Source: Candidatus Endobugula sp. (GTDB taxonomy: Bacteria > Pseudomonadota > Gammaproteobacteria > Pseudomonadales > Cellvibrionaceae). From it: DNA of 64,000 nucleotides. A model generated the notes under the pieces. It was given only the letters and a program-made list of their open reading frames with translations. It made no database searches and was not told the origin of the DNA. Of the stretch, positions 1 to 64,000 are shown piece after piece (position 1 is the stretch's first letter; the number at the start of each line of letters is the position of its first letter). Position numbers and translations under genes: made by a program. The stretch is from contig JAHDEM010000003.1 in assembly GCA_020628895.1 (NCBI GenBank), positions 17,748 to 81,747 of the forward strand, given 5' to 3'.

Positions 1-63
1 AGACGCCAGACGCCAGACGCCAGACGCCAGACGCCAGACGCCAGACGCCAGACGCCAGACGCT
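1..63. repeat. Heptanucleotide tandem repeat (AGACGCC)n
   Basis: Eight perfect copies of AGACGCC are followed by a ninth, AGACGCT. The array runs off the left edge of the window, so its true copy number is unknown. A 7-bp unit is not a multiple of three, so it would shift frame if translated. No ORF of note crosses it, so it appears intergenic. The sequence after it (about 85-115) still has related bits such as TTTAGCGTTTAGC. Confidence 0.9.
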
Positions 64-175
64 AGGGATATCTTTTTTGCTTCGCGTCCGACCTCCAGCA
101 TTTAGCGTTTAGCTTTCAAGTCTATATTCCTTAAAGCTTTATCAAAAATCCTACTTATTTATAAATGATGGCCCA

Positions 176-193
176 TTGTCACATAGCTGTCAC
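176..193 (+). promoter_or_regulatory. Pho box upstream of pstS
   Basis: TTGTCAC-ATAG-CTGTCAC is two direct 7-mers separated by a 4-bp AT-rich spacer, the classic PhoB-binding arrangement. A -10-like TACTAT follows about 10 bp downstream (204-209), so the box would replace the -35 element, as in PhoB-activated promoters. phoB itself lies 5 kb away in this window. Confidence 0.85.
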
Positions 194-301
194 ATTTGCT
201 CCCTACTATGAGCCACAGTTTATGACTAAGGGGTTAATTGCTCATATTTAAGCTGAGTAATTAACTGTAATAACGACTACTATCTCTTTTTGGGGGTTAA
301 T

Positions 302-1357
302 GTGAAATCAATTAAACTAGCTGCTGTTGCTTCTGTTGCCGCTTTATCAGCGCTAAGCATGAATGTATCTGCTCGCGATAACATCAGCATCGTGGGTTCT
401 TCTACTGTATATCCTTTTGCTACCGTTGTGGCTGAGCGTTTCGGTAAAACCACGTCTTTCAAAATACCAAAGATCGAATCTACAGGTTCCGGTGGTGGAG
501 CTAAACTTTTCTGTGATGGTAATGGTGCTACTCACCCAGACATCACTAACGCTTCACGTCGTATGAAAGCGTCAGAATTCAAAAAATGTACTGCTAACGG
601 CACACAAGTTGTTGAAGTACTTATCGGCTTCGACGGTATCGTAGTGGCTAATGCAAAAGGTACTGCACCTTTATCATTAACTCGTAAGGATTTATTCCTA
701 GCGTTGGCAAAAGACGTTCCAAACCCTAACGGTTCAGAAACTCTAGTTGCTAACCCATACAAAACTTGGAAAGATGTTAACCCAACATTACCAGCGGCTA
801 AAATCGAAGTTTTTGGTCCTCCTCCAACATCAGGTACTCGTGACGCATTTGCTGAGTTAGCGATGGAAGGTGGTTGTAAGAAGTTTGATTGGATCAAAAG
901 CATGAAAAAAGCGGACAAGAAGCAGTACAAGGCAACTTGTCACACTGTTCGTGAAGACGGTGCTTACATCGAATCAGGTGAAAACGATAACCTAATCGTA
1001 CAAAAGCTAACTAAAAACCCAACTGCTTTAGGTATTTTTGGTTACAGCTTCCTAGAAGAGAACGCATCTAAAGTACAAGCTTCAATCGTTGAAGGTAGTG
1101 CTCCAACTTTTGAATCTATTGCTGACAAGAGCTACCCAATTTCTCGTCCACTATACTTCTACATCAAGAAAAACCACGTTGGCGTGATTCCTGGTATCGA
1201 AGAATATGCTGCTGAATTCACTAAAGAGAGCACTTGGGGTCCAGATGGCTACCTAGCAGAGCGTGGCATGATCCCACTATCTGATGAGCTGCGTGCCAAG
1301 TTCGCTAAGAATGCTAAAGAGCTAGTGATCTTAACAGATGCAGATTTCGCAAAATAA
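302..1357 (+). CDS. pstS: Phosphate ABC transporter substrate-binding protein PstS
   Basis: Periplasmic phosphate-binding protein of the high-affinity Pst importer, about 351 aa. The ORF track begins at a TTG (290). The GTG at 302 is better because a G-rich Shine-Dalgarno (GGGGG, 292-296) sits just before it and the protein then starts with a clean signal peptide (VKSIKLAAVASVAALSALS...SA). The mature protein opens with ISIVGSSTVYPF and has ESTGSGGG and TSGTRDAF, typical phosphate-contacting loops of PstS/PBP_like_2 proteins. A Pho box lies about 110 bp upstream and a strong terminator follows, so it is monocistronic. pstC, pstA, pstB and phoU are not in this window, so the permease must be encoded elsewhere. 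Confidence 0.93.
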   Translation: MKSIKLAAVASVAALSALSMNVSARDNISIVGSSTVYPFATVVAERFGKTTSFKIPKIESTGSGGGAKLFCDGNGATHPDITNASRRMKASEFKKCTANGTQVVEVLIGFDGIVVANAKGTAPLSLTRKDLFLALAKDVPNPNGSETLVANPYKTWKDVNPTLPAAKIEVFGPPPTSGTRDAFAELAMEGGCKKFDWIKSMKKADKKQYKATCHTVREDGAYIESGENDNLIVQKLTKNPTALGIFGYSFLEENASKVQASIVEGSAPTFESIADKSYPISRPLYFYIKKNHVGVIPGIEEYAAEFTKESTWGPDGYLAERGMIPLSDELRAKFAKNAKELVILTDADFAK

Positions 1358-1412
1358 GTCATACCAATGACAATAAGCTAAGGAAGGCGACAGAAAAATC
1401 GGAAACATAGAA

Positions 1413-1440
1413 AAGCCCAACCTTATGGTTGGGCTTTTTT
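1413..1440 (+). terminator. Rho-independent terminator after pstS
   Basis: AAGCCCAACC-TTAT-GGTTGGGCTT followed by a run of T forms a GC-rich 10-bp stem with a short loop and U-tract, 55 bp after the pstS stop codon. Confidence 0.93.
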
Positions 1441-1820
1441 TGTGGTAAAAATTATGCGCCAAAATAGTGTTATGGTTTGTCTTTAATGACAAAAAGATGG
1501 TGTATTTTTTATTTTTCGCACCATTAAATGGCGGATATTTTTTCTATCAAAAAACGGTATTAACAATATTTGTCTACGACTTTAGTCATATTGCTTGGCG
1601 CGATTTTTCTCCATTCTCCGCTATACCTTATTAAATGCCTTGTAAATCATATGGTTACAATTTTGTGTAATACGTCTCATATTTCCTGAAGTTTATTTCT
1701 TTTCGCCCCCAAGAATTAACGCTTGCCTCGTTATAAGGTTTTAACGTATTTTCTATTAACAGATTGAAAAATTTGTTTCTATAGTTAAATAACTAGTAAC
1801 GCACCACGAGAGTACCTGTT
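1441..1820. other. AT-rich intergenic region, no gene seen
   Basis: 380 bp between the pstS terminator and the next ORF. No ORF with coding character, RNA gene or convincing repeat was seen on either strand. It presumably carries the promoter for the downstream gene, but no clear -35/-10 pair could be picked. Confidence 0.5.
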
Positions 1821-2177
1821 ATGAATGACCGCACTGATAAAGCGCAATCTGCAGAAAGCTATCATGAAAAGCAACAACTAAAATCAGCCATGATTGAACT
1901 GGCTTTACAATTAGAGCTTCAGGAGGGGCGGCGTTTTAATGTGACGAAAGGAACGCAGGAAGTGGTGAAGGTGATGAAGTTTTCAGCACGTAGTGAGGAA
2001 CCATCTGTTAAAGAAGCATTTGAGCGTGTACTCAAATTGTTGTCTCTTAAGCAGAAATTGTTTTTTAGCAATCAAGGTGTGGATTTAGGGGTTAGTTCAC
2101 AAAGTGAAGAAACTCAAAACCCAGAGCATAAAGGCAAAAAGAAAATTATTTACCGAGGACAGGTAAAATGGGTATAA
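1821..2177 (+). CDS. Hypothetical protein, 118 aa
   Basis: I do not recognise this protein. It is charged and soluble, with no signal peptide or membrane segment. The first two thirds look helical (KQQLKSAMIELALQLELQEGR, then a Lys/Val-rich stretch and LLSLKQKLFF). A polar linker follows, then a basic tail ending YRGQVKWV. The start ATG follows CGAGAG, a weak Shine-Dalgarno. It stands alone between the pstS terminator and the methyltransferase gene 37 bp downstream and could be co-transcribed with the latter. The conserved-looking Trp/Arg tail suggests a real protein rather than a chance ORF, but no function is proposed. Confidence 0.6.
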   Translation: MNDRTDKAQSAESYHEKQQLKSAMIELALQLELQEGRRFNVTKGTQEVVKVMKFSARSEEPSVKEAFERVLKLLSLKQKLFFSNQGVDLGVSSQSEETQNPEHKGKKKIIYRGQVKWV

Positions 2178-2214
2178 GATAGATAGTACGTACCTTACTG
2201 ATATCTAAATCACT

Positions 2215-2820
2215 ATGTTCACAACACCCGATAGACCCGTTTCAAAAGCTTGCCTGAATAATCAGCAAGTCATTTTAGATCAACTACAACGAATTCTTAC
2301 CTCAAAAAGTACGGTATTAGAAATTGGTAGTGGCACTGGCCAGCACGCCGTTTTTTTTGCCAACCATATGCCTCATATTATTTGGCAAACCAGTGATTTG
2401 CCGAACAATCATCCTGGTATTTTATTATGGTTAGAAGATGCCGTTAATCATAATTGCCTGCCCCCGTTAGCTATCGATGTCGATGATGATCTAGCTCCTT
2501 CGTCCACTTACGATGTGGTTTATACTGCCAATACATTACATATTTTATCGTGGGATAGGGTGGTATTGTTTTTTCGAAAGGTCAGCAAGTATCTTCATCC
2601 GGGAGGGTTGTTAGTTATTTACGGACCCTTCAACTATGAAGGCAAATTTACTAGCGATAGTAATGCTCAGTTTAATGCATTTTTACGAGCATCGAATCCA
2701 ACACAAGGCATACGAGATTTTGAAGCAGTGGTTCAATTGGCAGAAGAACAGTGCTTAGATTTGCAAGAAGATAATGCGATGCCAGCGAATAATCGCTTAT
2801 TAGTGTTTAAACGCCGATAA
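2215..2820 (+). CDS. DUF938 family SAM-dependent methyltransferase-like protein
   Basis: About 201 aa with the class I methyltransferase motif I VLEIGSGTGQHA near residue 40. Next come a motif II-like acidic turn (QTSDLPNN), VVYTANTLHI and LHPGGLLVIYGPF, all in the spacing of DUF938 (UPF0585, methyltransferase-like protein 26) proteins. The substrate of this family is not established. The ATG has little Shine-Dalgarno upstream. It converges on the FemAB-like gene, with only 12 bp between the two stop codons. Family assignment is confident; enzymatic role is inferred from the fold only. Confidence 0.85.
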   Translation: MFTTPDRPVSKACLNNQQVILDQLQRILTSKSTVLEIGSGTGQHAVFFANHMPHIIWQTSDLPNNHPGILLWLEDAVNHNCLPPLAIDVDDDLAPSSTYDVVYTANTLHILSWDRVVLFFRKVSKYLHPGGLLVIYGPFNYEGKFTSDSNAQFNAFLRASNPTQGIRDFEAVVQLAEEQCLDLQEDNAMPANNRLLVFKRR

Positions 2821-2832
2821 GTATTTCGAATA

Positions 2833-4029
2833 CTATGTTTGTTTAAAAGGCAGCAACTGTTGTGCTTCTTTAATATAGTTTTCGATTTCTTTAGTCTCTT
2901 CAACTAAAAACCGTTGAATGGCGTGGCTGAATTCTGGGTGTTTAATCCAATGGCTGGAATAAGTTTTAATCGGCTTAAATCCGCGTTGTATTTTATGTTC
3001 ACCCTGAGCACCAGGGTCGAAGCGTTGAATATTATTTCGTATAGCATATTCAATGCCTTGGTAATAACACGCCTCAAAATGTAGGCTGTCGTAATTTTCT
3101 TTGCAGCCCCAATAACGTCCATAAAGTGTTTGGCTATCCTTAAAGAATAGCGCAGCGGCAACATTGTCTAACCCTTTTTCTGTTTGCGTGTGAGCTTGAA
3201 TCATAACAAGGTGAGGTGCCATTTTTTTTGCCAATAGAGGAAAAAAATCAGCCGATAAATAACCGGTATGGCCACTGCGTTTAATGTAAGTCGTCTGGTA
3301 AAAGAGATAAAAATTCTTCCAGTCTTTGTCATTGATTTGTTCGCCTTCCTTAACCGTTAACACAATATTTTGTGAGTGAACTTTTTTCCTTTCCTTAAGT
3401 ATATTTTTTCTTTTGCGTGAAGACATGGTGCTAAGAAAATCATCAAAATCTTTATATTGATTATTAAACCAATGATATTGATAACCCACTCTTTGCATCC
3501 AGCCGCAGGTTGAAAAGTAGTTTTTTTCATGATCTCTTATAAACAAACTATGACAGGAAGATGCATCGATTTCATTGGCTTTGTTAGCAATCGTTTGATG
3601 AATAAAGTCACAGAGTGCTTTCTCCATTTCCGGTGTTGAGATAATTGTTTGATCAATGGCCCAGCGTTGACCAGTTGCTGGTGTAAAAGGAATCGCATTT
3701 AATAACTTAGGGTAGTATTGCATTGCATGTCTTTGATAGGCATCTGCCCATGCCCAGTCAAATACATACTCCCCATAAGAGTGTGTTTTAAGAAAAAGAG
3801 GAACGATTGCCGCTATCTGATTTTCTTTGTTAGATTGATCGTCATTCTTTAATGTAACTAATAAATGATAGGGTTGCCATCCGGTCTCTAGTGTTGTGCT
3901 TTTGCTGTCTTCCATTACTGCAAAAAATTCGTGCATTAAAAAAGGGTAGTCTCCGCCACAAAGTGTATTCCAAATATTGGCATCACATTCATGAATTGAC
4001 GTTATAAAAGTGGCTGCAAAATTGTTCAG
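2833..4029 (-). CDS. FemAB-like (DUF482) GNAT-fold acyltransferase family protein
   Basis: Belongs to the PF04339/DUF482 peptidogalycan-biosynthesis-like family. Recognisable parts are ETGWQPYHLLV, a basic loop SSRKRKNILKERKKV, ARYWGC-like GRYWGCKENYDSLHFEACYYQGIEYAI and RFDPGAQGEHKIQRGF near the C-terminus. The ORF track starts at ATG 3936, but the family's conserved N-terminus is encoded upstream in the same open frame (SIHECDANIWNTL, GGDYPFLMHEFF). No ATG, GTG or TTG exists between the frame's stop and 3936. The best start is CTG at 4029-4027, preceded by GAGGAC (4041-4036), giving about 398 aa. Another option is the CTG overlapping the phoR stop as CTGA. The gene follows phoR on the same strand and is probably co-transcribed with it. 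Exact substrate unknown. Confidence 0.82.
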   Translation of the reverse strand: MNNFAATFITSIHECDANIWNTLCGGDYPFLMHEFFAVMEDSKSTTLETGWQPYHLLVTLKNDDQSNKENQIAAIVPLFLKTHSYGEYVFDWAWADAYQRHAMQYYPKLLNAIPFTPATGQRWAIDQTIISTPEMEKALCDFIHQTIANKANEIDASSCHSLFIRDHEKNYFSTCGWMQRVGYQYHWFNNQYKDFDDFLSTMSSRKRKNILKERKKVHSQNIVLTVKEGEQINDKDWKNFYLFYQTTYIKRSGHTGYLSADFFPLLAKKMAPHLVMIQAHTQTEKGLDNVAAALFFKDSQTLYGRYWGCKENYDSLHFEACYYQGIEYAIRNNIQRFDPGAQGEHKIQRGFKPIKTYSSHWIKHPEFSHAIQRFLVEETKEIENYIKEAQQLLPFKQT

Positions 4030-4058
4030 ACAGATGTCCTCGAAAATAAGTCGTTCTA

Positions 4059-5348
4059 TCAGTTCTCAATACGTTCTTTTGGGAAGATAGCACTAAATGT
4101 ACTACCCTGATTAATGCGGCTGCTAATATTTAGGCGCGCATCATGTCGCACAAGAATATGTTTTACAATGGCTAATCCTAAGCCTGTGCCACCTGTTTCT
4201 ATTGAGCGGCTAGAATCAACACGATAAAAACGTTCAGTGAGCCGATGTATATGATGTTGTTCGATACCAATGCCTTTATCGATCACTTTTACATCGGCAC
4301 CACCAGTAAAATTGTGGCTCGCTTTAACAATAATATTCTTCTTAGCGGGAGAATAGCGAATAGCATTCATAATTAAATTGGAAAATGCACTGTGTAATTC
4401 TCGGTCATTACCCAGAATATTAAAATCCGTTGTGCACTCGAGCTCGACAGTCTGTTCTTTTTTATCGCTAATGGTTCTGGCTTCATTAATAATCATCTCA
4501 AGCAGTGGGCGCACAGGAACGCTAATAGGAGCCTTATTTAACTCTTCAGTTTCCAGCTTGGATAACATAGTTAGATCGTTGATAAGAACCGTCATGCGCT
4601 TGGCTTGTTGTTGCATTTGCTCCAGCGGCTTTTTCCAGCTTTCTTCTAACGAATGGTAATCATTCATGGTTTCAAGATAGCCGCCAATCACCGTTAATGG
4701 TGTGCGTAACTCGTGCGATACATTAGCAACAAAGTCTTTACGCATTTGTTCTAAACGATACAACCGAGTGACATCTCTTACGATTAATAAAACTTCGTTG
4801 TTACCAAAATAATTAATGCGGTACTCGAGTCGTTGTTCGATATTGTTATTCGAGGGTAAGATAAGCGGTAGCTCATGGTCATCCTGGGCCAGATAACTGA
4901 CAAATATTGGGTTGCGGATAAGATTGGTAATGGGGCTACCTACATCGGCTTTCTTAAGCGCAAGCATAGTACGTGATGATTTATTTAACCAAGTAATGGT
5001 ATGGTCAGCATCTAATAATATAATCGCGTCATTGAGTGATGCGGTCATAGTTTCAACACGATTAATCACTTTTTTGTAGCGCTTTTTCTCGCGCAGCTGA
5101 CGTTTCTTCTCTCGGCTAAGACTATCAAAAATATTTCCCCAGATACCGCTGGCATCAGGAATAGAGGACAAGCGGCTATTGCGTAACCAGTTCTCTAGTT
5201 GACGTATTTGAAAAAGCGTCCAAATAATATAAAGAAGAGAACCCAGCAATAGCACAACGAGAACATTGCTAGTGAGCAAGCCAATAAACAGACAGGCAAT
5301 AGTAAGAGCAAAGAGCCGTCGGATCTCTAGATGAAAGTCGTTGCGCAC
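4059..5348 (-). CDS. phoR: Phosphate regulon sensor histidine kinase PhoR
   Basis: Inner-membrane histidine kinase that phosphorylates PhoB under phosphate limitation, 429 aa, the usual PhoR length. The N-terminus has two hydrophobic helices with almost no periplasmic loop. A PhoR-specific linker and PAS domain (around 100-195) follow, then the HisKA box VSHELRTPLTVIGGYLE with phospho-accepting His212. The HATPase domain has N-box NLIMNAIRYSP and G-boxes KGIGIEQHH and GGTGLGLAIVKHI. The start is GTG at 5348 behind AAGGAC. It lies 119 bp downstream of phoB on the same strand. phoB-phoR is a standard Pho-regulated operon. Confidence 0.95.
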   Translation of the reverse strand: MRNDFHLEIRRLFALTIACLFIGLLTSNVLVVLLLGSLLYIIWTLFQIRQLENWLRNSRLSSIPDASGIWGNIFDSLSREKKRQLREKKRYKKVINRVETMTASLNDAIILLDADHTITWLNKSSRTMLALKKADVGSPITNLIRNPIFVSYLAQDDHELPLILPSNNNIEQRLEYRINYFGNNEVLLIVRDVTRLYRLEQMRKDFVANVSHELRTPLTVIGGYLETMNDYHSLEESWKKPLEQMQQQAKRMTVLINDLTMLSKLETEELNKAPISVPVRPLLEMIINEARTISDKKEQTVELECTTDFNILGNDRELHSAFSNLIMNAIRYSPAKKNIIVKASHNFTGGADVKVIDKGIGIEQHHIHRLTERFYRVDSSRSIETGGTGLGLAIVKHILVRHDARLNISSRINQGSTFSAIFPKERIEN

Positions 5349-5467
5349 AGTAAGTCCTTAATCATAGAACCAAGTTAAAAGTGTTCGGCCTAACCGAAAC
5401 CACAGTATAACTAAGATTGCTCTGGGTTTCCCTTAACGATTGTTTTTTTGTGCTTGCGAAGATAGCC

Positions 5468-6169
5468 TTATGCGTTGGCGACGAGTTTCACAGAGAAGCG
5501 GTAGCCAGCACCACGAACGGTTTGAATAAAACGGTCATGGGTAGTGAGTGCTTTACGCAAGCGGCGAATATGCACATCGACGGTACGTTCTTCCACATAA
5601 ACATTACCACCCCATACATGATCCAGTAATTGGCCGCGGGTATAGACTCTGTCTTGGTGAGTTAAAAAGAAAGATAGTAGACGATATTCTGTGGGCCCCA
5701 TCTGTAGGGGGCTATCGTCTAGCGTCACTACGTGATTAATAGGATCCATACGTAAGCCTTCTATTTCGATAGGCTCTAATGGGGTTAATCCTTCGGTTCG
5801 GCGTAATACAGCTTTTAGTCGGGCCACTAGTTCCCGTGGAGAGAAAGGTTTAGTGATGTAATCGTCTGCGCCAATTTCGAGGCCCTGTATTTTATTATCT
5901 TCCTCACTTTTAGCAGTAAGCATAATAATCGGAATAGAGGCAGTGAGTTCGTCTTTCTTGAGGCGGCGCGCTAAATCAATGCCGCTGCTGCCTGGCAACA
6001 TCCAATCTAACAGGATTAGATTGGGGCGTTCATCAATAATAATCGTATGTGCCTGTTGAGAGTCTGCAGCTTCTAAACAACGATAGTCTGCCATCTCTAG
6101 TGCGATACGTAGCATATCGCGTATAGCGGCTTCATCATCAACAATTAGAATAGTTTTCTCTTGACTCAT
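5468..6169 (-). CDS. phoB: Phosphate regulon response regulator PhoB
   Basis: OmpR/PhoB-family regulator of 233 aa. The receiver domain has the acidic pair DDE at 11-13, phospho-accepting Asp55 in LILLDWMLPG, Thr in MLTAKSEED and Lys in YITKPFSPREL. A winged-helix DNA-binding domain follows (LLSFFLTHQDRVYTRGQLLDHVWG, then ERTVDVHIRRLRKAL and GAGYRFS). It activates genes with Pho boxes. One such box lies directly upstream of this gene and another upstream of pstS. Transcribed toward phoR. Confidence 0.96.
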   Translation of the reverse strand: MSQEKTILIVDDEAAIRDMLRIALEMADYRCLEAADSQQAHTIIIDERPNLILLDWMLPGSSGIDLARRLKKDELTASIPIIMLTAKSEEDNKIQGLEIGADDYITKPFSPRELVARLKAVLRRTEGLTPLEPIEIEGLRMDPINHVVTLDDSPLQMGPTEYRLLSFFLTHQDRVYTRGQLLDHVWGGNVYVEERTVDVHIRRLRKALTTHDRFIQTVRGAGYRFSVKLVANA

Positions 6170-6219
6170 ACAGCTTATCCACTAGTGACTATTTAATACT
6201 AGCATTAAATAACGTTATG

Positions 6220-6237
6220 ATGACATTTTTGTGACAG
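6220..6237 (-). promoter_or_regulatory. Pho box upstream of phoB
   Basis: On the minus strand: CTGTCAC-AAAA-ATGTCAT, two 7-mers with a 4-bp A-rich spacer, about 50 bp upstream of the phoB start codon. This is the arrangement expected for positive autoregulation of phoBR. Confidence 0.85.
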
Positions 6238-6263
6238 CGGTATCTAGAATGGCTGAAAATCGC

Positions 6264-7163
6264 CTAATTGCAGCAATACGGTAATGATAAATAATGTGCC
6301 AGTATGCCGATAAAAACAATTAGTCCAACCCAGTGGTTATTGATAAATGCGTCAAAGCAAGCGCTGGGCTGACGATAGCGAATCAGCCATTGCTGATAGC
6401 CCATTAATATTGCGGCGATCAGCAGTGATAGTTGATACAACATTCCCAATTCAAAACGGTTACCCACCATCAATAGCCCTATTAACGTTAATACCTGAAG
6501 GCTGGCAGTGATAACGCGGTCGTTTTCTGCAAACAAGATAGCGGTGGATTTAACACCAATTTTCTTGTCAAACTCTCTATCTGTCATACCGTAAAACGTA
6601 TCGTAACTTACTGTCCATAAAAGATTACAGGTGTACAGTAGCCATAGGGCAGGGTTGAGTTCGTTAGTTTGGGCGGCAAATGCCATGGGAATGCTCATAG
6701 AAAAAGCGGCTCCCAATACAACTTGCGGTAAATGGGTGTAACGCTTCATAAACGGGTAACAACAGGCTAAAGCGACAGCGGCAATGGATAGATATACGGT
6801 AAGTTTATTAGTCAGTAAGACCAGTAGAAATGCACATACAATCAAGGTGGCGAATAATATTAAGGCCGACTTAACGGTTATCTCTCCAGTGACTAGAGGG
6901 CGTGATTGTGTGCGTTGAACGTGTCCATCGATATTGCGATCGGCAATATCATTAATAATACACCCCGCTGCGCGCATTAGAATAACGCCTAAGGTGAAGA
7001 TGATGAATATACCGATATCGGGTGTCCCTTCTGCAGCAAGCCACAGCGACCAATAGGTTGGCCACAGTAGTAATAAAATGCCAATAGGCCGATGAAAACG
7101 CATCAGCTCCCAGTAAGGTTGAGCGCTATGTCGGAATTTTTGATAGAAAGGTAAAGACGGCAT
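6264..7163 (-). CDS. ubiA: 4-hydroxybenzoate octaprenyltransferase UbiA
   Basis: Membrane prenyltransferase of ubiquinone biosynthesis that joins the polyprenyl tail to 4-hydroxybenzoate, 299 aa. Both aspartate-rich motifs are present: NDIADRNIDGHVQRT around residue 70 and DREFDKKIGVKSTA around 195. Eight or nine hydrophobic helices surround them. The N-terminal YWELMRFHRPIGILLLLWPTYWSLW is characteristic. ubiC, its usual upstream partner, is not here: the next upstream gene is a divergent FKBP gene. It runs in the same direction as phoBR, with the phoB Pho box in the gap between them. Confidence 0.95.
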   Translation of the reverse strand: MPSLPFYQKFRHSAQPYWELMRFHRPIGILLLLWPTYWSLWLAAEGTPDIGIFIIFTLGVILMRAAGCIINDIADRNIDGHVQRTQSRPLVTGEITVKSALILFATLIVCAFLLVLLTNKLTVYLSIAAVALACCYPFMKRYTHLPQVVLGAAFSMSIPMAFAAQTNELNPALWLLYTCNLLWTVSYDTFYGMTDREFDKKIGVKSTAILFAENDRVITASLQVLTLIGLLMVGNRFELGMLYQLSLLIAAILMGYQQWLIRYRQPSACFDAFINNHWVGLIVFIGILAHYLSLPYCCN

Positions 7164-7428
7164 AATATGTTAGCTACTGTGCTTAGTAAAAGCCGTAGTG
7201 TAACCAATGATACTGGATATGCAATTGCTGTTAGCCAGTTGTCATGTAGGATCAATTGTACTTACTACTTATGTTTAGCGGTGACAAACGGTTAGATTGT
7301 GTGGATAAATTCACTTTTGTTGCCAATTAGTCCGTATATAATTCAAAAGCTTTGGTATATCATTGAGCTTTATATTGTTTAATTCATTTTTGTTTATCAC
7401 TCAAAAACAACTAAAAAAGGAATACCCG

Positions 7429-8223
7429 ATGAAATTACTCACTCTTGCGGCATTAACAGCCTCAACAATCATTCTAACGGCTTGTGGTGCTGAAGAGAAA
7501 AAAGAGGTTGCTGTCGAAGAAGCGCCTGCAGTTAGCACCATTTCAATGTCCTCTTCTGTTGATGAGCGTTTGAGTTATATCGTTGGCGAAAATATGGCCG
7601 GCCAATTTCAGCGCGATGGTATTGAGTTAGATGTTGATGCACTCACACTGGCGGTAAAAAATGTACAAGCAGGGGCAGAGCCATTGCTAACAGAAGATGA
7701 AAAACGTCAAACAATTGCTGAAATCCAACAGCGTGGTCAAGAGCAACAAAGAGCGGAACTAGAAGCATTAGCCACTAAAAACAAAACCGAAGGCGAAGCG
7801 TACCTAGCCGCTAATTCGCAAAAAGAAGGTGTTATTACTACAGAAAGTGGCCTTCAGTATAAAGAAGTGACTGCCGGAGAAGGTGATACGCCAAGTGCTG
7901 CAGATACAGTCACCGTGCATTATAAAGGAACCTTAATCGATGGGACTGTGTTCGACAGCTCTTATGAGCGCGGTCAACCAGCCACCTTCCCTGTAGGTGG
8001 TGTTATTCCGGGTTGGGTTGAAGCATTGCAACTAATGAATGTCGGCGATAAGTTTGAATTGGCGATCCCGTCTGATCTTGCCTACGGCCCATCAGGAACT
8101 GGCCCAGAAATTGGCCCAAATGCAACTTTGCTATTCGAAGTGGAATTACTTGAAGTTGCTAAGGCAGAAGTACCAGAAGAAGCCGCTCCCGAAGAGCCTG
8201 CTGTAGAAGATGCTGCTCAATAA
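7429..8223 (+). CDS. FKBP-type peptidyl-prolyl cis-trans isomerase lipoprotein (FkpA/Mip-like)
   Basis: Envelope foldase of about 264 aa. The ORF track starts at 7363, but ATG 7429 follows AAAAAAGGA and gives a clean lipoprotein signal (MKLLTLAALTASTIILTACG, lipobox LTAC). An FkpA-type N-terminal dimerisation helix region follows (SSSVDERLSYIVGENMAGQF). The C-terminal FKBP domain has VTVHYKGTLIDGTVFDSSYERG, FPVGGVIPGWVEALQLM and IPSDLAYGPSGTGPEIGPNATLLFEVELLEV. The C-terminal tail is Glu/Pro/Ala-rich. Whether it remains in the inner or moves to the outer membrane is not settled; no Asp follows the Cys. Monocistronic, with a terminator directly after. Confidence 0.9.
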   Translation: MKLLTLAALTASTIILTACGAEEKKEVAVEEAPAVSTISMSSSVDERLSYIVGENMAGQFQRDGIELDVDALTLAVKNVQAGAEPLLTEDEKRQTIAEIQQRGQEQQRAELEALATKNKTEGEAYLAANSQKEGVITTESGLQYKEVTAGEGDTPSAADTVTVHYKGTLIDGTVFDSSYERGQPATFPVGGVIPGWVEALQLMNVGDKFELAIPSDLAYGPSGTGPEIGPNATLLFEVELLEVAKAEVPEEAAPEEPAVEDAAQ

Positions 8224-8248
8224 GCTTCATCTACCTTTAATCAATAAC

Positions 8249-8275
8249 AAAAAGCCCTTTTAAAAAGGGCTTTTT
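8249..8275. terminator. Bidirectional Rho-independent terminator
   Basis: AAAAGCCCTTTT-AA-AAAAGGGCTTTTT is flanked by A on the left and T on the right, so it can serve both the FKBP gene (plus) and the convergent WD40-like gene (minus), which ends at 8294. Confidence 0.88.
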
Positions 8276-8293
8276 GCGTTTTAGTGTGCAAGA

Positions 8294-9277
8294 TTATTGG
8301 AGACGATGAATAAAGCCATCAGATGACATTGCCCAATATCCCTTGGCTTGTTTATCAAAAGCGACATCGATAACAGCGGCTGCGGTTGGTTGCCATTGAT
8401 CCCTTTTGGGAATACTCCATTGCTTAATGAGTTTGAGAGTATTGGTATCTCTTAGCTCGATCTTACGATTGGTATAGCCTAATAATAAGTGCTTGTTATC
8501 ACTGCTAAAACGCGCAGAGTTAATACGTAACCCCCGCTGTAATTGGCTTTTTTGCAGCGGGATTATGCCTAAGCTTTTTTGTGTTTGTGTATCCCATAAC
8601 TCAGCTCGATCATACTTTGCCGCGGTTAGCGCATAACGCCCATCATTGCTGAGCTTAACCAGTTGCACGTCCTCTTCGTGTTGTATGGTAAATAGTCGTT
8701 GCCCGTCGCTTACCTGCCATACGGCAGCAGTATGATCCTCTGATCCAGTGATCGCTAAAGGGTTGTTATTGCCGCTCACATCAACACTGCGAACTCTGCC
8801 CTTGTGATAGAAGGTTCGAGTAATGCCTCCACGAACAGCATCAAACATAACGGCGCTATGATCAGCCAGGCCCAGTAGGGCGTAGCGCCCACCGGAGCTC
8901 AGTTGGCTATCTAATATTTCCGCTGGAGATGTCCAATAGCGTGATGCTTCACCCGTATTAATGTCCCATAGCACGAGTGTTGAGGCGTCGGTGGTTAAGG
9001 CTCGGTTATTGGTATTATCAATAGTAGCCGAAATGATAATGCGATCATCAATATTTTCACTGTGGTTCCAGTTGTAAAAACGCTCACCATCGCTGTTTCG
9101 CCAAAAACTACCCCCATGAAAAATAGAGCCCACAACAGAATACTCCCCACCTATTGAGAGAGCGCCACCATTGATGCCTCTGTTCGCGACTTCAATAGAG
9201 CTTGAAGGTGTATTTTTTTCACTGCAGGATAGTGTGAGAAGCGCTGCTAATCCAATGAATAGGGCTCTACGACTCAT
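8294..9277 (-). CDS. WD40-like beta-propeller lipoprotein
   Basis: About 327 aa from the third in-frame ATG (9277), which gives a compact lipoprotein signal MSRRALFIGLAALLTLSC with lipobox LTLSC. Starts at 9298 and 9283 are also possible; none has a strong Shine-Dalgarno. The mature part has repeated WD40-like blades: TLVLWDINTGEA, SAVMFDAVRGG, HTAAVWQVSDGQ, RAELWDTQTQKS and KIELRDTNTLKL, each preceded by an ALTTD/ALLGL/AITGSED-type strand. Such propellers act as scaffolds; no specific partner can be named. Convergent with the FKBP gene. Confidence 0.8.
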   Translation of the reverse strand: MSRRALFIGLAALLTLSCSEKNTPSSSIEVANRGINGGALSIGGEYSVVGSIFHGGSFWRNSDGERFYNWNHSENIDDRIIISATIDNTNNRALTTDASTLVLWDINTGEASRYWTSPAEILDSQLSSGGRYALLGLADHSAVMFDAVRGGITRTFYHKGRVRSVDVSGNNNPLAITGSEDHTAAVWQVSDGQRLFTIQHEEDVQLVKLSNDGRYALTAAKYDRAELWDTQTQKSLGIIPLQKSQLQRGLRINSARFSSDNKHLLLGYTNRKIELRDTNTLKLIKQWSIPKRDQWQPTAAAVIDVAFDKQAKGYWAMSSDGFIHRLQ

Positions 9278-9439
9278 GCACATATAACCATATCCCATTA
9301 GGGCGATAGCTATATTGCGAAGGTGAGTTAGGAGTGAATTGAGCTGGGTGATATCGAATCCCTCTAGTAAATATTGTGTCTTTTAAGTGTAGTCGATATT
9401 TACTAGAGGTTGATGTTAAGAGGTAAAAATCAAATGAAG

Positions 9440-9907
9440 TTAAGCGACCATATCTTTATGAGAGATGTGCAATACCTCAATCATGCGGTCTTCAGCAGAA
9501 AATCTCGGTTCTAAGCTAGGTCCCATTGACGATAAGTCTTTGGCTAGTTCGCTAAGGTCATCGGCTTCTTGGTATTTGTCATTAAAATCTAGTAGAGATT
9601 CTGTAGTATTATCAATGATTTGATATAACTCTGCTGCCTGCTTAAGGCCTTGCTTGTCACCAAAATCTTTGCCTTCTTTTATCAGTTGGTCATACACTTC
9701 AAAGTGCCCAGCAGAAACATAATCAACTAGTATTTGGCAGAGCTTTTTCAGTTGTTCGGTATGTGCTGTATTGCTTTCGTCGTATTTATCGATGCTAGAT
9801 AGGTCACAATAGGCGACTAATAACTGCTGACGTTCATGTAACCAACGATCTATGATGTCATTAACACCACCCCAGCGTTCTTTAGCCGATTGGCAATTTT
9901 CTAACAT
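9440..9907 (-). CDS. rsd: Regulator of sigma D (Rsd/AlgQ family)
   Basis: 155 aa, close to the usual Rsd/AlgQ length. Recognised from the N-terminal block CQSAKERWGGVNDIIDRWLHERQQLLVAYCDLS and the following KLCQILVDYVSAGHFEVYDQL. Rsd binds the housekeeping sigma-70 in stationary phase and frees core RNA polymerase for other sigma factors; the Pseudomonas homologue is AlgQ. All-helical, no signal peptide. The neighbouring dsbB upstream on the same strand is the same association seen in Pseudomonas, where algQ and dsbB-type genes sit together. Confidence 0.9.
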   Translation of the reverse strand: MLENCQSAKERWGGVNDIIDRWLHERQQLLVAYCDLSSIDKYDESNTAHTEQLKKLCQILVDYVSAGHFEVYDQLIKEGKDFGDKQGLKQAAELYQIIDNTTESLLDFNDKYQEADDLSELAKDLSSMGPSLEPRFSAEDRMIEVLHISHKDMVA

Positions 9908-10087
9908 GATGAAACTCCTAAAACTACGTATTTATATGGGTATTATTCAGAATAAGCATAACTTACCCTGTTGTCTTTATAGGTAACCTGCCCGATAGCA
10001 GGCTAAGTCCTGTGACGTTAGTTTAAAAGTAGAAGATGTTGATTATAAACGCAAGTTTTTTCGTTCTTATCTGTTCGTTACCTGTTG

Positions 10088-10597
10088 TTAATCGGTTTGT
10101 TTAAAGGATCGAGCCAATAAAAAGCCGTTCATTGAAAAAAGCCCGATAAAAGCCACTAATGTCCATCCAGGTATGGTTAACCCTAAAAACGACCATACTG
10201 ATTCCGCGCAATTACCATCGCCCTGCAGTAATACCACCATGGCTTCCATAAAGGGGACTGTATCGAGTAAGTAACCGAGGCTTGGTCCGCAAGCGGGTGC
10301 TAGATCCTCCGGCAAGCTTTGTAGCCAGATATGGCGGCTAGAAAAGCCTCCGCCAATAACCGCCAATACCATGCCCAAAATCGGGTACACTTGTCTTCCC
10401 TTTCCTTTTGGTTGGTGTAGCCAAGCAGCGAGAGCAACCAGTCCTACGGCGATCACAAATACTCGTTGCGTCATGCACAGGGCGCACGGAATAAGATCCA
10501 TTTGGTATTGCATAAAGAGTGCTATAGCGATTAGAGCCGCTGCTCCTAACCAGATAACAAGATAACAATGGCGTGGTAACTTTGGTGAATCCAGCAC
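10088..10597 (-). CDS. dsbB: Disulfide bond formation protein DsbB
   Basis: Inner-membrane quinone reductase that reoxidises DsbA, 169 aa. Both required cysteine pairs are present: C38-x-x-C41 in PCALCMTQR after the first helix, and C103/C130 (PACGPSLGYLLD and GDGNCAE) in the second periplasmic loop. Four hydrophobic segments give the DsbB topology. About 180 bp separate it from rsd, so it may have its own promoter. Confidence 0.94.
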   Translation of the reverse strand: MLDSPKLPRHCYLVIWLGAAALIAIALFMQYQMDLIPCALCMTQRVFVIAVGLVALAAWLHQPKGKGRQVYPILGMVLAVIGGGFSSRHIWLQSLPEDLAPACGPSLGYLLDTVPFMEAMVVLLQGDGNCAESVWSFLGLTIPGWTLVAFIGLFSMNGFLLARSFKQTD

Positions 10598-10836
10598 AGT
10601 TTTTCCTTATTGTTGATGAGTTATTAATAGGTGCTCATCATAACGAGATTGCACACGAAATCCCACGAAAATTGATATACGGTGCCTTTTTTAGGCTTGC
10701 TAACCTTAGATAGTTATCAACGTTACGCTAGAAATAAATCCGGTGTTTCTTTTTGTCAATAATATCGCTTTTTATCATGCATCTGCGTTAATGCTTCTAT
10801 ACTGATTAAAAGATGAATCTTTTTAAGGGTGTAGGT

Positions 10837-11262
10837 ATGAAAAAAGTGTTATGGGGAGTATTAATCGGGTGCTCTATACTATTGAACGCGAGCATGGTGA
10901 TGGCAGAAGAAGGTGAGGGTGATGCACCTGCGGTGTTAGAGCGTCCTATCTATGTTCCTGTTAAACCAGCTTTTGTTGTGAATTATGGAGGGCCCGGAAA
11001 ACTGCAGTATATGAAGGTTGAGATTTCATTGCGAGTTATCGATACCAGTGCATCCAATGCCGCTCGCCACCATATGCCATTGATTCGAGACTATTTGGTC
11101 AGAATGTTAAGTCGTCAGACAGATGAAGATATCGATACCTTAGAGGGTAAAGAGCGCTTACGAGTGGCTGCATTAGAAGGTGTACAGAATGTGATTATGG
11201 AAGAAGATGGTGAGCAAGGCGTCACTGACCTTTTCTTTAATAACTTTGTGGTCCAGCGTTAA
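10837..11262 (+). CDS. FliL-like exported protein
   Basis: About 141 aa from ATG 10837 (AGGG upstream). The ORF-track start at 10813 would add eight residues before the signal peptide MKKVLWGVLIGCSILLNASMVMA. The mature part matches the FliL domain layout: PIYVPVKPAFVVNY, MKVEISLRVID, HHMPLIRDYLVRMLSRQTDEDIDTLEGKERLRVAALEGVQNVI and a C-terminal FFNNFVVQR. Unlike flagellar FliL it seems to have a cleavable signal rather than a membrane anchor, and no flagellar genes are near. A stand-alone FliL-like protein of unknown role is therefore the safer call. Not part of the dsbB transcript (opposite strand). Confidence 0.82.
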   Translation: MKKVLWGVLIGCSILLNASMVMAEEGEGDAPAVLERPIYVPVKPAFVVNYGGPGKLQYMKVEISLRVIDTSASNAARHHMPLIRDYLVRMLSRQTDEDIDTLEGKERLRVAALEGVQNVIMEEDGEQGVTDLFFNNFVVQR

Positions 11263-11315
11263 TTAAGCCATCAGCTATTGTCGCTCTACAGTGGTTCTTG
11301 GGCGCAATAGCTATT

Positions 11316-11348
11316 AAAAGGTAGATAGTATAAGACTCATTATCTACC
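11316..11348 (-). terminator. Possible terminator for the gshA/LuxR-type operon
   Basis: On the minus strand GGTAGATA and TATCTACC form an 8-bp stem followed by CTTTTAAT, 16 bp after the LuxR-type gene's stop. The T-run is short. A second inverted repeat, AGCTATTG/CAATAGCT, lies just beyond. Confidence 0.45.
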
Positions 11349-11363
11349 ATAAATCCTCGCTTT

Positions 11364-11837
11364 CTAGTTTGCGACAGAATGTTCTATATGCAAAATATCA
11401 TTGAGAAAACTGGCGGTAAAATCGGCCCGGTTATCTGTGTTTGATTTTTTGTAAATAGCGCTGGCTTGTTGACGCACGGTCTTTTCCGCAACCGAGCGTA
11501 TGCGAGCAATCTCATTAAATGAGAACCCTTTAATAATTAACCACGCCACTTCTTTTTCTGATTTGCTTAGCTTCCACTGTGTGAGTTGTTCTTGTACTAC
11601 ATCTGCCAGTTTGCCCTTGAGTGATTGCAGCTCCGTGTGGTTTTTGGCAATCGTCAATTCATAGCGTTTTGACATGAAATATTCTAATAACAGGGTGACA
11701 AACACCAGTGCGAAGAAAGCCGCCTCAAGAAAATAGTGTACAAATGAACTGCCCTCCATAATATCGCCGACCACTTCGTAAATAAAAAACACGGCTGCCA
11801 GCCAAAGAACAATTTTAGTAAGCTTGGAATTCATCAA
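11364..11837 (-). CDS. Membrane-anchored LuxR-type HTH protein
   Basis: 157 aa. Two hydrophobic helices occupy the first 55 residues (KIVLWLAAVFFIYEVVG and FLEAAFFALVFVTLLLEYF). A probable short coiled coil follows (AKNHTELQSLKGKLADVVQEQL), then a LuxR/GerE-type helix-turn-helix: LSKSEKEVAWLIIKGFSFNEIARIRSVAEKTVRQQASAIYKKSNTDNRADF. The domain order suggests a membrane-tethered transcription factor. It starts 2 bp after the gshA stop codon on the same strand and so is almost certainly translated from the gshA transcript. A role in sensing envelope or redox state is only a guess from that linkage. Confidence 0.85.
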   Translation of the reverse strand: MMNSKLTKIVLWLAAVFFIYEVVGDIMEGSSFVHYFLEAAFFALVFVTLLLEYFMSKRYELTIAKNHTELQSLKGKLADVVQEQLTQWKLSKSEKEVAWLIIKGFSFNEIARIRSVAEKTVRQQASAIYKKSNTDNRADFTASFLNDILHIEHSVAN

Positions 11838-11839
11838 TA

Positions 11840-13456
11840 TTAACCTGTTGCAGTAGAGGGGGTTTTGGATTCAGAGGCACAACAATCATACTGCGCATAA
11901 TAATCAGCCAGATACTGGTCAAATGGGATGCTTTGGCTGTTTTCTAACTGCATTTGTTTACGAATAGAGTCTTTGGCTAATGATGTAAGGGGCTGTGTTG
12001 CTGCATCAAGAGGGTAGTTGATGAAAAAATCTTTGTGTTCCAATGACTTATTGGCTGCAAAACGATAGAACGTCACCTGATCTTTGGCCATGTCTGCCAA
12101 AATGCGTGCCGATGGCGTTAATGAAGCATCATCTAACTTTTGTTTTTCGATCGCAACGCTCTTTTGGTAGGTTTTTTCTGTACAGCAGCGATCGAGAAAT
12201 TGTGCAACAGTGGATAATCCATCCATTAATTGTTTGCCCCAATCTCGCATAGATCTTTCTTTACCCTGATGTAATAAGGTAAGCTCTGGGTCGCGGCCGG
12301 AGTAAACCATTCGTTTCTGATTTTCCTGAATCTCAGTATATTCGGCTTCGTCAGAGGCTGGGCTATCAGATAGTAAACAGTAGATTAAAAAAGTATCTAA
12401 AAAGTGGCTTTGTTGCTCACTAATACCGGCAGGCTCGTAAGGGTTAATATCAAGGCAACGGACTTCGATATACTCGATACCCCTTTCGGATAATGCAGAA
12501 AGAGCGGTTTCTCCACGTTCAGCTGTCCGTTTTGGTCGAATAACACTGTAAAACTCATTTTCGATTTGCAGAAGACCATCATTTAATTGTTGGTAGTTGC
12601 CCTGCTTGTCTTTTATACCTGTTTTAGCGTAATCAGGATGCGTTCTTTTAATGGCGCAACATAACGTGCTGATGTAACTATCTAAACAGTTATAGGTGAT
12701 AACAAGGGAGTCTTGAGCATTGCTCTGATAGCCTAAATCGCCCATGCGAAGAGAGGTTGCATACGGTGTATGCAGGCTATGGACGTCATCCCCAAAGGGG
12801 ACTAGCTGGTGCTTTTTGTCACCAACAAAACTTTTGCAAACTCCGGGAGACGCGCCAAATAAATAGAGTAATAACCAGAAGTAACGCCGAAAATTACGAA
12901 TCAATCGGAAATAGCCCTGAGTTTTAAAGTCCTGTAATGACCGAGGGCTTTTCTCGGCTTTTTGTAAAAATTCCCACAAAGAGTCGGGCACCGAAAAATT
13001 ATAATGAATCCCCGCAATCGTTTGCATGGTGCGCCCATATCGATGGCCTAAGCCCTCTCGGTAAACTGTTTTCATTAAACCGCTGTTGGAACTACCGTAT
13101 TGAGCAATAGGAATATCGCTATCTGCACCTAGCATGCAAGGCATGCTTGTCACCCAGAGTTGTTCGTTGTCGAGGTTTTGGTAAGTAAAGGCATGTAACT
13201 GGTTTAATTGCTCTATGCTTTCTGCGCTTGTGGGATGCGGGTCGGTAATAAATTCTAATAAAGCTTCACTGTAATCGGTTGTGATATGTGGATGCGTGAG
13301 CGCAGAGCCGAGTGATGCAGGGTGTGGGGTTGTTGCCAGTGTTCCCTCAGGTGTGATCCGCAAGCTCTCTTTTTCTAAGCCTCGGACCATATTATTAATG
13401 CCAGCGTGGTCTGGATGTGAAGATATTTGATGTATCAGTTCTGCAAGCTTAGACAA
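11840..13456 (-). CDS. gshA: Glutamate-cysteine ligase GshA
   Basis: First enzyme of glutathione synthesis, ATP-dependent ligation of Glu and Cys, 538 aa, the size of the proteobacterial class I enzyme. Diagnostic stretches are GLEKESLRITPEG, TTDYSEALLEFITDPHPT, TIAGIHYNFSVPDSLW, YRLIRNF-type YFRLIRNFRRYFWLLLYLFGASP, and IEYIEVRCLDINPYEPAGIS. The start ATG is followed by the usual LAELIHQISSHP. It is downstream of a small Pro-rich protein (38 bp gap) and upstream of the LuxR-type gene. Confidence 0.96.
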   Translation of the reverse strand: MSKLAELIHQISSHPDHAGINNMVRGLEKESLRITPEGTLATTPHPASLGSALTHPHITTDYSEALLEFITDPHPTSAESIEQLNQLHAFTYQNLDNEQLWVTSMPCMLGADSDIPIAQYGSSNSGLMKTVYREGLGHRYGRTMQTIAGIHYNFSVPDSLWEFLQKAEKSPRSLQDFKTQGYFRLIRNFRRYFWLLLYLFGASPGVCKSFVGDKKHQLVPFGDDVHSLHTPYATSLRMGDLGYQSNAQDSLVITYNCLDSYISTLCCAIKRTHPDYAKTGIKDKQGNYQQLNDGLLQIENEFYSVIRPKRTAERGETALSALSERGIEYIEVRCLDINPYEPAGISEQQSHFLDTFLIYCLLSDSPASDEAEYTEIQENQKRMVYSGRDPELTLLHQGKERSMRDWGKQLMDGLSTVAQFLDRCCTEKTYQKSVAIEKQKLDDASLTPSARILADMAKDQVTFYRFAANKSLEHKDFFINYPLDAATQPLTSLAKDSIRKQMQLENSQSIPFDQYLADYYAQYDCCASESKTPSTATG

Positions 13457-13494
13457 GAGCTTCTCCTATGGAGCAAAGTGCTAATTAATAATGA

Positions 13495-13878
13495 CTATAT
13501 GCCGACAACAGTGGAGGCTGGCTCAGTATTATTCAATGGCTGAGAGTGATTTTCCTCATTTTGTCCATTTTCTTCTGTAGTAAATAGGGTATCTTGTGCT
13601 TGGTCAGTTTCAGGTGCTTCTTTAGGTAGGGGAGGAGGTAAGTCATCAGCTGGAATAGCTGGGTGGTTTTTAGGCCCTGCAGGATATTCTTTAATACTAA
13701 TGCGTAATTCTACATGCTGAGAATTGACTTCGACTAGCATGTTTAAGGCTTCGTCTTTATGAACACTGCGAAATAGCGCATTAGGTTCTTGCCCATCAAC
13801 CCATTCGACGGATTGTTTATTGGTTGTTTTTTTTAAGTAGTAGCCGAGCTGGTTTTGCAATATGTACAAAGTGGTCAT
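13495..13878 (-). CDS. Hypothetical Pro-rich protein upstream of gshA
   Basis: 127 aa, function not recognised. The N-terminal 65 residues look folded (TLYILQNQLGYYLKKTTNKQ, then WVDG and ELRISIKEYPAG). The C-terminal half is low-complexity, with ADDLPPPLPKEAP and many Glu, Gln, Asn and Thr. No signal peptide or membrane segment. It reads into gshA with a 38-bp gap on the same strand, suggesting co-transcription. Confidence 0.65.
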   Translation of the reverse strand: MTTLYILQNQLGYYLKKTTNKQSVEWVDGQEPNALFRSVHKDEALNMLVEVNSQHVELRISIKEYPAGPKNHPAIPADDLPPPLPKEAPETDQAQDTLFTTEENGQNEENHSQPLNNTEPASTVVGI

Positions 13879-14177
13879 AAAGAACTAGGTCCCTAATGGT
13901 ATTCGTTAACAACATGAATAAACGGTCTATTCTACCCTAAATGGCATCTGGTGGTGATACTTTCACGAGCTGGCAAGTAGTTATTGCAAAATACTTAGAA
14001 TGGAACACATAAATGAGAATATATGTGATAATGCCTACAAAAATGGTGTGCTTACAGGTAATATAGGCTGTTATATGTTCGCATTTAAACAGGGATGGCG
14101 CGATTTTGGTATATTTCCCTACAAATCTGGGTCTTTCAAGTATTGGATGTCCGTTAAAACGTTAGGTTAGGTAAATA

Positions 14178-15083
14178 ATGGTGAATGACCATTTCAAAGG
14201 ATTGTATTCGCAACGAGGACAGACAACGTTGTTAATTTTAGGTAAATGGGTAATCGCCACTGCTTGTGTTCTATGGTTGGCACATTCGACCACCCAGCTG
14301 GCAGTGATGTTATCTGCAGTGACTAATGAGCCGCCGCTGCCAACCTCCATCGTCAATCCTTCAAACTCTCAATCTCGTCAGAGCCCACCTCCTATAGATA
14401 TTTCTGCCCTAAAGTCTATTGCTCTCTTTAAAGAGGTGGTTGTTAATGTTCCAGTACCCGAGCCTGAGGTTGAGCCTGAAGAAGTTGTTGTAGAAACAAA
14501 ACTTAATTTAGTGCTTAAAGGGCTATTTACTACAGATGATGCCAATGTAGGACAGGCTATTATTGCCCATAATAATAGGGACCAGCTGTATCAGGTAGAA
14601 GACGAGATAGATGGCCTGTCCAATGTTACTCTCTCTGCTGTACATGATGATCGTATTGTTCTCAATAACCGAGGGAGCCGAGAAGTCTTATATCTTTACC
14701 CAGAGGGTGAACGTATTGCTGTTTCTAGCCCTGTTCGAGAGCCGATACGGGAAGAGGTGGATCAAGCTCAGGCCATTGATCTGAATAACCCATCAGTGAA
14801 AAAACTCAGTGAAATGATGCGTGTTGTCCGCGAGCGGGATAAAACAACAGGTGATATGCTGGGTTTTAGAATTCTACCAGGAAGAGACCGGGATGCGTTT
14901 GCGCGTTCAGGATTACAAGCTAATGATATTATTACTAGTATCGATGGAAACGAGTTAACCGATTTACGTACAGCAATGGCGATTTATCGTGAAAAGCGAG
15001 ATGCGTCGGAAGCCTCCTTGATTATTAATCGACAAGGTAACCAACTTAGCCTGGATATTAATCTTGATAAGCTAAGCCGTTAA
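14178..15083 (+). CDS. gspC: Type II secretion system protein GspC
   Basis: Inner-membrane component linking the T2SS platform to the secretin, 301 aa. One membrane helix near residues 20-45 (ILGKWVIATACVLWLAH) is followed by a short Pro/Ser linker. The homology region (LNLVLKGLFTTDDANVGQAIIAHNNRDQLYQVEDEI) spans about 110-170. A C-terminal PDZ-like domain follows (GFRILPGRDRDAFARSGLQANDIITSIDGNELTD). It is the first gene of a same-strand block reaching gspN. The 299-bp gap upstream should hold the operon promoter, but I could not assign one. Confidence 0.93.
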   Translation: MVNDHFKGLYSQRGQTTLLILGKWVIATACVLWLAHSTTQLAVMLSAVTNEPPLPTSIVNPSNSQSRQSPPPIDISALKSIALFKEVVVNVPVPEPEVEPEEVVVETKLNLVLKGLFTTDDANVGQAIIAHNNRDQLYQVEDEIDGLSNVTLSAVHDDRIVLNNRGSREVLYLYPEGERIAVSSPVREPIREEVDQAQAIDLNNPSVKKLSEMMRVVRERDKTTGDMLGFRILPGRDRDAFARSGLQANDIITSIDGNELTDLRTAMAIYREKRDASEASLIINRQGNQLSLDINLDKLSR

Positions 15084-15121
15084 ATATAAGCACGAATTTT
15101 TATAAGGAATGGAACCGCAAA

Positions 15122-17056
15122 GTGAAGACTGTTTTAAAAAATATGTTGACCGTATGGCTGACTGCTTTATTAGCAGTCAGTTCGTCGTTTGTTTACGCTC
15201 AATCAGCACAGGAACAAACATGGCAAATTAACTTTAAGGACTCAGACATCCAAGAGGTCATTAAATTTGTTGCTGATGTGACAGGCAAAACCGTCATCAT
15301 CGACCCACGAGTAAAAGGTAAAGTTAAAGTTATCTCTACTTCTGCATTAACCAAACAAGAGTTGTATGATCTATTTTTATCGGTACTAGAGACGCAAGGT
15401 TTTACCGCGATTGAAGTTGGCGATATTGTGCGTGTTATTCCACGAAAAGATGCGCGCACATCCGCAGTTCCTGTTGTGAACCAACCTGACTTTGGAACGG
15501 ATGCTTATATTACACAAGTGATACAACTCTATAACGTATCTGCTTCGAAAGTGCTTCCAGTATTACGGCCATTAGCTCCCCAGCATGCACATTTAGCTGC
15601 TTATGAGCCCAGTAATGCCATTATCATTTCAGATACGGTCGCTAATATTTCTCGTTTAAGCGACATTATTCAACGTATCGATAGGGCCGGTGTTGCAGAA
15701 ACGGATGTGATCCCTCTTCGATATGCGCAAGCAACAGATATGGCTACCATGTTGCAACAGTTAAGTAAAAACGACAATGATTCCCCGCAAAACACGCAAG
15801 CCATTATTGTGGCCGATAAAAGAAGTAATAGTTTGTTGGTTACCGGTGATGAAGTTAGACGTAAAAAAATATATGAGTTGGTTGAACGTTTAGATGTATC
15901 GCAACCTCAATCAGGCAATGTGCGTGTTATTTATCTAGAGTATGCAGATGCCGAAGAAGTTTCCACTGTTTTGGCAAAAGTGGTTTCCAGTATTTCAAAA
16001 CTAGAGCCTGATGCTACTAAAACCGGCGCTCAACCATCGGCAGCCAATGCATCTGTAGAGGCTGATGCGGCGACTAACTCGCTACTGATTACTGCTGATA
16101 GCGAAACAATGGAATCACTTTTGTCGGTAATAGAGCGATTAGATATTCGTCGAGCGCAGGTGCTAGTTGAGGCGATTATTGTTGAAATTAGCGCAGACCT
16201 AAGTCGTAATTTGGGTGTAGAGTGGGCAGCATTTAGAGAAGATAAAATATTAGCGGCTTCACAGAATACGGGTGCATTGGCAACAGTGATTAATGGTGTG
16301 CAAAATAATGATACCAGTACGCTTTCTAGTTTGACCGGACAAACGATTGGTTTTGGCGGAACAGGCAATAGTGGAGTTAACTTTGGCGGCTTAATTAATT
16401 TTTTCCAAGGCAATACAGATGCTAATATCTTATCAACGCCTAGTTTGCTAACAACGGATAATAATGAGGCTCAGATTTCTATTGGTCAGAATGTGCCTTT
16501 TGTCACCGGTTCATTTACCACAACTACAGGTGACGCAACGAATCCTTTCCAGACTATTCAACGAGAAGATGTTGGCATCTCCTTGAAAGTCACACCACAA
16601 ATTAATGAAGGCGATACAGTAATACTCGATATCGAACAAGAGGTATCCAGCATTTCTGCTTCGGCAAGTGCCTCAGATATTATTACCAATGAGCGTAAAA
16701 TTAATACTAAAGTGATTGCTCAAGATGGCGAGACAATTATTCTTGGTGGACTCATTAGTGATGATATCCAACAACAAGAGCAAAAAGTACCTGTGCTAGG
16801 TGATATCCCTGTTTTTGGAAACTTATTTAGAAATGACGCCACAGCAGTAAGAAAAAATAATTTAATGGTTTTTTTACGTGCAACGATCATTCGTGATAAT
16901 CGTTCAATGGCTGGAGCTACTGGTGAAAAATATCGTTATATTCGAGAACAACAAATTTATGCGAAAGAAAATGCTAATTATTTGTTGGACCAAAAAATAT
17001 TACCATTATTGCCGGTATGGGATGATGCATATGAAGAAGAATCGGTAGCACCATGA
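15122..17056 (+). CDS. gspD: Type II secretion system secretin GspD
   Basis: Outer-membrane secretin, 644 aa, GTG start behind AAGGAATGG. Order of domains: a signal peptide ending FVYAQ; N0 domain (WQINFKDSDIQEVIKFVADVTGKTVIIDP); N1-N3 repeats; and a C-terminal secretin domain with VLVEAIIVEIS, NILSTPSLLTTDNNEAQISIGQNVPFVTGS and VPVLGDIPVFGNLFRN. It ends about 50 residues after the secretin core, so a pilotin-binding S-domain is possible. It forms the pore through which folded exoproteins leave the periplasm. Confidence 0.96.
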   Translation: MKTVLKNMLTVWLTALLAVSSSFVYAQSAQEQTWQINFKDSDIQEVIKFVADVTGKTVIIDPRVKGKVKVISTSALTKQELYDLFLSVLETQGFTAIEVGDIVRVIPRKDARTSAVPVVNQPDFGTDAYITQVIQLYNVSASKVLPVLRPLAPQHAHLAAYEPSNAIIISDTVANISRLSDIIQRIDRAGVAETDVIPLRYAQATDMATMLQQLSKNDNDSPQNTQAIIVADKRSNSLLVTGDEVRRKKIYELVERLDVSQPQSGNVRVIYLEYADAEEVSTVLAKVVSSISKLEPDATKTGAQPSAANASVEADAATNSLLITADSETMESLLSVIERLDIRRAQVLVEAIIVEISADLSRNLGVEWAAFREDKILAASQNTGALATVINGVQNNDTSTLSSLTGQTIGFGGTGNSGVNFGGLINFFQGNTDANILSTPSLLTTDNNEAQISIGQNVPFVTGSFTTTTGDATNPFQTIQREDVGISLKVTPQINEGDTVILDIEQEVSSISASASASDIITNERKINTKVIAQDGETIILGGLISDDIQQQEQKVPVLGDIPVFGNLFRNDATAVRKNNLMVFLRATIIRDNRSMAGATGEKYRYIREQQIYAKENANYLLDQKILPLLPVWDDAYEEESVAP

Positions 17057-17074
17057 TATTAAATGGAATTGTAT

Positions 17075-18535
17075 ATGACAGCTAGTGAGCCAATAACCAC
17101 ACTTCCCTTTAGCTTTGCAGATCAGCATGGGGTCATGTTGAATGGTGATGTGGTTTACCACTATGATGATATTGAGTTAGTTATTCTTTTAGAGCTTCAA
17201 CGGGTTTTGGGTGATGATTTTTCATTAAAAAAAATCGAAGAAGGGGACTTTAGAAAACAATTAACACAGTTTTATCAGACAGCTGATGGCGCGGCTCAAC
17301 GAGCGGCAGATGATTTAGATGCAGAAATGGACCTAGGTCAACTGGCCAACGATTTACAACAAATTGACTTGTTAGCTGGCAATGATGATGCTCCAGTGAT
17401 TCGTTTAATCAATGCTATTTTATCTGAGGCTGTTAAGGAAAAAGTATCAGATATACATATCGAGCCTTTTGAAGATCGTGTGGCTATTCGCTTTCGTTCA
17501 GATGGTGTGCTAAATGAAATGTTGTCCCCTAAAGCAGAACTTGCCGCTATTTTGGTATCCCGTTTAAAGGTGATGGCCAAGCTAGATATTGCAGAAAAAC
17601 GTTTACCACAAGATGGCCGTATATCCGTCAGAATTGCAGGTCATGGTGTTGATATCCGTATGTCTACCATGCCATCTGCTTACGGAGAGAGGGTTGTATT
17701 ACGCTTATTAGACCAAGCGTCCGGACAATTAGAGTTGTCTCAGCTAGCAATGCCAGAAGCCATTCGTCGCACATTCGAAGATAGTCTTAAAAAACCACAC
17801 GGTATTATATTAGTGACAGGGCCTACGGGTTCAGGTAAAACAACAAGCCTCTATGCGGGTCTAACGCATATCAATGATCGTAGTCGTAATATATTAACAA
17901 TTGAGGATCCAGTCGAATATTTATTACCCGGTATAGGGCAGACACAGGTTAATAGTAAGGTGGATATGACATTCGCCCGAGGCTTACGAGCTGCGTTACG
18001 ACAAGATCCTGATGTGGTGATGATAGGTGAAATTCGAGATCAAGAAACAGCAGCAATTGCAGTGCAAGCAAGTTTAACTGGCCATTTAGTGTTATCGACG
18101 TTACACACGAATACCGCAATAGGGGCTATCACGCGGTTAAAAGATATGGGCGTTGAGCCTTTTTTATTAGCTTCTAGTCTAGAGATGGTAATGGCTCAGC
18201 GCCTAGTAAGACTGTTGTGTACCTCTTGTCGAGTGGCTCATGTGCCCACTAAATCTGAATGCGAGCGTTTAGATATTTCCGAGGAAGATAACATTTTTCA
18301 AGCTAAAGGGTGTGAGCATTGCAGGCATACCGGATATCGTGGACGTACAGCGATCTATGAATTAATTCCTGTTGATGCACAATTGCGGCAACTCATACAT
18401 GAGGGCGCAGGGGAACAGGAAATGCTCCAACATGCAAGACTAACATCCCCATCATTAATTGCCGATGGTCGTCGTCGTGTATTAGCAGGTGATACTAGTT
18501 TAGAAGAAGTGCTAAGGGTGACAGCCGTTAGTTGA
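17075..18535 (+). CDS. gspE: Type II secretion system ATPase GspE
   Basis: Cytoplasmic hexameric ATPase that powers pseudopilus assembly. ATG 17075 has TGGA at good spacing; the ORF-track ATG at 17063 lies 6 bp after the gspD stop region and lacks a Shine-Dalgarno. Motifs are Walker A GPTGSGKTTSLYAGL, Asp box ILTIEDPVEYLLPG, Walker B VVMIGEIRDQETA and His box LVLSTLHTNTAIGAITRL. The zinc-binding C4 element is CTSC...CEHC. The N-terminal GspL-binding domain is present. About 486 aa. Confidence 0.96.
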   Translation: MTASEPITTLPFSFADQHGVMLNGDVVYHYDDIELVILLELQRVLGDDFSLKKIEEGDFRKQLTQFYQTADGAAQRAADDLDAEMDLGQLANDLQQIDLLAGNDDAPVIRLINAILSEAVKEKVSDIHIEPFEDRVAIRFRSDGVLNEMLSPKAELAAILVSRLKVMAKLDIAEKRLPQDGRISVRIAGHGVDIRMSTMPSAYGERVVLRLLDQASGQLELSQLAMPEAIRRTFEDSLKKPHGIILVTGPTGSGKTTSLYAGLTHINDRSRNILTIEDPVEYLLPGIGQTQVNSKVDMTFARGLRAALRQDPDVVMIGEIRDQETAAIAVQASLTGHLVLSTLHTNTAIGAITRLKDMGVEPFLLASSLEMVMAQRLVRLLCTSCRVAHVPTKSECERLDISEEDNIFQAKGCEHCRHTGYRGRTAIYELIPVDAQLRQLIHEGAGEQEMLQHARLTSPSLIADGRRRVLAGDTSLEEVLRVTAVS

Positions 18536-18554
18536 CGGCGTATAAGGACGTGTC

Positions 18555-19787
18555 ATGGGAGCATTTAATTATCAAGCACTCAACAGCCGAGGGAAATTAA
18601 TTAAAGGAACCCTCGAAGGTGATACCGAAAAACATATTCGCGCACAATTGCGGCAGCAGCAGCTCAAACCAGTCAGTGTAGAAAAGTCATCTGCTGGAAA
18701 AATTCGTGTGCAGTCCGAAGGGCAATCCTCGAAAAAAACGGCGACATTTACAACACGTATCAGTGTAAAAGACTTGTCTCTTTTTACTCGGCAGTTGGCT
18801 TCTTTAGTGCAGTCAGGTATGCCGCTGGCAGATGCTTTACATGCAGTGGCTAAACAAACGCGAAAAGAGTCTGTGAAAGTGGTTGTGTTACAGGTTCGCT
18901 CTAGAGTGTTGGAAGGTCTCAGTCTGGCAAAGGCATTGGCTGACTATCCGCGAATTTTTGACACTATGTATTGTGCAATGGTGAATGCAGGAGAACAGGC
19001 TGGGTTTTTAGGCCCTGTTCTTGAGCGTTTATCTGAATATGCAGAAACCAGTCATGCCGCTAGGCAACAACTTAAATCTGCCATGGTATACCCCATTATC
19101 TTGGTATTGGTATGTATTGGTATTGTTGTTGCTCTAATGGTTTTGGTGGTGCCGCGTTTAACCAGTGTTTTTGCCCGCGCTAAAACAGATTTACCGTGGT
19201 ATACCGAACTGTTAATTGATATTAGCCAGTTTTTTCAAAGCTATGGTTTGTTAGGTTTAGCCATCATTGTAGCCGGAATATTTTTTTCTCGCTGGTGGTT
19301 AAATAGTAAAAACAATTTACGTCGTTGGCACAAGGTGCAATTACGCTTACCGTTGATAAAACATATAACCGTTCAGGCCGACTCATCACGTTTTGCAAGT
19401 ACGCTCAGTATGCTGATTAATAGTGGGGTGCCATTATTAAATAGTTTACGTATTAGTAATCAAACCATGGGAAATACCCTATTGCGTGAAAAAGCAGAGC
19501 AGGCTGCTGTTTGGGTGGAAGAGGGAATGAGCTTGCATAAGGCATTAGATAAGACGCAAGTATTTCCAGCGTTAATGGTGCAAATGGCTGCGAGCGGTGA
19601 AGCCAATGGTACCTTAGCAGAACAATTGGACTATTCTGCTAGGAGCCAACAAAAGGAACTCGATTTACATCTGTCGACGGTACTTAGTATTATCGAGCCG
19701 ATTACCATTGTTATCATGGGTTTTGTTATTGGCTTTATTATGTTTTCAATTATTGTGCCTATTACTAATATGAGCGATTTAATTTAA
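18555..19787 (+). CDS. gspF: Type II secretion system inner-membrane platform protein GspF
   Basis: Polytopic platform protein, 410 aa, close to the usual GspF length. It begins MGAFNYQALNSRGKLIKGTLEGD, typical of GspF/PilC. Two repeated T2SS-F domains are evident, each with TRQLASLVQSGMPLADALHAVAKQ or LSMLINSGVPLLNSLRISNQT. Three membrane helices are evident (IILVLVCIGIVVALMVLVVP, LLGLAIIVAGIFFS, and the C-terminal ITIVIMGFVIGFIMFSIIVPI). Starts 19 bp after gspE. Confidence 0.95.
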   Translation: MGAFNYQALNSRGKLIKGTLEGDTEKHIRAQLRQQQLKPVSVEKSSAGKIRVQSEGQSSKKTATFTTRISVKDLSLFTRQLASLVQSGMPLADALHAVAKQTRKESVKVVVLQVRSRVLEGLSLAKALADYPRIFDTMYCAMVNAGEQAGFLGPVLERLSEYAETSHAARQQLKSAMVYPIILVLVCIGIVVALMVLVVPRLTSVFARAKTDLPWYTELLIDISQFFQSYGLLGLAIIVAGIFFSRWWLNSKNNLRRWHKVQLRLPLIKHITVQADSSRFASTLSMLINSGVPLLNSLRISNQTMGNTLLREKAEQAAVWVEEGMSLHKALDKTQVFPALMVQMAASGEANGTLAEQLDYSARSQQKELDLHLSTVLSIIEPITIVIMGFVIGFIMFSIIVPITNMSDLI

Positions 19788-19861
19788 ATAAATGTGTTAA
19801 GAGATACAGTTTATTAAAAATCAACATTGATAATGACATTAAGGATATAGAAAGTAGTTTT

Positions 19862-20329
19862 ATGAAGAAGAACAGTTTTTATTTTAATCATCCATCATCT
19901 ATAAAAGGGTTTAGTTTTATAGAAATTATGGTAGTAATTATTATTATTGGGGTAATGGCACTTGCTGTTGGTGGTAAATTTTTGGGTAAGGCGGATGAGG
20001 CCAGAGTCAAACAAGCCTATGCAGACTTCAGTACCATTCAGAGTCAATTAAAATTATATCGCTTAGATAATTATCGTTATCCGACAACTGAACAAGGATT
20101 GCGAGCTTTAATTGAAAAACCGTCTATCGATCCTATTCCTCGTCAATGGCAAACAGGGGGGTACTTAGAAAGTTTGCCTATCGACCCATGGGGTAACCCC
20201 TATTTATATCGTACTCCAGGTGAAAAGGGTGAATTTGATATTTATAGTTACGGTGCTGATGGAGTGGCTGGAGGTGTAGAGCAAGATAAAGATTTGTACC
20301 ACTGGCAACGTTTTGAAACCACTGAATAA
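19862..20329 (+). CDS. gspG: Type II secretion major pseudopilin GspG
   Basis: Major pseudopilin, 155 aa. The prepilin cleavage site KG|FSFIEIMVVIIIIGVMA has Glu at +5. After the helix come the GspG-specific PTTEQGLRALIEKP, LPIDPWGNPYLYRTPGEKGEFDIYSYGADG and a final calcium-binding acidic loop. The 74-bp gap before it is the widest inside gspC-gspG, so an internal promoter is possible. The prepilin peptidase (GspO/PilD) needed to process it is not in the window. Confidence 0.96.
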   Translation: MKKNSFYFNHPSSIKGFSFIEIMVVIIIIGVMALAVGGKFLGKADEARVKQAYADFSTIQSQLKLYRLDNYRYPTTEQGLRALIEKPSIDPIPRQWQTGGYLESLPIDPWGNPYLYRTPGEKGEFDIYSYGADGVAGGVEQDKDLYHWQRFETTE

Positions 20330-20339
20330 ATTACGTGTT

Positions 20340-20894
20340 ATGCAACCTCGCTCTTTAGGTTTTACGCTATTTGAGCTGTTGCTGGTTTTGTTAATTATTT
20401 CTTTAGTGAGTGCGGGAGTTAGCATTGCTATCGGCTCAGCCTCCAGTGCCCAAAAACAGTTGCAAGGCGAAGGGAGTAAGTTGATATCAAAAATGAGATT
20501 TGCACTAGATGAATCTCTCATGCAACAACGTGTCGTAGGATTGCAAGTTTCGAAAAATAAGGAAGAGCCATCGGCCTATCAGTTTTTATTTTATGATGAA
20601 CAATTGGAAAACAAGGGGTGGTCTTATCTAAGTCAGCCTCTTGCGTCAGAAAAATTTCCAGAAGATGTGGTGGTAGATATCCAAGTGGATAGTGAGCTGT
20701 TAGACGCATTGTCTGTAGACTCACTCAATAATATCGATAATCGTGAAGCATTGGTTCCGCAAATCGTTTTTTACCCTAGTGGTGATGTTTCTGATTTCGA
20801 TATTTATTTAACCATAAAAAATAACAAGCAATATCAATATCATATTTTTGTTAATGAGCGTGGTGTTATCGATTTTTCATTGGATGGTGAGTGA
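20340..20894 (+). CDS. gspH: Type II secretion minor pseudopilin GspH
   Basis: Minor pseudopilin with prepilin site LG|FTLFELLLVLLIISLVSAG (Glu at +5). The ORF track begins at a TTG (20313) overlapping gspG. The ATG at 20340 leaves a short leader MQPRSLG before the cleavage site and is more natural, though neither has a clear Shine-Dalgarno, so translation may be coupled to gspG. The C-terminal body (IVFYPSGDVSDFDIYLTI) fits the GspH beta domain. About 184 aa. Confidence 0.9.
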   Translation: MQPRSLGFTLFELLLVLLIISLVSAGVSIAIGSASSAQKQLQGEGSKLISKMRFALDESLMQQRVVGLQVSKNKEEPSAYQFLFYDEQLENKGWSYLSQPLASEKFPEDVVVDIQVDSELLDALSVDSLNNIDNREALVPQIVFYPSGDVSDFDIYLTIKNNKQYQYHIFVNERGVIDFSLDGE

Positions 20895-20958
20895 TAAATT
20901 GCAGACGTATATTTTAAAAAATACTTATTTTTGATGGTGAAATGGATAGTAAGACAAT

Positions 20959-21333
20959 ATGCAAAAAGACATTCGAAGCAATCAAGGTTTTACTTTAGTT
21001 GAAGTGCTAGTGGCGATTGCTGTTGTTGGATTTACTATTCCTGCACTGATTTCTTTAATGATGACGCAAACCGATAATGCCGGTAGCTTGCGTAATCGAT
21101 CTATTGCTATGTGGATAGCAGAAGATACATTAACGCGTCTGCGTTTAGAAAGAAAATTAAATAATTCATCACTACGTAGTGTTACAGAAGAAACCGTGAC
21201 TATGGCAGGGACACAATGGCGAGTGGTGACTTCCCCAGAGGAAACAGAATTAGGGGCCTTGTTACGTTACCGAACAGTGGTGAGTTTAGGCGATGACAAT
21301 GTTCTAGCCACACTAGATACGTTTATTCATTAG
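20959..21333 (+). CDS. gspI: Type II secretion minor pseudopilin GspI
   Basis: 124 aa. Prepilin site QG|FTLVEVLVAIAVVGFTIPAL with Glu at +5. The segment NAGSLRNRSIAMWIAEDTLTRLRLE is the GspI-specific block (N..A.W.A.N.l..lr). It is expected to form the pseudopilus tip with GspJ and GspK. Confidence 0.93.
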   Translation: MQKDIRSNQGFTLVEVLVAIAVVGFTIPALISLMMTQTDNAGSLRNRSIAMWIAEDTLTRLRLERKLNNSSLRSVTEETVTMAGTQWRVVTSPEETELGALLRYRTVVSLGDDNVLATLDTFIH

Positions 21334-21342
21334 GCAATAGTC

Positions 21343-22062
21343 ATGTATGGTTTTAGTCATGTTTACCACAAAGGTATTACACTGATAGAAATGATGGTGG
21401 CGTTAACCATTGGCGCCGGTATTTCTCTATTGACCTATCAAGCCTTGTCAGGTGCATTGGATACGGAAAAACGAGTGACAGAAATAACGGCAAAAACAAC
21501 GGATGTATCGCGTGTTTGGCAGCTATTACATAATGATATTCAGCATGCTTTACCTAGGCCATGGGTCGATGAGTTAGGCAATAGACAGCCGGCTTTAGAA
21601 GGTTTATTTTCTGATAGACAATCACAAAGTAGTGCGTTGTCAGTGGGAGATGATCAGTATTTATTGCGTTTTGTCCGTTCGGGTGAGCGCGCATTTTTGT
21701 CTCAGCCTCGGGCTCAGATGCAAGTTGTTGGTTATCGTATCGCTCAACAGGAAAATACAGCAGAGTATCAGGAAACAGAACAGGTAAGTTTATGGCGGGA
21801 TTATTGGCAGCCTGTTGACCGAGTGGAAGCCTCTGAAATAAAAAGTCGCCGATTGTTAGATGGTATTAATAGCATTGCTTTTCGGTATTTATCTGTCGAA
21901 CAATCCAGCACAGAATCATCTGCATGGATATCGGGCTGGCCAGAGACAAATGAGTTATATGAGCAACTACCTATAGCGATTGAGATTACTATGGATATAG
22001 AAGGAATAGGGGAAATAGTGAGATTATTTTCGTTGGTGGATACTCAAGTTGAACAACAATAG
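21343..22062 (+). CDS. gspJ: Type II secretion minor pseudopilin GspJ
   Basis: 239 aa. Prepilin site KG|ITLIEMMVALTIGAGISLL with Glu at +5. The GspJ body is recognisable from DVSRVWQLLHNDIQHALPRPWVDE, FVRSGERAF and LLDGINSIAFRYL. Starts 9 bp after gspI and overlaps gspK by 14 bp. Confidence 0.93.
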   Translation: MYGFSHVYHKGITLIEMMVALTIGAGISLLTYQALSGALDTEKRVTEITAKTTDVSRVWQLLHNDIQHALPRPWVDELGNRQPALEGLFSDRQSQSSALSVGDDQYLLRFVRSGERAFLSQPRAQMQVVGYRIAQQENTAEYQETEQVSLWRDYWQPVDRVEASEIKSRRLLDGINSIAFRYLSVEQSSTESSAWISGWPETNELYEQLPIAIEITMDIEGIGEIVRLFSLVDTQVEQQ

Positions 22063-23185
22063 TTACTTTGTTACTCGATATCACTCCTATCGGCAACAAC
22101 AGGGTGCAGTATTGATTATTGCGTTGTTTGTCGTGAGTATTATTGTTGCTGTTACAACCCGTTTTGCTGGTGATTTTCAGCTGTCAGTGGCTAGATCTGA
22201 ACAACAAATAGTGGGTGCCCAATTACAGCATTATTTGTATAGTGTAGAGAGTTTTGCTAGCTGGGCCTTGATTCAAGATGCACAAGCAGATAAGGACAAT
22301 AATCGGTACGAAAAAAATGGCATGCAAGGTAACTATGACCACCTTGGGGAAGAATGGACGAGTGAATTAGCTGTGCCTATTGAAGAGGCAACGGTTCAAG
22401 CAAATTTAGAAGATGCATTAGGTCGGTTTAATGTCAATCAATTGCAGGGTCGTCCATCGCCTTATAAACCCAATGGCTTGTTTGCCGAGCGTTTTACCAT
22501 TGCTCAGCAGCGATTCGTACGTTTATTGCAGACACACCCTGATGGTGTTGTTGATCTTAGCCTTGCTCAACTAATAACGGAGGCCGTGATAGATTGGGTT
22601 GATACCGATGATGCGGTGACGGGTATTGGTGGTGCAGAAAGCGATTATTATCAATCGCTAGAAAAGCCTTACCGTGCGGCGAATCAATTTTTAAGTACGA
22701 TTAGTGAGTTACGTAAAGTTAAAGGGATGACGGATGAAATTTATCAGTATATAGCTCCATTTCTAATCGCTTTGCCTAATACGCAGGGTATTAATGTTAA
22801 CACCGCTTCTTTAACAGTGATGCGCAGTTTAAATCAGGTTAATGTAGAAACACCATTGAGCGAGGAGGATGCTAATACATTAATTAGTTTCCGTCCCTCT
22901 GGTGTTTCCGCAGAGACAAACCTACAGAGTACCTCATCGGCTAATGGTGCTTATGAATCAGTCAATGATTTTTTAGAAAGCAGCTCTGCTAATACCGTTT
23001 TTGATGCGGATTCTAAACTTTGGCCGCCGGCACAGGGTTTAAGAACAGGAAGTGAGTACTTTATTTTGTCCGCCGAAGCTAAGATTGTTAATTATCGGCG
23101 TCGACAATTAAGTATTATTAAACGTAAAACGATTGCTACTGGAATAACAACGGCAGTTATTCAGCGGACACGTGGAGAGTTATAA
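22049..23185 (+). CDS. gspK: Type II secretion minor pseudopilin GspK
   Basis: 378 aa from a TTG start that overlaps gspJ by 14 bp; no in-frame ATG or GTG precedes the prepilin site, so TTG is the best start. The prepilin site is QG|AVLIIALFVVSIIVAVTTR, without Glu at +5 as usual for GspK, which caps the pseudopilus. The large globular domain is intact: EDALGRFNVNQL, VIDWVDTDDAVTGIGGAESDYY, YRAANQFLSTISELRKVKGMT, PNTQGINVNTAS. Confidence 0.93.
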   Translation: MNNNSYFVTRYHSYRQQQGAVLIIALFVVSIIVAVTTRFAGDFQLSVARSEQQIVGAQLQHYLYSVESFASWALIQDAQADKDNNRYEKNGMQGNYDHLGEEWTSELAVPIEEATVQANLEDALGRFNVNQLQGRPSPYKPNGLFAERFTIAQQRFVRLLQTHPDGVVDLSLAQLITEAVIDWVDTDDAVTGIGGAESDYYQSLEKPYRAANQFLSTISELRKVKGMTDEIYQYIAPFLIALPNTQGINVNTASLTVMRSLNQVNVETPLSEEDANTLISFRPSGVSAETNLQSTSSANGAYESVNDFLESSSANTVFDADSKLWPPAQGLRTGSEYFILSAEAKIVNYRRRQLSIIKRKTIATGITTAVIQRTRGEL

Positions 23186-23219
23186 ATGCAATATGGCAAT
23201 ATTGGGCAGGTAGCATATT

Positions 23220-24533
23220 TTGAATAATTATATTTATATAGAGCTATTAGAACAAACTGTCGAACAGTTAGTCGATAATGATGTTGAGCCGATAAATGAT
23301 GTTTCCTCTTATCAATTCCGATGGGGGGTGGTTGATGAAAATATTATGATTGGTCTTATGGAATATGGCTCTTTGATGCAGTGTGTACAGTGGCTGGAAT
23401 CAAAAAAGTTACCATTGGTTCTGGTGATCTCTGGAAAGCATGTGGTGACCCATCAAGTGGGCTTTAGTGAGAAAGAAAAACGCCATCTAGCCAAAATTGC
23501 TCCTTATGAGATAGAAGATAAAATTGTCGGTGATGTTGACGAACTGCATTTTTCCATCAACCCTACCCAGCCAGATTTGGCAACAGTCTCTTATCTTAAT
23601 CGTCAATGGTTTAGTAAAATATGGACGGGCTTTGCCGATAAAGGTGTGTATATTGATGTTTGCATTGCAGATTTCCAATGCCTTCAGAAGAAGGACAATG
23701 AAACTTTATTCTGGTTTGAAGGTAACTCTTTAAAAGTACATAGCTCTTATGGGCAAGGTTTTAGTATCCATCAAAAAATGGCGCCTCTTGTCTTACCAAA
23801 ACTATTGGAGAATTACCCTCTTAATAACGAAGATCATCGTTGTATTGTTTACATTTCTGGCAACGAACTATCGGAGCAATTATCTGACGATATAAACATG
23901 GTTCGTACTACGGATGATGCAAAACAATTCTTTAATAAATTTCTTCCAGAAATACAGCCAACTCTATTTTCTGAGCCTGCCCCACTATCGATTAATAAAT
24001 CATTAGCCACTAATTTTTGTCGAGGAGAGTTTGTTAAAAAAGTATCATCTGCAGAACACTTTAAAGGCTTTCAGTATGTTGCTTTACTATTGCTATTGTC
24101 TGTAATGACTTTTTTAGCCGTTAATGGTGCAGAAATTTATTCCTTAACTAAAAAAAATCAATTAATAAGTCAACAAATAGAATCACAATACAGACAAGTG
24201 ATTCCAGAGGGAATTGTTGACGACCCTGTAAGGCAGTTAGCCGACAAGTTAGGTGTTGTCGAGAGTGCTGGCTCAGAGGCAAGTCAGCTAGTTTATTTGT
24301 TGTCACACCTTGCGCCTATTATCCAGTCACTAAATATTGATTTATCTACGATTAACTATAGCCAAAAAGATAAGTCACTCCGTGTTAGTATTTATGCGCC
24401 TGCATTTAGCAGTGTTGAACAATTACGTACCCAAATTAATGCAAAAGGTTTATTTGCAGAATTGTTAAGCTCGAATGCCATTGATGATCGTTTTCAAGCA
24501 CGCTTACGTATTAGAGGAGAGCAAAATCAATGA
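23220..24533 (+). CDS. gspL: Type II secretion system protein GspL
   Basis: 437 aa from TTG 23220, preceded by GGGCAGG. The cytoplasmic actin-like domain (about 1-260) binds GspE. One membrane helix lies around 283-303 (YVALLLLLSVMTFLAVNGAEIY), and a periplasmic ferredoxin-like domain follows. Sequence conservation in GspL is low; the call leans on size, topology and position between gspK and gspM. Its stop overlaps the gspM start as ATGA. Confidence 0.88.
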   Translation: MNNYIYIELLEQTVEQLVDNDVEPINDVSSYQFRWGVVDENIMIGLMEYGSLMQCVQWLESKKLPLVLVISGKHVVTHQVGFSEKEKRHLAKIAPYEIEDKIVGDVDELHFSINPTQPDLATVSYLNRQWFSKIWTGFADKGVYIDVCIADFQCLQKKDNETLFWFEGNSLKVHSSYGQGFSIHQKMAPLVLPKLLENYPLNNEDHRCIVYISGNELSEQLSDDINMVRTTDDAKQFFNKFLPEIQPTLFSEPAPLSINKSLATNFCRGEFVKKVSSAEHFKGFQYVALLLLLSVMTFLAVNGAEIYSLTKKNQLISQQIESQYRQVIPEGIVDDPVRQLADKLGVVESAGSEASQLVYLLSHLAPIIQSLNIDLSTINYSQKDKSLRVSIYAPAFSSVEQLRTQINAKGLFAELLSSNAIDDRFQARLRIRGEQNQ

Positions 24534-25015
24534 CTATTCTCGATAGCTTAAAAGAAAACTGGAATGAGCGGCCATCGTCCGAGAAAAATATTTTGATCGT
24601 AGTAGGTGTTTTTTTTATTTGCTCATTATTTTATTTATTGGTTTATGATCCTCTTGTGACGTTAAGAGATCAGCAAAAAAGTAAATTGTCTGCACAGGAA
24701 CGACAGTATTCTCAAGTGGTTCGGTTGGTTGATCGTTACCAACAGCAGCAGTCAACACCTAAGGCATTGTCTGAAGGCTTGGCTGGTCTTATTGATAAAA
24801 GTTTACAGGATAATGGTTTAGCGATGCAGGGTTTCCAGCCGGGACAAAATAATGATGCACGATTACGTTTAACCAATATCCGTTATGAATCTCTTATTCA
24901 ATGGTTATACGACATTGAGTACGAATATAAAATGACGATAGAGGAATTATCATTAACTCAAGTAGAAAAAACAGGTCTGTTAACCGCTAATGTCCGTCTG
25001 ACTCAATCGTATTAA
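24530..25015 (+). CDS. gspM: Type II secretion system protein GspM
   Basis: 161 aa. The N-terminus has the family pattern LKENWNERPSSEKNILIVVGVFFICSLFYLLVYDPL with one membrane helix, then a coiled-coil stretch (RDQQKSKLSAQERQYSQVVRLV). The periplasmic ferredoxin-like domain contains YESLIQWLYDIEYEYKMTIEELSL. Overlaps gspL by 4 bp, a sign of translational coupling. Confidence 0.92.
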   Translation: MTILDSLKENWNERPSSEKNILIVVGVFFICSLFYLLVYDPLVTLRDQQKSKLSAQERQYSQVVRLVDRYQQQQSTPKALSEGLAGLIDKSLQDNGLAMQGFQPGQNNDARLRLTNIRYESLIQWLYDIEYEYKMTIEELSLTQVEKTGLLTANVRLTQSY

Positions 25016-25024
25016 TAAAAGATT

Positions 25025-25777
25025 GTGATTAAATTAAACCGGTTTATTTATATAGGCTTATTGTTATTAATCTTGAGTTTGATAATAACACTGTTGCCTG
25101 CATCTTGGGTGGTGAAGCAGTTGCTTGTCTCGCCATCTAAAGTGCAATGGTCTTCGGTGAGTGGGTATTGGTGGCAAGGAAAGATTAGTCAGCTACAGTT
25201 AACCACCAGGGGTTATCGCTTAGCATTAGGAGATGTGCATTGGCGTTATGACTGGCGTTCTATTAGTGAAGGGAAAGCGTGTGTCATATTTTCACAATAC
25301 TCTACAAACATACAAAGCGACGGTCAATTGTGTTACGAGCACGATGTTAATCATATAGTGTTTAATAAAACGAGTATTAATGTTAATGCTCACGAGCTTG
25401 CTCAGTTAATGGGAGTAGAGGTGCGTGGAGATCTTGACGGCTATTTACATTATGCGCAAGTTTCTCCAGCGGCAATTGTGGCAGTTGATGGAGATGTGGC
25501 CTGGCAATATGCTGAAATTCATAATGGTGAGAAATGGATAGGTTTACAGGAGCTACTATTAACCATCACAACAGACGTGGACTCCAATCGTATAGAAGCA
25601 AGAATCGTCGATATTGATAGCCCTATTATTATGGATTTGGTCGTAGCTTTTACGACAAACAAAATGGAGAGTATTCGAGGTTATATCGAACCTCGTTCCT
25701 CTGTCGATGCTTCTTTATCGCAGACCCTAGAATTCTTTAGCCAGCGTCAGTCAGGTAACCGCTATTTTTTCGAGTGA
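25025..25777 (+). CDS. gspN: Type II secretion system protein GspN
   Basis: 250 aa, GTG start 9 bp after gspM. An N-terminal membrane helix (YIGLLLLILSLIITLLPASWV) is followed by the GspN body: VQWSSVSGYWWQGKISQLQL, LGDVHWRYDWRS and VRGDLDGYLHYAQVSP. GspN is an accessory T2SS protein found in a subset of systems. It is the last gene of the operon and ends 2 bp from a convergent lipoprotein gene. Confidence 0.9.
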   Translation: MIKLNRFIYIGLLLLILSLIITLLPASWVVKQLLVSPSKVQWSSVSGYWWQGKISQLQLTTRGYRLALGDVHWRYDWRSISEGKACVIFSQYSTNIQSDGQLCYEHDVNHIVFNKTSINVNAHELAQLMGVEVRGDLDGYLHYAQVSPAAIVAVDGDVAWQYAEIHNGEKWIGLQELLLTITTDVDSNRIEARIVDIDSPIIMDLVVAFTTNKMESIRGYIEPRSSVDASLSQTLEFFSQRQSGNRYFFE

Positions 25778-25779
25778 TT

Positions 25780-26316
25780 TTATTCGACAATAAAATTATT
25801 AAGCTTATGGCTTTTAATGGTTAATAGCTGAGATTCTCCTTCGTATTTGAAACGTAAAACAGCGTCGTCTTGTTGGCTAATAAAAAGCGAATCCTCTAGT
25901 GATAAGCTTAGATTAACGCTTTTGTTGCTAGGAATAAAAAAGGGTTTCTCTGTAATAATAAAAAGCTTCCCGCCCGCAACAATAGACATTTGTTCAATAA
26001 GTATATTTTCTTGATGTATTGATCGAAACTGTAATTTATATCCAGCTTTTAAATCTTTAATAAATAAAGGACGGCTATTGGAGAGCGCGTCACTTGGTGT
26101 TGAGCTTTCAAGGCTTGCTCTCATACTAATAGATGCTTGTCTATTAGAGAAGTAAATGGTGGAATCTTGGTGAAACAGCGATGTTCTACCGTGGTTTTTA
26201 ACTGAACTAGATGGAGTATTATTGGCAGCAACTTTTTTGGAAGGTGCGGTCTGACAGCCTGTTAGTATCAAGCTGATCAGCAATGTGTAGACGAGGGTAC
26301 TATCAATCGAGCGCAT
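25780..26316 (-). CDS. Hypothetical lipoprotein convergent to gspN
   Basis: 178 aa with a lipoprotein signal (VYTLLISLILTGCQTAPSKK, lipobox LTGC). A low-complexity Ser/Asn linker follows, then a beta-rich domain of about 110 residues (YKLQFRSIHQENILIEQMSIVAGGKLFIITEKP). I do not recognise the family. Its place beside a T2SS operon that has no pilotin gene raises the possibility of a secretin-assembly lipoprotein, but no PulS/AspS signature is visible and this is a guess from position. Confidence 0.7.
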   Translation of the reverse strand: MRSIDSTLVYTLLISLILTGCQTAPSKKVAANNTPSSSVKNHGRTSLFHQDSTIYFSNRQASISMRASLESSTPSDALSNSRPLFIKDLKAGYKLQFRSIHQENILIEQMSIVAGGKLFIITEKPFFIPSNKSVNLSLSLEDSLFISQQDDAVLRFKYEGESQLLTIKSHKLNNFIVE

Positions 26317-26391
26317 ATTGTTTTATTCCGCATAATTCCTTCTGGTTGAATCTAGCGGGAATTGTAACAGAAACAATAGTGATTTTTTATC

Positions 26392-26649
26392 TAGGGCCTG
26401 TTTACACTCATTTTATAGCGCCTGTTGTGACTAAAAGGCGCACCAATCAAGGATTTAGTGGGCCTAAATGAGTGATGAACAACACCTCAGTGGTGTCCTT
26501 TTAGTCACAACCCGAAGGGCTAACTCCATTTTCTCACCAATTGCGTTGGCATTCGTTGATGCATGCCCAATACATTACACCCATGCCATCTTGTTGCACA
26601 AAAAAATGACTGCTAGCAGCCGTTATAAAATGAGTGTGGACAGGACCTA
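26392..26649. mobile_element. MITE-like element with 26-bp terminal inverted repeats
   Basis: The left end is TAGGGCCTGTTTACACTC-ATTTTATA and the right end, read inward on the other strand, is TAGGTCCTGTCCACACTC-ATTTTATA, about 23 of 26 matching. The element is 258 bp and has no transposase. Inside, GTTGTGACTAAAAGG and CCTTTTAGTCACAAC form a further 15-bp inverted repeat around a small ACACC-TCAGT-GGTGT hairpin, so the left half can fold into a long cruciform. Both ends are bordered by TA, which may be a 2-bp target duplication. The two tracked ORFs inside (26283-26471, 26468-26650) have no protein-like character. Confidence 0.75.
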
Positions 26650-26664
26650 ATGTGGCCTTAGATG

Positions 26665-27663
26665 TTAATTCGATGATTCAGTGTTATCGTTGGAAGCCTC
26701 AGCTGGATATTGATAAATATGTGTTTGATTACGACCGCCTTGTTTGGAATCATATAAAGCCTGATCTGCACAGTCTATCCAGTGGGTTGGATTCTTAAGT
26801 GAGGAATGAAACTCAGCGACACCAATACTAATGGTATAAGGGATTTCCTGGTTCTCATAAAATGCGGGTCTAGCCTCGACTTTTTTTCTAATGCGTTCAG
26901 CTAAAATATGCGCACAATCCACAGACGTGTGAGGAAGAAGAATAACGTATTCCTCGCCACCATAACGGCCAGCGACATCACTTTTACGAATGGATGCTTT
27001 TACAATGTCGGCGGTTTGTTTGATCACTTCGTCCCCTGCAGGGTGGCCAAAATTGTCATTCACCTTTTTGAAGTGATCGATATCAAACATCAACAGTGAG
27101 CAATTTTCGTGATAGCGAGATTCGCGTTCATATTCACCCTGTAAAATATCTTCCCATGACTTGCGGTTGAGTAGCCCGGTAAGACCATCGGTTTTACTAA
27201 TAATTTCTAATTGGTCATTGGCTTTTTCAAGTTCAATATTATTAATAGCCTGTTCCGTGACATCATAAATAATCACGCAGATACTATCGGTATTGCCATC
27301 TAAACCCTGAATAGGGATAAAGGTGGTATTCTGGTACATGAATTCGGCTTTGCCTGTAATCGGGCGATAATTCTCAAAGCGGAATAAATAAGGCCGCTGC
27401 TCCCATGTGGTAAATGCCGAATTTTTAAGAACATACACCGACTGTACTTTGCGGCGAAACCATTTCTCATCAATTTCTGGAAATTTCTCAAATAGTGACT
27501 GCCCAATGATTTGTTCGGCATGAGTAGCACTGTGGTTTTGCATAAAACTATTCCACAGTTGTACATTGTAGTCCTTATCGATTAAAACCAAACCCACATC
27601 AACATTCTGGACGACATCCATAATCCAGCGAAAATCATTGAGCATATCTTGAGAGTTAGACAT
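26665..27663 (-). CDS. PAS-GGDEF diguanylate cyclase
   Basis: 332 aa, soluble. An N-terminal PAS domain (about 10-130: VDVGLVLIDKDYNVQLWNSFM, then FENYRPITGKAEFMYQN) is followed by a short helix and a GGDEF domain from about 160 (SKTDGLTGLLNRKSWED, FDIDHFKKVNDNFGHPAGDEVI). The signature is GGEEY, compatible with activity, so c-di-GMP synthesis is expected. It starts 8 bp after a CheC-like gene on the same strand, so the two are probably made together. Confidence 0.92.
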   Translation of the reverse strand: MSNSQDMLNDFRWIMDVVQNVDVGLVLIDKDYNVQLWNSFMQNHSATHAEQIIGQSLFEKFPEIDEKWFRRKVQSVYVLKNSAFTTWEQRPYLFRFENYRPITGKAEFMYQNTTFIPIQGLDGNTDSICVIIYDVTEQAINNIELEKANDQLEIISKTDGLTGLLNRKSWEDILQGEYERESRYHENCSLLMFDIDHFKKVNDNFGHPAGDEVIKQTADIVKASIRKSDVAGRYGGEEYVILLPHTSVDCAHILAERIRKKVEARPAFYENQEIPYTISIGVAEFHSSLKNPTHWIDCADQALYDSKQGGRNQTHIYQYPAEASNDNTESSN

Positions 27664-27671
27664 AAATAATA

Positions 27672-28280
27672 CTAATCTAGTAAATAATTAAGTTTGTTCA
27701 GTAAGTGATTGAGAGAGTGTTCGGTAATCACCACTAACAAATCACATTGCACGTCGTGGTTTTCAATTTGATAATTCACCTCTACAACCAGCGCCTGATT
27801 CCAGCGAACACTGTTCGAAGACAAGAGCTTGTCGAGTTCTTGGTGTTGTCCCAGTATCGCCGGTGGTCCAAAACTAAATTCAATATCCATTTGCTCAGCA
27901 ATACCGCGCAATAACGCTCCCACCAGAATATTGGTTGCATCAATGAGTACTTCTCGCTGGGAGGCCTCAGTTAATTCTTCGTCGTATTCCAACAGTGTCG
28001 CCAAGTCATTAAAGCTGGTGTCATTAAATAACAGCATAGCTTCGCCTGCGATACCGCCACCAATAAAGCCTTGGCAAACACCAGAAACACTATGATCATC
28101 TACCGTTTGCACTGCCATGGCGATTTCGGTGGGTGATAATACGGCAACGTGTGGTATGGATAAGATAACAAAAGTATCTAATAACCTAGCTAAATGGTCG
28201 CCAGCTTGACCCATAGCCACATTGCTTATTTCCTGAAGGCAATCGCGGTGGTCTTCACTAAGAGTAACGGTCTGATTCAT
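27672..28280 (-). CDS. CheC/CheX-like chemotaxis phosphatase family protein
   Basis: 202 aa. The first CheC-type helix is EISNVAMGQAGDHLARLLD with the catalytic-type E-x-x-N. The second equivalent helix is DATNILVGALLRGIAEQMD, with Asp in place of the usual Glu. CheC/CheX proteins dephosphorylate CheY. No CheY-like gene is adjacent; instead it is paired with a diguanylate cyclase, suggesting a role in phosphosignalling to c-di-GMP. That link is inference from gene order. Confidence 0.82.
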   Translation of the reverse strand: MNQTVTLSEDHRDCLQEISNVAMGQAGDHLARLLDTFVILSIPHVAVLSPTEIAMAVQTVDDHSVSGVCQGFIGGGIAGEAMLLFNDTSFNDLATLLEYDEELTEASQREVLIDATNILVGALLRGIAEQMDIEFSFGPPAILGQHQELDKLLSSNSVRWNQALVVEVNYQIENHDVQCDLLVVITEHSLNHLLNKLNYLLD

Positions 28281-28368
28281 TCAATGACTACTGTTGTGGT
28301 GTAAGTAATTAAGTATCTCTTACAATAGTAGTCTAGGAATTTAAGTCTTGCTTAAAAAATTAAGTGAT

Positions 28369-28393
28369 ATGAGCATCTTTATTTGATGCTCAT
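28369..28393 (-). terminator. Hairpin downstream of tex, possible terminator
   Basis: A perfect 9-bp inverted repeat ATGAGCATC-TTTATTT-GATGCTCAT lies 53 bp past the tex stop codon. On the minus strand it is followed by ATCACTTAATTTTTT, so the U-tract is offset from the stem. Assignment as a terminator is tentative. Confidence 0.45.
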
Positions 28394-28445
28394 AGAGTGA
28401 GTGGGTTTAAGTGACGATATTCTAGGATCTAGAATAGATAAAAAC

Positions 28446-30785
28446 CTATTTTTTTTGATTCTTTAGGGCTGCTTGTAATAAATCCCCCATTGAGCCTACA
28501 CTAGGTTTTCCTGCATTTTGGCCTCTTTTGCCATCATTTTGCCGATGATTTGAGGGTTTTCTCTGAGAACGACCTTGTGGCCTATTGCTAGTGGATGGGC
28601 TCTCAGAATGAGAGCTGATTTCATCATCAAGGCGCATGCTTAACGAGATGCGTTTGCGTGCAGCATCAACTTCCATGACCTTAACTTGTACGATATCGCC
28701 GGCTTTTACCACCGTGCGAGGGTCTTTAACAAAGCTATGTGACAATGCCGAGATATGGACTAAACCGTCTTGATGCACACCTATATCAACAAAGGCGCCA
28801 AAGTTGGTGACGTTGGTGATCACGCCCTCTAGCGTCATGGCAGGTTTTAGGTCGGATATCTTTTCTACCCCTTCCTTAAAAGCTGCTGTTTTAAACTCGG
28901 GTCTTGGGTCTCTTCCCGGTTTTTCCAGCTCATGAAAGATATCTTTAACGGTGGGTAAACCAAATTGCTCATTCGTGAAATCTTTCGGGTTGAGAGATCT
29001 TAATACCTGTGTGTCACTAAGAACAGTGGTAATCGGCTGGTTCAAGTGCTGGCCTATGGCCTCGACAACACTATAGGATTCCGGGTGAACAGCAGAGGCA
29101 TCTAATGGGTTTTCACCATTGGCTACACGTAAGAAACCGATGGCCTGTTCGTAAGTTTTTTCACCTAAACGAGGGACTTCTTTTAATTGCTCTCTACGTG
29201 TAAATCGACCGTGCATATCTCGAAATTGGACAATATTATTTGCTATTGTTTGGTTGAGTCCCGAAACACGAGCTAATAATGGGGCGGATGCGGTATTCAC
29301 TTCAACACCTACCGCATTCACACAATCCTCCACGGTAGCATCCAATGCTTTGGCCAGTTTAGACTGAGATACATCGTGTTGATATTGCCCAACACCAATG
29401 GATTTTGGTTCGATTTTTACCAGTTCTGCTAAGGGGTCTTGTAAGCGGCGTGCAATAGAAATAGCGCCACGAATAGTCACATCAAGATCGGGAAACTCCT
29501 TAGCAGCGAATTCGCTTGCCGAGTAGATGGAGGCTCCAGCTTCATTTACCATAACCGCTTTCGCTTTTAAATCGGGGTGTCTTTTTAGCATATCCTTGGT
29601 AAAGCTCTCTGTTTCTCGTGAGGCGGTACCATTACCGATAGCAATCAGCTCAATATCATATTTTTGGCAGAGGTTAACCAAAACAGCTTCTGCCTCTTGT
29701 ATACGGTTTTGCGGTTGATTGGGGAAAATAGCGCCGTGATCTAAGACTTTTCCCGTTTGATCAATAACCGCTACTTTAACTCCGGTACGCAAGCCTGGGT
29801 CTAGGCCAATGGTATTTTTTTGACCAGCAGGCGCAGAGAGTAATAGATCATTCATGTTCGCGGCAAATACATTAATCGCATCGGCTTCTGCGCGTTCACG
29901 AACTTCGGCAAATAGATCTGTCTCTAAATGTGTGAGTAGCTTGATTCGCCATGTCCAACGGACAACCTCCGCCAGCCACTTATCCGCAGGCCTGTCTTGT
30001 GAGCCAATATTCCAGTGATCAGCGATAGTTACCTCACAAGGGTGGCGGTCAGCTAGCTCAGATGTTTCAACCACTAGGTTTAAAGAGATAATTCCCTCGT
30101 TTCTTCCTCTAAATAATGCCAAAGCGCGGTGAGAGGGCAGGCTTTTAAGAGGCTCGTGGTGTTCGAAGTAATCGCTAAACTTTTGACCTTCTGATTCTTT
30201 ACCTTTAATCACATTTGCAGATATCTCGCCTTTCTCGGCTAGGAAAGCGCGCAATTGTCCTAAGAGTTTGGCATCTTCGCTAAAGCGCTCCATTAATATG
30301 TATTTAGCGCCGTCGAGTGCCTCTTTTATGGAGGTAATTTTGTGTTCTTCGTTAAGGTATTTGCTTGCTTCTGTTTCCGGTTCTAATTCAGGACTGTTAT
30401 AAAGTGCATCGGCTAAGGGTTCTAAGCCGGCTTCTATAGCAATCTGACCTTTGGTTCGGCGCTTCGGTTTGTAGGGTAGGTATAAGTCTTCTAATTGATT
30501 CTTGGTGTCTGCAGCAGCAATCTCTTTGGCTAATTCAGGTGATAGTTTGCCTTGTTCTTCAATGCTTTTGAGAATACTGGCGCGTCGGTCTTCCAACTCT
30601 CTTAAATAGCCTAATCGTTCCTCTAGGTTACGCATTTGTGAATCATCAAGGCTACCTGTGACTTCCTTTCGGTAACGGGCAATAAAAGGCACCGTCGCCC
30701 CTTCATCTAGCAGACCAACGGCTGCGGTTACCTGTGAGAGTTGGATAGACAGTTCGTCTGCAATGCGTTGAAAAATGCTGCTCAT
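28446..30785 (-). CDS. tex: Tex family RNA-binding transcription accessory protein
   Basis: 779 aa, the normal Tex length. Order: Tex N-terminal helical domain ([27 protein letters not shown]); YqgF/RNase H-like domain ([26 protein letters not shown]); helix-hairpin-helix repeats ([39 protein letters not shown]); C-terminal S1 domain ([28 protein letters not shown]); and a basic, Gln/Ser-rich tail. Tex is a conserved nucleic-acid-binding factor linked to transcription and RNA metabolism. Confidence 0.96.
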
Positions 30786-30994
30786 AAAAAATCACTTATT
30801 AACTACGTTTATTATTAGGCGCTTTTACTGGATAAGGCCTTATTGAATTTGTCGTAGGCATTATGCGCAAAATGCCATGTATAACTAGTCTTGAAATACA
30901 TTTTTTTTTATGCACGGGGTTAGTGGTATTAGGGGTATACAGTGGTGTGTTAGGCCACTGGCTAAGTGGCCTTTAGGATGTTGCTTATTTAATT

Positions 30995-31010
30995 AGAGTG
31001 AACAGGCCTA
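30995..31010 (-). repeat. Isolated copy of the MITE terminal motif
   Basis: AGAGTGAACAGGCCTA on the plus strand (TAGGCCTGTTCACTCT on the minus) matches the terminal repeat of the 26.4-kb element. It lies directly after the stop codon of the DUF4156 gene. Confidence 0.55.
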
Positions 31011-31011
31011 A

Positions 31012-31326
31012 TTACTTCACACAATAATAAGCATGGAACGACTGCTCGCCTTTGATGACATCAGTAGTAGGTACGATCGTGTTGGAATTGAGTTTGAGCG
31101 CCTCATTTCGTGCCAATGTGGTTAACTCCAGAGCCACTTTATCGGCATCTCTATCGGCACCATCTAGAAAATAGGCCCTTGTTTTCGCGGTAATATTACC
31201 TAATTTCTGGCAGTTGGCGATATGGCTCTCGGTGACAACGGTGACACTTTTCGCATGCTCATTCAGTGTGACCCAAGTGCAAGCACTTGTAAGAGCAATT
31301 AAGGGGGCGAGTAATACAATTTTCAT
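31012..31326 (-). CDS. DUF4156 domain lipoprotein
   Basis: 104 aa small lipoprotein: signal MKIVLLAPLIALTSACTWV with lipobox LTSAC, then the DUF4156 pattern SHIANCQKLGNITAKT and TTLARNEALKLNSNTIV. Two Cys remain in the mature protein, one near the C-terminus (YYCVK). Family function unknown. It follows the GNAT gene with a 23-bp gap on the same strand. Confidence 0.85.
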   Translation of the reverse strand: MKIVLLAPLIALTSACTWVTLNEHAKSVTVVTESHIANCQKLGNITAKTRAYFLDGADRDADKVALELTTLARNEALKLNSNTIVPTTDVIKGEQSFHAYYCVK

Positions 31327-31349
31327 AAGCAGCCTATAAGTTATAGTTG

Positions 31350-31826
31350 TTATTTGTTGGCTAGTTTACTGGCAATGACCTCGTAAGGTAAATAGCCGCG
31401 TTTCTGCCACCAAGCAGCGGCAGAGGTATTTGCGGTATCCCAGCCGACCTGAAATGCTTCGGCGCCTTTATTGATCAAATCGGACTCTAATTGTGAGAGT
31501 AACGATTGGCCTATACCTTGGCAGCGGTATTCCTCTTCTACCCATAAACTATAGATAACACCGATTTGTGAGATATTAACGGCGGGTTTAGTGAATACAT
31601 GTCCGGACAATGTACCAACAATGTGGTTGGTCTCATTACAGGCAACCAGCACGCTCGCATTACCTGAGTGTAATGTGTGCTCAATCAGTGTTTTTGCGTG
31701 TTCGGGTTTATCATGACTATCTCCGCCAAAAGGTCTTATTGCTTGTGGAAAACTATCTATCGCTTCCCACAAATCCACAAGTATGGGGATTTCCTTGGTG
31801 TGGGCTTGCCTTATGGTAATGGTCAT
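31350..31826 (-). CDS. GNAT family N-acetyltransferase
   Basis: 158 aa. Acetyl-CoA-binding motif A appears as SLWVEEEYRCQGIGQSLLSQLE (R/Q-x-x-G-x-G/A), with motif B at QVGWDTANTSAAAWWQKRGYLPY. The substrate cannot be predicted. Probably co-transcribed with the DUF4156 lipoprotein gene. Confidence 0.88.
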   Translation of the reverse strand: MTITIRQAHTKEIPILVDLWEAIDSFPQAIRPFGGDSHDKPEHAKTLIEHTLHSGNASVLVACNETNHIVGTLSGHVFTKPAVNISQIGVIYSLWVEEEYRCQGIGQSLLSQLESDLINKGAEAFQVGWDTANTSAAAWWQKRGYLPYEVIASKLANK

Positions 31827-31873
31827 ATAAGAGTACTGCTTAGCTATTGGTCATTGTTAGCTATTATAGACAA

Positions 31874-31925
31874 TAAAAAAAGCCCTCATCAAAAATCGAT
31901 ATAAGATATTTGATAGGGCTTTTTG
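31874..31925. terminator. Hairpin terminator between the pckA 3' end and the GNAT gene
   Basis: AAAAAAAGCCCTCATCAAA and TTTGATAGGGCTTTTT pair with one mismatch around an AT-rich loop (AATCGATATAAGATA). A-run and T-run flank the stem, so it can work in both directions. The useful one is minus, ending pckA transcription before the GNAT gene. Confidence 0.8.
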
Positions 31926-31943
31926 ATTAGTTGGCATTACTCC

Positions 31944-31960
31944 AGTGTGAACAGTCCCTA
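31944..31960 (-). repeat. Isolated copy of the MITE terminal motif overlapping the pckA stop
   Basis: AGTGTGAACAGTCCCTA on plus, that is TAGGGACTGTTCACACT on minus. The TAG of the motif is the pckA stop codon. Confidence 0.55.
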
Positions 31961-33526
31961 GTTGATGTTTTGGCCTTGAGGTCCTGCGTCTGCCACATTA
32001 CTGCTCACATTAAACTTTGTAATGTTTTGAGCAAATAAATCCGCCAGTGCATTCGCTTGTTCATTGTAGGCCTTTATATCATTCCATGCTGTTATTGGGT
32101 TAACGTACCGTTGATCAACACCGGGAATTTTTTTAGGAATATCTAAATTTAAAATATCTAAATGTTCTGTCTCGATGTTATTAAGAGCACCACTTTGAAT
32201 AGCTGCAATGACTGCACGTGTGACTGGTATTGGGAAACGGCTCCCTTTACCTTCGGATCCACCAGCGCCCCCAGTCCAACCGGTATTGACCAGATATACC
32301 TTAGCGCCGAACTCTTCAACACGTTTCATCAGTAGATCGCCATATTCTCGAGCGGGCCTCGGCATAAAAGGCGCGCCAAAACAGGTAGAGAAGGTGGGGT
32401 TAATACCCGCCTCGGCTCCTAGCTCTGTCGAACCGACTCGAGCAGTGTATCCCGATAAAAAATGATACGCGGCGGCTTCTTTGCTGAGAATCGATACTGG
32501 AGGAATGACTCCGGTGACATCGCAGGTTAAAAAGATCACATGTTCAGGTTCTCCCGCACGATTTTCCTGTTGACGCAGGTCTACATGTTCTAATGGGTAA
32601 GAACAGCGTCCGTTTTCTGTTAGGCTTGTATCGTTGTAGTCAGGTACACCGTTATCGTCATGCATAACATTTTCTACAATCGCCCCATGACGAATAGCAT
32701 TCCAAATAATGGGCTCATTTTTTTGGCTTAGAGCGATGGTTTTTGCGTAGCAACCGCCTTCGATGTTAAATACAGCACCTTTTGCCCAGCCATGTTCATC
32801 ATCTCCAATCAGATAACGTTCTGGGTCGGCAGATAATGTTGTTTTTCCGGTTCCAGATAAACCAAAGAATAAACAGGTATCGCCTTTTTTTCCGACGTTG
32901 GCTGAGCAGTGCATGGGCATAACATCTTTTTCTGGTAATAAGAAATTTTGCACGGAGAACATGGACTTCTTCATTTCTCCTGCATAGCGCATACCGGCAA
33001 TTAATATTTTTCTCTGAGCAAAGTTAATGCAAACAATCCCATCTGCATGTGTTCCATCTCGCTCAGGTTCGCAAACAAAGTTTGCCGCATGAAGAATAGA
33101 CCAGGGTTCTTTTTTCTTCGGGTTATAGTTTTGCGTACGAATAAACATATTGTAGGCAAAAAGACTATGCCAAGCGGTTTCTGTAGTGACTGCTACGGGT
33201 AGATAATGCTCGGGGTCTGCACCAACATGAAAATGAGAAACAAAATTATCTACCGCAGATAAGTGCGCCATAACGCGCGACCATAAGGTATCAAACTTTT
33301 CTGGTGAAAATGGGCGGTTAACCGATTCCCAATCAATCGCATCAGCGGTAGAAGGTTCTTTCACTATATAACGGTCAAGTGGAGAGCGACCAGTTCGAGA
33401 ACCTGTCTCGGTAGCGAGTGCGCCAGTATGGGTGAGTTTGCCCTCGCCTCTCTCGAGAGCTTCTGCAATGAGCTGTGCGGCGGTGAGGTTAGTAAAAATA
33501 TTCATTGGGTCGTGAGCCTCAGTCAT
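31958..33526 (-). CDS. pckA: Phosphoenolpyruvate carboxykinase (ATP)
   Basis: Gluconeogenic enzyme converting oxaloacetate and ATP to PEP and CO2. The tracked start (33598) adds 24 residues without family character; ATG 33526 follows AGGATC at 8 bp and gives 522 aa. Motifs are [15 protein letters not shown], the P-loop [15 protein letters not shown], the metal-binding GDDEHGW and [10 protein letters not shown]. The stop codon lies in a MITE-terminal-like motif. The order yrfG-hslR-hslO-pckA is the enterobacterial one. Confidence 0.96.
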
Positions 33527-33742
33527 TTTTTTGATCCTATTTTTTATTCTATAAACGTGTAGAAAGGTGAAATATCTCAAAAAGTATCTTTGCGACATTG
33601 GTCTTTATAGCTAAACAATACATGCACCGAAAACTGTGTTTTGTTCTCGATGAAGTATTGGGCGGATAATAAACGTAAACGAAGAAATAAAGCGAGCGAT
33701 TTTTAACGGTTTTGTACTTGATTTTTATTTATATCGTTGTAA

Positions 33743-33783
33743 TTAAAAAACCAGTAAAAAATATTAAATCATTTTTTACTGGT
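33743..33783 (-). terminator. Rho-independent terminator after hslO
   Basis: On the minus strand ACCAGTAAAAAAT and ATTTTTTACTGGT form a perfect 13-bp stem followed by TTTTTTAATTAC, 50 bp beyond the hslO stop. It separates hslO from the pckA promoter region. Confidence 0.85.
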
Positions 33784-33831
33784 GCGATAAAAATTTTTTT
33801 TATAGATGCTTTTTGAGAGATATTTTTAGGA

Positions 33832-34701
33832 TTAATGTTGTGTAGGAGAAGCAAATAAACGATTAATATCGTCTTGCTTATAGATATATTGATGGCCACA
33901 AAAATGACAGTCGACAGAAATTTTTCCATCTTCATTGATAATGGTTTGTAATTCATCTCGGCCTAAACGTTTAAGAGTCTGGCTTGATCTTTCCTTTGAA
34001 CAGCTACAAGAAAACACAATTGATTCAGGTGGGAAAACTCTCACATCACTTTCATGAAATAATCGAGTTAATAATTCTTCATGTGAAAGAGTGATTAATT
34101 CTTCATTGGATACTGTGCTGGCTAAATGAACCTGAGTTTCCCATACATCATTATTAGTTTCTTCAGAAGCCACTTGTTGAGGTAGCCTTTGCAATAATAT
34201 ACCTGCTGCTATGTTTGATGTACTGTTTAACCAAAGCTTTGTTGGTAGCTGTTCAGATTGCATAAAATAACCTTCAATACAATCTGATAAATGTTCACCC
34301 TCGAGCGCTACAATGCCTTGATAACGCTCTCCTTTGTCGGGGTCAATAATAATAGAAAGTACACCGTCGCCAAGTAAATCTTTGAGTGTTCGGTTGGCCA
34401 AAGATTTTTCTTGATTAAATTGCGCAAGGCCGCGAATTTTTTTCTGATGGTTAATTTCTGCAACAATAAGTGACAAGTCACCATTTCCTCGAGCTTGTAA
34501 CGTTACTGTTCCATCGAATTTTAATGTGCTAGAAAGCAAGGTAATAGCGGCTAAAAACTCACCCAATAAATGATTAATCGTTTCAGGATATTGGTGCAGT
34601 GATAATATTTCCTGAAAAGATTTATCTAGCGTAACCATCTCTCCGCGGATGTCGGTATTTTCAAAAATAAAACGATGTAATGAATCTGATGTAGTTGTCA
34701 T
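33832..34701 (-). CDS. hslO: Redox-regulated chaperone Hsp33
   Basis: 289 aa. N-terminal chaperone domain (HRFIFENTDIRGEMVTLDKSFQEIL, LLGEFLAAITLLSSTLKFDG, TLQARGNGDLSLIVAE). The C-terminal zinc-binding redox switch is complete: CSC in FSCSCSKERS and CHFC in VDCHFCGHQY. Oxidation releases zinc and activates holdase activity. It follows hslR with a 49-bp gap. Confidence 0.95.
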   Translation of the reverse strand: MTTTSDSLHRFIFENTDIRGEMVTLDKSFQEILSLHQYPETINHLLGEFLAAITLLSSTLKFDGTVTLQARGNGDLSLIVAEINHQKKIRGLAQFNQEKSLANRTLKDLLGDGVLSIIIDPDKGERYQGIVALEGEHLSDCIEGYFMQSEQLPTKLWLNSTSNIAAGILLQRLPQQVASEETNNDVWETQVHLASTVSNEELITLSHEELLTRLFHESDVRVFPPESIVFSCSCSKERSSQTLKRLGRDELQTIINEDGKISVDCHFCGHQYIYKQDDINRLFASPTQH

Positions 34702-34750
34702 GATTTTCTGCTTGTATTAATAAATTGGTAAAAATTGGTTATAGGCACCA

Positions 34751-35143
34751 TTATAGTTTGTCCATTAAGTCTTTAAAGCGATGGATTTGTCGGCGTTGTT
34801 TTTTCGATGGTTTGCCTTCGCTATGTAATCCTGATGTGTTGTTTAACATTTTTCTTTGGATAGCATTATCGGTACGTTTGTTAATGCTCTTTTCGGTTTC
34901 CTCATAGAGTAAGGCGGCCTCGGGTGCCCCTCGTCGTTTGTCGGAAAGTTTAATGATGAGGATTTCTTTTTCGTCCCACCCATTGCGGATAGTTAGTATA
35001 GTGTCTTCGGTAATTTCTTTACTGGCCTTAATGCGCTGACCGTTGCAATGAATTTTGCCGCCCTCAATCGCTTTTTTGGCTAAGCTACGTGTTTTATAAA
35101 AACGTGCTGCCCACAACCATTTATCTATTCGTACTTTTTCCAT
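34751..35143 (-). CDS. hslR: Ribosome-associated heat shock protein Hsp15
   Basis: 130 aa with an N-terminal S4 RNA-binding domain: VRIDKWLWAARFYKTRSLAKKAIEGGKIHCNGQRIKASKEI. A basic C-terminal tail follows (GKPSKKQRRQIHRFKDLMDKL). Hsp15 binds 50S subunits carrying a stalled nascent chain. Middle gene of yrfG-hslR-hslO. Confidence 0.94.
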   Translation of the reverse strand: MEKVRIDKWLWAARFYKTRSLAKKAIEGGKIHCNGQRIKASKEITEDTILTIRNGWDEKEILIIKLSDKRRGAPEAALLYEETEKSINKRTDNAIQRKMLNNTSGLHSEGKPSKKQRRQIHRFKDLMDKL

Positions 35144-35193
35144 ACTCTTTATTCACTAAAAATAAATATTAATTTCCTGTTAGATTAACAACG

Positions 35194-35862
35194 CTAAGGT
35201 ATGATCTCATCGAAATGATGTATCGCCTCTATATTTTCTAGTTGGCGATGTTTCTGACTGTCGGGTTGATGGATGCCCAGAGTATATGCGATACCATAAG
35301 TTTGTGCTGCCTTTAATACAGTAATGTTGTCGTCGATGAATAGGCAGCGTGCTGGATCAAAGTTGAAAAAGGTTTGCAGGTGTTTATTTAAGCAAGACCA
35401 AAAGTCTTGGTTCTCTTTTGGTTGCTGGAATTGATGTGAAGTAATCACATGATCAAAGTATTGGGCAATATTAGTACTGGATAATTTGATCTCTAGACCA
35501 ATGGGGTGCGCATTCGTTGCTAGGACCACGTTTTTATCTTGGCTGTGTAAAAATTGCAAAAATGCTTCGACGTACGGTCGTTTTTGAATTTTTTGCTTGA
35601 CTGTACTTTCTGATTTTAGTTTGCCCATATCCACCGATAATTTATCACTCCAGTAGTCCAGACAATACCAATTAAGAGAACCTTCTAGTTCTCGAATATG
35701 GTTGTTTAAAAACTGCTCTGACTCTTCTAATGGCACATTATGAATATCGGCATAGCGTTGTGGCAGGTGGGTCGACCAAAAGTAATTGTCGTAGTGTAAA
35801 TCTAATAAGGTACCATCCATATCTAAAAGAACAGTATCAATATTTTCCCAATGGATATTCAT
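35194..35862 (-). CDS. yrfG: GMP/IMP nucleotidase YrfG-like HAD hydrolase
   Basis: 222 aa HAD-superfamily protein. Motif I VLLDMDGTLLDLHYDNYFW and the long cap are characteristic of YrfG. Motif II is VVLATNAHPIG, the motif III Lys is in QQPKENQDFW, and motif IV is CLFIDDNITVL. E. coli YrfG hydrolyses GMP and IMP. Gene order with hslR and hslO supports the assignment. Divergent from cysQ. Confidence 0.9.
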   Translation of the reverse strand: MNIHWENIDTVLLDMDGTLLDLHYDNYFWSTHLPQRYADIHNVPLEESEQFLNNHIRELEGSLNWYCLDYWSDKLSVDMGKLKSESTVKQKIQKRPYVEAFLQFLHSQDKNVVLATNAHPIGLEIKLSSTNIAQYFDHVITSHQFQQPKENQDFWSCLNKHLQTFFNFDPARCLFIDDNITVLKAAQTYGIAYTLGIHQPDSQKHRQLENIEAIHHFDEIIP

Positions 35863-36004
35863 AGACTTATCGTGTGTGTAGTCGGTGGTTGGATATATAT
35901 GAGCAACTTCATGTTTATTATGACGGAAATCGATACAATCCTACAGTATTATTCTGCGTGACTAAATTGTGTGTGTCTAAGATCTAGGTATATTAGGAGT
36001 GAAT

Positions 36005-36868
36005 ATGGATCAAGTGCTAATTGAAAGAGTGGTTGAGTTAAGCCGTAGTGCCAGTGATGCCATATTATCCATTTATGAGGATGAAAGCGCTTATGATGTA
36101 GATATGAAATCTGATGAGTCGCCTATCACACAAGCGGATATCGCCGCGCATAAGATCCTACAATCTGGCTTGTTGACGTTGTTGCCCGATACACCCGTAT
36201 TATCCGAAGAGTCTATTATGCCGGAGGCTAAAGAACGTTTATCTTGGGAACGCTATTGGCTGGTTGATCCACTAGATGGCACAAAAGAATTTATCCAGCG
36301 CAATGGTGAGTTTACCGTCAATATTGCTTTGGTTGAGCGAGGTGTACCTATTCTGGGTGTGGTGGCGGTGCCTGTAACGGGGGTTGTATATTGGGGGTGT
36401 AATGACCAGCAAAACGAATCCAATAAGTGTGCGGGTAAGATTGATCGCGGTACGAAATCCATGCTTTCTACTAGGGCGATGAAACCTCATATCCAGGCCA
36501 ATAAATCGATTGAAGTTGTCTCCAGTCGTCGCCATGGTAGTGATAATATGGCTAGCTTGATGTCTCTTTTGCAAAAGAATTTTGTTCAGATAGAGCAAAA
36601 AAGCATGGGTAGCTCATTAAAACTCTGTTTAATCGCTGAGGGTAAAGCTGACATTTACCCGAGATTAGCCCCGACTTCTGAGTGGGACACCGCCGCAGCG
36701 CAGGCGATTGTTGAAGCTGCCGGAGGGGTAGTTGTCGATTTGAGTTTTAGACCATTGCGTTATAACACACAGTCCTCTTTATTGAACCCCTATTTCTATG
36801 TGTTGGGTGATCATCAGTATCCTTGGGAAGCGCTTCTTAAGCCTCACTGTGCGGGTTGGCAGGAGTAG
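36005..36868 (+). CDS. cysQ: 3'(2'),5'-bisphosphate nucleotidase CysQ
   Basis: About 287 aa from ATG 36005, five bases after AGGAG; the tracked GTG at 35999 overlaps the Shine-Dalgarno. Inositol-monophosphatase fold with metal-binding motifs SDESPITQADIAAH, LSEES, WLVDPLDGTKEFIQRNGEFTVNIAL and EWDTAAAQAIVEAAGG. CysQ clears PAP, the by-product of sulfate assimilation. Confidence 0.94.
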   Translation: MDQVLIERVVELSRSASDAILSIYEDESAYDVDMKSDESPITQADIAAHKILQSGLLTLLPDTPVLSEESIMPEAKERLSWERYWLVDPLDGTKEFIQRNGEFTVNIALVERGVPILGVVAVPVTGVVYWGCNDQQNESNKCAGKIDRGTKSMLSTRAMKPHIQANKSIEVVSSRRHGSDNMASLMSLLQKNFVQIEQKSMGSSLKLCLIAEGKADIYPRLAPTSEWDTAAAQAIVEAAGGVVVDLSFRPLRYNTQSSLLNPYFYVLGDHQYPWEALLKPHCAGWQE

Positions 36869-36969
36869 GCCAGATAAAATGGTAAGATAAAAATCCATCT
36901 TTCGTAAAATTCGTCCAAAGTGACCGAATAACTTGCAGTTTACTTCAGATCAGCGTTTAATTGTGCCCT

Positions 36970-37182
36970 ATGTCAGAGCAAACATTACAACAACTTTCCG
37001 ATAAATTAGATCAGCTGATTTCCCATTGTGAGCAGTTGCATAGAGATAATGCATTACTGCAACAGCGTGAACAGCAGTGGTTGGAAGAGCGCAAACAGCT
37101 GATAGAAAAAAATGATCTGGCTCGCTCCCGTGTAGAAGCGATGATCACTCATCTTAAAAGCTTGAAAGAAGGGGTAGGTTAA
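36970..37182 (+). CDS. Small coiled-coil protein upstream of zapA (TIGR02449-type, ZapB-like)
   Basis: About 70 aa from ATG 36970; the tracked TTG at 36961 is not needed. Almost entirely a heptad coiled coil (LQQLSDKLDQLISHCEQLHRDNALLQQREQQWLEERKQLIEK). Small coiled-coil proteins of this type lie directly upstream of zapA in Pseudomonas and relatives. A ZapA-partner role in division is inferred from that context. zapA starts at the next base after its stop. Confidence 0.85.
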   Translation: MSEQTLQQLSDKLDQLISHCEQLHRDNALLQQREQQWLEERKQLIEKNDLARSRVEAMITHLKSLKEGVG

Positions 37183-37482
37183 GTGTCAACCGAAACACTA
37201 ACAGTCCATATTCTCGGTAAAGATTATCAAGTCTCTTGCCCTAGCGATGAGCGGGAGTCCCTTATTCGTGCTGCTTCTGAGCTTGACCGTCGTATGAAAA
37301 CCATTCGTCAATCGGGTGCTGTATTAGGTTTGGAGCGTATTGCGGTAATGGCGGCTCTTAATCTGTCTCATGAAGTGCTGGATATGTCACACAATAAAAT
37401 AGACGAACAACAAGAGGCAGAAAATAATCAGCTAATTGGTGATATGTGTCAGCGAGTCGACGCGCTTTTTTCGCGCCAATAA
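37183..37482 (+). CDS. zapA: Cell division protein ZapA
   Basis: 99 aa, GTG start directly after the previous stop codon. ZapA domain: TVHILGKDYQVSCPSDERESLIRAASELDRRMKTIRQSG, then LERIAVMAALNLSHEVL and a C-terminal coiled coil. It crosslinks FtsZ filaments at the Z ring. Followed by the 6S RNA gene, the standard gammaproteobacterial order. Confidence 0.95.
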   Translation: MSTETLTVHILGKDYQVSCPSDERESLIRAASELDRRMKTIRQSGAVLGLERIAVMAALNLSHEVLDMSHNKIDEQQEAENNQLIGDMCQRVDALFSRQ

Positions 37483-37484
37483 GC

Positions 37485-37490
37485 TATAAT
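37485..37490 (+). promoter_or_regulatory. -10 element of the 6S RNA promoter
   Basis: A perfect TATAAT lies 7-8 bp before the predicted 6S RNA 5' end. No good -35 hexamer was seen at the usual distance. Confidence 0.6.
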
Positions 37491-37496
37491 TAACTC

Positions 37497-37669
37497 AGCC
37501 CTAGAGTGTTTGCTAGTCATCTAGTCCTTGAGCCGATAATACAACCCTCGGAGGTTTCTCGCACAAGTTGGTGTGCATGTCCGCGCTGCGGAAAGCCTAA
37601 TGCTTGTCAGTGACCCCCACCTTGAACTTTACGGTTCAAGGCCCAATTGACGGCGGCACTTTTGGGGCG
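37497..37669 (+). ncRNA. ssrS: 6S RNA
   Basis: Lies between zapA and the 5-formyltetrahydrofolate cyclo-ligase gene, the conserved site of 6S RNA. Sequence landmarks shared with E. coli 6S RNA are CCTTGAGCCGATA, GGTTTCTCG, GTGTGCATG, CACCTTGAAC...GGTTCAAGG and GACGGCGGCA. The ends pair: 5' GCCCTAGAGTG with 3' CACTTTTGGGGC (with G-U pairs), forming the closing stem. About 173 nt. 6S RNA mimics an open promoter and sequesters sigma-70 polymerase in stationary phase; Rsd, which targets sigma-70 itself, is also in this window. Confidence 0.92.
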
Positions 37670-37723
37670 CTTTATATTTCTGATTGTCATTATCTTGCGC
37701 AAGTCCTGTCTCGGGAGAACCCT

Positions 37724-38281
37724 ATCTCATCCGTTCATACTATTCGTAAAAGTATTCGTCTGCGTCGTCGTGCCATGGGTTATGGTGCTCAAAGGCGTGC
37801 AGCTCATTGCCTTGCTCGGTTGGTTAGTCAAACATCGATTTATCAGAAAAGTCAGCATATTGCTTTTTACTGGGCGGTCTCAGGTGAAATAGATGTCAGT
37901 GTGATATTGAAAAGGGCGTGGGCAGAGGGTAAGAAGTGCTATTTGCCCATGATTGATGGGGAAAAACTACAATTTATCCGTTACCAACCCACTTCTGTGA
38001 TGCACTTTAATCGTTTTGGTATCCCTGAGCCCATTAATGGTCGTTTATTAAGTGCTTGGCATCTGGATTTGGTCATAACCCCGTTAGTTGCATTTGATCG
38101 ACAAGGTAATCGAATTGGTATGGGTGGTGGCTATTATGATCGAACGTTTGCGCGAGATCAGCGTTATTGCAAGAACAACCGATCCCCATTTTTATTGGGA
38201 GTAGGACATCGCTGTCAGCAGGTGCAAAAAATCACCCGTCAGAGTTGGGATGTACCATTGGATGCAATGGTAGCGGTCTAG
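37724..38281 (+). CDS. fau: 5-formyltetrahydrofolate cyclo-ligase
   Basis: YgfA/Fau family. Conserved parts are IRLRRRAMGYGAQRRAA (start of the fold), YWAVSGEIDVSVILKRAWAEGKKCYLPM, LDLVITPLVAFDRQGNRIGMGGGYYDRTF and the C-terminal SWDVPLDAMV. The tracked start (TTG 37604) lies inside 6S RNA and its first 25 residues are translated 6S sequence. Between the RNA and the first ATG (within RRRAMGYG, too late) there is no in-frame ATG, GTG or TTG. ATC 37724 sits 6 bp after GGGAG and would give 185 aa. It is the best candidate but an unusual start. Confidence 0.88.
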   Translation: MSSVHTIRKSIRLRRRAMGYGAQRRAAHCLARLVSQTSIYQKSQHIAFYWAVSGEIDVSVILKRAWAEGKKCYLPMIDGEKLQFIRYQPTSVMHFNRFGIPEPINGRLLSAWHLDLVITPLVAFDRQGNRIGMGGGYYDRTFARDQRYCKNNRSPFLLGVGHRCQQVQKITRQSWDVPLDAMVAV

Positions 38282-38300
38282 TGGATTAATAGGCTGTTAA

Positions 38301-38444
38301 TTAATTTGCGTTAATGGCTTGCTGTAAGGCAGCAGGAGGTATGGTGTTGCTTGGGCTATTTAAATCTTCAGTGATGCCCAGGCTACTAATTAATACACCT
38401 ACAACAAATACTAGCGCGGTTATCGTTAGTACATCAGGTTTCAT
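38301..38444 (-). CDS. Small single-pass membrane protein, 47 aa (not in ORF track)
   Basis: Reads MKPDVLTITALVFVVGVLIS then SLGITEDLNSPSNTIPPAALQQAINAN. One N-terminal membrane helix is followed by a short polar tail. ATG 38444 follows AAGAGAT at about 7 bp. The tracked plus-strand ORF 38314-38496 is its antisense shadow. It is too short for the track but has protein-like composition and a plausible ribosome-binding site. No function can be given. It converges on fau (20 bp gap). Confidence 0.65.
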   Translation of the reverse strand: MKPDVLTITALVFVVGVLISSLGITEDLNSPSNTIPPAALQQAINAN

Positions 38445-38821
38445 CAGTTTATCTCTTATATGGCTAATGGTCGTTTATTGTATTTGCGAATCTTAACCAG
38501 CCATGGAAGATTTTTTACCGCTTATCGTTATTAATAAAATCTATTAATCCTTATGTAGGTTGCATTTATACTGAAAAATCATAAGCTTGCCAAGTCTTTT
38601 GTTTTATTTACTTTAACTCTTTAGTCGTAGTCAAACTTGATAATCTGGCTTTATGTACTATGAGAGGAGCTTATTCCACTATATGTAGTGGTATGTCGCC
38701 TAAAAATACCTATTTGTCGTATTTTTCATTGTAATTGTATATTTTTTAAATAATCTTGCTGTTATTTACCTAGGGCGATTTTATAATGCGCGCTTTGAGA
38801 CGACTTCTGGAAAATTGCTCT
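38445..38821. other. Intergenic region before rpiA
   Basis: About 377 bp between two divergent genes. It contains a small perfect hairpin CCACTA-TATG-TAGTGG (38676-38691). A TATAAT at 38782-38787 looks like the rpiA -10 and would place transcription start near 38794. No further gene was seen. Confidence 0.5.
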
Positions 38822-39493
38822 ATGACACAAGATGAACTTAAACAGGCTGTAGCTCGGGCGGCGGTAGAATATATTCAGCCAAAGCTGGAATTAAACAGTG
38901 TTGTTGGCGTTGGTACTGGCTCAACAGCGAATCATTTTATTGATCAGCTGGCATTAATCAAGCATCAATTTGATGGTGCAGTGGCTAGCTCTGATGCCAC
39001 TGCAGATCGTTTAAGAGATCACGGTATTCCTGTCTACGATTTAAATAGCATCGATAGTTTATCCGTTTATATTGATGGAGCTGATGAATCTGATCATCGC
39101 TTATGCCTCATAAAAGGTGGAGGCGCGGCGCTAACTCGAGAAAAAATCGTGGCAGCATGTGCCGATGAATTTATTTGCATAGCGGACGAAAGCAAGTTGG
39201 TGGATGTGATGGGAGTGTTCCCTTTGCCCGTTGAGGTGATTCCTATGGCTCGATCCTATGTGGCTAGAGAGCTGGTTAAGTTGGGTGGGAGTCCTGAGTA
39301 TCGCCAGGGGGTTGTGACGGATAATGGTAATCATATTCTCGATGTTCATGGTTTATCCATCACTGACCCTGTGGATCTGGAAAAACGCATTAATGGGATT
39401 GTTGGTGTGGTGACTAATGGTTTGTTTGCAGCGCGCTCTGCCGATATTTTGCTACTGGGTACTGCTGAAGGTGTAAAACAGTTACAGGCCTAG
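38822..39493 (+). CDS. rpiA: Ribose-5-phosphate isomerase A
   Basis: 223 aa from ATG 38822. The tracked ATG 38786 overlaps a TATAAT promoter element and adds residues lacking in the family. The start [18 protein letters not shown] matches known RpiA proteins. Motifs are [64 protein letters not shown] and [19 protein letters not shown]. Pentose-phosphate pathway. Its TAG stop codon lies in a MITE-terminal-like motif. Confidence 0.95.
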
Positions 39494-39590
39494 GGCCTGT
39501 GCCCTCTAACTCTATACCACTTGCTAGCCTCATTTTCTCGCCCAACTGCGTTGGCATTCGTCTATGTGTGCTATGAGGTGGTAAACCACT
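39491..39590. repeat. Degenerate relative of the 26.4-kb MITE
   Basis: Begins TAGGGCCTGTGCCCTCTAA at the rpiA stop codon. About 40 bp in, it shares CATTTTCTCgCCcAaCTGCG and TTGGCATTCGT with the inside of the MITE (26531-26565). No right-hand terminal repeat was found. Confidence 0.6.
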
Positions 39591-39602
39591 CGGTGAATAT
39601 GT

Positions 39603-39638
39603 AAAAAAGCCTCTGACCTTGGGAGCCCGGTCAGAGGC
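39603..39638 (-). terminator. Rho-independent terminator after the YHS gene
   Basis: Minus strand: GCCTCTGACC-GGGCTCCCAA-GGTCAGAGGC followed by TTTTTTAC. A 10-bp GC-rich stem with U-tract, 50 bp past the YHS gene stop. Confidence 0.9.
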
Positions 39639-39688
39639 GAAATTGCTCGATGGAAGTGAGCAAAGGGGAATATTCGTTTCGTTTTTGC

Positions 39689-40141
39689 TTATGCTGCTGG
39701 CTTTTTACCTAATTCTTTCCAGTTTTCGTCACCATCTTCAATATAGCTTTCTGGGTTATCTAACCAGCGTTCATTGGCTGCTTTGCTAAAGTTCAAGAAT
39801 AAACGATCGTCAATGATTTTCCATAGTGTTGGTTTTGCGCTAACTTTCTTATTAATGCCTGCTGCGAATGCACAATGCCCATCATAAGCCGGGGCATATT
39901 TTTCTGGGTTGGCAACAAATAAATTTTTGTGTTCTTCAGAAGAAAACAGCCAAGTAGCGCCATTCCATTCGGTACTAATTTTTTTATCGCCTTTTACAGG
40001 TTTACCAACAGTGAAGTAAGCTACGGTGTCGTAACCACTCACAGCATAGCCGCGCTTGGTATATTGCTCGCCGGCAAAAGAAAGAGAAGAGAAAAGAATC
40101 AAGCCAATAGTCACGGCTAGAGATGTAAATATATTTTTCAT
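39689..40141 (-). CDS. Exported YHS domain-containing protein
   Basis: 150 aa with a Sec signal peptide (MKNIFTSLAVTIGLILFSSLSFA). The mature part is a YHS-domain protein: VSGYDTVAYFTVGKPVKGDKKI, ATWLFSSEEHKNLFVANPEKYAPAYDGHCAFAAG. The Cys/His pair of this domain is often linked to metal binding, but no substrate is assigned. Monocistronic, ended by a strong terminator. Confidence 0.88.
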   Translation of the reverse strand: MKNIFTSLAVTIGLILFSSLSFAGEQYTKRGYAVSGYDTVAYFTVGKPVKGDKKISTEWNGATWLFSSEEHKNLFVANPEKYAPAYDGHCAFAAGINKKVSAKPTLWKIIDDRLFLNFSKAANERWLDNPESYIEDGDENWKELGKKPAA

Positions 40142-40267
40142 AATAAGTGCCTAAATAAAATATGTGGATAAAATAAATGTTAATGCCATTATCTGTACTA
40201 TATAGATATTCGCTTTACGATAAAGTTCCATCTAGGCCTTAATATAGGATTTTATAGGAGTAGAGAG

Positions 40268-41689
40268 TTATTTAGTTTTTCCCATGGCTGTTGCAAAAAC
40301 AGTGATTGCTCGTTCTCTGGCAAGTTTATAATCAATGATAGGCTCGGGGTATCCGCAGCTTGCTCGTTCTTCTGACGTGGGTGAGTGAATAGATTTTTTT
40401 GGGAGATCGACTAAAGATGGGATAAATTTTTTAATAAAAATACCTTCTGGGTCAAATCGTTCTGATTGCCGTTGAGGATTAAAAATCCTAAAGTAGGGTG
40501 CACTATCGGCACCAGTCGATGATGCCCATTGCCAGCCTCCATTATTAGAAGCGTAATCACCATCGACTAGATGTTCCATAAAAAACGCTTCACCTTTACG
40601 CCAATCGATTAGTAGTAACTTAGTTAAAAATGCTGCGGTAATCATTCGCAAGCGGTTATGCATCCATCCTGTTTTCACCAATTGTTTCATGGCTGCGTCT
40701 ACAATGGGGAATCCTGTTTCACCGCGACACCAGGCTTCAAAACGATCAGTACTGTTATCCCATTGAATGTCATGAGGAAAATGAATAAAGTTTTTTGATT
40801 GCGATAGCTGTGGAAACTGATCGGTGAGGTGCCGATAAAATTCTCGCCAAACCAATTCTGTTACCCATTGCTGCTCTACCCAGCCAGCATCATGATGTCT
40901 TGCTGCATGAATACACTGGCGAACGCTAATAGCACCCATAGCTAAGTAGGGAGATAAAGTGCTCGTGCCGTGGATGCTGGGAATATCTCGTTGTGTTTTA
41001 TAGCTACCCAGTTTTAGTTGGCAAAACAACGAAAGTCGTTCGTGTATCTTTTGGCTATCTGTTGGCCATAGATCATCTCGAAAGCCATTATTCGTCCATT
41101 CTGCCTCTTCTGCTGCTGGTATCAGCCATAGGTGTTCAATGTCGTCACTTTGGCATGGCATGGTTTTTTGCTTGTTGGGTGCTGGTAATACCTGTAGTGC
41201 GGTGTTGCTAACTTGTTTATGCCATTGGCGCGAGAAGGGGGTAAATACCTTGTATATAGCATTTTGCTGTGTGCGCACGGTACCCGGGGGTAATACCACA
41301 TCACCATGGTAGCTCTTAACGGCTATCCCTTGCTTCGCGAAAAGCGCTTCAACGCTCTGGTCACGGCTTTTTTCGTTAAGCGGGTATTCGCGGTTGTAGA
41401 ACAGGTGTGTTACCCCTAGTTTTTGGGACAAGGATAATAAAGCGGGTGCGCAATCCTCATAACTGCTTAATAAGCAAATTCTTAGCGGGATATGTTTTAG
41501 GCTTAATTCGTGGGATAGCTTAATGAGCCTCTGGCGCCAAAACGCTATTTTTGCAGTAGCATCATTATGCTGTTGCCATTGCCCAGGAGTTATTGTGTAT
41601 ACACAGCAGGTGTCACCTTCTGCTGTAGCATGGTAAAGAGCAGGGTTGTCTTCTAGTCGTAAGTCGTTTCTAAGCCAAACAAGATTCAT
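40268..41689 (-). CDS. phrB: Deoxyribodipyrimidine photolyase
   Basis: 473 aa class I CPD photolyase that repairs UV cyclobutane dimers with light. The N-terminal alpha/beta antenna domain begins NLVWLRNDLRLEDNPAL. The FAD domain has STLSPYLAMGAISVRQC, ELVWREFYRHLTDQFPQL, GETGFPIVDAAMKQLVKTGWMHNRLRMI and NNGGWQWASSTGADSAPYFRIFNP. All core FAD-binding elements are intact. Divergent from serA. A CPD photolyase fits a light-exposed habitat. Confidence 0.95.
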   Translation of the reverse strand: MNLVWLRNDLRLEDNPALYHATAEGDTCCVYTITPGQWQQHNDATAKIAFWRQRLIKLSHELSLKHIPLRICLLSSYEDCAPALLSLSQKLGVTHLFYNREYPLNEKSRDQSVEALFAKQGIAVKSYHGDVVLPPGTVRTQQNAIYKVFTPFSRQWHKQVSNTALQVLPAPNKQKTMPCQSDDIEHLWLIPAAEEAEWTNNGFRDDLWPTDSQKIHERLSLFCQLKLGSYKTQRDIPSIHGTSTLSPYLAMGAISVRQCIHAARHHDAGWVEQQWVTELVWREFYRHLTDQFPQLSQSKNFIHFPHDIQWDNSTDRFEAWCRGETGFPIVDAAMKQLVKTGWMHNRLRMITAAFLTKLLLIDWRKGEAFFMEHLVDGDYASNNGGWQWASSTGADSAPYFRIFNPQRQSERFDPEGIFIKKFIPSLVDLPKKSIHSPTSEERASCGYPEPIIDYKLARERAITVFATAMGKTK

Positions 41690-41919
41690 GGAGTGTATAT
41701 CGATAAGAGTTTGTTGGTCGCTTGTTAATATATTCCCAGATTATACGCACTTTGCCAGTGCTGCGGACTACAGAGATTCCACAATATTGACTGCCATTGC
41801 GGTGACTTTCTGTTACAATGCGCCTCCGTTTTATTCTTAGGTTTACTTGTCGGTTGTAGCATTACTTTCCTTCATAGCCTTCCTTCATCTCTGTCACATC
41901 ACTGGGGTTTCATCAGATA

Positions 41920-43149
41920 ATGGTTTCTATCTCTCTTGAAAAAAGCAAAATTAAGTTTCTTCTGCTAGAAGGCGTGCATCAGTCAGCTGTGGATACGCTG
42001 AGCGCATCGGGATATAGCAATATCGAATACCATAAGACAGCAATGAATGAAGATGAGCTGGTCGAGAAGATTAAGGGTGTTCATTTTATTGGTATTCGCT
42101 CCCGTACGCAGTTGACGAAGCGTGTCTTTGAAGCGGCAAACAAGTTAATTGCTGTCGGCTGTTTTTGCATTGGTACCAACCAAGTGGATTTAGTCGCCGC
42201 ACAAGAACACGGTGTTGTTGTCTTTAATGCTCCTTATTCAAATACTCGTAGTGTTGCTGAATTAGTATTAGCAGAAGCCATTTTGTTGCTAAGAGGTATT
42301 CCCGAGCGCAATGCGGTGGCTCATCGGGGTGGTTGGTTGAAGAATGCCAACGGATCTTATGAGGCAAGAGGTAAGACATTAGGGGTTATCGGCTATGGCT
42401 CTATTGGTACGCAGGTGAGTGTTTTGGCAGAGAGCTTGGGTATGAAAGTGCGTTTCTATGATGTAGTCACTAAGTTGCCCCTAGGTAATGCCGAGCAAGT
42501 GCGGGACTTACATGAATTGCTTGCTATGTCTGATGTGGTGACCTTGCATGTGCCCGAAAGTGACTCAACCAAAAATATGTTTGGTGCTGCTGAAATCCAG
42601 GCGATGAAAGCAGGCGCTATACTGATCAATGCTGCAAGAGGAACCGTAGTGGATATTGATGCACTAGCAGCAGCAATTACTGATAAGCATGTTGCTGGCG
42701 CGGCCATCGATGTATTTCCTGTAGAACCTAAAGGTAATAATGAAGAGTTTATTAGCCCTTTACGCGAATTTGATAATGTTATTCTAACACCACATATTGG
42801 TGGTTCCACTCAAGAAGCACAGGAAAATATCGGCTTGGAAGTGGCTGAAAAGTTGGTTAAATATTCCGATAATGGTACCACTACCAGTTCAGTGAACTTC
42901 CCAGAGGTTGCTTTACCCGCTCATCCAAATAGTCATCGTTTATTGCATGTACACAATAATATTCCCGGTGTGTTAACTGCCATTAACCAAGTTTTCTCTG
43001 AAAACAGTATTAATGTTTGTGGGCAATACCTGCAGACGAATGACAAAGTAGGCTATGTTGTTATTGAGGTTGATGCAGACTATAGTGATATGGCATTAAA
43101 ACAACTGAAAGATATTGAAGGTACGATTCGTTGTCGTGTGCTTCACTAG
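41920..43149 (+). CDS. serA: D-3-phosphoglycerate dehydrogenase SerA
   Basis: First enzyme of serine synthesis, 409 aa, the length of the E. coli-type enzyme. NAD-binding motif LGVIGYGSIGTQVSVLAESLGM; substrate and catalytic regions VGCFCIGTNQVDL, LINAARGTVVDIDAL and NVILTPHIGGSTQEAQENIG. A C-terminal ACT domain (VHNNIPGVLTAINQVFSENSINV) suggests serine feedback inhibition. The roughly 230-bp gap to phrB holds the promoter; a -10-like TACAAT is at 41814. Confidence 0.96.
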   Translation: MVSISLEKSKIKFLLLEGVHQSAVDTLSASGYSNIEYHKTAMNEDELVEKIKGVHFIGIRSRTQLTKRVFEAANKLIAVGCFCIGTNQVDLVAAQEHGVVVFNAPYSNTRSVAELVLAEAILLLRGIPERNAVAHRGGWLKNANGSYEARGKTLGVIGYGSIGTQVSVLAESLGMKVRFYDVVTKLPLGNAEQVRDLHELLAMSDVVTLHVPESDSTKNMFGAAEIQAMKAGAILINAARGTVVDIDALAAAITDKHVAGAAIDVFPVEPKGNNEEFISPLREFDNVILTPHIGGSTQEAQENIGLEVAEKLVKYSDNGTTTSSVNFPEVALPAHPNSHRLLHVHNNIPGVLTAINQVFSENSINVCGQYLQTNDKVGYVVIEVDADYSDMALKQLKDIEGTIRCRVLH

Positions 43150-43232
43150 TATTTCAATCGGATAAGTGAATCCAATAATGGTTTTATCTTAATCTGCTGC
43201 GGCATTTTTATCATTAGGTCGCCTTTATTCGT

Positions 43233-43272
43233 AAACTAGTTCCACAATATGCAAATATTGTGGAACTAGTTT
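43233..43272. repeat. Perfect 18-bp-arm inverted repeat
   Basis: AAACTAGTTCCACAATAT-GCAA-ATATTGTGGAACTAGTTT. The arms match at all 18 positions around a 4-base GCAA loop (a GNRA-type tetraloop if transcribed). No T-run follows on either side, so it is not a normal terminator. It lies between serA and the two-component system. Confidence 0.85.
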
Positions 43273-43348
43273 GCACTACCTCCCAAACTCTTGGATATCC
43301 TAGAAAATACGTTATAGTGTTGATGACTTCATCATCAATACTTCTATT

Positions 43349-44878
43349 ATGACTTTAGGTATCCGAGCCAAGCTGATCATCGCATTAGCTTCTACATCAT
43401 TGCTGATCACAGCTATTGCCTTTGTTGCTATGTTGCTAAGCTTTCGCTCTGGCTTTTTGCAGTACATCAATGATTATCGCTACCAGTCGTTAGAAGCGTT
43501 ACTAGAGGTTATTGAAGATGAGGTTCGAACACCATCACAGTGGCGCCAATTAATCCGACGAAAAAGATATTGGGATGAGCTTGTTAGCAGCATGTTTCAG
43601 GAAACTCAGCAATATGCTATTTTTTCTCGTCCTCCCCCTGTCTCGCAAGAGTCGCGTAAAAAAAATGATGGGCATCCAAAAAAGAGTAAAGATGGTTTTA
43701 AAAAGAAATCTCATTCATTGAGTGATGAATACCGCTTCGCAGATAAGCCACACCCTAAAAAAGATCATCGGCCGCCTCCTTCTCGAAATAATCGACGCTC
43801 ACCACCACAGCCGTTTGTGTTATTGGATGTGAGTCAACGCCTTATCTATGGACGTGAGTTGCCCCTCGATGAAATGTGGATTCTTCCTGTTACTATCGAT
43901 GACCAAGTGCAAGGCTATATTGGTATGGGTAAGCTAACCGCCTTTGAATCATCGGCGGATCAAGTTTTTGTGGCGAACCAGACAAAATACTTTATCGGTA
44001 TTGCGATTATCGCCAGTATTATTGCCTTGGCTATTGCTTTTATACTGGCCCGTTGGATGGGTAAACCCATTCAACATTTAGATAAAGCAATGAGTGCCTT
44101 GATGAAGCGGGATTACACTGTAAAACTGCAGCATGATGCAAATGACGAAATTGGGCGGCTTGTACAATCGTTTAATCAGCTGTCCAATTCGCTAGATGAA
44201 TATGAGCAGTCGCAACAGCGGTGGATTGCAGATATTTCTCATGAATTACGTACACCATTAGCAACATTACGTGGAGAAATGGAAGCTATTAAAGAAGGGG
44301 TCCGAGAGTTTAATGCTGAACGTCTACATTCATTATATGAAGAAGCACTAAGATTGCAGCGTATTGTTGATGACCTTCATCAGCTCAGTCTTTCTGATGC
44401 GGGATCTATGCGTTATGTATATGATGAAGTATCGGTAATCGGTGTTATTAAACATGTTGTTGCCTGTAACGAAGTTGCTTTGGATAGCCATGGTTTAAAC
44501 TGTTCCATCATCGTTAAAGGTGATGAGAAAAAAATGTATGCTGATGCAGATCGTCTATCGCAATTATTTTACAACTTACTACAAAATAGTATTCGTTATA
44601 CCGACAATGGTGGACAGTTACAAATAACCATTTCTTTTACTGACGATAAAAACTTAATGATCTGTTGGGAAGATAGTGAGCCAGGAGTTGCTACCGATTC
44701 ATTGGATAAATTATTCAATCGACTTTATCGGGAAGAAAAATCACGTAACCGAGAAAAAGGCGGAAGTGGCTTAGGTTTATCAATTTGTCGAGCGATTGTT
44801 GGGGCTCACCAAGGAGATATTTATGCAAAGCAATCATCCTTAGGTGGTGTGGCCATTGAAATTAAATTTCCTATTTGA
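43349..44878 (+). CDS. Sensor histidine kinase (BaeS-like) with His/Lys/Pro-rich sensor loop
   Basis: 509 aa. Helix 1 lies near 8-32. A long periplasmic part (about 33-208) contains a low-complexity stretch rich in Lys, His and Pro (KKNDGHPKKSKDGFKKKSH, KPHPKKDHRPPPSRNNRR). Helix 2 (FIGIAIIASIIALAIAFILARWMG) is followed by HAMP, HisKA (ISHELRTPLATLRGEMEAI, phospho-accepting His298) and HATPase (NLLQNSIRYTDNGG, GGSGLGLSICRAIVGAHQGD). The basic/His-rich loop hints at a metal or anionic ligand, which is inference. The response regulator gene follows 28 bp later. Confidence 0.92.
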   Translation: MTLGIRAKLIIALASTSLLITAIAFVAMLLSFRSGFLQYINDYRYQSLEALLEVIEDEVRTPSQWRQLIRRKRYWDELVSSMFQETQQYAIFSRPPPVSQESRKKNDGHPKKSKDGFKKKSHSLSDEYRFADKPHPKKDHRPPPSRNNRRSPPQPFVLLDVSQRLIYGRELPLDEMWILPVTIDDQVQGYIGMGKLTAFESSADQVFVANQTKYFIGIAIIASIIALAIAFILARWMGKPIQHLDKAMSALMKRDYTVKLQHDANDEIGRLVQSFNQLSNSLDEYEQSQQRWIADISHELRTPLATLRGEMEAIKEGVREFNAERLHSLYEEALRLQRIVDDLHQLSLSDAGSMRYVYDEVSVIGVIKHVVACNEVALDSHGLNCSIIVKGDEKKMYADADRLSQLFYNLLQNSIRYTDNGGQLQITISFTDDKNLMICWEDSEPGVATDSLDKLFNRLYREEKSRNREKGGSGLGLSICRAIVGAHQGDIYAKQSSLGGVAIEIKFPI

Positions 44879-44906
44879 CAAACAATGAAAAAACATAGAG
44901 AAAAAG

Positions 44907-45620
44907 ATGGAAAATAATATATTAATCGTTGAAGATGAATTAAAGCTCGCTGAATTATTACGAGATTATTTAGCGCAGGCAAACATGGTTGTTAATATTA
45001 TTTCTGATGGTGCAGATGTTCTGCCTTATTTAAATGAAGCAGAACAAAATGATACTATTCCCGATATTATTTTGTTAGATATTATGTTGCCCAACAAAGA
45101 CGGCCTCACACTTTGTCGTGAAATTAGAGATAGTTCATCTTACGGTAATATTCCTATTATTATGACTACCGCCAGGGTCGACGAAATTGATCGCTTACTT
45201 GGCTTGGATATTGGGGCAGATGATTATGTGTGTAAACCCTACAGCCCAAGAGAAGTGGTGGCTAGAGTCAAAGCGATGCTGCGTCGCCAGCAATCTAATC
45301 GTCAAGAAGATCAAGCTTCCTCTATCGGCTTAGTCCTTGAGCACGACAAGATGAAAGCTATCTTTCGGGGAAGCGATTTGGGGTTAACGGCAGTAGAATA
45401 CTCGTTATTGCAAATCATGGCTAAAACCCCAGGAAAAATATTCTCTCGCTCTCAGCTAATGGATAATATTTATCAAGACTATCGTGTTGTCTCAGAAAGA
45501 ACAATCGATAGTCATATTAAAAAATTACGACAAAAGATTACCACTATTGACCCTAATGTCGAGCTAGTCCAATCAGTTTATGGAGTAGGTTATAAAGTGG
45601 AAATTCCCATATCTATATAG
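44907..45620 (+). CDS. OmpR-family response regulator (BaeR-like)
   Basis: 237 aa. Receiver with VEDE at 8-11, phospho-accepting Asp58 (IILLDIMLPNKDG), Thr in MTTARVDE and Lys in YVCKPYSPREV. The C-terminal winged helix has LTAVEYSLLQIMAKTPGKIFSRSQLMDNIY and ERTIDSHIKKLRQKI...VYGVGYKVE. Cognate partner of the preceding kinase. Confidence 0.94.
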   Translation: MENNILIVEDELKLAELLRDYLAQANMVVNIISDGADVLPYLNEAEQNDTIPDIILLDIMLPNKDGLTLCREIRDSSSYGNIPIIMTTARVDEIDRLLGLDIGADDYVCKPYSPREVVARVKAMLRRQQSNRQEDQASSIGLVLEHDKMKAIFRGSDLGLTAVEYSLLQIMAKTPGKIFSRSQLMDNIYQDYRVVSERTIDSHIKKLRQKITTIDPNVELVQSVYGVGYKVEIPISI

Positions 45621-45637
45621 TTAATCTCGCCTTTTAA

Positions 45638-45662
45638 AAATTTGCATCTTTTGTGCAAATTT
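45638..45662 (+). terminator. Hairpin after the response regulator gene
   Basis: AAATTTGCA-TCTTTTG-TGCAAATTT is a perfect 9-bp stem, 17 bp after the stop codon. The downstream T content is modest (CTTGCACATTTC), so termination may be partial. Confidence 0.4.
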
Positions 45663-45714
45663 CTTGCACATTTCTCGATTATTCTTCTTTAAGAAATAAT
45701 GCGAGGAATGCTTT

Positions 45715-47256
45715 ATGTTATCTTTTAAATGGTCAGCGATATCGATGCTTTCGGTATGTTTTTTATCTGCTTGTGGCGGAGGCGGATCCGGAACAACAGA
45801 ACAAGCTAATAACACTGCTGTATTCAGTGCTGCCAGTTCAGCAGTCGATGCTCAATTACAGATTCTTATTGCCGATCAAGGCTTGTCTGGTGATGCCAGT
45901 TCCGGGAGGTCATTACCTAATATTGCCGATCCCTTGCCACAATTAGGCAAGTTATTATTTTTTAGTAAAAGTTTAGGCGGTAACTTTGATGCTGCCTGTG
46001 TTAGTTGTCACCACCCGACCTTAGGGGGAGCGGATGATCTATCACTGCCTATTGGTGTTGATGCGACGAGTGTGGACCAGCTAGGCATTGGGCGTGTTCA
46101 TACCAGTGGTGAGCCGATAGTGGCTCGAAACTCTCCGACAATATTTAATGTAGGCCTAAACGATCATAGTATGTTTTGGGATTCTAGAGTGGAAAGTTTG
46201 GGCAAAGAGGTCAACAGCAATGGTGCTTTGTCGGGCATTCGTACCCCAGATTCTGCCTTAGGTGTAGCCGATGCTAATGCCGGAGATAATCTTGTTGAAG
46301 CGCAAGCGCGTTTCCCGGTCACTTCTATTGAAGAAATGAAAACCAGTGCCTTTGAAAATGGTAGTAGCGGTGATGTCATTAGAACCCATCTTGCAGCAAG
46401 AATTGGTGATTACGGTGTTGGTTCTGGCGAGTTGTTGCCTAATACGTGGCTGCACGAATTTCAAACGGCTTTTTCAAGTACACAAACAGCCTCTGATCTC
46501 ATTACGTTTGACAATATTGCTAAAGCGATTGGGGAATATCAACGGTCTATGGTGTTTGTGAATAACCCATGGAGAGATTATGTGAACGGTAATACCTCTG
46601 CGTTAACAGACGATCAAAAGCAGGGCGCGATTTTGTTTTTCACATCAACAAATCAGGGTGGTGGTGGCTGTTCTGGTTGTCATTCGGGAGATTTTTTTAC
46701 TGATGGGCAGCATCATATCATTGCCTTCCCTCAAATTGGGCCTGGTCTGGGAGATGGTTCTAATAACGATTTTGGTCGCGAAAGACAAACCATTGATGAT
46801 GCGGATCGTTTTCGCTTCAGGACACCGAGTTTGTTGAATGTTGCTCAAACCGCTCCCTATGGACATAGTGGTTCTTATGGAACACTTGAGGATGTATTAT
46901 CTCATTACAATAACCCTCGACGGACAGTTAACAATTATTTTAATGATGGTGGTTGGTGCCAGCTTGCACAGTTTAGTGGGCTGGCTAATTGTGCAACCTT
47001 ATACCCTGATGCAGAAGATAATACAGATGATGCGGTAGATGCATTGCGTGTCGAGCAGAATAATAATACTACTTTATTTGATAATATTAATTTAAATGCA
47101 CAAGAGCGGTCGCAAATTATCGCTTTTCTAAGTGCCTTAACCGACCCTTGTGTCATTGATAGAGATTGTTTATCTCCTTGGATTGCCGATCCAACCACCA
47201 CAGGCCCTGATGGCAACCAGTTGAATGCCATCGATGCAGGTGGAGGCTTATTGTAG
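45715..47256 (+). CDS. Dihaem cytochrome c peroxidase/MauG-family lipoprotein
   Basis: 513 aa. Lipoprotein signal with lipobox LSAC (SVCFLSACGGGGSG). Two haem c sites: C95-VS-C98-H99 (CVSCHHPTLGG) and C319-SG-C322-H323 (CSGCHSGDFFTDG). Other family elements are LGKLLFFSKSLGGNFDAAC, ARNSPTIFNVGLN, MFWDSRVESL and FRTPSLLNVAQTAPYGHSGSYGTLEDVLSHYNNP. The order matches bacterial dihaem peroxidases and MauG. Expected at the periplasmic face of an envelope membrane. It directly follows the two-component system and may be its target. Its stop overlaps the convergent gene by 9 bp. Confidence 0.9.
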   Translation: MLSFKWSAISMLSVCFLSACGGGGSGTTEQANNTAVFSAASSAVDAQLQILIADQGLSGDASSGRSLPNIADPLPQLGKLLFFSKSLGGNFDAACVSCHHPTLGGADDLSLPIGVDATSVDQLGIGRVHTSGEPIVARNSPTIFNVGLNDHSMFWDSRVESLGKEVNSNGALSGIRTPDSALGVADANAGDNLVEAQARFPVTSIEEMKTSAFENGSSGDVIRTHLAARIGDYGVGSGELLPNTWLHEFQTAFSSTQTASDLITFDNIAKAIGEYQRSMVFVNNPWRDYVNGNTSALTDDQKQGAILFFTSTNQGGGGCSGCHSGDFFTDGQHHIIAFPQIGPGLGDGSNNDFGRERQTIDDADRFRFRTPSLLNVAQTAPYGHSGSYGTLEDVLSHYNNPRRTVNNYFNDGGWCQLAQFSGLANCATLYPDAEDNTDDAVDALRVEQNNNTTLFDNINLNAQERSQIIAFLSALTDPCVIDRDCLSPWIADPTTTGPDGNQLNAIDAGGGLL

Positions 47257-48714
47257 TTTAAGTTGGGAGTACCGCGGTGTTATTTCTAATGCCTTAAGTA
47301 AATTGATATTAATCTGACTGTTGTTAGGTAATGATGCCGATTGTTTAAATGCACTAATAGCCTTGGCTGTTTTGGGCCCTGCAATACCGTTAGTGTCATT
47401 AGCAGACATTAAATTTTTAGCTGCTAGCTTTTTTTGTATGTTGACAATAGCTTCTTGGTTCAAAGTGATTGCAATATCCGATGTGTCGATCGTCAGTGTT
47501 CCATTTTGATTAGTGATTGGTGTTCTATTGAGTAACGATGTTACGGCATTATTTTTATTAGCTTCTGCATAGGCTTCATAATAAATAGTAGCCGGTAATT
47601 GTAAGGCAGATAATTGATTGTTGAATTCAAATTGTTGCATCATTCTTTGAATATTTAAAGCAAATATTGTTGGTAAGGTTTGGTAGTCTTGAGTTTCGTT
47701 GACGACTTGCCAATCCCCTAAATCGTAATTTAAATCATTGCTGTAGTAGCTTGAAAATTTTCTATCAATTTCTCTGTAGCGCCATTTATTATTTTGTTTT
47801 TTGGAAGTAATAATAAACGCTGAGTAGGCCGCTTGTAAAAAGTCGCGATCCAGTTTCACAAGATCATCTACATTTTTAGGCGCAAAAGTGGCTGAAATAT
47901 TTAAATCGTTTATCACATTTAGATAGGACTCATAATATATTTTTTCGTTGCTTGCATGTTGCATAATAATTAAATATAACTGAGCAAAACTGGTTTCGTT
48001 GGTGGCATAATCTGCTGGAAAACCTGTTTTATTTTTGGCGCTAGCAAGATAATTGCTTAATGCGACAGTTTGCCGTTCGATAGTCGCCAGCTTGGCTGAT
48101 TCCTCTGGTGATAAGGTTTTAGCTGGTATTGTATTTTTTTCAGACTCTTCGTTGTCAGTACCTGTTGGTTGTTCTGCGATTTCTTCGGTGCTCGTTGTTA
48201 CCGCATCCTGTGTTGTTGAAGGTGAGAGCTCTTCGATAATAGGTTCAGGTGATTCATTGCTAGCTGAGTCAGTGACTGTTGGTGTATTGTTGTGTTGATT
48301 GGCTTCTTGAATAATACTAGGTAGTTCTGTAGAGAGTTGCTCTATACGTATGTTCAATTCATTAAGCTGTTCATACACCTCAGCCTTGTTGTGAGTGAGC
48401 ACAAACATCATGGATGCATACGCTAACAGGCCGCTAATGATTGCACTTAATATAATCGCTACGACGATGGATTTTTTGAGTTGTTTTTTAGGTGTTTCAA
48501 ATAACTCGATAAGTAAAGATGAATAGTTTTTTTTACTAAAACTTCTAGCGAGTTCTGCGTCTTCTATTGCTAGTTTTGATTCGATAACTAAGCGGTCGCG
48601 CTCGGAGGTAATATCATTAACCTCGGCCTGTAGGCCTTCTACCAGTGTTTCTAATTCTGCTATTTGTGCATCTTTATCCGTTGAGGCATTAGTATTAATT
48701 GTATTTTCAGTCAT
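47248..48714 (-). CDS. Membrane protein with coiled coil and C-terminal peptidoglycan-binding-like domain
   Basis: About 488 aa from ATG 48714 (tracked start 48747). A cytoplasmic coiled coil (KDAQIAELETLVEGLQAEVNDITSERDRL) is followed by one membrane helix (SIVVAIILSAIISGLLAYASMMFVL), a second coiled coil (VYEQLNELNIRIEQLSTEL) and a Ser/Thr/Glu-rich linker. A large unassigned domain follows, then a C-terminal PG_binding_1-like repeat (IVNIQKKLAAKNLMSANDTNGIAGPKTAKAISAFKQ). Likely anchored in the inner membrane and contacting the cell wall. Function unknown. Confidence 0.75.
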   Translation of the reverse strand: MTENTINTNASTDKDAQIAELETLVEGLQAEVNDITSERDRLVIESKLAIEDAELARSFSKKNYSSLLIELFETPKKQLKKSIVVAIILSAIISGLLAYASMMFVLTHNKAEVYEQLNELNIRIEQLSTELPSIIQEANQHNNTPTVTDSASNESPEPIIEELSPSTTQDAVTTSTEEIAEQPTGTDNEESEKNTIPAKTLSPEESAKLATIERQTVALSNYLASAKNKTGFPADYATNETSFAQLYLIIMQHASNEKIYYESYLNVINDLNISATFAPKNVDDLVKLDRDFLQAAYSAFIITSKKQNNKWRYREIDRKFSSYYSNDLNYDLGDWQVVNETQDYQTLPTIFALNIQRMMQQFEFNNQLSALQLPATIYYEAYAEANKNNAVTSLLNRTPITNQNGTLTIDTSDIAITLNQEAIVNIQKKLAAKNLMSANDTNGIAGPKTAKAISAFKQSASLPNNSQININLLKALEITPRYSQLKLQ

Positions 48715-49058
48715 AGGGGGAACATCTTTTAAACAAAACATCGACATATGCTTATAGCATAGTTGTATTTTATGTGAATAACGAATATGGCTGTCGCCGA
48801 TTTCATCATAACGGCAAAAAAAGTCAGGATAAAGTGTCGTTGCAAGGGTAGACTTTAAAAATGTGATGTAGATAACACTTTTTGGTTTTCCAGGAAAAAT
48901 ATAAATCCCTGTAGAGTGAACAGGCCCTACAAGGAGCCTGCTAAGTAGTAAGATGGCTTATGTGTTTTCATTAATCAAGTAGACCATCGTGTAATAATGT
49001 GGTCTATGTAAGGGTAGGTTTGCGTATTTATCGATTTGCCCATCTAAGAGAAGCGACG
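48715..49058. other. Intergenic region with one MITE terminal motif
   Basis: About 340 bp between divergent genes. The only structure seen is AGAGTGAACAGGCCCTA at 48913-48929, identical in core to the MITE end. No gene was seen. Confidence 0.5.
48913..48929 (-). repeat. Isolated copy of the MITE terminal motif
   Basis: Minus strand TAGGGCCTGTTCACTCT; compare TAGGGCCTGTTTACACTC at the left end of the 26.4-kb element. Confidence 0.55.
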
Positions 49059-49340
49059 ATGAAAGCTATTTGGAATAATATTGTTATTGCTGAATCTTCT
49101 AACACTGTTGTTGTAGAAAATAATCATTATTTCCCGGAAGAGTCGGTGAAAAAAGAATATCTACAAACAAGTAATACGACCACGATTTGCCCCTGGAAGG
49201 GCACTGCTAATTACTATCATATTCAGGTGGGCGATGAATTAAATAACGACGCTGTTTGGTATTACGCTGAGCCCAAAGACGCAGCAAAACAGATTAAGGG
49301 GCATATGGCGTTTTGGAAAGGAGTGGAAATTACTCCATAG
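49059..49340 (+). CDS. DUF427 family protein
   Basis: 93 aa from ATG 49059 (AGAAG upstream); the tracked start at 48999 adds unrelated residues. DUF427 pattern: MKAIWNNIVIAESSNTVVVENNHYFPEESV, then CPWKGTANYYHI, AVWYYAEPKDAAKQIKGHMAFW. Small beta-tent protein of unknown function. Its end overlaps the convergent esterase gene by 11 bp. Confidence 0.9.
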   Translation: MKAIWNNIVIAESSNTVVVENNHYFPEESVKKEYLQTSNTTTICPWKGTANYYHIQVGDELNNDAVWYYAEPKDAAKQIKGHMAFWKGVEITP

Positions 49341-50280
49341 ACATATACTCACGTATTGTATTCGCCACTTCAGTAATCGCTGCTTTGCCTTCATCCAATA
49401 TGCCAGCGAGTGATACAAAAGGATGAAACATGCCTTTATATTCGCTGAGTGTGGTTTTCACATAGCTCTGCTGTAAGCGCTTGGCATAGGCAACACCTTC
49501 GTCACGTAACGTATCGTATTGTGCAACAATCACTAATGCTGGAGGTAAGCCTGTTAAGTCTTCGGCAATTAACGGAGCATAACGAAAATCTTCTCTGTCT
49601 TTATCCGAGCGAATATACGTTTTATGAAACCACAGTACCGTTTCTCGTTCTAAAAAGTAATTGTTAGCGCATTCCATATGTGATTTGGAGTCAGCATGTG
49701 GGGCAGTCGCTGGATAGATCAGTATTTGGCACTTTAATGGTGTGGTGAGTTGTTTTTTGGCCAGAATGGCTACTACTGCGGCAAGATTACCTCCAGCACT
49801 ATCACCGCCAATAGCTATTTTTTGTGGGTCTGCCTGCAGTTCTTTTGCGTGTTTGCTTACCCATAATAACGCATTAAATGCATCTTCCACTGCTGCGGGG
49901 AATTTGTGCTCAGGTGCTAAGCGGTAATCAACCGATACAACGATACACCCAGATTGTTTGGCTATTTGCCGACATAATGTGTCATAGCTATCTAGGGTGC
50001 CAATCACCATGCCGCCTCCGTGGTAAAACACCAGCACGGGTAAGGCTGAATCCGTGTTTATTGGGGTATATACTCGCAAAGGTATCGGGTTTTGGTGATC
50101 TGTAGAGAGGTTTTGTACGGAGTGCATTGATACCCATTCGGGAGCTAAATAGGCCGGGCGCTCTTCATGCATTCTTCGGATTTCAGCGGCGGCTTGCATA
50201 TCGGGTAGGCGATGAAATGCGGTTTTGGGTAGTTGATTAACTACATTTAAGAAAGATTGAGCCTGTGGCGTGAGCGGCAT
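49330..50280 (-). CDS. Alpha/beta hydrolase, hormone-sensitive-lipase family esterase
   Basis: 316 aa. Oxyanion-hole motif VFYHGGGMVIG, nucleophile elbow IGGDSAGGNLAAVV (Ser), acid residue in ALVIVAQYDTLRDEG (Asp) and catalytic His in YKGMFHPFVSLAG. This is the full HSL/family IV esterase set. No signal peptide, so cytoplasmic. Natural substrate unknown; short-chain esters are typical for the family. Confidence 0.92.
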   Translation of the reverse strand: MPLTPQAQSFLNVVNQLPKTAFHRLPDMQAAAEIRRMHEERPAYLAPEWVSMHSVQNLSTDHQNPIPLRVYTPINTDSALPVLVFYHGGGMVIGTLDSYDTLCRQIAKQSGCIVVSVDYRLAPEHKFPAAVEDAFNALLWVSKHAKELQADPQKIAIGGDSAGGNLAAVVAILAKKQLTTPLKCQILIYPATAPHADSKSHMECANNYFLERETVLWFHKTYIRSDKDREDFRYAPLIAEDLTGLPPALVIVAQYDTLRDEGVAYAKRLQQSYVKTTLSEYKGMFHPFVSLAGILDEGKAAITEVANTIREYMSME

Positions 50281-50383
50281 AATGTGTGTCCATTCTCTCG
50301 TTACGATAGTAGAGTAAAGCGCGTCGACCCAATCATACAGTGAATCAGTCGGTGGTTCACACTAAGCTTGTGGAGATATCGTC

Positions 50384-50695
50384 ATGAAAATTATTAATGG
50401 TAAACAATTCACGGCGGATAAAGCGTGGGGAGCATTGGATATTGCATCTATGAATGGTGTTAGTACCCGCCTACATTGGACAGATCAACCTTATAAATGG
50501 CATGTCAATGATGGAGAAGAAGTGTTTGTCGTGCTAAGTGGTGTTGTGGAGATGTTTTATCGGCAAGAGGGGAATGAGCAGTCGGTATTATTGCACGATG
50601 GCGATATATTCTATGCATCAGTGGGTACCGAGCATGTCGCGCACCCGCATGGTGAGGCAAGAATATTGGTTGTAGAGCTTGAGGGGAGTATTTAA
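50384..50695 (+). CDS. Small cupin-domain protein
   Basis: 103 aa single cupin barrel. Motif 1 is WHVNDGEEVFVVLSGVVEMFY and motif 2 HDGDIFYASVGTEHVAHPHGEARILVVEL, giving His/Glu ligands for a metal. No enzymatic activity can be predicted. It stands between the esterase gene (divergent) and purE. Confidence 0.85.
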   Translation: MKIINGKQFTADKAWGALDIASMNGVSTRLHWTDQPYKWHVNDGEEVFVVLSGVVEMFYRQEGNEQSVLLHDGDIFYASVGTEHVAHPHGEARILVVELEGSI

Positions 50696-50836
50696 TACGC
50701 AAATCTTGCTTATCGACTAAATAGTAGCCTCTTGCTAAGTCTGCTGGTACAATTTCGCCCTTTTCATTATCAAGTACGGTCAAAACGCCTAAATACTCCT
50801 TATATTTGGAGTGAATTTCCTAGATTTTAGCGCTTC

Positions 50837-50860
50837 ACATTCTATTAACTCATAGAATGT
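50837..50860. repeat. Short inverted repeat upstream of purE
   Basis: ACATTCTA-TTAACTCA-TAGAATGT, a perfect 8-bp inverted repeat 60 bp before the purE start. It may be a weak hairpin or an operator; it does not match the known PurR site. Confidence 0.5.
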
Positions 50861-50919
50861 AGGGGATAATTTTCTAGTGTTAGGTGGGGTGGCTTGGTTA
50901 ACGTTATAGAGATATCGCG

Positions 50920-51411
50920 ATGAGTGCAATTGTTAGCATTATTATGGGTTCACGTTCAGACTGGCCAACAATGTCGGCAGCAGCGGGTGTGTTGGATCAA
51001 TTAGGTGTGCCTTACGAGACCAATGTGGTTTCGGCCCACCGTACCCCAGAGCGTTTGGTTGAATTTTCTCAGACAGCACATACTCGAGGCATTAAGGTGA
51101 TTATTGCTGGTGCTGGTGGCGCTGCTCACTTGCCGGGTATGGCGGCGGCCTTAACTCATTTGCCTGTGGTTGGTGTCCCCGTGAGTAGTAAGCAACTTAA
51201 GGGCATGGACAGCTTGATGTCGATTGTGCAAATGCCACGTGGTGTTGCGGTAGCAACACAGGCGATTGGTGAAGCGGGTGCCTATAATGCGGGCTTGATT
51301 GCGGCTCAAATGCTGGCCTTATCAGATGATGCATTATCTGAGCGTATCCAATCATGGCGTAAAGCGCAGACCGATAGTGTGCCTTGGACAGTAGAGGATG
51401 CCGATTCATAA
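50920..51411 (+). CDS. purE: N5-carboxyaminoimidazole ribonucleotide mutase PurE
   Basis: 163 aa class I PurE, purine biosynthesis. The signatures are [54 protein letters not shown] and [19 protein letters not shown]. purK follows 57 bp later, the standard pair that converts AIR to CAIR. Confidence 0.96.
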
Positions 51412-51468
51412 GTTGGCATTATTGAATGCTCGCTTGATTTCATTGATGACTTTTTATTACGAACGATT

Positions 51469-52581
51469 ATGCATATAGCTATTTTTGGTTGTGGCCAACT
51501 CGCTCAAATGACTGCACAGGCAGGCATTGCATTAGGGCATACTTTTTCTTTTATTGGTGAAGAGGGTGAAGACACCCGTTGCGTGAGTGATTTAGGCGCG
51601 ATTGTTACATTGACCGATTTATCTGCCGAAGCACTATTCGAAGCCTTAGGTAAGCCCGACGTGATCAGCGTTGAAAAAGAAATGGTTGATACATCGCTGT
51701 TAGATGAGTTGAGTGCTCTCACTGTGACGGCACCAAATGGACACTCGATCTATCTTGCGCAAAACCGAGTTCGCGAAAAAAACTTCCTTCGCCATAGCGG
51801 TATTCCTACAGCAGAGTTTGAAATTATAGAAACTCAAGCGCAATTAGACAGCTTGCCAGAACGTCTTGGTTATCCTATTTATATTAAAGCGGCCGAATCT
51901 GGCTATGATGGTTACAACCAATGGCGCATACAATCAGCAGAAGATTTACAATCTGTAACTCTGAATGAGAATGTCACACTCATTGCCGAAAAACATGTTG
52001 ATTATTCACGAGAAGTTTCGGTGATTGCCGCTCGTAATGCCAGTGGTGATATTGTGTATTATCCGCTGATGGAAAATCGTCACGAAGAAGGCGTGTTAAT
52101 TTCTACTATCGCACCGGCACCCAATACTGATGTTGTGTTAGAAGAAGCAGCCGTTGCCTATATGGAAACTATACTCAGCACATTAGATTATGTGGGCGTG
52201 CTAACCATGGAATGTTTTGATACCGAAAACGGTTTGGTGGTGAATGAACTTGCGCCGCGGGTACACAATTCGGGGCATTGGTCTATAGAGGGTTGTGAAA
52301 CCAGCCAATTTGAAAATCATTGTCGAGCGATTACCAATAGCGAACTTGGTTCAACCGCAGCAAAAGGTATTGGTGGTATTGTGAACATGTTGGGTGAGCA
52401 CGGTAAGCCCGAAGATTTTAACCCACAACAGGGTTTGTTTTATCATGCTTACGGTAAGCAAGAGCGCCCACGTCGTAAATTGGGTCATGTGGCAGTGCTT
52501 GCCGATGATTACGAGTCTGTTATTGTTAAATTAAACCATGCGCTAATTGCACTCTATGGCGATCGTTATCTACCTTTATAA
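51469..52581 (+). CDS. purK: N5-carboxyaminoimidazole ribonucleotide synthase PurK
   Basis: 370 aa ATP-grasp enzyme making N5-CAIR from AIR, bicarbonate and ATP. N-terminal IFGCGQLAQMTAQAGIALGH, a Lys-containing ATP-grasp loop IYIKAAESGYDGYNQW, and VVNELAPRVHNSGHWSIEGCETSQFENHCRAI. Complete. Second gene of purEK. Confidence 0.95.
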   Translation: MHIAIFGCGQLAQMTAQAGIALGHTFSFIGEEGEDTRCVSDLGAIVTLTDLSAEALFEALGKPDVISVEKEMVDTSLLDELSALTVTAPNGHSIYLAQNRVREKNFLRHSGIPTAEFEIIETQAQLDSLPERLGYPIYIKAAESGYDGYNQWRIQSAEDLQSVTLNENVTLIAEKHVDYSREVSVIAARNASGDIVYYPLMENRHEEGVLISTIAPAPNTDVVLEEAAVAYMETILSTLDYVGVLTMECFDTENGLVVNELAPRVHNSGHWSIEGCETSQFENHCRAITNSELGSTAAKGIGGIVNMLGEHGKPEDFNPQQGLFYHAYGKQERPRRKLGHVAVLADDYESVIVKLNHALIALYGDRYLPL

Positions 52582-52708
52582 TTTCTGCGCCATTTCTTAA
52601 TTCTCATCACTCATTAATTCTTGTATCTGTATACCTAATGAGTGATGACAATCGTTAACTAAAAGTAAGTTAAGGTTAGTTAAGTAAATATAGTCAATTA
52701 ATAAGTCT

Positions 52709-54997
52709 TTACTTAAATAATTTATCAAATAGTTTTTCTTTTAATTTATCTTCTAGTTTGTCTTTCGCTTGTTCTTTAATGGCTTGCGTAGAGGCTGGTT
52801 TATCATTGTCGTTGCTATCTACGCCTAGTTTATCCAATAATTTATTTTTTAGCTTATCTTTTTCTTGCTCCAGTTTTTGAGATGAATTTGCTTTTAACAG
52901 TGCTTCAAAATCAATTTGGTAATTAGGGGATGTTAGTGGGCCTGTAAAGCGAACAGGAATGGTGATGCCTTTAAGATCGTTTGCTTCTTTTCCGCCTTGG
53001 CCTTCATTGGTATTGACTACCGTAATAGTACTGGCATAGTCCAGAGTTTGCTGCTGAATATCAACCGTTCCTTTGCCAGTAATTCTAGATACGGGCGCTT
53101 TAATGGATAAATCATTATTGGTAATAATATGGTTATCAATTAACAATGTTGCCGACATTTCTGCAAATCGGGTTTTGTCTTCTGTAGTATTAGCTGTGGG
53201 TGTTTGTTTTCCGCGTAAGGCATCAATTTTTGCTTGGGAGTCATCCAATATTTTTTTGATATCGATACCTTTTATTGCACCATCTTTTGCAACGACTCGC
53301 ATACTGCCTGTTACTGTTGGCTTGCTACTGGCTACATTAGTCACTGTTATGTTTTTATCGATATTAGCAGTGCCAGAGAACTGATCGGTAATATCAGCAT
53401 CAATCAACAATGGTTCTAGTTGGATATTTTTTAATGTACTGATAATCGATAATGTGGGATCAGGCGTTTTATCAACAGTCATCTTTCCATCTAACGAACC
53501 TTTGTATAGTTTGATGGCTGGTGTAATGGTCGTCGTCTGCTGGTTCGAGGCGACGGTAATGACTGCATTATCTATTTGAATATTGCTTGCCATTAAATCT
53601 TGTGCTCGGAAAACCCCGTTAGCATAAATACTTTGCAATAAAGCAATAGGTGCAGCCAGTGCTCGTAGAGCTTCAGTTGTGTCTACAGAGGTCTGTGTCT
53701 CATTATTATTGTTTGTGCTTGCTTGCTGTGCAGGTAAATAGTTATCGATATTAATCGCGCTTAGCGATAAATCGAATTGGTATTTGGGATTCGTGTAATC
53801 AATAATAGATATATCGCCAGTGAGTTCAGTGTTATCGATACTGACCGTTGTTTTGTTAAGAGAGAGTCCGTTCGCTGTACCATTAAAACCGGAGGTGAGC
53901 TCTACACGGTCTAATGCAGACGCTTGTTTGGGTGAATAATCGATCTTAAGCTTTTGCAAAACCTCTTTGGCATCAAAGGGGGCAACATGAATATGCCCGA
54001 TTGCCATTCCCATGCCATCCCAGTTTTTCAGGCTCACATCACCGGATGTTTTTATTCCAAGGCTATCGATAGTAAATTCAGGAATAGACACGGACTTTTG
54101 TTCAAGCGATATATCGGTACTAGGTATAGAACCAGAGAAGGGTATATCTCCCATCTTGCCCGTAATAGTTAAACTTTTAATGCTGCTTGTGCCTGCTTGA
54201 TGCTGGTAATCGAAAGTATCAAATTCAGTGGTGACTTCTACGCTATCAGCGTTGTTTACATTTTGCTGTGTGACCGACGTGACAAAATCACTGATGCTAA
54301 TGGCAAGTGCATCTTTATTGAGTGCGACTTTAGAGTCTAATGTAATATCCGTTGGTGTAATATCTTGTCCGCTAATGGTGGCTGTTAACGAAAAAGGTAC
54401 CGCTTGTTGGCTAAGTAAGTCACCACTATTAATATTTAGATTTTCTAATATAAAGTTTGTCTTTTCTTGTTGATTGCTATAAGTCACTTTACCGTCAGTA
54501 ATATCCATTCCAGCAATGGAAAGGGCGGCAATAGCCTGGGTTGAATCAGAACTTTTGTTCTCGCTAGTTTCTTCAGAAGATGAACCGTTAATACTTGCAA
54601 GGCTATCGGAGCCAGTGGCAGTGACGAGAAATGTGATCTCAGGCTTTTGTAATAAAACCGTGTCCACTTCAATGGCTTTATTAAGTAACGGGAGTAGCTT
54701 TACTCCCACCGAGATTGCCTCAACAGAGATTAAAGGTGCAGCCTCCGGCATACTAGTGAGTACGATATCTGGCTGTGAGATAGTCACCTGTTCGGTTTTA
54801 ATCCCCAGCCACGGAAAAACCGATAACGATAGATTGCCATCTATGGCTAATGTGAGTCCAGTTTGTTCTTTAATGGTATCTGAGATTTGTTCTTTGTAAT
54901 CATTCGGGTCGATAACCAGTGGCAATGCAACCGCGGCGGTTATCAATAGTAAAATGGCAATAATCAGTATACTGCCCATGATTTTAAGTATTTTCAT
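52709..54997 (-). CDS. AsmA family protein
   Basis: 762 aa. An N-terminal membrane helix (IMGSILIIAILLLITAAVALPLVIDPNDYKEQI) is followed directly by the AsmA domain (GLTLAIDGNLSLSVFPWLGIKTEQVTIS). A long beta-rich periplasmic body ends with the AsmA C-terminal region (MSATLLIDNHIITNNDLSIKAPVSRITGKGTVDIQ). The tail is Lys/Asp-rich and helical (DKLEDKLKEKLFDKLFK). AsmA-like proteins are linked to phospholipid transport and outer-membrane assembly. Confidence 0.92.
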   Translation of the reverse strand: MKILKIMGSILIIAILLLITAAVALPLVIDPNDYKEQISDTIKEQTGLTLAIDGNLSLSVFPWLGIKTEQVTISQPDIVLTSMPEAAPLISVEAISVGVKLLPLLNKAIEVDTVLLQKPEITFLVTATGSDSLASINGSSSEETSENKSSDSTQAIAALSIAGMDITDGKVTYSNQQEKTNFILENLNINSGDLLSQQAVPFSLTATISGQDITPTDITLDSKVALNKDALAISISDFVTSVTQQNVNNADSVEVTTEFDTFDYQHQAGTSSIKSLTITGKMGDIPFSGSIPSTDISLEQKSVSIPEFTIDSLGIKTSGDVSLKNWDGMGMAIGHIHVAPFDAKEVLQKLKIDYSPKQASALDRVELTSGFNGTANGLSLNKTTVSIDNTELTGDISIIDYTNPKYQFDLSLSAINIDNYLPAQQASTNNNNETQTSVDTTEALRALAAPIALLQSIYANGVFRAQDLMASNIQIDNAVITVASNQQTTTITPAIKLYKGSLDGKMTVDKTPDPTLSIISTLKNIQLEPLLIDADITDQFSGTANIDKNITVTNVASSKPTVTGSMRVVAKDGAIKGIDIKKILDDSQAKIDALRGKQTPTANTTEDKTRFAEMSATLLIDNHIITNNDLSIKAPVSRITGKGTVDIQQQTLDYASTITVVNTNEGQGGKEANDLKGITIPVRFTGPLTSPNYQIDFEALLKANSSQKLEQEKDKLKNKLLDKLGVDSNDNDKPASTQAIKEQAKDKLEDKLKEKLFDKLFK

Positions 54998-55262
54998 TAT
55001 TATCTCTGTAACCTGTGAACCTGATCATTTGATTTGAGCTATTTGTGGCATGCTATCCATTCTATCGCTCAATGAATTGCCTGAAAAGCATACAATGGTA
55101 GACATCAATATGTTTAGTGAGTTCGCCTACCAATCCCTAGTTTTGTCTCTGGCTTAGTTAGAGGGCCGCCTTTTTTAATACATGGCTTCACCCTCGGCAA
55201 ACGAACACGTATAATTGCTCTTTTGCATGGTCATTAAGCCATTGCTCTTTTGGAGAAACCCC

Positions 55263-55856
55263 ATGAGCGCTCGCACAGCAAGTGTTAATCGCGATACCTT
55301 AGAAACCAAAATTCGTGTGGACCTTAATCTCGACGGCACGGGTGCCGCCAAATTCGATACTGGCGTCCCCTTCTTAGAACATATGATGGACCAAATTGCT
55401 CGTCATGGCTTGATCGATCTTGATGTGGTGTGTGACGGAGATACCCATATCGACGACCACCACAGCGTTGAAGATATCGGTATTACCATTGGACAAGCGG
55501 TAGCAAAAGCCATAGGTGATAAAAAAGGGATTCGCCGATATGGTCATGCCTACGTGCCTCTGGATGAAGCATTATCGCGTGTAGCCATCGATTTCTCAGG
55601 TCGCCCAGCATTATTTATGGATATTCCCTTTACGCAAAAGCGAGTAGGTAATTTTGACACTGAGTTATTTTGGGAGTTTTTCCAAGGCTTTGTTAATCAC
55701 GCCCAAGTCACCTTACACATTGATTGCTTAAAGGGACACAATGCCCACCACCAAATCGAAACGGTATTTAAGGCATTTGGTCGCGCCGTGCGTATGGCCC
55801 TTGAAGCTGACCCAAGAATGGCTGGTGTCACACCCTCGACAAAGGGCTCTCTATAA
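55263..55856 (+). CDS. hisB: Imidazoleglycerol-phosphate dehydratase HisB
   Basis: 197 aa from ATG 55263 (TTGGAG upstream); the tracked start adds 16 unrelated residues. Motifs are [54 protein letters not shown] and [26 protein letters not shown], with the manganese-binding HHxxE repeats. Single-function HisB without the phosphatase domain found in enterics. Followed by hisH at the next base. Confidence 0.96.
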
Positions 55857-56507
55857 ATGGCGTCTTCAGTTGCAATTATTGATTATGGCATGGGCAATTT
55901 GCACTCGGTAGCCAGTGCTTTTGCTCATGTATCGCCGAATAGCCAAATAGATATTACTGCCGACCCTCAGGTCATCTCTAATGCGGATAAAATTTTATTC
56001 CCCGGAGTCGGTGCTATGCGTGATTGTATGGCAGAAATTCGTCGTTTAGGTTTTGATATCTTGGTCCCTGAACTCATTCACAAGGGAAAGCCAGTGCTAG
56101 GTATTTGTGTGGGCATGCAAGCACTCATGAGCCATAGCGAAGAAAATGGCGGTGTTGATGGTATTGGGGTATTACCGGGCAATGTTAAATACTTTGGTGA
56201 TAACCTAACAGACAATAATGGACAGCGACTAAAAGTGCCCCATATGGGTTGGAACCAAGTACAGCAATCCATTGATCATCCTCTTTGGCAGGGCATTGCA
56301 GATAACAGCCGTTTTTACTTTGTACACAGCTATTACATTGAGGCACAAAATGAACAGCAAGTGGCCGGTAGTAGCCATTACTACCGCACATTTACTGCTG
56401 CGATGAGCCATGAGAATCTGTTTGTAACGCAATTTCACCCAGAAAAAAGCGATACAGTGGGTCTTCAATTGCTAAAGAATTTTATTGATTGGGACGGTAC
56501 GCTTTAA
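55857..56507 (+). CDS. hisH: Imidazole glycerol phosphate synthase glutaminase subunit HisH
   Basis: 216 aa class I glutamine amidotransferase. Nucleophile Cys in [19 protein letters not shown], oxyanion region PHMGWNQV, and His/Glu of the triad in [19 protein letters not shown]. It supplies ammonia to HisF. The partner hisF gene is not found nearby, which is unusual. The ATG directly follows the hisB stop. Confidence 0.95.
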
Positions 56508-56583
56508 GTCAAAAAAGCCCTAGCCTTTTTACACAGCTCGCTCCCATCAATTCCGGAGCAACATACAAGATTGGAAAAATAAC

Positions 56584-57318
56584 ATGTTAATTATCCCTGC
56601 TATTGATTTAAAAGACGGCCAGTGTGTTCGTCTACGCCAAGGCCTGATGGACGACTCTACGGTTTTTGGTGATAACCCCGTGGACTTTGCTCGACAATGG
56701 GTTGATCAAGGCTGTCGTCGGCTACATTTGGTTGATTTAAATGGCGCTTTTGCTGGCGAACCGGTAAACGGTGAAGTGGTGACCGAAATTGCAAAGGCTT
56801 TCCCTAAATTGCCTATTCAAATTGGTGGCGGCATTCGTAGTGGCGAGACTATCGAGCACTATCTTCAGGCGGGTGTTAACTACGTGATTATTGGTACCAA
56901 AGCGGTAAAAGAGCCCGAGTTTGTGACTGAAATGTGCCAACAATTTCCTGGGCATATAATTGTGGGTCTTGATGCAAAAGATGGCCTAGTCGCCACCGAT
57001 GGTTGGGCCGAAGTGTCTGAAATTAAAGCGACCGATCTAGCCAAGCGTTTTGAGGCCGATGGTGTAGAGTCTATTGTCTATACCGATATTGCCCGTGATG
57101 GCATGATGCAAGGCGTGAATGTAGAAGCAACCGTGGCTATGGCTAAGGCCTCAAGCATTCCCGTAATTGCATCTGGCGGTATTACGAATATCGAAGATAT
57201 TAAAGCATTAAAAGCGCAATCCCATCATGGTATTTGTGGAGCGATTACCGGGCGTGCGATTTATGAAGGCACGTTAAACGTTAAAGAGGCACAGGCTTTG
57301 TGCGATGCTAAAGCATAA
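56584..57318 (+). CDS. hisA: ProFAR isomerase HisA
   Basis: 244 aa TIM barrel. [20 protein letters not shown] with the catalytic Asp, [52 protein letters not shown] and [12 protein letters not shown]. Typical HisA. Last gene of hisB-hisH-hisA; a GNAT gene on the opposite strand comes next. Confidence 0.95.
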
Positions 57319-57356
57319 CCGCTCTTGTTTTTATGGTTAATGCCTCTGGCTAATGT

Positions 57357-57800
57357 TTATGGGTTGAGCACCATTTTTTTGTGATCAATACCGGCATCGT
57401 CAAAAACATCCCCTTGAGTGATAAACCCAAACTTTTTATAAAAGCCGATAGCAGTGAGTTGTGCATTGAGGAATATCGGGACCGATGTTTCTCGGTATTG
57501 CTCACAATGATCCAATAAGGCCGACAATAGTTGGCCGCCAATACCTTGATTGCGGTATGCCTTAAGTACGCACATACGTCCAATTTGCCCCGATTCTAAA
57601 TATCTAGCCGTGCCTATTGGTGTTCGTAAATCGCCTTCGGTTTTATAGGCGAGAACATGTATTGTTGATGGCAGAGCATCCACCCCGTCCCATTCATCAT
57701 GCTCACTCACCCCTTGTTCTTCAATAAACACGTTACGTCGAATATGAGATATCTCGTGATGATGGCCTTCCCAAGAAGTGCAATAAACTTCGATAGACAT
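57357..57800 (-). CDS. GNAT family N-acetyltransferase
   Basis: 147 aa. N-terminal ISHIRRNVFIEEQGVSEHDEWDGVDA is characteristic of the ElaA/YjcF-like GNAT group. The acetyl-CoA motif is IGRMCVLKAYRNQGIGGQLLSALLDH and the C-terminal FYKKFGFITQGDVFDDAGIDHKKM. The E.G..E.DE.D block suggests a small-molecule substrate, unidentified. It occupies the site where hisF is often found. Confidence 0.9.
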   Translation of the reverse strand: MSIEVYCTSWEGHHHEISHIRRNVFIEEQGVSEHDEWDGVDALPSTIHVLAYKTEGDLRTPIGTARYLESGQIGRMCVLKAYRNQGIGGQLLSALLDHCEQYRETSVPIFLNAQLTAIGFYKKFGFITQGDVFDDAGIDHKKMVLNP

Positions 57801-57820
57801 AATTTGCTCGATGATTATTT

Positions 57821-57836
57821 GTGTGAACAGACCCTA
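57821..57836 (-). repeat. Isolated copy of the MITE terminal motif
   Basis: Minus strand TAGGGTCTGTTCACAC, in the short gap between the Cof-type phosphatase gene and the GNAT gene. Confidence 0.55.
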
Positions 57837-57879
57837 ACAGTAAGGTGAGAATATAGTATCCGTCTTATAAATGACTCTT

Positions 57880-58704
57880 TTATAAGTTAAAGCGCTCACG
57901 TAAAAAATGAGCAACGCCATCTTCGTTGTGGTGGCCTATTACTGCGGTTGCCGCCTTTTTTATATCGCTTTTAGCGTTAGCCGTTGCGTAGCTTTCGTTG
58001 CTCACATCAAACATGCTGAGATCGTTATCACTATCGCCAAAACAAATAATGCGGCTAAGGTTCATTCTTTCGCGCAGTTGTTTAAGGGCGCTACCCTTAC
58101 TGGCATCTCGGTGATGAATATCCATCCACTTAAGCCCATTACCCTCGATAGCAGGACCGGAATAAGCGATTAAGTGAGTTTCGGCGTTGATGCTATCTTG
58201 AATATTATCAATTTCTTGGGCATCGCCAATCAGGCTGATATTAGTAATGCGAACATCTTTCGGCATCTGATGAATGTCATGCACACTAATATCATTAGTA
58301 TTGGCATAAAAGTTATCAATAAGACGCTGTTCAACGGCATGCCTTATAGGAGGGTGAAATATGGCGTGTTGGTGCTGGTCGTTAATAGTAGAGATAAAAG
58401 GGGTAATATTTTGTGCAAAGCTGCTATCGATAATCAACTGCACCTCATCCATGGTGAGTTCGTTATCCATCGATAACGCATTTTGCCTTGGGTCCCAAGT
58501 AATCACACCATTGCTGTAGATATGCGGTAATACAAAGCCATGATCATGGATAATCGCCTGAGCTGAATACTGTGTACGCCCAGTGGCAACCGTATAAGCA
58601 ATATTATTGTCGTTTAGTAGGCGGAGGGTTTGCTTCGTATAAGCTGATATTTGCGAGCGGTTGTTTAACAAAGTGCCGTCTAGATCAAAAACAACGAGTT
58701 CCAT
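57880..58704 (-). CDS. Cof-type HAD-IIB phosphatase
   Basis: 274 aa. HAD motif I VVFDLDGTLLNNRSQIS, motif II VATGRTQYSAQ, a C2-type cap in the middle, and motifs III/IV SKGSALKQLRERMNLSRIICFGDSDNDLSMFD. The family includes sugar-phosphate and cofactor phosphatases such as YidA and Cof; the exact substrate is not predictable. Confidence 0.92.
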   Translation of the reverse strand: MELVVFDLDGTLLNNRSQISAYTKQTLRLLNDNNIAYTVATGRTQYSAQAIIHDHGFVLPHIYSNGVITWDPRQNALSMDNELTMDEVQLIIDSSFAQNITPFISTINDQHQHAIFHPPIRHAVEQRLIDNFYANTNDISVHDIHQMPKDVRITNISLIGDAQEIDNIQDSINAETHLIAYSGPAIEGNGLKWMDIHHRDASKGSALKQLRERMNLSRIICFGDSDNDLSMFDVSNESYATANAKSDIKKAATAVIGHHNEDGVAHFLRERFNL

Positions 58705-58918
58705 AATTGGCCTTGTAATGCAGTTGGGATTGGCTTGATTGTAGCGAGTTTATTCCTCTAAACAAAGCCATGGATGGCTAAAGCGAAAAATGATGTTTTA
58801 CGGATATCCACAATATTCATCTGGTAATCAGCATTTTTATAAAGCCAGTGATCTATTTTTTACGTAAAATGATACGCTTTGTATTTTGGCAATCAAAAAT
58901 ATCGATGGCAAATCAATT

Positions 58919-60001
58919 ATGAAATATATTGGACAAGCAGATTTTAATCACCAGCAGGCGCCTAAGATAGGGGTGTTGATCACCAATTTAGGTACACCTC
59001 AAGCACCCACTACTCCTGCATTACGTCGATATTTGGCGCAATTTTTATCCGACCCTCGAGTGGTGGAAGTGCCACGATTATTATGGGCCTGTATTTTACA
59101 TGGGGTTATTTTACGTATTCGTCCACGCCGTTCGGCTGCCGCTTATAAAACCGTATGGCAGCCAGAGGGTTCACCGTTAATGATCCACACCCAGCAGCAA
59201 AGTGATGCACTAGCCGTACGTTTGCGACGATTATACGGTGAGCAAGTGGTGGTTAAGTTTGCCATGCGCTATGGTGAGCCATCGGTCACATCGGTGATTG
59301 AATCTATGCAACGCGAAGGCGTTCGTCAGTTGCTAGTATTGCCCTTATACCCGCAATATTCTGCAGCAACAACGGCATCCACTTTTGATGCCTTAGCCGA
59401 AGATTTTACTCATCGTCGCTGGTTGCCCGATTTACGATTTATTAGTCATTACCATGATTACCCACCTTACATTACTGCGTTAGCCAACAGTATTAAAGCG
59501 CATTGGAAAGAGCATGGCCGTGCGGATAAATTAATTATGTCGTATCACGGAGTGCCATTACGTTATTTAAAAAATGGTGATCCTTATCACTGTGAATGTC
59601 ACAAAACATCACGATTACTGGCTGAATGTTTAGGCCTAACAAAAGAAGACTATATGACCACATTCCAATCACGTTTTGGTCGCGAAGAATGGTTAAAACC
59701 TTACACCGATCATACTTTACAGGCCCTTCCTGAGCAGGGCGTTAAATCTGTGCAAGTGGTTTGCCCCGGTTTCTCGGCCGATTGTTTAGAAACAATCGAA
59801 GAAATTGGTGAAGAAAATAGAGAGTATTTTATGGAAGCTGGGGGTGAGCGTTACGAATATATTCCCGCATTAAATGCAACTGATGAACATATCGATATGT
59901 TAGCTCAACTAGTGCAACAAAACTTACAGGGTTGGGATATGCCTGCGGCTGATGCGGGCCAGGATATGCACACCCATTATCAAAATCACAGCTCGTTGTG
60001 A
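58919..60001 (+). CDS. hemH: Ferrochelatase
   Basis: About 360 aa from ATG 58919; the tracked TTG 58886 adds 11 residues. It inserts iron into protoporphyrin IX, the last step of haem synthesis. Motifs are KIGVLITNLGTPQAPTTPALRRYLAQFLSDPRVVE, LLVLPLYPQYSAATTASTFD, LIMSYHGVPLRYLKNGDPYHCECHKTSRLLAE (catalytic His), TTFQSRFGREEWLKPYTD and VVCPGFSADCLETIEEIGEENRE. Confidence 0.95.
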   Translation: MKYIGQADFNHQQAPKIGVLITNLGTPQAPTTPALRRYLAQFLSDPRVVEVPRLLWACILHGVILRIRPRRSAAAYKTVWQPEGSPLMIHTQQQSDALAVRLRRLYGEQVVVKFAMRYGEPSVTSVIESMQREGVRQLLVLPLYPQYSAATTASTFDALAEDFTHRRWLPDLRFISHYHDYPPYITALANSIKAHWKEHGRADKLIMSYHGVPLRYLKNGDPYHCECHKTSRLLAECLGLTKEDYMTTFQSRFGREEWLKPYTDHTLQALPEQGVKSVQVVCPGFSADCLETIEEIGEENREYFMEAGGERYEYIPALNATDEHIDMLAQLVQQNLQGWDMPAADAGQDMHTHYQNHSSL

Positions 60002-60007
60002 TTGGTT

Positions 60008-60802
60008 CTATAAGGCAGGCTCTGCCTGCTTTAATACGGGTTTAAGCAATGCTAACCAGCCGCTAGCAAGTACATCGTATTGGATAATACAGCGTTCAGC
60101 TCTTTCATTATCAAACCTAGCTTGCTTTCTAATCGCTTGGTGTTTGTCTGGGTTGCTGCCGTAGATATGGCATAAGCGAGCATAGTAGCGCTGCCGATCT
60201 AAGCTATGTTCAGACCAATAATCTTCTTTACGTAAACGCATAATGGTGCGGCTATTGATATAAAATAAATCAGCAGCGCTATGAATAATATCCGCACCAT
60301 TATCAAAATATTGCAATAACAGTACATCGGCAAAACCATCGGCAGCGTCTTCTACCTTACCTAATACAGGTATTTGATACTGGCCAATCACCGCATGTCC
60401 CATTTCATGAAGAATGATATGAATGAGTGCATTACCAGTGAATACATCTATGTCAGACTTATTGTTATGGGGTATGCGCGCATTTTTATAACGTCGGCGA
60501 ATATCTTCAATAAATAAATAGGGTATTTCGATGCGGTGGTTCTCGTACCAGATCCTTTTGTATGACCCAAATGCTAAGGTGACATCGTATTTAAGCGCTA
60601 ATACATCATTTAAAAATGCCACCGTACTATTGACTGATGGTGAGTCAACCAGCCGTGAACGAATTTTTCTCTCTGCAGAACTATTTGGTGTTTCGAAGCT
60701 GATTTGCACCTTGGCGCTAGCGGGGGCAGCTAGTATAAGTGCGCTTAGTATTAGAGCTACCCATAAAACCCCCCAACGTCGATGACGAAATAGTACAACC
60801 AT
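60008..60802 (-). CDS. DUF4344-type putative exported metallopeptidase
   Basis: 264 aa. Signal peptide WGVLWVALILSALILAAPASA. The zinc site is HEMGH in LIHIILHEMGHAVIGQY, followed by GKVEDAADGFADVLLLQY, where an Asp/Glu would be the third ligand. This is the DUF4344 layout. Periplasmic location inferred; substrate unknown. Convergent with hemH (6 bp gap). Confidence 0.85.
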   Translation of the reverse strand: MVVLFRHRRWGVLWVALILSALILAAPASAKVQISFETPNSSAERKIRSRLVDSPSVNSTVAFLNDVLALKYDVTLAFGSYKRIWYENHRIEIPYLFIEDIRRRYKNARIPHNNKSDIDVFTGNALIHIILHEMGHAVIGQYQIPVLGKVEDAADGFADVLLLQYFDNGADIIHSAADLFYINSRTIMRLRKEDYWSEHSLDRQRYYARLCHIYGSNPDKHQAIRKQARFDNERAERCIIQYDVLASGWLALLKPVLKQAEPAL

Positions 60803-60903
60803 AAAACAACCAACCCAGAAAAATACGTAAAACCGTTAAACGCAATGGCCTTATTATACGTAAAACCATTAACAAATCGATGAACAAATAAGGAACAAAT
60901 GTG

Positions 60904-61080
60904 ATGTTTGGTTTTTTAGCACCCAACCCAGAAAAGAAACTACAAGCGAATTATCAAAAACTATTAGAACAAGCCATGCAGCTACAGCGCAAAGGTGATA
61001 TTAAAGGTTACTCGCTAAAAACGGCAGAAGCCGAAAAAGTACGTAGCGAGTTAGAGGCGCTAAAAGCAAACAGTGACTAA
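60904..61080 (+). CDS. DUF6435-like small protein, 58 aa (not in ORF track)
   Basis: Reads MFGFLAPNPEKKLQANYQKL then LEQAMQLQRKGDIKGYSLKT, ending AEKVRSELEALKANSD. The pattern MFG.....P.KKL...Y..LLE.AM..QR.GDI..Y...A.A...... matches the DUF6435/Lacal_2735-like family of small helical proteins. AAGGA lies at suitable spacing before GTG 60901/ATG 60904. Function unknown. Confidence 0.85.
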   Translation: MFGFLAPNPEKKLQANYQKLLEQAMQLQRKGDIKGYSLKTAEAEKVRSELEALKANSD

Positions 61081-61191
61081 GATCTTCTGAATAACACTCA
61101 TCTGCTAAAGGTCGATGAGGTATTCCGCTTTTAATGTACAGCTAAGCATAAAACTTATATAGTGAAGCCATTAATGCATTAGGAAAAGAAT

Positions 61192-61497
61192 ATGATCACC
61201 TGTTACATTAAATATATTATCGACCCCAATAAACTCGAAGAGTTTGAACACTATGCAAAGCTTTGGATTCCATTAGTCAATAAGTTTGGTGGGCAACACC
61301 ACGGCTACTTCCTACCATCAGAAGGGGCGAATAATATCGCATATGCCTTATTCTCATTTGCCAGCCTTGCCGAATATGAAGTATACCGCCAGCATTCATT
61401 TCAAGATGCCGAGTGCTTAAGTGCTTTCGAATATGCAAAAACAACACAATGTATTGTGAGTTACGAGCGGAGTTTTTTAAGGCCAGTTTTGGGTTAA
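61192..61497 (+). CDS. NIPSNAP family protein
   Basis: 101 aa alpha/beta-barrel dimer-type protein. NIPSNAP pattern: CYIKYIIDPNKLEEFEHYAKLWIPLVNKFGGQHHGYFLPSEG, then EYEVYRQHSFQDAECLSAF and a C-terminal ERSFLRPVL. Family role uncertain in bacteria. Stand-alone gene. Confidence 0.88.
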   Translation: MITCYIKYIIDPNKLEEFEHYAKLWIPLVNKFGGQHHGYFLPSEGANNIAYALFSFASLAEYEVYRQHSFQDAECLSAFEYAKTTQCIVSYERSFLRPVLG

Positions 61498-61884
61498 CCT
61501 ATAAAAATACTAAGTCATCCATCATCAGTCCTACTTTTGCATTTTTCCTTGGATGATGAGTTTTAGACAATTTGCTCTTGCTTTATGAAAAAATAACGTC
61601 AATAATAAGCTAAGTGACGTTTTTAAATACGTCGATATTAATCAGTGGAAGATGATAGTTTAAAAATAAAAGGGACTCCCGCCATTTATACTTTTCTCTT
61701 CTGTGGATATACGTCAAAGCTGCGTGTTTAAACACGTCTGTTTATTATTTAATGCATGTCAGATTATTCATTTTGCATTAAGGAGATATAAATGAAGGAT
61801 TTAAAAACGACGAATTATTTATTGTGCTCAAAATCGCCAAGGATTGCGAGCCTTATAACTTATAAAAATTAGAAGGATATTAAA
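61498..61884. other. Intergenic region with one possible 26-aa leader ORF
   Basis: 387 bp. CATCATC and GATGATG blocks (about 61518-61560) could form a weak stem. The only coding candidate is the 26-codon ORF at 61792. This gap separates the conserved chromosome from the accessory-looking right end. Confidence 0.5.
61792..61872 (+). CDS. Possible 26-aa ORF with strong ribosome-binding site
   Basis: MKDLKTTNYLLCSKSPRIAS ends shortly after with SLITYKN and stops at TAG. AAGGAG lies 7 bp before ATG, the best Shine-Dalgarno in this region. It ends 12 bp before the next gene. It could be a leader peptide or the stump of a decayed gene. Weakly supported. Confidence 0.25.
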   Translation: MKDLKTTNYLLCSKSPRIASLITYKN

Positions 61885-62184
61885 ATGAAAAAAATATTAA
61901 TGGGTGTAATGGTTTTATTCTTTGCTCAAAATAGTTTCGCTGACTGGATATATGATGAGGTAGTTGGATTTAGCGTTCATACCGATGGTGGTTTGTCAGT
62001 AGCTGTTCAAAATTCTCATGGTTGTGGCTCTACCATCTTGGGGGTCAATAACCCAGAAGGCGTCAATATAAATAGAATAATATCTGTATTGCTGGCATAT
62101 CAGGCACAAAATAAACCTTTACGTTTTGCAGTGCAGGGTTGTTCAGGTAACGTAGCTATTTTTGATAGAATTCAAACATATTAA
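61885..62184 (+). CDS. Small exported protein, 99 aa
   Basis: Signal peptide MKKILMGVMVLFFAQNSFA, cleaved before DWIYD. The mature part is about 80 aa with two Cys (HGCGSTI and QGCSGNVA) that could form a disulfide. Its pattern is VVGFSVHTDGGLSVAV, then INRIISVLLAYQAQNKPLRFAV. I know similar small secreted proteins from marine gammaproteobacteria but cannot name a function. The partial gene at the window end looks related. A Shine-Dalgarno GAAGGA precedes the ATG. Confidence 0.75.
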   Translation: MKKILMGVMVLFFAQNSFADWIYDEVVGFSVHTDGGLSVAVQNSHGCGSTILGVNNPEGVNINRIISVLLAYQAQNKPLRFAVQGCSGNVAIFDRIQTY

Positions 62185-62456
62185 AAATTGTAAGAATATT
62201 GCCAATATCTCGGAGTAGATAAACTATATGTCTGATTTTCTTGAGGTTTTATATTTCTTAATCACATATAAAAGCCATAATATAAATTTTATTCAAACTG
62301 AGATAAGAGATAATTCTTATCTCAGACGTAAAATATATGGGTAGTTGCTGTAAACTATTGAGTTTGATAGAGTTTGTGGGAAATGATTCGGGATTTGGTT
62401 GTGGATAAGTGAGATAAACAGGAATTCCGACTAATATACTGTTATGTTTGCTGAAA

Positions 62457-62975
62457 ATGGAAATACAATTAAACAAATCACAACTTATAGAATGGCTAGG
62501 GTCAGGGCTTTCTATAAGTATAATTTCATTATCGGTAATTTCTGATGTGAGGGAAGTACATTCTAATATTTCATCTCCCATTCAAGTCTATCAAGCCATC
62601 CAACAACACTCTTCATATTTTAAAGACGGCACATACCTAGTTAACTACGAAGAAACCGAGACAAATGAAGAGGAAATAGATTATTCAAATTATGCATATG
62701 CTTTTACACTTCTTGTAAAAATTACGAACGGCCCTATAACTGGCGGCTACCTTAAACTTAAAGAAGCACTTGCTAATTTTGAATATATTCAAGATGTTAA
62801 CCGTGAATCTTTTGGTTATTCTGGGTATTTCCTAGTAAGAACGCCTAGCGATCCATTAGAATACAAAAAACTTAGAGAAGTCTTAACTGCTCACTCTACA
62901 ATGTTCTCACTTCCAGAAAACGGAGCATCAGAGCATATATGTAATTTTATACAAGGCGGTGGTCTAGGTCTGTGA
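62457..62975 (+). CDS. Hypothetical protein, about 172 aa
   Basis: Not recognised. Start uncertain: ATG 62457 is used; the tracked TTG 62448 is three codons earlier. There is a hydrophobic stretch near residues 15-35 (GSGLSISIISLSVISDV), an acidic middle (ETETNEEEIDYSNYAYAF) and a C-terminal part with GYSGYFLVRTPSDPLEYKKLREVL. No signal peptide. Its stop codon is immediately followed by an attC-like site, so it could be the ORF of an integron gene cassette. Confidence 0.55.
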   Translation: MEIQLNKSQLIEWLGSGLSISIISLSVISDVREVHSNISSPIQVYQAIQQHSSYFKDGTYLVNYEETETNEEEIDYSNYAYAFTLLVKITNGPITGGYLKLKEALANFEYIQDVNRESFGYSGYFLVRTPSDPLEYKKLREVLTAHSTMFSLPENGASEHICNFIQGGGLGL

Positions 62976-63030
62976 ATATAACAAGGTTGTCAATCAGACG
63001 CCTTTTTCGTTGCTTACAACGGCGTTAGAA
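62976..63030 (+). other. attC-like integron recombination site
   Basis: Starts ATATAACAAGGTTGTCAATC and ends ACAACGGCGTTAGAA, 55 bp. R'' (ATATAAC) and R' (GTTAGAA) share the TAAC/GTTA core. L''-type GTTGT (62986-62990) pairs with ACAAC (63016-63020), each separated from its R box by 3 bases. The TAACAA...TCAA...GACGCC...TTCG...GCGTTAGA pattern parallels the aadA1 attC site. It begins right at the stop codon of one ORF, and the next ORF starts 5 bp after its end, as at a cassette junction. R boxes deviate by one base each from RYYYAAC/GTTRRRY. Confidence 0.6.
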
Positions 63031-63034
63031 TTTT

Positions 63035-63781
63035 ATGGAACATCCCGAAATTAAGAAGCTTTATAAGTATCGTGCGTTTAATGAATTCTCATTGAGAATG
63101 CTTGTGAATCGAGAAATGTGGGTTGCGAAACCGGCGAGCTTCAATGATCCCTTTGATTGCGCCTTAACTCCTGGAAGCCCGAAGACCACTGTTGATCAAT
63201 TGCATCAGATTAATAATCTTATTAGAGAGCTTTATGAACCAGAAGAAGCCGAGAAGCAAATTAGAGAGATTGTTGAGAGGAATCATCTTAAACCCGTCAA
63301 GGAAGTAGAAGATAAATCCATCGAAAAACATATGTTTGAAGCGAGAGAATCAGGTGTATTCTCATTAAGTGAAAAAAACAATGACATACTTATGTGGTCT
63401 CACTACGCGAACAACCATACAGGCTTTTGTATCGAATTTGAGAGAAAGGATATTAAGAGTAATTTTCTAAGCCATTTTATGTGTAGAAAGGTTGAATATA
63501 CTGTTGAGTATCCGAACCTACATCGGATCATAGATTTGCCAGATGTTAACTTATTTACTAAAGCTGACGGCTGGAAGTACGAGTCTGAATGGAGGCTTGT
63601 GACTAAACAAGGAAATACTACCCTACCTCTGCCAGCGCCAATTACAGCTATATACTTTGGTCTTCGCTCTAGCGATGACAGTATCAAAACAGTAAAGAAT
63701 ATCTTCTCAAAAGAACAAATCAAATTTTATAGAGCAAGCTGTAAACAAGGGGAGTTTGCAATTGAATTCATGGAAATCTAA
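63035..63781 (+). CDS. DUF2971 domain-containing protein
   Basis: 248 aa. DUF2971 layout: KLYKYRAFNEFSLRMLVNREMWVAKPASFNDPFDC at the N-terminus, GVFSLSEKNNDILMWSHYANNHTGFCIEFE in the middle, and KYESEWRLV near the C-terminus. No signal peptide. The family's biochemistry is unknown; members are common in accessory and mobile regions. It lies directly after the attC-like site. Confidence 0.9.
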   Translation: MEHPEIKKLYKYRAFNEFSLRMLVNREMWVAKPASFNDPFDCALTPGSPKTTVDQLHQINNLIRELYEPEEAEKQIREIVERNHLKPVKEVEDKSIEKHMFEARESGVFSLSEKNNDILMWSHYANNHTGFCIEFERKDIKSNFLSHFMCRKVEYTVEYPNLHRIIDLPDVNLFTKADGWKYESEWRLVTKQGNTTLPLPAPITAIYFGLRSSDDSIKTVKNIFSKEQIKFYRASCKQGEFAIEFMEI

Positions 63782-63835
63782 CAATTAAAGGGGTAGGCTC
63801 CTTTTCTATTAAAATTTTAATTAAAGGACTACATA

Positions 63836-64000
63836 ATGAAAATTTTTTTTCTTACTTTATTCATTACATCAATAATCTCGAACTACACATTCGCGGATCA
63901 ATATAAATCTTGTGTTGGCGAAATCACTGCTGTTGACGACATACTTCATGGTTATGCAAATGTTTCGGGTGGCTTGTTGTTGATAACCTTAAATAGTTCG
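63836..64000 (+). CDS. Small exported protein, N-terminal part (runs off window)
   Basis: 55 codons seen, open to the window end. Signal peptide MKIFFLTLFITSIISNYTFA, cleaved before DQYKSC. The mature start (CVGEITAVDDILHGYANVSGG then LLLITLNSS) resembles the layout of the 99-aa exported protein at 61885. AAAGGACT precedes the ATG. Too little is visible to name a family. Confidence 0.6.
   Translation, partial: MKIFFLTLFITSIISNYTFADQYKSCVGEITAVDDILHGYANVSGGLLLITLNSS

Follow-up and report, generated by a model that had tools for sequence, protein, structure and literature searches.

Integron integrases (IntI) bind the folded bottom strand of attC sites and recombine them at G^TT with attI or with another attC. 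Clusters of attC sites without an integron integrase (CALINs), for which an origin by degradation of integrons has been proposed, are listed by IntegronFinder 2.0 in its default setting when at least two attC sites are present (PMC9024848). The entry of cassettes at chromosomal attG sites has also been described (cited in PMC12901181). Searches of the integron literature under the names Microbulbifer and Cellvibrionaceae found nothing useful. Among the 144 genomes of the bacterial family that we compared, 113 matched intI at 1e-60 or better; neither the genome carrying the present locus nor its two congeners (G035 and G036) did so at that threshold. Here we describe a locus at the end of a 64,000-nucleotide stretch of DNA (the window, which is part of the 124-kb contig C55) that very probably represents a chromosomal integron cassette array seen at its proximal end, with a true attC site, a lost integrase and ongoing decay. 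Its features, in window coordinates, are as follows:

58886-60001, + strand: hemH (ferrochelatase), left chromosomal flank
60008-60802, - strand: DUF4344 gene, left flank of the block, adjoining hemH in G036 too
61556-61741, + strand: second, older leader of another attI-like type, before the small-protein ORF 61885-62184
62362-62447, + strand: leader with attI-like core at 62428-62447 (CGACTAATATACTGTTATGT), start of the array
62457-62975, + strand: ORF of cassette 1, 172 aa, without known family
62976-63030, + strand: attC of cassette 1, by R1 match and the letters of the site (R'' ATATAAC, 62976-62982; R' GTTAGAA, 63024-63030)
about 63025-63784: extent of cassette 2
63035-63781, + strand: DUF2971 gene, ORF of cassette 2 (Pfam, PADLOC)
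63776-63808, + strand: truncated attC of cassette 2, of which R'' ATCTAAC remains and the remainder is gone
63809-64000, + strand: start of cassette 3, small secreted-type protein, with a 95% copy on contig C61
63836-64174 in continued window numbering (L006:3584-3922), + strand: ORF of cassette 3, 112 aa

The initial annotation had pointed to an attC-like site at an ORF-ORF junction, and the TAAC/GTTA outer boxes, GTTGT/ACAAC inner boxes and GCGTTAG end that it listed are present in the 55-bp site, which on direct reading of 62976-63030 runs ATATAAC AAG GTTGT C AATCAG ... CTT ACAAC GGC GTTAGAA. The crossover is expected between G63024 and T63025, and the bottom strand is the strand expected to be recognised. 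The site begins directly after the stop codon of ORF 62457 (TGA, 62973-62975), and four bases, not the five originally counted, separate its end from the ATG at 63035. For the covariance search that had been proposed as a check, we built a model (R1) from 68 attC sites of intI-bearing relatives, drawn from arrays adjoining intI genes at nine loci in the same bacterial family and aligned with a 17-pair structure. The usable seeds came from a consensus scan, the first threshold of which passed over the window site, and R1 consequently leans to canonical sites. The seed alignment backs this structure well: 85.3% of cells pair, 290 cells are changed on both sides, and the covariation is a strong 0.591, where shuffles give 0.160 and sliding gives 0.143 or less. 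In a held-out control, all 39 of the R1 sites found at E-values up to 1 in ten loci lay on the strand expected from intI. R1 matches the window site at all model positions with 36.4 bits (E 3.9e-7 in the 145 kb searched, including the whole of C55; E 8.1e-6 in the whole genome, R1 E-values being rough), and this is the sole R1 match in those 145 kb and hence in C55. The AAC/GTT cores, the L''/L' boxes, the extrahelical base and the conserved structure are all present, and in shuffled windows zero copies of the site with three or fewer mismatches are expected. By sequence and model score, the stretch 62976-63030 is a genuine integron attC. Rfam at its gathering threshold reported nothing at these positions, and a 6S RNA (37495-37672, 94.8 bits) was all that it found in the window.

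The canonical hairpin makes up about 0.9% of the ensemble of this site, among the lowest of 47 family sites, and the best single-strand fold differs from the attC hairpin, as it might in a chance palindrome or a transcription terminator lying between unrelated genes. Such an origin is scarcely credible in view of the R1 score and of six further attC sites in the genome (of the seven R1 matches, C64 carries two, while C12, C61, C55, C20 and C87 have one each; C20 shows weaker ones in addition), and we dropped it on finding attC-bounded cassette homology in another genus (G122). R1 matches number seven and three in the two congeners, plus a few weak ones.

The attC match and this homology together bear out the earlier proposal that ORF 62457 closes one cassette and the DUF2971 gene opens the next. 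ORF 62457 had been called unrecognised; Pfam and NCBIfam searches indeed returned no match for it, and it has no relative among the other family genomes searched. The DUF2971 label of the gene after the site likewise stands (Pfam PF11185, E 2e-11), and its product further matches the PADLOC candidate defence family PDC-S31 (E 6.6e-77), by which similarity we name it a candidate phage-defence gene. Searches with the DUF2971 protein in the 144 family genomes recovered it at 94% identity in G122 (genus g25) and at 73% in G001 (genus g2); five further genomes have it at 26-34%. In both G122 and G001 the gene lies between attC sites, in the former within a row of six (R1 scores of 47.7 bits before the gene and 39.4 bits after it). 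Cassette 2 of the window and its G122 counterpart are identical at 713 of 765 bases: the identity starts in GGCGTTAGA, the shared 3' end of the upstream attC, and ends at ATCTAACAA, at the stop codon and just past the next R'' box, with background beyond. Set against 64% identity between the hemH genes of the two genomes, this sequence comparison suggests that the DUF2971 cassette most likely moved horizontally between genera. The attC of the same cassette is intact in G122, against which the truncation of the window copy (63776-63808, without R1 match) can be seen.

Cassette 3 has its copy on C61 (95% over 377 bp), with the homology between the two contigs running from the first T of GTTAGAA to 11 bases inside attC. 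The attC of the C61 copy (L076:124-213) is intact, scores 37.4 bits and folds well; the one after cassette 3 on C55 (L006:3923-4026) is different, 104 bp long and decayed, AAT standing in place of AAC and ATT in place of GTT. Two cassette ORF copies 95% alike are hence closed by unrelated attC sites. Taken with their counterparts in G122 and on C61, the DUF2971 unit and cassette 3 each have the make-up of a gene cassette, that is, an ORF plus attC in a unit ending at G^TT, and the window copies of both have had their own attC lost or mutated.

Further attC sites had been anticipated downstream; the block holds one clear attC only, the next ones being truncated or decayed. Searches of the block by R1 with filters off and by a relaxed matrix yielded one weak extra attC candidate only, the decayed second one, which scores 22.5 as against a maximum of 20.4 in background and shuffles. 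There is a single well-scoring attC in the block because the downstream sites have eroded. Past the window, the block codes for three GNAT acetyltransferases and two glyoxalase-type proteins amid small plus-strand ORFs, and no attC was found between these GNAT and glyoxalase-type genes. A run of 100 N, possibly an assembly gap, precedes a GNAT gene (L006:5466-5565). A short repeat (GGGACGGAGGAGTT...) occurs between genes of several array contigs (L006:5991-6044; L077:1956-2005 and 3450-3499; L075:18-50).

Whereas the initial annotation suggested the distal end of an array, an attI-like core (62428-62447) precedes cassette 1, about 530 bp upstream of the window attC, and the array end in the window is therefore very probably the proximal one. 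The crossover in this core is expected between G62441 and T62442. It resembles cores that relatives carry about 230-370 bp upstream of intI (e.g., TCTAATAAACTGTTATAA in G123), and when matrices of the relatives' cores were applied to 193 kb of contigs, the C61 site ranked first, the window site second and the C20 site seventh of about 386,000 positions. The leader is 81% identical over 83 bp (62362-62444) to that of the array on C20, with the identity stopping at ACTGTTA; the short core and its place point to a putative attI role for 62362-62447. The second leader (61556-61741) is 76% identical to a leader on C61 (L076:598-783), is of a type also present on C21 and C9, and is similar to what lies upstream of intI in G114. 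This type precedes small secreted-type genes at four places (including L104 ~1501-1614 and L106 ~1501-1561), and the proteins behind those four leaders are 14-21% alike, except for the C55/C61 pair. In G036 (L102 ~1518), a core identical to that of C61 (GACGTCTAATATAATGTTA) stands before a long ORF and beside a VIT-type transporter-like ORF, and no intI was found in that genome. The C20 array (L079 1-7816) also opens at an attI-like leader; it holds two further candidate defence genes in cassettes, adjoining attC sites: a ThsB-like TIR gene (PADLOC E 3.6e-68) and one of caspase type, PDC-S65.

These leaders bear on whether there was ever an integron here, or whether orphan cassettes were put into an ordinary chromosome at secondary, attG-type sites by a trans-acting integrase, for which there is the precedent cited above. 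The lack of intI in C55 and the scatter of attC sites over several contigs, both here and in the congeners, would agree with such insertions; however, the recipient leader is not unique, having 83 bp in common with the C20 array leader and a core like the attI of relatives, and we consider this origin quite unlikely. The attI-like sites (two on C55, one each on C20, C61, C21 and C9 and one in G036), each before cassette-like genes and with no adjacent intI seen, might alternatively have multiplied in this genus to form a dispersed integron served by one integrase in trans, now or ancestrally, which we hold to be unlikely. Two or more intI genes are present in many relatives, so the scattered sites could also be what several ancestral integrons left behind.

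The earlier remark that no intI is visible extends to the whole of contig C55, in which the arrangement of a complete integron, with intI beside attI, was not found. For intI, the assembly (89% complete) offers only a broken 3' fragment, located at the end of contig C44 (L009 1-463 and 1256-1299) and split by a MITE-like 268-bp insert with GGGCCTGTTCACACTAATT inverted ends; C55 carries a second copy of this insert (91% alike). Over its last 43 codons the fragment is 93% identical to the G007 integrase, and its last 44 bases recur (86% alike) past a Phd/PIN-like toxin-antitoxin pair. Given the 89% completeness, an intact intI may lie elsewhere, and the array might then belong to a larger, still complete integron with a working intI that was fragmented by the draft assembly; most attC-bearing contigs of this genome do have attC near a contig end, and most family members have intI. 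We nevertheless regard this as very unlikely, because both flanks of the block are ordinary chromosome within one 124-kb contig, the intI piece that was found is interrupted, and the two congeners, each listed as 100% complete, are without a full intI.

The decaying, integrase-less array of our preferred reading lies in a block bounded by hemH and the DUF4344 gene on the left and a GGDEF gene (L006:8604-10358) on the right. In the congener G035, only 2 bp separate hemH from the GGDEF gene, which makes this an empty locus; in G036, hemH and the DUF4344 gene are followed by other genes, and the GGDEF gene is on another contig near a transposase-like ORF. The same gene order in all relatives had been proposed at the outset as an argument against an array, and it fails because the order differs in these congeners.

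We infer past IntI action at the locus, by which an ancestral integron integrase would have joined cassettes between hemH and the GGDEF gene. Its partner for recombination at G^TT would have been either the attI-like site (62428-62447) or the attC of a cassette already in place, and the outcome would have been cassette 1, the DUF2971 cassette, the small-protein cassette and probably others past the end of the window. As the attC sites that follow are truncated or mutated in the core, the order of the cassettes is probably fixed as long as no integrase is provided in trans. The share of about 0.9% for the canonical fold and the damage to the next attC sites likewise suggest a relic array that by itself can move little or not at all, and we infer that it is immobile at present. 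The locus thereby documents integron decay, with the integrase lost and attC sites eroding, in a family where most genomes keep an integron, and one cassette of the decaying array, that of DUF2971, is still recognisable as a unit in other genera. Through its similarity to PDC-S31, the latter adds a candidate phage-defence gene to those travelling as cassettes. The several attI-like sites without intI are the sole departure from the common picture and raise the testable question of whether docking sites themselves spread.

Compared with the described systems, the array is like the attG sites (as cited in PMC12901181) in having chromosomal cassettes away from an integrase, and differs in its recipient, an attI-like leader present in more than one copy rather than unrelated chromosome. 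With the delta-attI-type cassettes of class 1 and class 2 integrons it shares putatively attI-derived sequence by cassettes away from intI; however, there a short piece of attI replaces attC behind the ORF, whereas here a longer leader stands before the cassette (PMC12901181). The sedentary chromosomal integrons of the same family (G122, G005 and G068) resemble it in attC architecture, the DUF2971 cassette and a core similar to its attI-like one, but they possess intI, and their arrays are long and made up of intact attC sites, in contrast to the decaying attC sites and missing intI of the window array. Like a CALIN, it combines attC and cassettes with no intI nearby, and it differs from one in the attI-like site at its start and in having one well-scoring attC only. 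The suggestion of a CALIN in the initial annotation thus holds as to the lack of intI and as to a decayed member of that kind, but with its one clear attC, the other sites having decayed, the locus falls below the default of IntegronFinder 2.0 (PMC9024848) and so goes unlisted there. It is best classed, on this evidence, as an integron array of the CALIN kind, integrase-less and decaying.
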